A stretch of 32,324 nucleotides of DNA, from positions 1 to 32,324 of the forward strand of contig NZ_LDRK01000056.1 of assembly GCF_001477055.1 (NCBI RefSeq), read 5' to 3'. Below, in pieces: positions 1 through 32,324 of the stretch. The DNA is from Leucobacter chromiiresistens. GTDB lineage: Bacteria; Actinomycetota; Actinomycetes; Actinomycetales; Microbacteriaceae. Below the pieces are notes generated by a model. That model was not told the origin of the DNA. It did not search any database and saw nothing but the letters and a program-made list of their open reading frames with translations. Each line of letters opens with the position of its first letter. Positions within the stretch are counted from its first letter, which is position 1. The position numbers and the translations under genes are program-made.

Positions 1-54
1 AGACACGGGCGAGCCTCCCCATCGCACTCGCGGCGGGGAGGCTCGCCCGTGTCT
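1..54. terminator. Perfect 20-bp inverted repeat, probable terminator
   Basis: Bases 1-20 are exactly complementary to 35-54, leaving a 14-base loop. The hairpin begins 5 bases beyond the stop codon of the minus-strand gene at 59-388. There is no T-run, as is common for terminators of high-GC actinobacteria. Being symmetric it could also stop transcription entering from the left of the window. Confidence 0.7.
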
Positions 55-58
55 GCGA

Positions 59-388
59 CTACATGAGGTCGGGGTTCTTCTTCACGTACGTCTCGGCTTC
101 CTCCTCCGAGATGACGACGAGCCCGCGCGGCGTGTGCGAGATCGCGAGCAGCGCCTTCAGCCAGTGCGGATTGTAGGCCGGTTCGCGGCTTCCCGAGAAC
201 GAGAATGCGAGGGTCGCGTACGGCGACATCCAGAGCGACACCCGCCCCGCGCCGTCGCTCGCGCCCCGCTGCCAGCTCATGAAGAAGCTCTCCTGCTTCT
301 TCAACCGCTGCCCGATGACGAACTTCAGGTGCATCAGCAATCGATCTTCGAACTCGAACTCTTGGCCCCCGTACACCAAATACCCCAT
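59..388 (-). CDS. Small DUF7882-type protein of unknown function
   Basis: A 109-residue protein starting MGYLVYGGQEFEFEDR. The pattern (short beta hairpin, then LLMHLKFVIGQRL, then ESFFMSW, then a FSGSREPAYNPHWLKALL block and a TPRGL turn) matches the small soluble proteins of Microbacteriaceae placed in DUF7882, sometimes mislabelled as ATP-dependent DNA ligase. No ligase motif is present and no function is known. The frame is open to an ATG at 463, which would add 25 residues; I prefer the ATG at 388 because family members begin with this MG-L-YG motif. Neither start has a clear Shine-Dalgarno sequence, and a TATGTT hexamer lies five bases before the upstream ATG, so the longer form is not excluded. 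No signal peptide or membrane segment is seen. Confidence 0.7.
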   Translation of the reverse strand: MGYLVYGGQEFEFEDRLLMHLKFVIGQRLKKQESFFMSWQRGASDGAGRVSLWMSPYATLAFSFSGSREPAYNPHWLKALLAISHTPRGLVVISEEEAETYVKKNPDLM

Positions 389-524
389 ACGCGAAGCATC
401 GCACAGTCGCGGCCGCAGGGATACGGGCGCCGTCGAAGTCGTGCTGAGGCTATCTATATCCATCCGAGAACATACACCCGTTGCGAGATCACTCGCCTGC
501 GGGCGCGGCGCGTTCGAGTCCGGG

Positions 525-686
525 CTACGGCCGGTTCGACGCCTTCGATTTCAGCATGCCGATGACGCCGGTGACCAGGAAGAGCACGATCCCGATCACT
601 GCGAGCCAGAAGAGTCCCTTGATGACGAAGCCGATCACGGCGACGACGATCCAGACGACCAGGAGGAGGAGGAGCAGTGCGCGCAT
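525..686 (-). CDS. Small hydrophobic membrane protein (53 residues)
   Basis: An ATG at 686 opens a 53-codon frame ending in TAG at 525. The product begins MRALLLLLLVVWIVVAVIGF, so residues 3-22 form one membrane segment; a KG turn and a second segment (about 25-45, LFWLAVIGIVLFLVTGVIGM) follow, and it ends in a polar KSKASNRP tail. It resembles the short actinobacterial 'hydrophobic protein' family with two membrane helices. The function is unknown. A TACGGT hexamer ends 6 bases before the ATG, so the mRNA may be leaderless. An in-frame GTG 15 bases upstream would add five residues (MYGGG). The gene sits between nucS (96 bases upstream) and the DUF7882 gene, all on the minus strand. Confidence 0.65.
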   Translation of the reverse strand: MRALLLLLLVVWIVVAVIGFVIKGLFWLAVIGIVLFLVTGVIGMLKSKASNRP

Positions 687-692
687 GCCGCC

Positions 693-698
693 ACCGTA
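693..698 (-). promoter_or_regulatory. -10-like hexamer for the 53-residue membrane protein
   Basis: TACGGT on the minus strand is followed by exactly six bases (GGCGGC) and then the ATG at 686. This fits the TANNNT -10 of actinobacterial leaderless promoters. No -35 match was found. Confidence 0.35.
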
Positions 699-782
699 CA
701 CGGAGGCGCCGCTCGGCGGCGTGCCCTTGCGCGAGCCCGCCGCCTGTGCCAGCGATCCGATGCGGGAGCCCCGCCCGCCCGT

Positions 783-1475
783 TCAGAACAGCGTGTTCTT
801 GTCCTCCATGCCGCGCATCGCGTCGTAGTCGAGGAGGAGGCAGCGGATGCCGCGATCCTCGGCCAGGGTGCGCGCCTGCGGTTTGATCTCCTGTGCGGCG
901 AAGATGCCGGTCACGGGGGCGAGCTTCGGGTCGCGGTTCATGAGCTCGAGGTAGCGGGTGAGCTGCTCGACGCCGTCGATGCCGCCGCGGCGCTTGATCT
1001 CGATCGCGACCGATCCGCCGTCGGCGTCCTTCGCGAGGATGTCGACGGGGCCGATCGGGGTCATGTACTCGCGACGCACGAGCGTGTGCCCGTCTCCGGC
1101 GAGCTCGATCTGGTCGGCGAGCAGCTCCTGCAGGTGCGCCTCCACGCCGTCCTTGATGAGCCCGGGGTCGACGCCGAGGTCGTGCGCGCTGTCGTGGAAG
1201 ATCTCGAAGAGCGACACCACCAGCTTGTCGGCCGTCTTCTTGTGGGTGACCTGCCACGCCTCCACGATGCCGGCGCTGGTCTGCGTCTCGTCGAGTTCGA
1301 GCTGGGCGTGCGAGCAGGGCGGGCTCATCCAGTTGAGCGGCTTGTACGAGCCGCCGTCGGAGTGCACGAGGATGCTGCCGTCGTTCTTCAGCATGAGCAC
1401 GCGCTTGGCGCGCGGGAGGTGCGCCGACAGGCGGCCGGCATAGTCGACTGAGCAGTCTGCAACAACGATTCGCAC
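783..1475 (-). CDS. nucS: Mismatch-specific endonuclease NucS/EndoMS
   Basis: A 230-residue full-length NucS. The enzyme cuts both strands at mismatches and gives actinobacteria and archaea mismatch repair without MutS/MutL. The N-terminal DNA-binding/dimer domain includes [11 protein letters not shown] (44-54). The C-terminal RecB-like nuclease has its catalytic residues in GPVDIL (D145) and AIEIKRRGG (E159, K161), with Q171 and Y175 following in QLTRYLE. The protein ends in EDKNTLF, the expected short sliding-clamp binding tail. The start is GTG at 1475; the family begins MR-VVA-C-VDY, which agrees. It lies 24 bases after the stop of the MFS gene and may be co-transcribed, but a TAAACT hexamer seven bases before the GTG suggests its own leaderless promoter. 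Confidence 0.96.
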
Positions 1476-1482
1476 CCGCAGG

Positions 1483-1488
1483 AGTTTA
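1483..1488 (-). promoter_or_regulatory. -10-like hexamer before nucS
   Basis: TAAACT on the minus strand, seven bases before the GTG start of nucS and with no purine-rich ribosome binding site between. It lies in the 24-base gap after the MFS gene. No recognisable -35. Confidence 0.35.
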
Positions 1489-1499
1489 CCGGTTCGGGA

Positions 1500-2750
1500 T
1501 CAGTGCGCGGCCCCGACCCCGCCGCGCGGCTCCCGGGCGGCGCGCGCCGCGACCAGCACGAACGCCGAGAAGGCGACCAGCGGCCAGAACGCGTGCAGCA
1601 GGCCGAGGTGCTCGCCGAGGAAGCCGATGCCCATGGGGCCGAGCAGGAACGCGGTGTACGCGATGGCCGAGACGGCGGCGACATCGCGCGTCGCCGTGGC
1701 CGGGTGGTCGGCGGCCGCCGAGATCCCGATCGGGAAGCCGAGTGCGCACCCGACTCCCCAGCAGACGGCGCCCACGACCGACACCCAGGCGAAGGGGACG
1801 AGGATCACCAGCACGAGTCCGGCGATCACGAGGAGCGCGCCGCCGCGGAGCACGCGCACCCGGCCGAAGCGGATCAGCAGCCAGGATCCGGCGACGCGCA
1901 CCAGGGTCATGGACACGAAGAAGACGCCGAGGGTGAGCGCCGCCGACTCGTTCGCGAACCCCCGCCCATCGGCGAGCGCCAGCGGCAGCCAATCGCTCGC
2001 CGTACCCTCCGCCAGCGCCATCGACATCGCGATGAGGCCGATCACGAGGATGCGCGGCTGCAGCCACGGCGAGTAGCGGCCCGAGGCGGCATCGACGTCG
2101 GCCGCCGCGGGGATCCGGGTCGGCCCGGTGTGCACGCTCGCAGGCCGCTCGGGCGTCGCGGCCTCGGGGCTGCCCGGCGGCAGGCGCGGGAGCGCGAGTG
2201 CGGCGACGATGAGGATCAGGGCGTACGTCGCGCCCAGGTGCACCGGCACGATGATGCCGGAGGTCTCGGCGAGCGCGGAGACGCCCATGGCGCTGACACT
2301 CCCCAGGCTGTAGGCGGCGTGCAGCAGCGGCATGCGCGGCGTGCCGAGCGCGCGCTCCGCACCGGCGCCGCTCACGTTCATCGCGACGTCCGACGTGCCG
2401 AACATGAGGCCGTAGACCACGAGGCATGCGATGGCGGGAGCGGTGGCGTCGACCCAGAAGAGGGCTGCGGCGGCGGGCAGCGCGAGGGTCTGCCCCGTGA
2501 TCCCGATCGCGAGGGTGCGGCGCGGCCCGAGCCAGGAGACGGTGCGCCCCGAGAACACGAGACCGGTGAGCGAGCCGAGGGCGAGCGCGAGACCGAGCCA
2601 GCTCATCTCGAGCGTGCTGGCGCCGAGGTGGTCGCGCAGTGCCGGGATGCGGCCGAGCCAGCTGCCGAACCCGAAGCCGAGCAGCGCGAAGATGACGAGC
2701 ACGCCCGAGGTCCAGCGCACGGCGGAGCGGTGGTCGATCGGACGTGACAC
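1500..2750 (-). CDS. MFS transporter, YbjJ/FucP-like
   Basis: A 416-residue polytopic protein with about 12 membrane segments and a cytoplasmic Pro/Ala-rich loop around 190-225. Markers of the YbjJ-like branch are SWLGRIPALRDHLG (30-43), the loop 2-3 motif GRTVSWLGPRR (68-78), DVAMNVSG (121-128) and the PLLHAAYSLGS stretch (141-151). These carriers are predicted sugar or small-molecule antiporters, but the substrate cannot be read from the sequence. The start is GTG at 2750, supported by AGGAG nine bases upstream; this is one of the few genes here with a clear Shine-Dalgarno site. It lies 84 bases downstream of the MATE gene on the same strand, so transcription from MATE through MFS to nucS is likely. 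Confidence 0.9.
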   Translation of the reverse strand: MSRPIDHRSAVRWTSGVLVIFALLGFGFGSWLGRIPALRDHLGASTLEMSWLGLALALGSLTGLVFSGRTVSWLGPRRTLAIGITGQTLALPAAAALFWVDATAPAIACLVVYGLMFGTSDVAMNVSGAGAERALGTPRMPLLHAAYSLGSVSAMGVSALAETSGIIVPVHLGATYALILIVAALALPRLPPGSPEAATPERPASVHTGPTRIPAAADVDAASGRYSPWLQPRILVIGLIAMSMALAEGTASDWLPLALADGRGFANESAALTLGVFFVSMTLVRVAGSWLLIRFGRVRVLRGGALLVIAGLVLVILVPFAWVSVVGAVCWGVGCALGFPIGISAAADHPATATRDVAAVSAIAYTAFLLGPMGIGFLGEHLGLLHAFWPLVAFSAFVLVAARAAREPRGGVGAAH

Positions 2751-2834
2751 GGTGCTCCTGTGCGAGATCTGCGAGATGTGCGGGCGCGAGAGACCCAGGC
2801 TATCAACCCGCGGCGGGCGGCTGCGGGTCGGGCT

Positions 2835-4175
2835 TCAGATCCCGAGCCGCACCCACCGGTCTCCGGTGGCGCGGAGCCCGAGGGTCGCAGCGCGGGCCGC
2901 CATGAAGACGAGGGCGAACCCCGCCGTGAGCGCGATGAGACCGCCCGCTCCCGCGGGAACGAGCACGGTGATCGCCCACAGCACCGGCAGGTAGACGGCG
3001 AGGTTGGCGAGGCTGGTCCACGCGAGGTAGCGCGCATCGCCCGCGCCCATGAGCACGCCGTCGAGCACGAAGACGTACCCGGCGAGCGGCAGCGAGACGC
3101 CGAGCACGACGAGGGCGGCGGGGAGGATCGTCAGCACCGCGGCGTCGTCCGTGAACACGCGGCCCGCTACCGGGCTCGCGAGCGCGAGCGCACCGCCGAG
3201 CACCACCCCGCAGCCAATGCCCCAGAAGACGCTGCGCCGCACGATCGCCCGCGCCCGCGACGCGTCGCCCGATCCCAGCGCATCGCCGATGAGCGCCTGA
3301 GCGGCGATGGCGAGCGCGTCGAGGGCGAAGGCGGCGGTCGAGAAGATGGTGAAGACGACCTGGTAGCCCGCGGTCGCCGCGGTTCCGTGGCCGGCGGCGG
3401 CGAACACCGTCGCGAGGAGTGCGGCCCGCAGACCGACGGTGCGTACGAAGAGCCATCCGCCGCTCTGCCCCGCGCGGCCCAGCCCCTCGCGCCGCGGCAG
3501 CAGCCCCGCTCCCGCGCGCCGCACATGCCGCACCACCACGAGCAGGTAGACCGCCACCATGGCCCACTGGGCCAGCACGGTGCCCCACGCACTGCCGGCG
3601 ATCCCGAAGCCCAGCCCGTAGATGAACCACCAGTTGAGCAGCGCGTTCACGGCGAAGCCGACCGATGCGACGAGGAGCGGGGTGCGGGTGTCCTGCAGTC
3701 CGCGCAGCAGCCCGCTCGCCGCGAACACCACGAGCATCGCCGGGATGCCGAGGCACGACACCGTGAGATAGGCGAGCGCCTGCCGGGCCGTGTCGTCGCT
3801 CGCGCCGAACGCCGCGACGATCGGGCCGCTCGCGAGCCAGAGCCCCGCGCCGACGGCGATGCCGATGCCGAGCGCCAGCCACAATCCGTCGACGCCGAAC
3901 TGCACGGCGCCCCGCAGGTCGCCGGCGCCCCGCGAGCGCGCCACGAGCGGGGTGGTGGCGTAGGCGAGGAAGATCATGAGGCCCACCGCGGTCTGCAGCA
4001 CGGCGCTCGCGATGGCGAGCCCCGCGAGCGGTACGGCGCCGAGGTGGCCGACGAGCGCCGAGTCGACGATCAGGAACAGAGGCTCGGCGATGAGCGCGCC
4101 GAGCGCCGGGATCGCGAGGTGCGCGATGCTCCGATCGATCGTCCGGCGCTGCGCCCGGGTGCCGTCTGGGGTCAT
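2835..4175 (-). CDS. MATE family efflux transporter, DinF-like
   Basis: A 446-residue protein with about 12 membrane segments in two homologous halves. The N-terminal half shows the DinF-type signature IAHLAIPALGALIAEPLFLIVD followed by SALVGHLG (near 17-46). GLLRGLQDTRTPL (about 155-167) and the matching DGVLMGAGDARYL motif in the second half are the typical repeated MATE loops. Such proteins export cationic drugs or metabolites using a proton or sodium gradient; the substrate is not predictable. The start at ATG 4175 is preceded by TAGCGT six bases upstream and lacks a Shine-Dalgarno sequence. It is divergent from the M13 peptidase gene across 47 bases and is probably the first gene of the MATE-MFS-nucS group. 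Confidence 0.92.
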   Translation of the reverse strand: MTPDGTRAQRRTIDRSIAHLAIPALGALIAEPLFLIVDSALVGHLGAVPLAGLAIASAVLQTAVGLMIFLAYATTPLVARSRGAGDLRGAVQFGVDGLWLALGIGIAVGAGLWLASGPIVAAFGASDDTARQALAYLTVSCLGIPAMLVVFAASGLLRGLQDTRTPLLVASVGFAVNALLNWWFIYGLGFGIAGSAWGTVLAQWAMVAVYLLVVVRHVRRAGAGLLPRREGLGRAGQSGGWLFVRTVGLRAALLATVFAAAGHGTAATAGYQVVFTIFSTAAFALDALAIAAQALIGDALGSGDASRARAIVRRSVFWGIGCGVVLGGALALASPVAGRVFTDDAAVLTILPAALVVLGVSLPLAGYVFVLDGVLMGAGDARYLAWTSLANLAVYLPVLWAITVLVPAGAGGLIALTAGFALVFMAARAATLGLRATGDRWVRLGI

Positions 4176-4181
4176 GCCATA

Positions 4182-4187
4182 ACGCTA
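4182..4187 (-). promoter_or_regulatory. -10-like hexamer before the MATE gene
   Basis: TAGCGT on the minus strand, exactly six bases (TATGGC) before the ATG at 4175. No ribosome binding site is present, which suggests a leaderless transcript. Confidence 0.4.
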
Positions 4188-4210
4188 ACGCGACCCGCCG
4201 ACGCCACCAG

Positions 4211-4216
4211 TAGGGT
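4211..4216 (+). promoter_or_regulatory. -10-like hexamer before the M13 peptidase gene
   Basis: TAGGGT followed by six bases (GGTCGC) and the ATG at 4223, with no Shine-Dalgarno sequence. Together with the site at 4182-4187, it packs two divergent start signals into a 47-base intergenic region. Confidence 0.4.
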
Positions 4217-4222
4217 GGTCGC

Positions 4223-6199
4223 ATGAGCAACGCAGCGCCCGCCTCCGGCATCGACCTCACCGAACTCGATCCTGCGGTCCGGCCGCAGGACGACCTCTAC
4301 CGGCACGTGAACGGCAAGTGGATCGACCGCACCGAGATCCCCTCGGACAAGGCCCGGTACGGCTCGTTCGCGGTGCTCGCCGAGAATGCCGAGGAGGCGG
4401 TGCGCGACATCATCACGGGCACCGAGTCTCCGGCGGCGGGGGCGGGTGCGGCGACCGAGGCCGACAAGGTGGCGGCCCTCTACGCGAGCTTCATGGACGT
4501 GGAGCGCGCCGACGCGCAGGGCGCCGATCCGATCGCGGCCGACATCACCCGTGCGCGCGAGATCGGCTCCGTCGACGAGCTCATCACGACCGTCGCCCGG
4601 TTCGAGCGTCAGGGCCTCGGCGGATTCGCCGGCATGTACATCGACAACGACCCGGGCGACCCGGCCCGGTACATCGTCTTCATCATGCAGGGCGGCATCG
4701 GGCTGCCCGACGAGTCGTACTACCGCGAAGATCAGTTCGCCGCGATCCGAGAGCAGTACCGCGCGCACATCGCCCGGATGCTGCAGCTCGCGGGTGTCGA
4801 CGACGCGGATCGCCTCGCGGGTCTCGCCTACGACCTCGAGCGCCGCATCGCGGCGACGCACTGGGACAAGGTGGCGAGCCGCGACATCCAGAAGCTCTAC
4901 AACCTGCGCACCTTCGCAGAGCTGCAGGAGCTGACGCCGAATCTCGACTGGTCCGCGTACCTGCGGGCCATGGGAGCGCCCGAGACCGCCTTCGCCGAGG
5001 TCGTCGCCGCGCAGCCCGACGCGATCGCCGGCCTCTCCGAGCTGCTCGTCGACGCCGAGCTCGACGCCTGGCGCGCGTGGCTGGTGTGGAGCATCGTGCG
5101 CTCGTCGGCGGCCCTGCTCTCGCAGGAGATCTCGCGCGCCAACTTCGACTTCTACGGCACGGCGCTGACCGGGGCGCCGCAGCAGCGCGAGCGCTGGCGC
5201 CGGGGCGTCTCCTTCGTCGAGGGAGCGATGGGCGAGGCGGTGGGCCGCCTGTATGTCGAGCGCCACTTCGACGAGCGCGCGAAGGCGGCGATGGACGGCC
5301 TCGTCGATCACCTCATCGAGGCGTACCGCGATTCCATCGAGCGGCTCACGTGGATGGGTCCGGAGACGCGGGCCCGCGCGCTCGAGAAGCTCGACCGGTT
5401 CACGCCGAAGATCGGCTACCCCGTGAAGTGGCGCGACTACTCCGCGCTCGAGGTCGACGCCGGCGATCTCGTGGGCAACTCGCGGCGCGTGTCCGAGGTC
5501 GAGTTCGTGCGCGAGATCGGCAAGGTGGGCAAGCCGATCGACCGCGACGAGTGGTTCATGACCCCGCAGACCGTCAACGCCTACTACAACCCCGGCTTCA
5601 ACGAGATCGTGTTCCCCGCGGCCATTCTGCAGCCGCCGTTCTTCGACGTCGGCTGGGACGCCGCGGCGAACTTCGGGGCGATCGGGGCCGTCATCGGTCA
5701 CGAGATCGGTCACGGCTTCGACGACCAGGGCTCGCGCTACGACGGCGACGGCCGGCTGACGGACTGGTGGACGGAGGAGGATCGCGCCGCGTTCGAGCAG
5801 CTCACCGGCGCGCTGATCGGCCAGTACAACGAGCTCTCGCCCGAGGGGGCCGAGGGGCAGACGGTGAACGGCGAACTCACGATCGGCGAGAACATCGGCG
5901 ACCTCTCGGGCCTCGAGATCGCGTGGAAGGCCTACCTCCGGTCCCTCGCGGGCGCCGAGCCGCCGGTGATCGATGGGCTGACGGGGGCGCAGCGCTTCTT
6001 CCTCGCCTGGGCGCAGGCGTGGCAGCAGAAGTCGCGCCCCGAGGAGACGGTGCGACTGCTGACGATCGACCCGCATTCGCCGAACGAGTTCCGCTGCAAC
6101 CAGATCGTGCGCAATCTCGACGCGTTCCACGCCGCGTTCGAGACGCGGGAGGGCGACGGGCTGTGGCTCGACCCGGCCGAGCGCGTCTCGATCTGGTAG
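4223..6199 (+). CDS. M13 (neprilysin/PepO-like) zinc metallopeptidase
   Basis: A 658-residue M13 endopeptidase of normal bacterial length. The N-terminal substrate-enclosing domain occupies roughly 20-410. The substrate-binding motif NAYYN is at 452-456. The catalytic zinc site is HEIGH at 493-497 (H493, E494, H497), and the third ligand is E556 in ENIGD, with D560 supporting it. The C-terminal NEFRCNQ...NLDAF block is typical of the family. No signal peptide or membrane anchor is visible, so it should act in the cytoplasm on oligopeptides, unlike secreted or membrane-anchored relatives. The ATG at 4223 is the only reasonable start; it has no Shine-Dalgarno site but sits six bases after TAGGGT. 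The stop is followed by a GC hairpin shared with the convergent gene. Confidence 0.95.
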   Translation: MSNAAPASGIDLTELDPAVRPQDDLYRHVNGKWIDRTEIPSDKARYGSFAVLAENAEEAVRDIITGTESPAAGAGAATEADKVAALYASFMDVERADAQGADPIAADITRAREIGSVDELITTVARFERQGLGGFAGMYIDNDPGDPARYIVFIMQGGIGLPDESYYREDQFAAIREQYRAHIARMLQLAGVDDADRLAGLAYDLERRIAATHWDKVASRDIQKLYNLRTFAELQELTPNLDWSAYLRAMGAPETAFAEVVAAQPDAIAGLSELLVDAELDAWRAWLVWSIVRSSAALLSQEISRANFDFYGTALTGAPQQRERWRRGVSFVEGAMGEAVGRLYVERHFDERAKAAMDGLVDHLIEAYRDSIERLTWMGPETRARALEKLDRFTPKIGYPVKWRDYSALEVDAGDLVGNSRRVSEVEFVREIGKVGKPIDRDEWFMTPQTVNAYYNPGFNEIVFPAAILQPPFFDVGWDAAANFGAIGAVIGHEIGHGFDDQGSRYDGDGRLTDWWTEEDRAAFEQLTGALIGQYNELSPEGAEGQTVNGELTIGENIGDLSGLEIAWKAYLRSLAGAEPPVIDGLTGAQRFFLAWAQAWQQKSRPEETVRLLTIDPHSPNEFRCNQIVRNLDAFHAAFETREGDGLWLDPAERVSIW

Positions 6200-6210
6200 G
6201 CCTCGGTCAG

Positions 6211-6233
6211 GGGCGCCCGCTCGGCGGGCGCCC
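6211..6233. terminator. GC hairpin between convergent genes
   Basis: GGGCGCCCGC and GCGGGCGCCC form a perfect 10-bp stem with a TCG loop, 11 bases past the stop of the M13 gene and ahead of the convergent gene at 6266-7282. There is no T-run. It probably acts as a bidirectional terminator. Confidence 0.65.
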
Positions 6234-6265
6234 GGTCCGGGGGTGCGCCTTCCGCGGGCGCCCCG

Positions 6266-7282
6266 TCAGGGGGTGCGCGGCAGCGACGTGATGTCGTAGG
6301 CGGGGCCGGATCCGGATCCGCCTGCCGCTCCGCCGCTCGGCGCGCCGTCGCCGGATGCACCGTTCCCGTCGGGCACCGGGGGCGCGTATCGCGGCGGCGA
6401 CGGAACGACCGGGGGCGCATAGCGCGGCGCCTCCGGAGCGGGGGCGGCTCCCGGAGCCGGCTGCGCCTCCGGAGCGGGGGCCGCGCCCGGAGCCGGCTGC
6501 GCCTCCGGGTGCTCGGACGCGAACGGCCCGGGGGTGAACTCGAGCTCGACGGGCAGGGTGAGCGGCGGCGGGCCGAACGCCTGCCGCGACGCCTTCGTGA
6601 CGCGTCGGGCGAGCAGGTGGTTGCCGGTGCCGCCCACGACCGCTCCGACGCCGAAGGGGAGCGCTTTGCCGACCACCGAGGCGCCGCCCACCCCGGCGAG
6701 CCGGTGCATGAACGACTTCTTCAGGCGGTCGAGCAGCGGTCCCATGGCGTAGCGGGGCACGGCGGAGGTGAGCATCTTGCCCCAGTAGTCGCGACGCGAG
6801 CCGCCGCCGCCGACCGCCTGCATGGTGACCTGGCGCACGAGGTCGGCGCCCTCGTTGCCGAGCATGAGCGCGAGCACGAGCGCGCGGGTGCGCTCGCGAT
6901 CGGTGACCGTGATGCCGTGCACTTCGGCGACCGAGTGCGCGAACAGCGCCGTCGCCTCGACGAAGCCGAGGGTCTCGGCGCCCGCGAGGCCGAGGGCGAT
7001 GCCGGTGCCGACCGCGGGGATCACTGCGGCGGCGCCGACGCCCGCCCCGCCCGCGGTGACGGTCGCGATGTAGCGCGTCTCGAGCACGCGGATGATCTGC
7101 TCGGGCGTGGCGTGCGGGTACTTCCGGCGGATGCGGCGGAGGTGGGCGAGCACCGACGGGCGCTGCATCGCGAGGAGCCCGTCGAGCGAGCGCTCGACGA
7201 TCGGCCGCGGCGCGCCGGTCGTGCTGCTGCGCGGCTGGATGATGCGAGCGACCGCGCGTTCGCGTCGTGTGGGTCTGGCCAT
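6266..7282 (-). CDS. EcsC-like protein with Pro/Ala-rich C-terminal tail
   Basis: A 338-residue protein of unknown function. Residues about 50-225 form a conserved-looking domain: PEQIIRVLETRYI, a glycine-rich hydrophobic stretch (AGGAGVGAAAVIPAVGTGIA), ETLGFVEATALFAHSVAEVHG, ALMLGNEG, RRDYWGKML, PRYAMGPLLDRLKK and LPFGVGAVVGG. This layout recalls EcsC-family proteins of actinobacteria, but I could not confirm that. The tail after about 240 is low complexity and contains a 12-residue repeat (PEAQPAPGAAPA, two copies plus a partial third) and ends in a GSGSGPAYDI stretch; it is probably disordered. The ATG at 7282 sits seven bases downstream of TACCAT and has no ribosome binding site. It is convergent with the M13 gene and divergent from the DUF1684 operon. 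Confidence 0.75.
   Translation of the reverse strand: MARPTRRERAVARIIQPRSSTTGAPRPIVERSLDGLLAMQRPSVLAHLRRIRRKYPHATPEQIIRVLETRYIATVTAGGAGVGAAAVIPAVGTGIALGLAGAETLGFVEATALFAHSVAEVHGITVTDRERTRALVLALMLGNEGADLVRQVTMQAVGGGGSRRDYWGKMLTSAVPRYAMGPLLDRLKKSFMHRLAGVGGASVVGKALPFGVGAVVGGTGNHLLARRVTKASRQAFGPPPLTLPVELEFTPGPFASEHPEAQPAPGAAPAPEAQPAPGAAPAPEAPRYAPPVVPSPPRYAPPVPDGNGASGDGAPSGGAAGGSGSGPAYDITSLPRTP
6429..6508 (-). repeat. 36-bp in-frame tandem repeat
   Basis: Two 36-base units (6429-6464 and 6465-6500) differing at a few positions, followed by an 8-base partial unit. It encodes the PEAQPAPGAAPA repeat in the tail of the EcsC-like protein. The unit is a multiple of three, so copy-number change keeps the frame. 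Confidence 0.8.
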
Positions 7283-7289
7283 GCGGGGA

Positions 7290-7295
7290 ATGGTA
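7290..7295 (-). promoter_or_regulatory. -10-like hexamer before the EcsC-like gene
   Basis: TACCAT on the minus strand, seven bases (TCCCCGC) before the ATG at 7282, with no purine-rich ribosome binding site. It suggests leaderless transcription. Confidence 0.35.
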
Positions 7296-7426
7296 GAGCA
7301 CGTCGCTGCGCGATCGGCGCATGCGCATGCTCCCAGCGAACAGGGCTTGCCGCGACGGCGATCCCCTTACCTGGAATACCCGTCCGCTTCGTGTCGTTCG
7401 ACTGCATGAGCGTTCGCGCGCTCCGT

Positions 7427-7469
7427 GCGAATGCGGGATACTTGCAGATCGTGAATGCGTCGCATTCGC
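7427..7469. promoter_or_regulatory. Inverted repeat GCGAATGCG in the divergent intergenic region
   Basis: GCGAATGCG at 7427-7435 is the exact reverse complement of CGCATTCGC at 7461-7469, and a further GAATGCG copy lies between at 7453-7459. The three copies sit about 90-130 bases upstream of the DUF1684 start in the 274-base region between divergent genes, a plausible place for a repressor or activator site. GATACT at 7437-7442 could be a -10 element inside it. Function is inferred from position only. Confidence 0.35.
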
Positions 7470-7556
7470 GGAGGTTCGTCTCGGGGTGCGGGTCGCATCG
7501 CGGCCGGGGCGCCGCGAGCGGAGCGCGGGATCGCCGAGAGCAGAGGGAGAGTCACC

Positions 7557-8381
7557 ATGAGCGCAGCTTCGCAGGCAGCGGCGTCGCAGACGTCGGAGCC
7601 GGTGCAGACGTCGGAGCCGGTGCAGACGTCGGAGCCGGTGCAGACGCCGCAGACGGCCCACGACGCGTGGCGCGCGGGCCGGCGCGCGGCGGTGACCGCT
7701 CCCACCGGCAATCTGAGCCTGGTCGAGACGCGCTGGTTCGCGGGCGACGTCGACGCCGACGAGGCGGCGCGCCGGGTGGCGGCCGAGCGGGAGGCCGCGC
7801 CGGAGGGCGTGACGGTGACGCCCGTCGAGCGGAAGAACATCTCGAGCGGCCGCGCCGAGCACGGGCTCCGGGTGTGGAACGCGCACGCGCCCGCCATCGC
7901 CGCGTTCGCCGAGATCGAGACCTTTCCGTTCGATCCGAACTGGATCATCGACGCCGAGTTCACCCCCGTCTCCGCGGATCGCACCGTGCCCTTCGAGCAC
8001 ATCCGCGACGCCGGCGGCAGCCGCGACCTCGTCGTGCCGGGCGACATCACGTTCGAGCGCGACGGGCAGCGCTTCACGCTCGCGGCCTTCGACGACGCGG
8101 GCCAGCTGCTGCTCGTCTTCGGCGACCCGACGAACGGGAAGGGCGACGCGACCGGCACCTACGGGTCGGGTCGCTTCCTGTTCGTGGAGCGCGAGGCGTC
8201 GCAGTTCGGCGAGCCGGGCCGGGTGCGACTCGACTTCAACCGCGCCTTCGTGCCGCCGTGCGGCTTCTCCGCGCAGTACAACTGCCCGATGCCGCCCGCC
8301 CAGAACCGTCTGCCGTGGCCGGTGCTCGCCGGCGAGCGCCTGCCGCGCTTCACCGGCGGTTTCGACATCTACACCGTCTGA
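7557..8381 (+). CDS. DUF1684 domain protein
   Basis: A 274-residue protein. Residues 1-30 are low complexity with three TSEPVQ repeats; from HDAWRAGRRAAVTAPTGNLSL (about 35) to the end it follows DUF1684: LVETRWF, a FDPNWIIDAEF strand, GSGRFLFVE, and the terminal block DFNRAFVPPCGFSAQYNC then PPAQNRLPWPVLAGE. The final PPC...NCP..P..NRLP motif is the family hallmark. The biochemical role is unknown. There is no signal peptide. The ATG at 7557 was chosen because GAGGGAGA lies just upstream and the family homology starts after it; the frame is open to 7455. The next gene, the ABC lipoprotein, begins 44 bases after the stop with no visible promoter, so it is probably the first gene of the peptide-transport operon. 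Confidence 0.88.
   Translation: MSAASQAAASQTSEPVQTSEPVQTSEPVQTPQTAHDAWRAGRRAAVTAPTGNLSLVETRWFAGDVDADEAARRVAAEREAAPEGVTVTPVERKNISSGRAEHGLRVWNAHAPAIAAFAEIETFPFDPNWIIDAEFTPVSADRTVPFEHIRDAGGSRDLVVPGDITFERDGQRFTLAAFDDAGQLLLVFGDPTNGKGDATGTYGSGRFLFVEREASQFGEPGRVRLDFNRAFVPPCGFSAQYNCPMPPAQNRLPWPVLAGERLPRFTGGFDIYTV
7587..7640 (+). repeat. 18-bp tandem repeat, three exact copies
   Basis: CAGACGTCGGAGCCGGTG occurs at 7587-7604, 7605-7622 and 7623-7640 without a mismatch, followed by a diverged partial copy. It encodes the QTSEPV repeats at the N-terminus of the DUF1684 protein. Confidence 0.9.
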
Positions 8382-8425
8382 CGGCAGCACGCCCGAAGCC
8401 CCCACCCATCATGCGAAGGAACCCC

Positions 8426-9931
8426 ATGCCCTCCCTCAAGAACTCAGCGCTCGCCGCGATCGGGGCGCTCGCCGTCGCCGCACTGGCGCTCGCCGGGTGC
8501 GCCTCGAACGGCGGCGCCTCCGCCGGCGGCGAGGACGCCACGATCCGCATCGGCTCGCTGTACGAGCCGGTCAACCTCAGCAATACGGCCGGCGGCGGCC
8601 AGGGCGTCACCGAGGCCCTCACGGGCAACGTCTACGAGGCGCTCTACCGCCTCAACGACGACGGCACGACGGAGCCGCTGCTCGCGACGGGCTACGAGGT
8701 CAGCGACGACGGGCTGACGTACACGTTCACCCTCCGCGACGACGTCGCCTTCCACTCGGGCAAGGCCCTCACCTCGGCCGACGTGAAGTCGAGCGTCGAG
8801 CGCGTCACCGCGCCCGACTCGCAGTCGGCGCGCAAGTCGAGCATGGAGGTCGTCTCCGACATCGCCACGCCCGACGACCAGACGGTGGTCTTCACGCTGA
8901 AGCAGCGCTCGATCTCCTTCCCGTACCTGCTCACGTACATCTGGATCGTGAACTCGGAGGCGACCGACCTCGAGAGCGCCGAGGACGGCACGGGCCCGTA
9001 CACCCTCGGGGAGTGGAAGCGCGGCAGCACGCTGACGCTCGAGCGCTGGGACGACTACTGGGGCGACGCTGCGAAGAACGCGGAGGTCGTGTACACCTAC
9101 TTCACCGATGCGACGGCTGAGGACACGGCGCTGCAGAGCGGCCGCATCGACCTCATCACCAGCGTGCAGAACCCCGATTCGCTGCCGCAGTTCGAGGAGT
9201 CGGGCACGTTCACGATCACGGACGGGCAGTCGACCACGAAGGAGCTGCTCGCCTTCAACGATCGCGTCGCGCCGTTCGACGACGCCCGCGTGCGTCAGGC
9301 CGTCTACTCCGCGATCGACCGCGAGAAGCTGCTGAACGCGATCTGGGGCGATTACGGCACCGTGATCGGCTCGATGGTGCCCCCGACCGACCCGTGGTAC
9401 GAGGACCTGAACGATCTCAACCCCTACGACCCGGAGCGCTCGCGGGAGCTGCTCGAGGAGGCCGGCCTGGGCGACGGGTTCGAGTTCACCCTCGACACCC
9501 CGAGCTACGATCCGCACCCGGCCGTCGCCGAGTTCGTGCAGTCGGAGCTCAAGCAGATCGGCGTGACCGTGAACATCAACACGATCAGCGCCGACGAGTG
9601 GTACACGAAGGTGTTCCAGGAGCACGACTTCGAGGCGACCCTGCAGGAGCACGTCAACGATCGCGACGTGGTCTGGTACGGCAACCCCGACTTCTACTGG
9701 GGCTACGACAACGCGCAGGTCGGGCAGTGGATCGCCGAGGCCGAGCAGGCCGGGAGCGAGGAGGAGCAGGCCGAGCTGCTGAAGCAGGCGAACCGCCAGA
9801 TCGCGAGTGACGCGGCGAGCGCGTGGCTGTACCTGTACCCGCAGATCGTGGTCGCCGCCGACACGGTGACCGGATACCCGGTGAACGGCCTGAACTCGCA
9901 GTTCTTCGCCTATAACATCGTCAAGGAGTAG
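8426..9931 (+). CDS. Oligopeptide-type ABC transporter substrate-binding lipoprotein
   Basis: A 501-residue extracytoplasmic solute-binding protein of the SBP_bac_5 family (dipeptide, oligopeptide, nickel and similar importers). The signal peptide is MPSLKNSALA then a hydrophobic core, with lipobox LAGC and the lipidated cysteine at C25, followed by a Gly/Ser/Ala linker. Family features include the early EPVNLSN stretch, GLTYTFTLRDDVAFHSGK, TGPYTL.EWKRGSTLTLER, and AFNDRVAPFDDARVRQAVYSA. The substrate cannot be deduced. The ATG at 8426 is chosen over the in-frame ATG at 8411 because AAGGA sits five bases before it and gives a proper signal peptide. The gene is followed by a 16-bp hairpin before the permease genes, which would favour excess binding protein. 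Confidence 0.93.
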   Translation: MPSLKNSALAAIGALAVAALALAGCASNGGASAGGEDATIRIGSLYEPVNLSNTAGGGQGVTEALTGNVYEALYRLNDDGTTEPLLATGYEVSDDGLTYTFTLRDDVAFHSGKALTSADVKSSVERVTAPDSQSARKSSMEVVSDIATPDDQTVVFTLKQRSISFPYLLTYIWIVNSEATDLESAEDGTGPYTLGEWKRGSTLTLERWDDYWGDAAKNAEVVYTYFTDATAEDTALQSGRIDLITSVQNPDSLPQFEESGTFTITDGQSTTKELLAFNDRVAPFDDARVRQAVYSAIDREKLLNAIWGDYGTVIGSMVPPTDPWYEDLNDLNPYDPERSRELLEEAGLGDGFEFTLDTPSYDPHPAVAEFVQSELKQIGVTVNINTISADEWYTKVFQEHDFEATLQEHVNDRDVVWYGNPDFYWGYDNAQVGQWIAEAEQAGSEEEQAELLKQANRQIASDAASAWLYLYPQIVVAADTVTGYPVNGLNSQFFAYNIVKE

Positions 9932-9932
9932 T

Positions 9933-9969
9933 CGCGTCGGAGCCGGGGGAGCGCCCCGGCTCCGACGCG
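9933..9969 (+). terminator. Strong intra-operon hairpin after the binding-protein gene
   Basis: A perfect 16-bp stem (9933-9948 with 9954-9969) and a five-base loop start two bases after the stop codon. There is no T-run. Inside a transport operon such a hairpin usually gives partial termination or protects the 3' end of the upstream message, so the lipoprotein is made in excess over the membrane parts. Confidence 0.75.
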
Positions 9970-10027
9970 CATCGATCACCGGCGCCGCGCACCGCGCACG
10001 AGCGTCCAGACACCGCAGGGGAGGGCG

Positions 10028-10990
10028 ATGCTCGGGTATCTGATCCGCCGCGGCCTCCTGCTCGTCGCATCGTTCGCCATCGCGATGGTGCTCATCTTCG
10101 TGCTGCTGCGCCTGCTCCCGGGCGACCCGGCCAATGCGCTGCTCTCGGTGAATGCGACGCCCGAGCAGATCGCGGCCGCCCGCGAGCAGGTCGGCTCCGA
10201 TCGGCCGATCCTGGTGCAGTTCGGCGACTGGGTGGCGCAGCTGCTCCGCTTCGATCTCGGCGAGTCGCTCATCACGGGGGCGTCGGTGGGCGACGAGATC
10301 TCCGCCCGGTTGATCGTCACCGTTCCGCTCACCCTGCTCGCCTTCCTGCTCGCCGTCGCGGGATCGCTCATCGGGGGCGTCACCGCGGCGGTGCGGGCGG
10401 ATCGCTGGTACGGGGTGCTGCTCTCGGGCGTGGCGCAGCTCGGCATCGCCGTGCCGGTGTTCTGGGTCGGCATCATCCTCGTCTGGGTCTTCGGTCTGCT
10501 CCTCGGGTGGTTCCCCACGGGCGGCTTCCCGGTCGACGACTGGGGCGATCCCGCCGGCGCCCTCTCGTCGCTCGCGCTCCCCGCGATCGCGATCGCCTGC
10601 GTGATGGGGGCGTCGCTGACGCGGTACGTGCGTTCGGCGACGCTCGACGTGCTCGGCAGCGACTACCTGCGCACGGCTCGCGCGCACGGGTCGGGGTTCG
10701 GCGAGGCGCTGTGGCGCCATGGGCTGCGCAACGGCTCCGTGCCGGTCATCTCGGTGCTCGGGATTGAACTGGCCTCGACCCTGCTCGGCGCCGTGGTCGT
10801 CGAGAGCGTCTTCGCCCTCCCCGGCCTCGGCAGCTATCTCGTCGACGGCATCGCCCGGCACGACTTCTCGGCGATCCAGGGGGTGCTCGTCGTGACCACG
10901 CTGCTGGTGCTGCTCGTCGGCTTCGCCGCCGACGTGGCGCAGCGCATCGTCGACCCGCGCCTCCGCCGCACGGTGGGGGTGGGGGCATGA
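10028..10990 (+). CDS. ABC transporter permease, DppB/OppB-like
   Basis: A 320-residue inner-membrane permease with six expected membrane segments. The N-terminus ([25 protein letters not shown]) and the EAA loop for ATPase docking ([10 protein letters not shown] followed by the [12 protein letters not shown] stretch, near 215-240) mark the DppB subfamily; the tail ends DPRLRR as usual. The start at ATG 10028 is preceded by GGGGAGGG. It is the first gene after the 9933 hairpin, and its ATGA stop/start overlap with the next gene shows translational coupling. It forms the channel with the following DppC-like subunit; the solute is unknown. Confidence 0.93.
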
Positions 10991-11808
10991 GCGCCCGGCG
11001 CAGTGCGACGCTCGTCGCGGGGCTCGTGCTCGTCGGCATCGTGGTGCTCATGGCTCTGGTGTCGCTCGTCTGGCTGCCGTATCCGCTCGACGACACGAGC
11101 GGCGGCCGGCTCTCCGCGCCGAGCGCGGAGCACCTGCTCGGCACCGACAAGCTCGGCCGCGACCTGCTCAGCCAGCTCATGGTCGGCGCGCGCATCGCGC
11201 TGCTCGTCGGGGCGGGGTCCGTGGCGATCGCCGCGGTGCTCGGCATCGTCATCGGCTTGGTGGCGGCACTCGCGGCGCCCTGGATCGACGATGCGATCTC
11301 CGCGTTCATCGACGTGGCGATCGCCTTCCCGGTGCTGCTCACCGCCATGCTGATCGTCGCCCTGCAGCCGCCCTCGCTCGGCTCGGCCGTTCTCGCGATC
11401 GGCCTCGCGATGTCGGCGATCGTGGCCCGCGTCTCCCGCATTCTCGCGAAGCGCGCCGTCGGCTCGCAGTACGTGATCGCCGCGCGCACGAGCGGAACCC
11501 GCACGCTCGGCATCGTGCGCCGCCACCTGCTGCCCAACATGGCCCCCACGCTCGCGGTCACCCTCGCCCTCCAGTTCGGCGCGGCGGTGCTCGCCGAGGC
11601 CAGCCTGTCGTACCTCGGCCTCGGAGCCCCGCCGCCGAACGCGTCGTGGGGGCGTCTGCTGCAGGAGGCGCAGGGCACGGTGCTCACCGCCCCCATCGGG
11701 GCGATCGCGCCGGGCATCGCGCTCGTGGTGCTGGTGCTCGGGGTGAACTTCGTCGCCGACGGCCTGCGCGATGCGACGGATCCGACGCGACGGGGGAGGC
11801 GCGCATGA
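10987..11808 (+). CDS. ABC transporter permease, DppC/OppC-like
   Basis: A 273-residue second permease of the importer. It has an N-terminal membrane segment, the DppC hallmark [17 protein letters not shown] (about 51-67), and an EAA loop [20 protein letters not shown] near the middle, followed by the [16 protein letters not shown] block typical of the subfamily. The gene overlaps the upstream permease by four bases (ATGA) and is itself overlapped by the ATPase gene in the same way. It is slightly short for DppC proteins because the N-terminal cytoplasmic extension is small. Confidence 0.93.
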
Positions 11809-12632
11809 CGGAATCTCTGCTGAGCGTGCGCGGGCTGACCGTGCGCGCGGGCGACGCCGCGCTGGTGAGCGGCATCGACCTCGACGTCGCACCGGGCGGC
11901 CGGGTCGGCCTCATCGGGGAGTCGGGATCGGGCAAGTCGCTCACCTCGCTCGCGGTCACCGGCCTCCTCCCCGGCGGCCTCCGTGCATCGGGGTCGGTGC
12001 GCCTCGCCGGGGTCGAGACGGTGGGGGCCGACGAGTCGACGCTCCGCCCGCTCCGCGGACCGGTCGCCGGGGTCGTCTTCCAAGAACCGCTCACCGCCCT
12101 GGATCCGCTCATGCGCGTCGGGAGGCAGATCGCGGAGCCCGTGCGGCGGCATCTCGGCCTGCGCGGGAGCGCGCTCGACGACGCCGTCTCGGCGGCCCTT
12201 GCGGAGGTGCGCCTCGACGAGCCGCGGTTCGCGCGCGCGTTTCCGCACGAGCTCTCCGGGGGCCAGCGCCAGCGCGTCGCGATCGCCATCGCCCTGGCCG
12301 CGCGCCCCCGGCTGCTCATCGCCGACGAGCCGACCACCGCGCTCGACGTCACGGTGCAGTTCGAGGTGCTCGACCTCCTCGACCGGCTGGTCGCCGAGCG
12401 CGGCATGGGCCTGCTCTTCGTCAGCCACGACCTCGCCGTGGTGTCGCGCATGACCGACCGGGTGCTCGTGCTGCAGCGCGGCGTCGCCGTCGAGCAGGGC
12501 GACGTGCGCGAGATCCTGCGCGCGCCGCAGCACGCCTACACGCGGCAGCTCGTCGCGCACGCGCGGGAGCTCGACGCGGCGCTCGACGGCGCGTCAGGCG
12601 GTCTCGCGAACGGATCGGAGGGCGCGCAGTGA
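11805..12632 (+). CDS. ABC transporter ATP-binding protein, DppD-like
   Basis: A 275-residue nucleotide-binding subunit. Walker A is GESGSGKS (38-45), the Q-loop is at Q93 ([12 protein letters not shown]), the signature LSGGQ at 150-154, Walker B LLIADE at 170-175 and the switch histidine H208 in SHD. The segment after about 225, with [10 protein letters not shown], corresponds to the short DppD/DppF C-terminal region. ATG 11805 overlaps the permease stop (ATGA). The frame is open to 11646, but that extension lies inside the permease gene and has no homology. It pairs with the next gene as the ATPase heterodimer. Confidence 0.93.
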
Positions 12633-13387
12633 GCGTGATCGAGGCGAGCGGCGTCGACTTCTCCTACGGCAGTCGGCGCATCCTCACGGGCGTCGACCTC
12701 GCGGTGGAGCCGGGCGGATCGGTCGGCATCGTCGGGGAGTCGGGCGCGGGCAAGTCGACGCTCCTCTCCCTCCTGCTCGGGCTGGCGTCGCCGCAGCGCG
12801 GCGAGATCCGCTTCGACGGCGCGCCCCTGCGACTGCGGGATCGTGCGCTCATGCGGCGGTTCCGCAGCGGGGTGCAGGCCGTCTTCCAGGATCCGTACTC
12901 CTCGCTCGACCCGCGGCAGCGCATCGACCGCATCGTCGCAGAACCGCTCGAGTCGCTCGGCCTCGCCCGGGGCGCCGAGGCGCTCGAACGCGTGCGCGCC
13001 GCGCTCGCATCGGTCGGCATGCCGGCCGACGCCGCCCGCCGCTACCCGCACGAGTTCTCGGGCGGGCAGCGGCAGCGCATCGCGATCGCCCGGGCGACGG
13101 TGGTGCGCCCGCGGGTGCTCGTCGCGGATGAGCCGGTGAGCGCCCTCGACGTCAGCACTCGCACCCAGGTGATCGAGCTGATCAACCGGCTCCGCGCGGA
13201 CCACGGTCTCGCGCTCGTCATGGTGTCGCACGACCTCGGCGCGGTGGCGGCGACCTGCGATCGCACGGTGGTGCTGGAGGGCGGCCGCGTCGTCGAGTCG
13301 GGCGCGACGGGGACGCTGCTCGCGGCCCCGCGTGAGGCGTATACGCAGCGCCTGATCGCGGCGATCCCGCGCCTCCCGCCCGCCTGA
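12629..13387 (+). CDS. ABC transporter ATP-binding protein, DppF-like
   Basis: A 252-residue second ATPase. Walker [10 protein letters not shown] (36-44), Q-loop Q87 ([12 protein letters not shown]), signature FSGGQ (143-147), Walker B VLVADE (163-168) and H201 are all intact. The start is GTG at 12629, overlapping the preceding stop (GTGA), with GGAGGG about seven bases upstream. It lacks the C-terminal zinc-finger-like extension found in some DppF proteins. It is the last gene of the operon, which ends at the large palindrome at 13422-13481. Confidence 0.92.
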
Positions 13388-13421
13388 CGGGCCCGCCCGC
13401 CTCCGCCATCCCTTCCCTTTG

Positions 13422-13481
13422 GAGCGGGGTCGCTTCCCGTGCGTGTCGCGCTCCCGACACGCACGACAAGTGACCCCGCTC
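13422..13481. terminator. 60-base near-perfect palindrome between convergent genes
   Basis: The outer arms, 13422-13435 (GAGCGGGGTCGCTT) and 13468-13481 (AAGTGACCCCGCTC), pair at 13 of 14 positions. The inner arms, 13438-13448 (CGTGCGTGTCG) and 13455-13465 (CGACACGCACG), pair perfectly around a six-base loop. The position between the 3' ends of the ABC operon and trhO fits a bidirectional terminator. Its size and two-part structure also resemble dispersed REP-like palindromes. Confidence 0.7.
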
Positions 13482-13510
13482 GCAGGGTGGGGCAAGACGG
13501 GGCGTCGCGC

Positions 13511-14449
13511 TCAAGCCGCCTGCGCGTGCTCCTCGCACGGGGACCCGGCGTGGGCGTCGCACACCACGAAGCGGTGCGTGCAGGCCGGGTCGGAGCAGTT
13601 CGACACCGCGTTCGAGGGTGCGCCGCACACGCGGCAGCGGCCGATGACGGCGGCTCCCGGGGCGAAGTCGAGCGCTTCGCGCCCGTCGAAGACGGCGAGC
13701 GATCCCTCCCAGAGGCCGTCGTTGCCGAAGGCCTCGCCGTACTTCACGATGCCGCCGTCGATCTGGTACACCTCGTCGAATCCTCGGGTGCGCATCGCCG
13801 CCGAGAGGATCTCGCAGCGGATGCCGCCGGTGCAGTAGGTGACGACCGGTCGCCCCTTGAGGTCGTCGAAGTCGCCGGCGTCGATCTGCGCGATGAAGTC
13901 GTGGGTCGTTCGGGTGCTCGGCACCACCGCGCCCGCGAACCGCCCGATCTCGGCCTCCCACGCGTTGCGGCCGTCGAAGAAGACCACCTCGTCGCCGCGT
14001 TCGGCCACGAGGTCGTTCACCTCCTGGGGTGAGAGGTGAACGCCTCCGCCCACCACCCCGTCGCTGTCGACTCGCGTCTCGTTCGGAATGCCGAACGCGA
14101 CCAGCTCATCGCGCACCTTCACGCTGAGGCGCGGGAAATCGGTGATGCGCTGCCACCGCGCCCCTCGCTCGACGCCGTGCAGCCGCTCTTCGGGCGCGTC
14201 GACGAGCGCAGTGCCCTCGCTCCACTTGGGTTCGAGCGCCGCGAACGGCGGGTACTCGCGAGTGCGCCGCAGGTACTGCTTGCACGCGTCGAGCTCGCCG
14301 CCGACCGTGCCGTTGATGCCGTGCGGCGAGACGATGATGCGTCCGCGCAGACCCAGTGACTCGCAGAGCTCCCGCTGCCACAGGCGCACGGCCTCGGGGT
14401 CGGCGACGGGCGCGAAGACGTAGTACAGCAGGATCTTGGGCTCGCTCAC
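13511..14449 (-). CDS. trhO: Oxygen-dependent tRNA U34 hydroxylase TrhO (YceA-type rhodanese)
   Basis: A 312-residue rhodanese-domain protein of the TrhO family, which forms 5-hydroxyuridine at the tRNA wobble base. The N-terminal ferredoxin-like domain contains [16 protein letters not shown] (36-51). The rhodanese domain contains [14 protein letters not shown] and the active-site loop [10 protein letters not shown], with catalytic cysteine C206. The C-terminus carries [14 protein letters not shown] and further Cys/His residues, a probable metal-binding knuckle. The start is GTG at 14449; TAGCAT lies six bases before it and no Shine-Dalgarno sequence is seen. It is divergent from the MerR-type regulator with 114 bases between starts and convergent with the ABC operon; no functional link to either is evident. 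Confidence 0.92.
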
Positions 14450-14455
14450 CCGACA

Positions 14456-14461
14456 ATGCTA
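14456..14461 (-). promoter_or_regulatory. -10-like hexamer before trhO
   Basis: TAGCAT on the minus strand, six bases (TGTCGG) before the GTG at 14449, with no ribosome binding site. Probable leaderless promoter. Confidence 0.4.
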
Positions 14462-14510
14462 CGCGGCCCGCGTGCGGGCGGCCGAGCTGCGGCTCGCCCG
14501 GTGCGGGCGC

Positions 14511-14541
14511 TTGACCGTGACGCTACGTCAACCCGTAGCGT
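14511..14541 (+). promoter_or_regulatory. MerR-type promoter/operator of the TipA-like gene
   Basis: A -35 hexamer TTGACC (14511-14516) and a -10 hexamer TAGCGT (14536-14541) are separated by 19 bases, the over-long spacing typical of MerR-controlled promoters. A perfect inverted repeat, ACGCTAC (14520-14526) and GTAGCGT (14535-14541), with an eight-base centre lies across the spacer. The regulator gene starts 23 bases after the -10, so autoregulation by DNA untwisting is the natural reading. Confidence 0.75.
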
Positions 14542-14563
14542 TGCGGTCGAAGCGAAGGGCACC

Positions 14564-15487
14564 ATGATGAACCACCACGAACGACTCCACGCCGTGCAGG
14601 CGGTGGCGCGCGCTGCGGGCACGACGTCGCGCACGCTGCGCCACTACGACCGCATCGGCCTGCTGCCGCCGACACGCGTCGGCGCGAACGGGTACCGCTA
14701 CTACGACGACGGCGCACTGCTGCGACTGCAGCGCATCCTGCTGCTCCGCGAGCTCGGGCTGGGGCTCGACGCCATCGCGCGGGTGCTCGCGGCGCAGGAC
14801 GCGCACGGGGCCGGAGCGGATCACGGGGCCGGGCCGGATCACGGCTCCGCTACGAGCAGCGGCACGGGAGCCCGCGTCGGCGAGGATCGCGGTGCCCCGC
14901 CCGAAGCGGCCGGGATCCTGCGCGCGCACCTCGCGATCCTGCAGGGCGAGCGCGAGCGCGTCGACCGGCAGATCGGCGCCGTGGAGCGCACCATCGCAGC
15001 GCTGCTGCGGCAGAACGGAACACCGGATACGAGAGGAGCACTGATGTCAGAGAACATCTTCGACGGATTCGACCAGGCGCAGCACCGCGCGGAGGTGGAG
15101 CGGCGCTGGGGCGCCCGCGCCGCCGACGCGGGCGACCGCTGGTGGGGCGGGCTCGACGCCGACGGCCGAGCGGCGTGGCAGCGCCGGAGCGCGGAGCTGG
15201 GAGCCGCGTGGGCCGACGCCGCCCGGAGGGGCGAGGATCCCGCGGGAGCGGAGGCCCAGGCGCTCGCCGCTCGGCACGTCGCCTGGTTGCGCGGGATTCC
15301 CGGCACGCCGGCGGCGGATCCGGCCGGCGACGCGGCGGGGTACGTGCGCGGGCTCGGCGAGCTGTACGTCGCCGACGAGCGATTCGCCGCGAATTACGGC
15401 GGGCAGGCGGGGGCGGAGTTCGTGCGCGATGCGCTGCGCATCTACGCGGACGCGGAGTGGGCGGCGGAGCCCGGTTCCGCGGGGTAG
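14564..15487 (+). CDS. TipA-like MerR transcription activator with TipAS domain
   Basis: A 307-residue regulator. The MerR winged helix is at about 8-75: VQAVARAAGTTSRTLRHYD, GLLPP, then YRYYDDGALLRLQRI. A linker with an 18-bp DNA repeat (HGAG..DHGAG) and a coiled-coil helix (LAILQGERERVDRQIGAVER) follow. The TipAS effector domain begins at residue 161 (MSENIFDGFD.AQH..EVERRWG) and ends with GELYVADERFAANYGG. The thiostrepton-binding cysteine of TipA (TCLGEMY) is replaced by glycine here (RGLGELY, G263), so covalent thiopeptide capture is unlikely. The start is ATG 14564 (or 14567) after GAAGG. An internal ATG at 15044, preceded by GAGAGGAG, could give a free 147-residue TipAS-like protein. 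Confidence 0.9.
   Translation: MMNHHERLHAVQAVARAAGTTSRTLRHYDRIGLLPPTRVGANGYRYYDDGALLRLQRILLLRELGLGLDAIARVLAAQDAHGAGADHGAGPDHGSATSSGTGARVGEDRGAPPEAAGILRAHLAILQGERERVDRQIGAVERTIAALLRQNGTPDTRGALMSENIFDGFDQAQHRAEVERRWGARAADAGDRWWGGLDADGRAAWQRRSAELGAAWADAARRGEDPAGAEAQALAARHVAWLRGIPGTPAADPAGDAAGYVRGLGELYVADERFAANYGGQAGAEFVRDALRIYADAEWAAEPGSAG
14804..14839 (+). repeat. 18-bp tandem repeat in the MerR linker
   Basis: Two near-identical 18-base units, 14804-14821 and 14822-14839 (CACGGGGCCGG/GC..CGGAT), plus a short partial copy. It encodes the flexible HGAG.DHGAG linker between the DNA-binding and coiled-coil parts of the regulator. Confidence 0.7.
15031..15046 (+). promoter_or_regulatory. Internal ribosome binding site and start within the TipA-like gene
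   Basis: GAGAGGAG at 15031-15038, five bases, then an in-frame ATG at 15044. It is among the strongest Shine-Dalgarno matches in the window and sits exactly at the start of the TipAS domain, giving a predicted 147-residue product. Confidence 0.6.
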
Positions 15488-15525
15488 CCGCCGCCGGGCC
15501 GCATCCGCGCGGCGCGCCGGGCCGA

Positions 15526-15551
15526 CTCAGCTCGGCGCCTCAGCTCGGCGC
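15526..15551. repeat. 13-bp tandem duplication at the esterase 3' end
   Basis: CTCAGCTCGGCGC is present twice in a row (15526-15538 and 15539-15551). The inner copy contains the esterase stop codon; the outer copy lies just beyond it. It looks like a recent slippage duplication in the 52-base gap between convergent genes. Confidence 0.85.
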
Positions 15552-17099
15552 GTCGTGCGGCTCGCGCTCGTCGAGCAGCGCCGCCGCCGAGGCGTACGCG
15601 TCGGTCTCCTCGTGCACGGGCAGATCGAACACGCGGGTCGGGCCCGCGCCGGCCGCATCGGCTCCCCAGCCGGGCTCGCCGTCGCGCGCGAAGCGCACCA
15701 GTGCGCCGTGCACGGCATCCGCGAGCGCCTGCGGGGGCGCCTGCCCGGAGACGCGCTCCACCCCTGGCGCGTCGAGCCGGTCGAAGACGAAGGGCACGTC
15801 GCTGCAGTGCCCCGCGATGCGGGGCGCTCCGGTCTCGGTCTCGGGGGCGTGCCACGAGAATCGCGAGGTCCAGGTCGCCCCGGCGGCGTCCGATGCGGCG
15901 CGCGCCCGCGAGATACGGGGCACCCACGAGCGGAACACGGCGTCGGTCGCGTAGCGCCCGACGAGGGCGACGCTGCTGGCCGTGGCGCGGATCTCGTCGA
16001 TCGCCAGCCAGCGGTCGACCGCCGCGGCGGAGGCTCCGAGTCCGCGCAGCACGGCGCGCCGGGGTGCGCGGTCGAGGATCGGGCGCGGGGCGAACAGGCC
16101 CATGAGCTCGTCGTCGGCGGTGCACAGCGCGAGCGGCACGTGCGCGCTCGCGCCGAGCGCGGCGCCGTGCACGGCATCGTGGGGCACGATCTCGCCGTCG
16201 GCCAGAGGGCCGATCATGAGCCCGTCGCGCAGCAGGCCGTGCACGTCGCGCAGCAGCCGGGGTGCGGCGGGGGCGGTGATCCGGCGCTGCAGTTCGAGGA
16301 TGCGCGCCTCGGGCAGCGCCGAGACGCCGGCCGCGTCGGGGGTCACTCCGGCGAGCCGGGCGAGGTGGCGGGTGCGCGCCGCGGCGGCCTCCACGGAGGG
16401 GGCGGCGATGGCGGCGGACATCGCGTACCCGCCGCGGAGGAGGCCGCGCGCCGCGGGAACGCCGAGCAGCGTGAGCACGGCTCCGCCCCCGGCCGATTGC
16501 CCGGCGACGGTCACGCGATCCGCGTCGCCGCCGAACGCCGCGATGTTCTGCCGCACCCATTCGAGTGCGCGCACCCAGTCGAGCACGCCGCGGTTCGCGG
16601 GGGCGCCGTCGAGCCAGCCGAAGCCGGTGAAGCCGAGGCGGTAGGAGACCGTGACGAGCACGATGCCGTCTCGGGCGAAGGCGCGGCCGTCGTACCAGGG
16701 GCTGGCGGGCGAACCCGAGATGAATCCGCCGCCGTGGATCCAGACGACGACGGGCAGCTGCGCCGCGGGGCTGGGGTCGGGGGTCCAGACGTTGACGTTC
16801 AGCGTGGCGTCTCCCGGCACGGAGTGCTCGGGGATGAGCGTGATACCGGCGTCGCCGCGCTGCGGAGTCGGGCCGAAGTCGGCCGCGTCGCGCACCCCGT
16901 CCCACGGGGCGGGGGGCTGCGGGGCGGCGAATCGGAGCTCGCCTACGGGAGCGGCGGCGTAGGGGATGCCGCGGAACACCGCGGCGCTCGCCCCGGTCGG
17001 CAGTGCGGCGTCGATGGGCTCCCACACGCCGCGAACGGCTCCCGCGTCCGTTCGCACGAGCGGGCGCGGCGCTCCGCCGGGTGCGCTGCCGGGCATCAC
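15540..17099 (-). CDS. Type-B carboxylesterase/lipase
   Basis: A 519-residue alpha/beta hydrolase of the carboxylesterase type-B family. Markers are VFRGIPYAAAPVGELRF (41-57), the oxyanion-hole motif HGGGF (122-126), NRGVLDWVRALEWV (169-182) and the nucleophile elbow GQSAGGG with S202. The Glu and His of the triad should lie in the second half but could not be placed with certainty. There is no signal peptide, so it is probably cytoplasmic. Natural substrates are unknown esters or carbamates. GTG 17099 and ATG 17096 are adjacent possible starts, without a good ribosome binding site. The gene begins eight bases after the stop of the GntR gene, so translation is probably coupled and the regulator is the likely controller. 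Confidence 0.9.
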   Translation of the reverse strand: MMPGSAPGGAPRPLVRTDAGAVRGVWEPIDAALPTGASAAVFRGIPYAAAPVGELRFAAPQPPAPWDGVRDAADFGPTPQRGDAGITLIPEHSVPGDATLNVNVWTPDPSPAAQLPVVVWIHGGGFISGSPASPWYDGRAFARDGIVLVTVSYRLGFTGFGWLDGAPANRGVLDWVRALEWVRQNIAAFGGDADRVTVAGQSAGGGAVLTLLGVPAARGLLRGGYAMSAAIAAPSVEAAAARTRHLARLAGVTPDAAGVSALPEARILELQRRITAPAAPRLLRDVHGLLRDGLMIGPLADGEIVPHDAVHGAALGASAHVPLALCTADDELMGLFAPRPILDRAPRRAVLRGLGASAAAVDRWLAIDEIRATASSVALVGRYATDAVFRSWVPRISRARAASDAAGATWTSRFSWHAPETETGAPRIAGHCSDVPFVFDRLDAPGVERVSGQAPPQALADAVHGALVRFARDGEPGWGADAAGAGPTRVFDLPVHEETDAYASAAALLDEREPHDAPS

Positions 17100-17106
17100 G
17101 AGCGGG

Positions 17107-17910
17107 TCAGGGGCGAGCCTGGGCCTCGGCGCGCGCGAGCACGTGATCCTGGGCCATCTGCGCTTCGTCGATGCGCTGCTGCTGCTCGGGGGTGCGAACG
17201 AGCGGCGGGATCACCTCGTGCTGGTCGTTGACGATGACGACGTCGTGGTCGACGTGGTTGACCATCGCGTGCACGGCGTCGATGAAGTCGCGGCGCCGGA
17301 TCGCGTCGAGCACGCGCGCGTGGTCGCGCTCCATCTCCGCTCCGGTGGCGACGTTCGCGAGGCGCCCGCGATGCTCGGGGGTGCGGAGGCGGTCGTTGAT
17401 GCCCGCGTACAGGGCGGCGAGCAGGCGGTTCTTGGCGGCGTCGAAGACGAGGCGGTGGAATCGGCTGTCGAACGCGGTGTCGACGTCGGCGGCGAAGCCG
17501 AGCACGGGGCAGCGCGTGCAGCCGACCTCCTCGATCGCGGCGCGTTCGAGCGCCGCGATGTCCTCGTCGGTGCGGTGCAGGGCGGCCTGCTGGGCGGCCT
17601 CGATCTCGAGTGCGCGGCGGTAGCTGAGGATCTCCTCGAGCGTGAAGTCGGTGAGGAACTCGTTGAGGAGCGTGCTCGTCGGCGCGGCCGAGCGCACGAA
17701 GGTGCCGCGGCCCGGGAGGGTCTCGAGCATGCCGATGCTGGCGAGCGATCGCACGGCCTCGCGCACGGTCGACCGCCCCACCCCGGTCTGCTCGGCGAGT
17801 TCGGGTTCGATGGGGATGCGTCCGCCGACGGGCCACTCCCCGGTGGTGATCTTGCGACGCAGGTAGGCGAGCGTCGCGCGTGCTCGATCTGACCCTGTGG
17901 TCGCTGCCAT
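17107..17910 (-). CDS. GntR family regulator, FCD (FadR-like) subfamily
   Basis: A 267-residue regulator. The N-terminal winged helix spans about 8-75: LAYLRRKITTGEWPVGGRIP, then EPELAEQTGVGRSTVREAVRSL and the wing LPGRGTFVRS. The C-terminal FCD domain (about 95-245) has the expected motifs RRALEIEAAQQAA, DSRFHRLVFDAAKN and MERDHARVLDAIRRRD, whose Asp/His residues normally hold a metal and a carboxylate effector. The extra CTRC pair before the FHR motif is unusual. The start is ATG 17910, with GGAG six bases before it; the open frame to 18387 is only the shadow of the divergent gene. It heads a two-gene unit with the carboxylesterase. Confidence 0.92.
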   Translation of the reverse strand: MAATTGSDRARATLAYLRRKITTGEWPVGGRIPIEPELAEQTGVGRSTVREAVRSLASIGMLETLPGRGTFVRSAAPTSTLLNEFLTDFTLEEILSYRRALEIEAAQQAALHRTDEDIAALERAAIEEVGCTRCPVLGFAADVDTAFDSRFHRLVFDAAKNRLLAALYAGINDRLRTPEHRGRLANVATGAEMERDHARVLDAIRRRDFIDAVHAMVNHVDHDVVIVNDQHEVIPPLVRTPEQQQRIDEAQMAQDHVLARAEAQARP

Positions 17911-17957
17911 GATCACTCCGATTCGTCGGGCGCCTGGTGCGCCGATGCCGAGCATCC

Positions 17958-17963
17958 AGTATA
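17958..17963 (-). promoter_or_regulatory. Probable -10 of the gntR-esterase unit
   Basis: TATACT on the minus strand, about 48 bases upstream of the regulator start. It is a 5/6 match to TATAAT in otherwise GC-rich sequence. There is no clear -35 at 16-18 bases. Confidence 0.45.
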
Positions 17964-18025
17964 TCGAGCGGGAGCGGCGCCGGCCGGGGAGTCCCGGTGG
18001 GTGGGAGGGCGTCTCGGCGCGACGG

Positions 18026-18054
18026 TTGGCGCGGCGGGTCGCCGACCGTAGGCT
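18026..18054 (+). promoter_or_regulatory. Probable promoter of the PEBP gene
   Basis: TTGGCG (18026-18031), a 17-base spacer and TAGGCT (18049-18054). Transcription would start near 18061, giving a leader of about 50 bases that contains the Shine-Dalgarno site. Confidence 0.5.
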
Positions 18055-18109
18055 GGTGGGCAGCAACGGGCCGCAACGGGCAGGGTCGGTCAGTACACGA
18101 GGGGGTGCC

Positions 18110-18676
18110 ATGACGAACGGGAATCCGAGTCGCGGCGACATCGATCCGTATGCGCGCATGCGGCGGGTGCCGAGTTTCTCATTGCGCAGCACCGATATCC
18201 AGGATGGCGAGCCGCTGCCGGCGGAGCAGTTCGCCGCGGCGGCCGGGGGGTCGAACCGATCGCCGCAGCTGAGCTGGGAGGGGTTCCCCGACGGCACGCG
18301 GAGTTTCGCCGTCACCTGCTTCGACCCCGACGCCCCGACGGGGTCGGGGTTCTGGCACTGGGCGGTGGCGAATCTGCCGCTGAGCACGCGCGAGCTCGCC
18401 GCGGGGGCGGGCGAGGCGGGCGCTTCCGGCGGTGAGCTGCTGCCGGCCGGGGCGCTGACCCTGCCGAACGAGCGCCGGCAGCGGGCCTACGCGGGCGCCG
18501 CACCGCCGCGGGGCACGGGTGTGCATCACTACTGGTTCGTCGTCCACGCGCTCGACGTCGATCATGTCGACGTCGACCCGGATGCGACGCCGGCGGTGCT
18601 CGGGTTCACGATGCGGGATGCCGTGCTGGCGCGGGCGATCATCGTGGCCACGGGCGAGTTCGGGCAGGTCAACTGA
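18110..18676 (+). CDS. YbhB/YbcL-type PEBP protein
   Basis: A 188-residue phosphatidylethanolamine-binding-like protein of the bacterial YbhB/YbcL type. Motifs in order: FSLRSTDIQDGEPLP, RSPQLSWEGFPDGTRSFAVTCFDPDAPTGSGFWHWAVANLP (the ligand-pocket segment with DPDAPT and HW), GAAPPRGTGVHHYWFVVHALD, and the AVLARAIIVATGEFGQ end. The role of these soluble proteins is not settled. The ATG at 18110 is preceded by GGGGG and agrees with family length. It is divergent from gntR and ends at a small palindrome. Confidence 0.92.
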   Translation: MTNGNPSRGDIDPYARMRRVPSFSLRSTDIQDGEPLPAEQFAAAAGGSNRSPQLSWEGFPDGTRSFAVTCFDPDAPTGSGFWHWAVANLPLSTRELAAGAGEAGASGGELLPAGALTLPNERRQRAYAGAAPPRGTGVHHYWFVVHALDVDHVDVDPDATPAVLGFTMRDAVLARAIIVATGEFGQVN

Positions 18677-18691
18677 CCGACCGATCGGTCA
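18674..18691. promoter_or_regulatory. Palindrome at the PEBP stop codon
   Basis: TGACCGA and TCGGTCA flank CCGA; within it GACCGATCGGTC (18679-18690) is a perfect 12-bp palindrome. It could be a weak terminator. Its form is also that of a TetR-type operator and it lies upstream of the TrpX-type operon promoter. Confidence 0.35.
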
Positions 18692-18728
18692 GGAATTACA
18701 ACGCCTCGGTCACGAAGCCGGCTCCGAG

Positions 18729-18759
18729 TTGCTCCCGCGGGGGGATGGCGGTCTACGAT
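18729..18759 (+). promoter_or_regulatory. Probable promoter of the TrpX-type ABC operon
   Basis: TTGCTC (18729-18734), 19 bases, then TACGAT (18754-18759). A six-bp hairpin (GGCGGG, loop GGCT, CCCGCC; 18769-18784) would fall in the roughly 80-base leader. No T-box or riboswitch motif was recognised. Confidence 0.4.
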
Positions 18760-18844
18760 GCTTGAAGTGGCGGGGGCTCCCGCCGACCCGCTCAGTTCGC
18801 CGATGCACTGACCCGGCGACACCCCTGCAAAGGATCCGATACCC

Positions 18845-19852
18845 ATGCGACAGACCTCGTTCCGCCGCCGCGCACTCGCCATCGCCGGCCTCACCGCCGC
18901 CGCAGCCCTCACCCTCAGCGGCTGCTCCTCGTCCGACTCCTCGGGGGAGGGCGGATCGGCGGAGACCTTCAACATCGGGATCAGCCAGTTCGTGCAGCAC
19001 CCGGCGCTCGACTCGGCGACCGAGGGCTTCAAGCAGGCCTTCATCGACGCCGGGTACGTCGAGGGCGAGACCGTCAACTTCGACGAGCAGAACGCGAACG
19101 CCGAGCAGGCGACCGCGGTCACCATCGCCCAGGGCTTCGCGACCTCGGACAACGATCTGGTGCTCGCCGTGGCCACCCCGGCGGCCCAGGCTGCAGCCCA
19201 GGCCATCACCGACAAGCCGATCCTCTTCACCGCCGTGACCGACGCCGTCTCGGCCGAGCTCGTCGACTCGAACGAGACCCCCGGCGGCAACGTGACGGGC
19301 ACGAGCGACCTCGCGCCGCTCGACGAGCAGCTCAAGATGCTGCAGGAGATCGTGCCCGACGCGAAGAAGGTCGGCATCGTCTACGCCTCGGGCGAGGTGA
19401 ACTCGGAGGTGCAGGTCGAGGCGGCGCAGGAGGCCGCGGCCGACCTCGACCTCGAGATCGTCACGAAGACCGTCACCACCGCGAACGACATCGCGCAGGC
19501 GACCGAGGCCCTCGGCGACGTCGACGCCATCTACGTGCCCACCGACAACCTCGTCGTCTCGGGCATCGCGTCGCTCGTGCAGGTCGCCGAGGAGCAGCAG
19601 ATTCCCGTGATCGGCGCCGAGGCGGGCACCGTCGAGGGCGGCGCGGTCGCCACGCTCGGCATCGACTACGTCGACCTCGGCCACCAGACCGGCGAGATGG
19701 CCATCAAGATCCTCGAAGACGGCGCCGATCCGGCAGAGCTCGCCGTCGAGACCTCGAAGAGCTTCACCTACGTGGTCAACCCCGGCGCCGCCGAGCGCAT
19801 GGGCGTCGAGATCCCGAAGGAGATCCTCGACCAGGCGGAGACCGTCGAGTAA
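18845..19852 (+). CDS. TrpX-type ABC transporter substrate-binding lipoprotein
   Basis: A 335-residue binding protein of the ABC_sub_bind family (tryptophan/tyrosine-type TrpX and relatives). The signal peptide has RRR at 7-9, a hydrophobic core and lipobox LSGC with C27, then a Ser/Gly linker. The mature part shows FNIGISQFVQHPALD, DLVLAVATPAAQAA, GGNVTGTSDLAPLDEQL, VGIVYASGEVNSE and IYVPTDNLVVSG, all typical of the family. The aromatic amino acid preference comes from family knowledge only. AAAGGAT eight bases before ATG 18845 supports the start. The permease begins 75 bases downstream and the ATPase follows, giving a complete importer. Confidence 0.92.
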   Translation: MRQTSFRRRALAIAGLTAAAALTLSGCSSSDSSGEGGSAETFNIGISQFVQHPALDSATEGFKQAFIDAGYVEGETVNFDEQNANAEQATAVTIAQGFATSDNDLVLAVATPAAQAAAQAITDKPILFTAVTDAVSAELVDSNETPGGNVTGTSDLAPLDEQLKMLQEIVPDAKKVGIVYASGEVNSEVQVEAAQEAAADLDLEIVTKTVTTANDIAQATEALGDVDAIYVPTDNLVVSGIASLVQVAEEQQIPVIGAEAGTVEGGAVATLGIDYVDLGHQTGEMAIKILEDGADPAELAVETSKSFTYVVNPGAAERMGVEIPKEILDQAETVE

Positions 19853-19926
19853 CCCGGGTACCCGGCCCCCGCGGCCTCCCACCCGCTCGACCTCCCAACG
19901 AACGATACGAACAGGATGACCATCGC

Positions 19927-20985
19927 ATGATCGGCGCGCTCGAACTCGGCCTCATCTACGGGGTGATGGCACTGGGCGTCTACCTGACGTTCCGGGTGCT
20001 CAACTTCCCGGACCTCACGGTCGACGGCAGCTTCACCACGGGCGCCGCCGTCGCGGCAGCGCTGATCACGACCGGGCAGAACCCCGTCCTCGCCACCCTC
20101 GCCGGTGGCGGGGCGGGGCTCGTCGCGGGTATCGTCACCGGCCTGCTGCACACGAAGGGGCGCATCGACGGCCTCCTCTCGGGCATCCTGACCATGATCG
20201 CCCTCTGGTCGATTAATCTGCGCATCATGGGCACCGCGAAGGAGGACACGGCCGTCGCCGCCAACCTCCCGCTGCTGCGCGCCGACACCGTGTTCACCCC
20301 GCTCCGCGACGGCGACCTGCTCGGCACCTGGGGCGGCGTCGCCATCATCCTCCTCGCCGTGCTCGTGCTGAAGTTCATCGTCGACTGGTTCCTCTCGACC
20401 AACCTCGGCCTCGCCATCCAGGCGACGGGCGACAACGGCCCGATGATCCGCAGCTTCGGCGTCAACACCGACCGCACCACCATCCTCACCCTCGCGATCT
20501 CGAACGGGTTCGTCGGCCTCTGCGGAGCCCTCGTCGCCCAGTACCAGGGCTTCGCCGACATCAGCATGGGCGTCGGGCTGATCCTCGTCGGCCTCGCATC
20601 GGTCATCCTCGGCCAGGCGATCTTCGGCCAGCGCTTCATCTGGCTCGCCAGCCTCGCCGTGGTGCTCGGCGCCGTCATCTACCGACTCATCATCTTCTTC
20701 GCCCTGCGCGCCGGCCTCGACCCGAACGACATGAAGCTGATCACGGCACTGCTCGTGATCGCCGCGCTGCTGCTGCCGCGCTGGGGCTTCCTGCGGAGGA
20801 TCCCGATGCTGCGACGCACAGACGGCCGGGTGGTGCTCGAAGACGTCACGGCGCCGGCATCCGCCGCCGCGACGACCGGGGCCGACGACACCGCCGCCCG
20901 CGGCGGAGCGCCCCGGGGCGACGCCGACGCAGCCCCGATGACCGCCGGATCCTCCCCGGAACCCGACACCCACGCCGGAAGGTAG
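19927..20985 (+). CDS. TrpY-type ABC transporter permease
   Basis: A 352-residue permease of the BPD_transp_2 (LivH/RbsC-like) fold with about eight or nine membrane segments. It starts MIGALELGLIYGVMALGVYL and carries NFPDLTVDGSF, GLLSGILTMIALWSINLRIMG and the cytoplasmic coupling segment NLGLAIQATGDNGPMIRSFG. The last 60 or so residues are a disordered Ala/Thr/Asp-rich tail after RRTDGRVVLEDV, longer than in most relatives. The start is ATG 19927 with AGGA upstream. It ends four bases before the ATPase gene, so the two are coupled. Confidence 0.92.
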   Translation: MIGALELGLIYGVMALGVYLTFRVLNFPDLTVDGSFTTGAAVAAALITTGQNPVLATLAGGGAGLVAGIVTGLLHTKGRIDGLLSGILTMIALWSINLRIMGTAKEDTAVAANLPLLRADTVFTPLRDGDLLGTWGGVAIILLAVLVLKFIVDWFLSTNLGLAIQATGDNGPMIRSFGVNTDRTTILTLAISNGFVGLCGALVAQYQGFADISMGVGLILVGLASVILGQAIFGQRFIWLASLAVVLGAVIYRLIIFFALRAGLDPNDMKLITALLVIAALLLPRWGFLRRIPMLRRTDGRVVLEDVTAPASAAATTGADDTAARGGAPRGDADAAPMTAGSSPEPDTHAGR

Positions 20986-20989
20986 CCGC

Positions 20990-21781
20990 ATGCTCACCAT
21001 CGACCGCATCGAGAAGACCTTCTTCCCCGGGACCGTCAACGAGCGCCGCGCCCTCGGCGGCCTCAGCCTGCGCCTCGACGAGGGCGACTTCGTCACCGTG
21101 ATCGGCTCCAACGGCGCCGGCAAGTCGACGCTGCTGAACGCCATCTCCGGGCGCTACACCGTCGACTCCGGCAGCATCGAGATCGACGGCAGGCGCGTCA
21201 ACCGGCTCCGCGAGTTCCAGCGGGCGAAGTACATCGGCCGTGTGTTCCAGGATCCGATGGCGGGCACCGCGCCCGACCTCACCATCGAGCAGAATCTCGC
21301 GCTGGCCGAGCGCCGCGGCAGGAGCCGCGGTCTGGGGCTCGCGCTGAGCCGCACGCTCCGCGATCGCTTCCGCGAGGAGCTCACGTCGCTCGAACTGGGG
21401 CTCGAGCACCGCCTCACCGCTAAGGTCGGGCTGCTCTCCGGTGGCCAGCGGCAAGCCCTCTCGCTCCTCATGGCCGGGTTCACGCGACCCCGCATCCTGC
21501 TGCTCGACGAGCACACCGCGGCGCTCGACCCGCAGCGCGCCGCCCTCGTCACCGAGCTCACCGATCGCATCGTCGCGCAGGGGTCGCTCACCACCCTCAT
21601 GGTCACGCACAACATGGAGCAGGCGCTGCGACTCGGCAACCGCCTCATCATGATGCACGAGGGCGACATCGTGTTCGAGGCGTCGGCCGCCGAGAAGCGG
21701 CAGCTCACCGTGCCGCGGCTCCTCGAGGAGTTCGCGAAGATCAAGGGCGCCCAGCTCGACGACCGGGCGCTGCTCGCCTGA
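20990..21781 (+). CDS. TrpZ-type ABC transporter ATP-binding protein
   Basis: A 263-residue ATPase. Walker A is GSNGAGKST (39-47), Q-loop Q87 in FQDPMAGTAPDLTIEQN, signature LSGGQ (149-153), Walker B ILLLDE (169-174) followed by HTAALDP, and the switch H207. The DEHTAALDP sequence after Walker B is the form seen in this TrpXYZ-like subfamily. The start at ATG 20990 has GGAAGG upstream. It is the last gene of the three-gene importer; no strong terminator follows before the PutA-like gene 60 bases on. Confidence 0.93.
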   Translation: MLTIDRIEKTFFPGTVNERRALGGLSLRLDEGDFVTVIGSNGAGKSTLLNAISGRYTVDSGSIEIDGRRVNRLREFQRAKYIGRVFQDPMAGTAPDLTIEQNLALAERRGRSRGLGLALSRTLRDRFREELTSLELGLEHRLTAKVGLLSGGQRQALSLLMAGFTRPRILLLDEHTAALDPQRAALVTELTDRIVAQGSLTTLMVTHNMEQALRLGNRLIMMHEGDIVFEASAAEKRQLTVPRLLEEFAKIKGAQLDDRALLA

Positions 21782-21829
21782 CCCCGACCCTGTTCGGCGC
21801 GCGCTCCCGGTAATCGCGCAAGACCCTCA

Positions 21830-21835
21830 TACAGT
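21830..21835 (+). promoter_or_regulatory. -10-like hexamer before the PutA-like gene
   Basis: TACAGT, identical to the -10 of rRNA promoter P2, ends six bases (GGGGTC) before the ATG at 21842. No -35 match was found. It suggests a leaderless transcript independent of the upstream ABC operon. Confidence 0.4.
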
Positions 21836-21841
21836 GGGGTC

Positions 21842-24800
21842 ATGGCAGCTGAACCCATCGCCCCGGCGTCGGTGTGGGACGCCGTTTCGGATCGCTCCGA
21901 AGCGCTCGTGCACGCGTGGATCGAGGCGCTGCGCGACCGCACGCCCGACGGTGCGCTGGAGGGGCGCGGATCGGCGCATCTGCTCGAAGGGCTGCGCCGC
22001 GACCCCGACAGCTTCGAGTTCACGCGTCGGCTGCTCGACCTGGTCGCCGGCACGGAGGATGCCTTCGCCTCGGCGCTCGGTCTGCACGCCGTCTCCCAGG
22101 AGGTGCCCGATTCCCTCCCGGCGCGCGACCGGTTCGCGGTGCGCGCCGGCGGGGCGACGTCGCTCGGCCTCCCGTGGGCGGTGATGCCCGTCGCTCGCAA
22201 GTGGCTGCGGGATCGCGTGTCGGGGCTCGTGCTCGCCGCCCGGTTGCCGAGCGGGGTCGGCGGCACGGGTGGTGCGGGCGGCACGGGCGGCACGGGCGGT
22301 GCGGCGCCCTCGGGGCGCTTCGCCTCCTCCGCCGGATCGGCGCTCGCGGAGGCGCACCGCCGCTGCACCGACGCGGGCATCACCCCCGTGACGCAGCCGC
22401 TCGGCGTGGGCGTGCACGGCCCCGTCGGCGCGGTGCGCGAAGTCGAGCGGCTCGTCGCGCTGGCCGCGCACCCCGCGGTCGCCCATCTCGTGGTCGATCC
22501 GCAGCGCATCGCCCCCGGCGGCTCCGACTGGTCGTTCGACGACGATGTCGAGCGCGCGGCGGTCGCACTCGAGCCCGTGCTCCGCGCCTCGGTGGAGCAC
22601 GGCACCACGATCCATCTCGCCGCCGGCAGCGTTCGGTGGGCGCGCATGCTGCCCGAGATCGTCGTGCGGGCGCTGGTCGATCCCGCACTCGACCGGGCAC
22701 GGGTCGGCGTGCAGCTGCTCGCGGAGCTGCCCGAATCCCGTGAGTACTACGGCCGCTTGAGCCGGTGGGCGCAGCGCCGGGTCGCCGACGGCGGTGCGCC
22801 GGCGGAGGTCGTCATCGGAGTCGGGGGCGTCGCGGGGGCGGAGCGGATCTCCTCGATCCAGACAGGCCTCCCCGTGCCGGTGCTGGAGGACCGGGCCGAC
22901 GTGCTCGCCCAGCTCCTCCGGCTCGTCGAGCTCGCCCTCCACCCGGGCCGCGCCGCGGTGCTGCGGCCGGTGCTCGCGACCGAGGACGTGTTCGTGCTCG
23001 CCTCGGCGATCGCGCTCGCCGAGGAGCTCGGCTCGCTCGAGCTGGGGGCCGTGCAGGTGCGCAGCGGTGTCGCCCCGGGTCTCGCGACGGCGCTGCGCGG
23101 CGCCATGTCGCACGTGCGCGTCTCAGTGCCCGTCGTCTCCCCGAAGGAGTTCGGGGGCGCCGTCGATCTGCTCGTGGGGATCGCGGCCGAGGCGGCCGAT
23201 CCCGATTCCAGCCTCTCCCGGCTCGAGGCGCTCATTCCGCAGCACGACGACTCCGACGGTGACGGAGCGGACCCGGGAGACGAGGATCCGGAGGCCGGCG
23301 CGGAATCGGCGCTCACCCGCGCATTCGCCGAGTTCCGCACGGCGCTCGGCCGGGCCTCCGAACCCGCGCCCGGCTCGCATCGCACGCAGGATCGCGCCCG
23401 CGAGTGGGACCCCTCGGAGCGCGACAGCGCGCTCTTCTACCGTGCCCCCGACGAGCCTGCGCGCTTCGAGACCGGCGGTCTCACCGCGGCGGTGCTCGGA
23501 CTGACGCGGGGGTCGACCGGGGAGTTCACGCTCGAGGCGGTCGCGCCGCCGCGCGCCATCCCCGCCGTCTCCGAGTCGGGATTCGCGAACGAACCCGGCA
23601 CCGACGCGACCGTCGCCGGCAACCGCGAGTGGGCGCGCGAGTTGTTCCGGGCGGCTCGCACCGAGGCCGATGCTCTCGACACCGCGAATGACACGGTGGC
23701 GCTCTCCGCCGCCGATCTCAACCCCGACCACGTCGCCGCCGAGGCCCGGTCGCGCGCCGAGGCGTGGTCTGCGCAGCCGTTCCGCACGCGAGCGTCGCGC
23801 CTGCGCCGGTCCGCGCTGGCGCTGGTCGCCGCGCGCGATCGGCTGATCCAGCTGCTCGCCACCGAGACGGGCGCTCCGGTCGCGGAGCTCGATGCGGAGG
23901 TCGACGACCTCGTCGATGCGGCCCGCTACAGCGGCCAGCTCGCCGAGGCCCTCGGCGCCGTGCGCGGGGCGACGTTCGTGCCCGACCCGCTCGTGCTCGT
24001 CGCCGCCGACGCGCCGACGCCGCTCTCGGTGCAGGCGGAGGCCGTCTTCGCGGCGCTCGCCGCGGGGAGCGGAGTGCTCTGGATCGTGCCGCACCGTCTG
24101 CGGGCATCGGCCGCCGCCGTGCTCGAGGAGTGCGAGGTCGGCGGGCTCACCCCGGGGGTGGTGCGGCTCGAGGCGGCCGTCGTCGGGCAGACCGTCGCCG
24201 AGCTCGCGGCGCACCGCGGTGTGGATCGCGCCTGCGTCATCGGCTCGCGCGCCGACGCGCTCGAGCTGTCGCGCCGGCGCCCCGACCTCCGGGTCGAGGG
24301 GCGGTTCCGCGCCCGGGGGTTCGTACTCGTCACCCCCTCCGCCGATCTCGATCTGGCGATCGCCGACGTGGTCGCCTCGGCGTTCGGCGGGGCGGCCGGC
24401 GATCTGCGCGCGGCCCGCGGCGTGATCCTGCTCGGGAGCGTCGCCCGTTCGCGTCGGTTCCGGGAAGGCCTCGCCGATGCGGTGCACGCGCTCCGCGCCG
24501 GCGACAGCGGGCGCGACGTGGACTCGGATGTGCTCGGTCTCCAGGTCGGCCCGCTGCACGCCGCGCCGAACGCCGCGGAGCGGCGCGCCCTGACCGAGCT
24601 CGCCCGCGGCGAGGAGTGGATCGTGACGCCTGCTCCGCTCGATGCGGAGGAGCGGGTCTGGTCGCCCGGGGTGCGGTCGGGCGTGGCGGCCGGGGCCGCC
24701 TTCTGGGATGACGCGCGCACGGCTCCGGTCATCGGGATCACGACGGCGCACTCGTTGAGCGAGGCGCTGGCGCTGCAGAACAGCCCGGGCAGCGGCGGAG

Positions 24801-25663
24801 TCGCCGCGATCCACTCGAACGACGCCGACGAGATCGCCGCCTGGCTCGACGGCGTCGAGGCTGCGGCGGTGTCGGTCAACCGCACGACGACGCGGGCGCG
24901 GGTGGAGCGCCAGCCGGGAGGCGGGTGGAACGATGCGGGCATGGGGCTCTCGGGCCTCGCCGGCGGACCGAACCGGTTGATCGCACTCGGCTCGTGGCGG
25001 CTCCGGGAGGGGAGCCGCAGCGAGACGCTGCACCTGCGCGGGCTCGAGCCGGAGGTGCGCCTGCTCATCGAGGCGCTCCAGCCGGTGCTGCCGTACCAGG
25101 CCTTCGACGAGCTGCGCCGTGCCGCGCTCGCCGACGCCCTCACCTGGCGCACGTCGTTCGGGGTCGACCGCGATGCGATCGGGCTGGGCATCGAGCGCAA
25201 CGTCATGAGGCACCGCCCCGTCGCCACTCACGTGCGGCTCGCGGAGGGCGGCGCGGTCGTCTCGCTCGCGCGGGTGGTCGCGGCGGCGCTCCTCGCACGC
25301 GCGCCGATCACGATCTCCACGGGCGAGGTGCTGCCCGCGGAGCTCGCCGACTTCCTGGAGCGCTACGACATCGAGGTGTCGCTCGAACGCGACGACGACT
25401 GGCTCGAGCGGTTGGCGGTCGCCGGGCCGGTCGCGGCGGACGGCACGCGAGCGCTGCGTGTGCGTCTCATCGGCGGGGATCGCGTGCGCGCCGCGGAGTG
25501 GCTCGGCCAGCAGGATCGCGTGGCCATCTGGGCGGAGCCGGTGACGATGGCCGGCCCCGTCGAGCTGCTCTCCCTGGTGCGGGAGCAGGCGGTCTCCGCG
25601 CGGGCGCACCGGCACGGACTGGCGGTGACGGTGCCCGGGCTCGACGACGCGATCGAGCCCTGA
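21842..25663 (+). CDS. PutA-like protein with degenerate proline dehydrogenase and aldehyde dehydrogenase domains
   Basis: A 1273-residue protein with the full layout of actinobacterial PutA (proline to glutamate): PRODH-like about 95-460, an acidic linker, ALDH-like about 610-1040, and the C-terminal ALDH-superfamily domain about 1090-1270 (RNVMRHRPVATHVRLAEGG, SLVREQAVSARAHRHG). Framework stretches are preserved (VPVVSPKEF, VTPSADLDLA, NRTTTRARVERQPGGGW). By eye-alignment the catalytic residues are not: ALDH Asn/Glu/Cys correspond to P725, R821 and L855, and the KP lysine to V749. PRODH positions IKVS, NLDMEE and RRLEE read VVDP (D219), HLAAGS (A260) and VGIAAE (G446, I447). The frame is intact, so I read it as a maintained pseudoenzyme, possibly regulatory; a working PutA may exist elsewhere. 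The start is ATG 21842 (leaderless-type). Confidence 0.85.
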   Translation: MAAEPIAPASVWDAVSDRSEALVHAWIEALRDRTPDGALEGRGSAHLLEGLRRDPDSFEFTRRLLDLVAGTEDAFASALGLHAVSQEVPDSLPARDRFAVRAGGATSLGLPWAVMPVARKWLRDRVSGLVLAARLPSGVGGTGGAGGTGGTGGAAPSGRFASSAGSALAEAHRRCTDAGITPVTQPLGVGVHGPVGAVREVERLVALAAHPAVAHLVVDPQRIAPGGSDWSFDDDVERAAVALEPVLRASVEHGTTIHLAAGSVRWARMLPEIVVRALVDPALDRARVGVQLLAELPESREYYGRLSRWAQRRVADGGAPAEVVIGVGGVAGAERISSIQTGLPVPVLEDRADVLAQLLRLVELALHPGRAAVLRPVLATEDVFVLASAIALAEELGSLELGAVQVRSGVAPGLATALRGAMSHVRVSVPVVSPKEFGGAVDLLVGIAAEAADPDSSLSRLEALIPQHDDSDGDGADPGDEDPEAGAESALTRAFAEFRTALGRASEPAPGSHRTQDRAREWDPSERDSALFYRAPDEPARFETGGLTAAVLGLTRGSTGEFTLEAVAPPRAIPAVSESGFANEPGTDATVAGNREWARELFRAARTEADALDTANDTVALSAADLNPDHVAAEARSRAEAWSAQPFRTRASRLRRSALALVAARDRLIQLLATETGAPVAELDAEVDDLVDAARYSGQLAEALGAVRGATFVPDPLVLVAADAPTPLSVQAEAVFAALAAGSGVLWIVPHRLRASAAAVLEECEVGGLTPGVVRLEAAVVGQTVAELAAHRGVDRACVIGSRADALELSRRRPDLRVEGRFRARGFVLVTPSADLDLAIADVVASAFGGAAGDLRAARGVILLGSVARSRRFREGLADAVHALRAGDSGRDVDSDVLGLQVGPLHAAPNAAERRALTELARGEEWIVTPAPLDAEERVWSPGVRSGVAAGAAFWDDARTAPVIGITTAHSLSEALALQNSPGSGGVAAIHSNDADEIAAWLDGVEAAAVSVNRTTTRARVERQPGGGWNDAGMGLSGLAGGPNRLIALGSWRLREGSRSETLHLRGLEPEVRLLIEALQPVLPYQAFDELRRAALADALTWRTSFGVDRDAIGLGIERNVMRHRPVATHVRLAEGGAVVSLARVVAAALLARAPITISTGEVLPAELADFLERYDIEVSLERDDDWLERLAVAGPVAADGTRALRVRLIGGDRVRAAEWLGQQDRVAIWAEPVTMAGPVELLSLVREQAVSARAHRHGLAVTVPGLDDAIEP
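22262..22303 (+). repeat. Gly/Thr/Ala simple repeat in the PutA-like gene
   Basis: Fourteen codons made of GGC/GGT, ACG and GCG encode residues 141-154 of the PutA-like protein. It is a simple-sequence insert in the PRODH-like part, between LPSGV and APSGRF, where functional PutA proteins have no such stretch. Confidence 0.7.
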
Positions 25664-25667
25664 GGGG

Positions 25668-26129
25668 TCAGCCCAGCCGCATGGGGGTGTGCGGAATGCC
25701 GTCCTCGAGGTACTCGTCGCCGGCGCTCGCGAAGCCGAAACGGGCGTACCAGTCGACGAGGTGAGATTGGGCGTGGAGCTCGATCGGGCGGCCGCCGCAC
25801 TGTCGGATGGCGGCCTCCAGCAGGGCGGCGGCGACCCCGCGCCCGCGCCACGCGGGGGCGGTGACGACTCGCCCGATGCTGCGCGCACCGTCGGGGGCCG
25901 CGCCCTCGTCGAGGATGCGCACGGTCGCCGCGATCGCGCCGTCGGCGTCCTCCGCCCACAGCTGCACCGAGCCCTCCTCGAGATCGCGCCCGTCGAGGTC
26001 GAGGTAGACGCAGTTCTGCTCGACCACGAAGACGGTCTGTCGCAGAGCGGCGAGGCGGTAGAAGGCGGCGGGGGGCATCTCCGAGACGTGCGCGGAGCGG
26101 AGCACCAGTGGTTCGGGGAGGTCGGTCAT
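25668..26129 (-). CDS. ElaA-type GNAT acetyltransferase
   Basis: A 153-residue GNAT protein closest to ElaA. RLAALRQTVFVVEQNCVYLDLDGRD (25-49) is the ElaA hallmark, RGRGVA (95-100) is the acetyl-CoA pyrophosphate loop, and ELHAQSHLVDWYARFGF then DGIPHTPM complete the family pattern. The acceptor substrate is not known. The start is ATG 26129; CAGGAT lies six bases upstream, a weaker version of the -10 placement seen for other genes here. Its stop codon is only four bases from the stop of the convergent PutA-like gene, leaving no room for a terminator between them. Confidence 0.93.
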   Translation of the reverse strand: MTDLPEPLVLRSAHVSEMPPAAFYRLAALRQTVFVVEQNCVYLDLDGRDLEEGSVQLWAEDADGAIAATVRILDEGAAPDGARSIGRVVTAPAWRGRGVAAALLEAAIRQCGGRPIELHAQSHLVDWYARFGFASAGDEYLEDGIPHTPMRLG

Positions 26130-26135
26130 GCTCCG

Positions 26136-26141
26136 ATCCTG
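26136..26141 (-). promoter_or_regulatory. Weak -10-like hexamer before the acetyltransferase gene
   Basis: CAGGAT on the minus strand, six bases before the ATG at 26129. It departs from TANNNT at the first base, so this is the weakest of the set. Confidence 0.25.
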
Positions 26142-26185
26142 TCACGAAGCGCGCTTCCGTCGTGTGCGGGATCGGGCCCGCTCGA

Positions 26186-26215
26186 TTTCCGTTCGAGCAG
26201 TGGAGCCGCTAGGGT
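26186..26215 (+). promoter_or_regulatory. Probable promoter of tRNA-Tyr
   Basis: TTTCCG (26186-26191), 18 bases, then TAGGGT (26210-26215), about 30 bases upstream of the mature tRNA 5' end. Confidence 0.45.
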
Positions 26216-26244
26216 GGGTTCCTGGTCGCCCTGGTGCGACCGAT

Positions 26245-26329
26245 GGCGGGTTACCCGAGCGGCCAAAGGGGGCTGACTGTAAATCAGCTGGCACTGCCTA
26301 CGGGGGTTCGAATCCCTCACCCGCCACCA
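26245..26329 (+). tRNA. tRNA-Tyr (anticodon GTA), CCA encoded
   Basis: The acceptor stem GGCGGGT pairs with ACCCGCC; A326 is the discriminator and CCA (26327-26329) is encoded. The anticodon stem GCTGA/TCAGC holds the loop CTGTAAA with anticodon GTA at 26279-26281. A long variable arm (class II) and GGTTCGAATCC in the T arm agree with bacterial tRNA-Tyr. Confidence 0.97.
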
Positions 26330-26331
26330 CT

Positions 26332-26377
26332 GACAGGCCCCGTCCTCATCGCAAGCGCGACGAGGACGGGGCCTGTC
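26332..26377 (+). terminator. Terminator after tRNA-Tyr
   Basis: A 21-bp stem (26332-26352 with 26357-26377, one mismatch) around an AAGC loop, starting two bases after the tRNA CCA and followed by GCGTTTC. Confidence 0.85.
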
Positions 26378-26555
26378 GCGTTTCATCGGTGATCTGAGGA
26401 GGGCGTGGACGCGGTCCTTCCGACGCGATGGCGCGCCCCTGCATGGAGGCGCGCTCGCCCCTTCGATTCCGGCGCCCGGCCCGCGCTCCGAGCGGGCCCG
26501 GTTCTCGGTGTTCGCGGGCCGACGTGGGCGGACACGCCCGGGATGTGGGCCGCAG

Positions 26556-26584
26556 TTGCCCGGTGGTGCGGATCGGCGTAATGT
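26556..26584 (+). promoter_or_regulatory. rRNA promoter P1
   Basis: TTGCCC (26556-26561), 17 bases, TAATGT (26579-26584). Spacing and position, about 450 bases upstream of 16S, suit the distal rRNA promoter. Confidence 0.6.
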
Positions 26585-26673
26585 ATTCCCTTGTCAGCGA
26601 AACGGAAAACGGCGCGAAAGCGGCCGAGATTCGGTTCGGACTTCGGCTCTCACGAGATCACCGAGAGCAGGAC

Positions 26674-26703
26674 TTGCGAAAGTCTTGCTCGGGCGTGTAC
26701 AGT
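26674..26703 (+). promoter_or_regulatory. rRNA promoter P2
   Basis: TTGCGA (26674-26679), 18 bases, TACAGT (26698-26703). The proximal promoter, about 330 bases upstream of 16S. Confidence 0.65.
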
Positions 26704-26832
26704 AAGAGATCCGATCTCACCGCAAGGTGGACACCCGAAGGGTGGTCCAACTGGAGCGCTTGCTGCTCCCGGCGGTTGATGACAGGTTGCTGTTCGGAGC
26801 TCTCTTGGTTGGGGGTGACGGGTGGTGTCTGG

Positions 26833-26855
26833 TCTTTGAGAACTCAATAGTGTGC
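26833..26855 (+). promoter_or_regulatory. Conserved rRNA leader motif (antitermination/processing)
   Basis: TCTTTGAGAACTCAATAGTG is the leader motif seen before 16S in many actinobacteria. A related copy, CGTTGAGAACTACACAGTGG, is in the 16S-23S spacer at 28845-28864. Its place ahead of both large rRNAs suits an antitermination or RNase III processing signal. Confidence 0.55.
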
Positions 26856-26891
26856 ACTTAAATTGTCATATGCCAATTTGATGTAAAATCC

Positions 26892-26936
26892 CCGGCACTC
26901 GCACGTTGGTGCGGGTGCGGGAGATTCCTTTTTTGG
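26892..26936 (+). terminator. Hairpin plus T-run in the rRNA leader
   Basis: A 10-bp stem (26895-26904 with 26909-26918, one G-T pair) around GTTG, extended by two more pairs after a mismatch, is followed after a few bases by six T residues. It has intrinsic-terminator form but stands between the promoters and 16S. Confidence 0.5.
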
Positions 26937-27030
26937 ATAACAAGAATCGTCAGTTTTGATGGTTCTGTTGCCAGATTGAACTCGCTTCCCGGTGGCTCGT
27001 TTTTCCCGAGTCCGGGGGGCAATCGTTTTT

Positions 27031-32124
<5,094 letters not shown>

Positions 32125-32248
32125 TCTTCCCACCCTCGGGTGGGGCATGATGTGTGTTTGTAACGATTGTTTCGCGTCCACTTTGTGGTTCTAGACGTAC
32201 GGCCACGCAGTCACCCGTTGGGGGTGGGTGTGGTCATATGTGAATAGA

Positions 32249-32324
32249 GTTACGGCGGCTATAGCGTCAGGGAAACGCCCGGTCACATTCCGAACCCGGA
32301 AGCTAAGACTGACTGCGCACCTGA
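32249..32324 (+). rRNA. rrf: 5S ribosomal RNA, partial (cut by window end)
   Basis: Begins GTTACGGCGGCTATAGCG and continues through GGGAAACGCCCGGTC and CCGAACCCGGAAGCTAAG; about 76 of the expected 115-120 bases are in the window. It lies about 125 bases after 23S in the usual operon order. Confidence 0.93.

Follow-up and report, generated by a model that had tools for sequence, protein, structure and literature searches.

Does a long gene that looks like putA still encode an enzyme? In the window, by which we mean the whole 32,324-nucleotide stretch of Leucobacter chromiiresistens DNA analysed here, the plus-strand frame 21842-25663 holds 1273 codons and a stop and is open throughout. Its product is a PutA homologue with the PutA domain order, as indicated by Pfam, by the sequence match to the solved structure 5ux5 and by Foldseek. 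Both the uninterrupted frame and the whole PutA layout with its C-terminal aldehyde dehydrogenase (ALDH)-superfamily domain, claimed in a preliminary description of this DNA, are borne out. The main parts are as follows.

21842..25663, plus strand: gene for a PutA-like pseudoenzyme of 1273 aa, without interruption in the window; orthologue-type match in 54/54 Leucobacter genomes
22322..23191, plus strand: degenerate proline dehydrogenase (PRODH) barrel, aa 161-450 (Pfam Pro_dh, 34 bits)
23342..23641, plus strand: linker, aa 501-600, in which RAREWDPSERDSALFYR and TGGLTAAVLGL occur; strongly conserved in the clade of dead orthologues (the dead clade)
23723..24982, plus strand: degenerate ALDH domain, aa 628-1047 (Pfam Aldedh, 128 bits)
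24989..25627, plus strand: C-terminal domain, aa 1050-1262; of the main parts, the one best conserved in the dead clade

The Pro_dh match is weak, covering residues 234-437 against a cut-off of 27 bits, and the Aldedh match spans residues 628-1037. NCBIfam equivalog cut-offs are missed by far (top score 74.7 versus 659.65), with the PutA models scoring 46.9 versus 747 and 42.1 versus 1750. Pfam finds no DNA-binding domain in the protein and no match to the linker (aa 501-610) or the C-terminal domain searched alone; among PDB sequences, the C-terminal domain alone significantly matches only 5ux5. A PHROGs scan returned one match, an ALDH-region family of unknown function. The predicted structure has a PRODH barrel with eight alternating strands and pLDDT of about 80-94 in most blocks, in models of middling overall quality (pTM 0.43 and 0.60).

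Loss of both active sites

An Asp counts among the substrate and catalytic residues of the PRODH domain of PutA, and the Lys of the ALDH domain binds the cofactor. We checked 14 active-site columns in an alignment that follows E. coli PutA numbering and found 12 of them replaced, in both enzyme domains. The PRODH replacements are K329 to D219, D370 to A260, E372 to G262, K434 to V327, Y540 to S428, R555 to G446 and R556 to I447; those in the ALDH domain are N779 to P725, K802 to I748, E883 to R821, C917 to L855 and E1018 to A958. Only G435 (G328) and E559 (E450) are retained. All 14 columns are intact in each of the 21 canonical PutA rows fetched from Leucobacter. Lys265, Arg488 and Arg489 of S. 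meliloti PutA have roles in the PRODH site, and Asn707, Glu810 and Cys844 in the ALDH site (PMC12398946). Positions in the two active sites are listed below, with counts from the aligned Leucobacter orthologues.

22496..22498, plus strand: D219 codon, PRODH substrate-lysine column; Asp in 47/48 and Glu in 1/48 dead orthologues, Lys in 21/21 canonical rows
23177..23182, plus strand: G446-I447, substrate-binding Arg-Arg columns; first Arg in 4/48 and second Arg in 0/48 orthologues
24014..24016, plus strand: P725, ALDH oxyanion Asn column (from the alignment)
24083..24085, plus strand: I748, cofactor-binding Lys column (from the alignment)
24302..24304, plus strand: R821, ALDH catalytic Glu column; R 28, H 11, Q 7, G 1 and C 1 of 48
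24404..24406, plus strand: L855, ALDH catalytic Cys column; P 24, L 15, A 8 and S 1 of 48

The loss goes beyond chance. Ten key residues were followed through the 48 aligned orthologues: none is kept in 42 of them and a single one in 6. The PRODH substrate and catalytic set (Lys, Asp, Tyr, Arg-Arg) is absent from the orthologues as it is here, and a migrated cysteine was rejected, Cys occurring in no column in more than 8/48 orthologues. The preliminary description had reported the loss of the ALDH Asn, Glu and Cys and of the PRODH Lys, Asp, KGAN motif and Arg pair, and the alignment to characterised PutA agrees on every one, with no intact Cys/Glu/Asn or Arg-Arg at the catalytic columns. Its placement of the cofactor-binding Lys at V749 has to be corrected, since V749 occupies the adjoining Pro column. 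What is left is an enzyme homologue without the conserved catalytic motifs, one mark of a pseudoenzyme.

Conservation and selection within Leucobacter

An orthologue search in Leucobacter and a dN/dS analysis had been proposed as checks. The first found a match in every one of the 54 genomes searched. The second gave NG86 dN/dS of 0.039-0.195 for 10 dead pairs and 0.064-0.173 for 6 canonical pairs of the genus, reaching 0.44 in pairs that include PutA-less lineages; two dead sets give a GY omega of 0.063 and 0.040, canonical sets 0.053 and 0.035. Such purifying selection is a further mark of a pseudoenzyme. By a rough count that assumes equal mutation rates, about 15 stop-making hits would be expected without constraint at dS 0.19.

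Frame breaks occur in 4 of the 50 extracted Leucobacter loci, and a second frame is absent in 46/50. Two breaks lie inside the gene (L034, L043), one near its start (L024) and one near its end (L025). In G020 and G008 canonical PutA reads in one frame, so that the break there is not obviously due to poor assembly. G031 is a possible fifth locus with a frame break. Orthologue frameshifts had been named beforehand as evidence of plain decay; they do exist, but in a minority of loci. With the residues of both sites gone, most frames kept and purifying selection acting, plain decay does not explain the Leucobacter gene, as the preliminary description had supposed when it inferred selection. Frame disruption and neutral dN/dS, the marks of a pseudogene, do not characterise it.

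Inverted constraint between domains

Constraint is inverted between the two kinds of protein: conservation falls on the enzyme domains in active PutAs and on linker plus C-terminal domain in the dead clade. Of the columns invariant in active proteins, the dead clade keeps 41/129 in the PRODH barrel, 86/163 in the ALDH domain and 23/28 in the C-terminal domain, and the entropy ratio of C-terminal domain to PRODH is 0.65, versus 1.79-2.47 in active groups. A further 84 positions are conserved specifically in the dead clade (51 rows). Region omega (GY) agrees with this picture in two dead sets; the opposite pattern is seen in four PutA-less genomes, with 0.073 for linker plus C-terminal domain and 0.030 for PRODH on a deep tree. 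Among eroded copies from other genera, 16 of 17 keep a larger share of active-invariant columns in the C-terminal domain than in PRODH. An omega of 1.000 for PRODH in four eroded rows (g31/g35) may be a failed fit, and we do not rely on it.

These patterns bear on the idea that the PRODH barrel was rebuilt as a different active site for another reaction. The column of D370 holds Glu in 38/48 dead orthologues, and the clade-specific charged residues D219, E295, D382 and R407 would be located where strands of the predicted barrel end or slightly beyond. Yet within the dead clade the ALDH domain, the linker and the C-terminal domain are all better conserved than the barrel, an unusual situation for an active site, and no known catalytic motif was recognised in the protein. 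We therefore regard a new enzyme as rather unlikely.

Eroded second copies in Microbacteriaceae

Eroded second PutA copies also occur in other genera of the family, and an order-level search of 149 genomes, family members included, yielded further loci. By parsimony the eroded copies require at least 6-7 changes: the minimum is seven on both the 84-row and the 32-row trees and drops to six when four mildly eroded rows are left out of the larger one, in trees that came from 'quick' searches and retain the catalytic columns themselves. The placement of the long-branch rows L163, L161, L077 and L076 is unsure. A single origin of the eroded copies is rejected by the AU test (p 7.7e-31; 32 rows, 18 eroded and 14 intact).

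Pairs with eroded copies from other genera have higher dN/dS, 0.26-0.52, and some of these copies may be decaying. One could extend this to Leucobacter, taking its gene for a slowly decaying duplicate whose frame mostly survives by chance or after a recent loss of function, as the few broken loci would also allow. Genus-wide presence, dN/dS of 0.04-0.20, the 84 newly conserved positions and the inverted constraint make that quite improbable.

Genomes without another proline dehydrogenase

The suggested search for a second, intact putA found a strong PRODH match (122-212 bits) in 45/54 Leucobacter genomes, and eroded and intact copies occur together in 19 family genomes outside Leucobacter. Both observations would suit a role as obligate partner of canonical PutA, or as its allosteric regulator, in mixed oligomers. 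However, the remaining 9/54 genomes show neither canonical PutA nor any proline dehydrogenase besides this protein; 7 of these are at least 92% complete and 3 are single contigs at 99-100%, although in draft genomes a missing PutA could be an assembly gap. Obligate partnership with a real PutA is thus contradicted, and the part of partner or regulator of such a PutA, among the roles proposed in the preliminary description, finds no support as a general one. We consider the partner reading unlikely.

Upstream transporter

The stop codon of an ABC transporter ATPase lies 60 bases before the gene on the same strand, and an ATPase precedes the gene in the same orientation in 23/50 dead loci with enough flank (in one case 1.5 kb away). 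The protein might accordingly belong to an uptake operon and act, say, as a ligand sensor in the cytosol. Since no ATPase was found upstream in 27/50 loci (flanks of 0.7-1.5 kb), the association cannot be a general requirement; a general operon role was rejected, and we hold this explanation to be very improbable. A promoter and terminator scan found no promoter-like site and two terminator-like sites, on the opposite strand and near chance.

Proposed explanation

The product of the gene is, in our view, fairly likely to be a neofunctionalised double pseudoenzyme, kept for a role without proline or P5C oxidation. As read from sequence, its catalytic residues are gone, frames are mostly kept, selection is purifying, constraint has shifted and the gene persists in some genomes that show no other proline dehydrogenase. 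Its ancestor would be a second PutA paralogue of Microbacteriaceae in which both sets of catalytic residues disappeared along the branch from which Leucobacter and three related sampled genera descend; afterwards it would have been retained for a role that uses neither oxidation. Leucobacter keeps the protein under selection, and it has probably taken on a new job. We infer that it acts by binding, relying mainly on its linker and C-terminal domain; it might take part in a protein assembly or use the rebuilt barrel to sense a ligand.

A wider scenario is possible, though we put it forward only tentatively. The second PutA of Microbacteriaceae may have had a catalysis-free function in its linker and C-terminal domain, permitting independent active-site erosion some six or seven times; in Leucobacter and its three relatives erosion would have run to completion, leaving a dedicated non-oxidative factor whose rebuilt acidic barrel pocket binds a new ligand and which outlasts the loss of PutA.

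This bacterial family contains PutA copies that are intact, half-eroded or dead, and active paralogues can serve as controls; in effect, nature has repeatedly run the experiment of turning a large bifunctional enzyme into a non-enzyme. The copies also suggest that the linker and C-terminal domain of PutA have their own function. For a gene with a match in each of the 54 Leucobacter genomes searched, annotation by homology as PutA or aldehyde dehydrogenase would be misleading.

Comparison with known systems

We found no description of a PutA pseudoenzyme in the literature searched. Among solved structures the best sequence match is to the PutA of Corynebacterium freiburgense (5ux5), in three stretches past threshold over residues 48-1131; we take this to be a 'class 3B' PutA. 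It shares the order PRODH, linker, ALDH and C-terminal part and is the top match by both sequence and Foldseek, but, unlike the Leucobacter protein, retains the Lys, Asp, KGAN, Arg-Arg, Asn, Glu and Cys motifs. Non-catalytic roles have been described for some PutA proteins, namely trifunctional PutA and Ralstonia solanacearum PutA (PMC9132996). These are still enzymes; in the Leucobacter protein Pfam finds no DNA-binding domain. Trypanosome AdoMetDC has a catalytically dead paralogue, prozyme (PMC5201418). Prozyme is likewise a dead paralogue of an enzyme, but it forms a complex with the active one, while the Leucobacter protein occurs in nine genomes in which no active paralogue was found. 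Human ALDH16A1 is described as an ALDH-superfamily pseudoenzyme without the whole catalytic triad, thought to act via protein interactions (PMC10650815). The Leucobacter protein resembles it in belonging to that superfamily and lacking the triad. To our knowledge the human protein has no PRODH domain, whereas the Leucobacter protein combines two unrelated catalytic domains, both dead, in a single chain.

The PutA-like gene, its surroundings and its active-site residues

The dead PutA-like protein (P0001) is encoded by an uninterrupted reading frame located among the following features:

13511-14449, minus strand: UPF0176/rhodanese gene, upstream
17107-18387, minus strand: GntR/FCD regulator, upstream
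18845-21781, plus strand: three-gene ABC transporter (PF04392 binding protein, BPD_transp_2 permease and ATPase), directly upstream
21842-25663, plus strand: dead PutA-like open reading frame, 1273 codons
Downstream of the latter: GNAT gene
26245-32324, plus strand: tRNA-Tyr and then a 16S-23S-5S rRNA operon, after the GNAT gene, with the 5S cut by the window end

According to Pfam, P0001 has an ALDH match and a weak PRODH match. Aligning P0001 with E. coli PutA shows replacements in 12 of the 14 checked columns, whereas those of G435 and E559 (E. coli PutA numbering) are retained. With one exception, the active-site residues named in the preliminary description are borne out by this alignment: the residue in the cofactor lysine column is I748 rather than V749. 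The N-terminal part of P0001 also contains a Gly/Thr-rich stretch, GGTGGAGGTGGTGG (window 22255-22300), absent from the other eight rows compared.

Orthologues in Leucobacter

All 54 searched genomes of Leucobacter (family Microbacteriaceae according to NCBI) have an orthologue-type match, that is, a best hit of at least 45% identity, compared to 35-41% for canonical copies. We extracted 50 loci (L001 and L006-L054), leaving out genomes G012, G031, G035 and G045, and aligned 48 of them, excluding L034 and L043, which are split inside the gene. None of the ten key residues is kept in 42 of the aligned orthologues and one is kept in the remaining 6. The lysine column has Asp (47) or Glu (1), the aspartate column has Glu in 38 and Asp in 2, and the cysteine column is occupied by Pro, Leu, Ala or Ser; as to a relocated cysteine, no alignment column has Cys in more than 8 of the 48. 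By comparison, all 14 columns are intact in each of the 21 canonical PutA rows fetched from Leucobacter, including the copy from the same genome as P0001, which is truncated where contig C183 ends.

Frame-broken orthologues were observed in G011 (L034), G020 (L043), G016 (L024) and G008 (L025), the last two being among the aligned rows and having a terminal piece in another frame. In G011 and G016 canonical PutA is split over frames as well, which hints at sequencing errors there, but this is not so in G008 and G020. Separately, a canonical PutA match (G002:C1:912222-914288) crosses one in-frame TAA, and its ORF (L071) stops near the C-terminus.

In the PF01619 search, 45 of the 54 genomes gave a strong PRODH match (122-212 bits). 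There was no match at all in G001, G014, G024, G041 and G045, and the sole match in G021, G034, G047 and G052 was the dead copy. When these nine genomes were searched with canonical PutA, the best hit was the dead copy, the others among the matches listed being generic ALDHs. Completeness is at least 92% in seven of the nine and reaches 99-100% in G001, G014 and G024, each of them a single contig. Three Leucobacter genomes that also have canonical PutA contain apparently stand-alone PRODH frames of 389-409 aa (G042:C4:371530, G032:C11:251309 and G015:C6:81975).

Second PutA copies across Microbacteriaceae

In the family sample (120 genomes, three of them Leucobacter), 115 genomes had a match. 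We considered a copy eroded if at least one of the ten columns was changed; the range is from one (L138) to all. Among non-Leucobacter genomes with two copies fetched, both were intact in 13, and one was intact and one eroded in 19; in G124 one copy is intact and the other partial, with 8 of 8 readable columns intact in the partial one. Of the 21 that yielded a single copy, 20 had an intact one and one (G072) an eroded one. The Leucobacter-type dead copy is present in one sampled genome each of the genera g47, g6 and g51 (L075, L076 and L077, keeping 0, 1 and 0 of the ten key residues), and in G058, another g6 genome, the best hit is canonical-like only. On the trees the eroded state requires at least seven changes, or six without four mildly eroded rows, and a single origin of the eroded copies was rejected. 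L173 (G157:C1:569400-573300), a PutA-like remnant whose frames are short (381 and 347 aa), is an example of plain decay within the family.

Among the 50 dead loci with sufficient flanking sequence, 23 have the ABC ATPase upstream of the dead gene. Of 18 dead or eroded loci examined in other genera, 8 have the UPF0176 gene upstream of the second putA at a distance of 1.3-10 kb (L176, L180, L181, L182, L186, L188, L189 and L191; seven genera) and one has it on the other side (L175); neither of two intact putA loci examined has it nearby. This recurrence suggests one ancestral locus for part of the family, with the UPF0176 gene as a possible marker.

Selection and shifted constraint

NG86 dN/dS is 0.039-0.195 in 10 dead-orthologue pairs versus 0.064-0.173 in 6 canonical pairs, and omega (GY+F3X4) is 0.063 and 0.040 in two dead sets versus 0.053 and 0.035 in the canonical sets. 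Under the same model, omega for the linker plus C-terminal domain is 0.032 and 0.020 in the dead sets versus 0.089 and 0.055 in the canonical ones, and for PRODH it is 0.064 and 0.039 versus 0.036 and 0.027. Column entropy gives a C-terminal/PRODH ratio of 0.65 for the 48 dead rows, or 0.63 when 20 of them are subsampled; three active groups of 20, 32 and 30 rows have ratios of 2.47, 2.14 and 1.79. Of the columns invariant in active PutA, the dead clade keeps 41/129 in PRODH, 86/163 in ALDH, 9/10 in the linker and 23/28 in the C-terminal domain. Outside the Leucobacter-type clade, 16 of the 17 eroded copies, all but L150, likewise retain a larger share of such columns in the C-terminal domain than in PRODH. 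In addition, the 51 dead rows (48 from Leucobacter plus L075-L077) have 84 positions with at least 90% conservation that stay below 25% in both active groups. However, four PutA-less genomes run opposite on a deep tree (omega 0.030 for PRODH and 0.073 for the linker plus C-terminal domain), and PutA-less lineages compared with their nearest rows give dN/dS of 0.15-0.44 (16 comparisons), both of which count against this pattern.

Possible mode of action

Judged by sequence, both sets of catalytic residues are lost, the gene is maintained, constraint has moved, and the gene is present in genomes without another PRODH. We infer that a protein of the P0001 type would act by binding, its linker and C-terminal domain carrying the function. 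Since the barrel in the structure model is complete in secondary structure and clade-specific charged residues sit near its strand ends, the predicted barrel might also hold a new ligand site. Our literature search, which did not reach most subscription papers, found no PutA or proline dehydrogenase pseudoenzyme among the papers listed. Among solved structures, the nearest to P0001, both by sequence and by Foldseek, is 5ux5, the PutA of Corynebacterium freiburgense.
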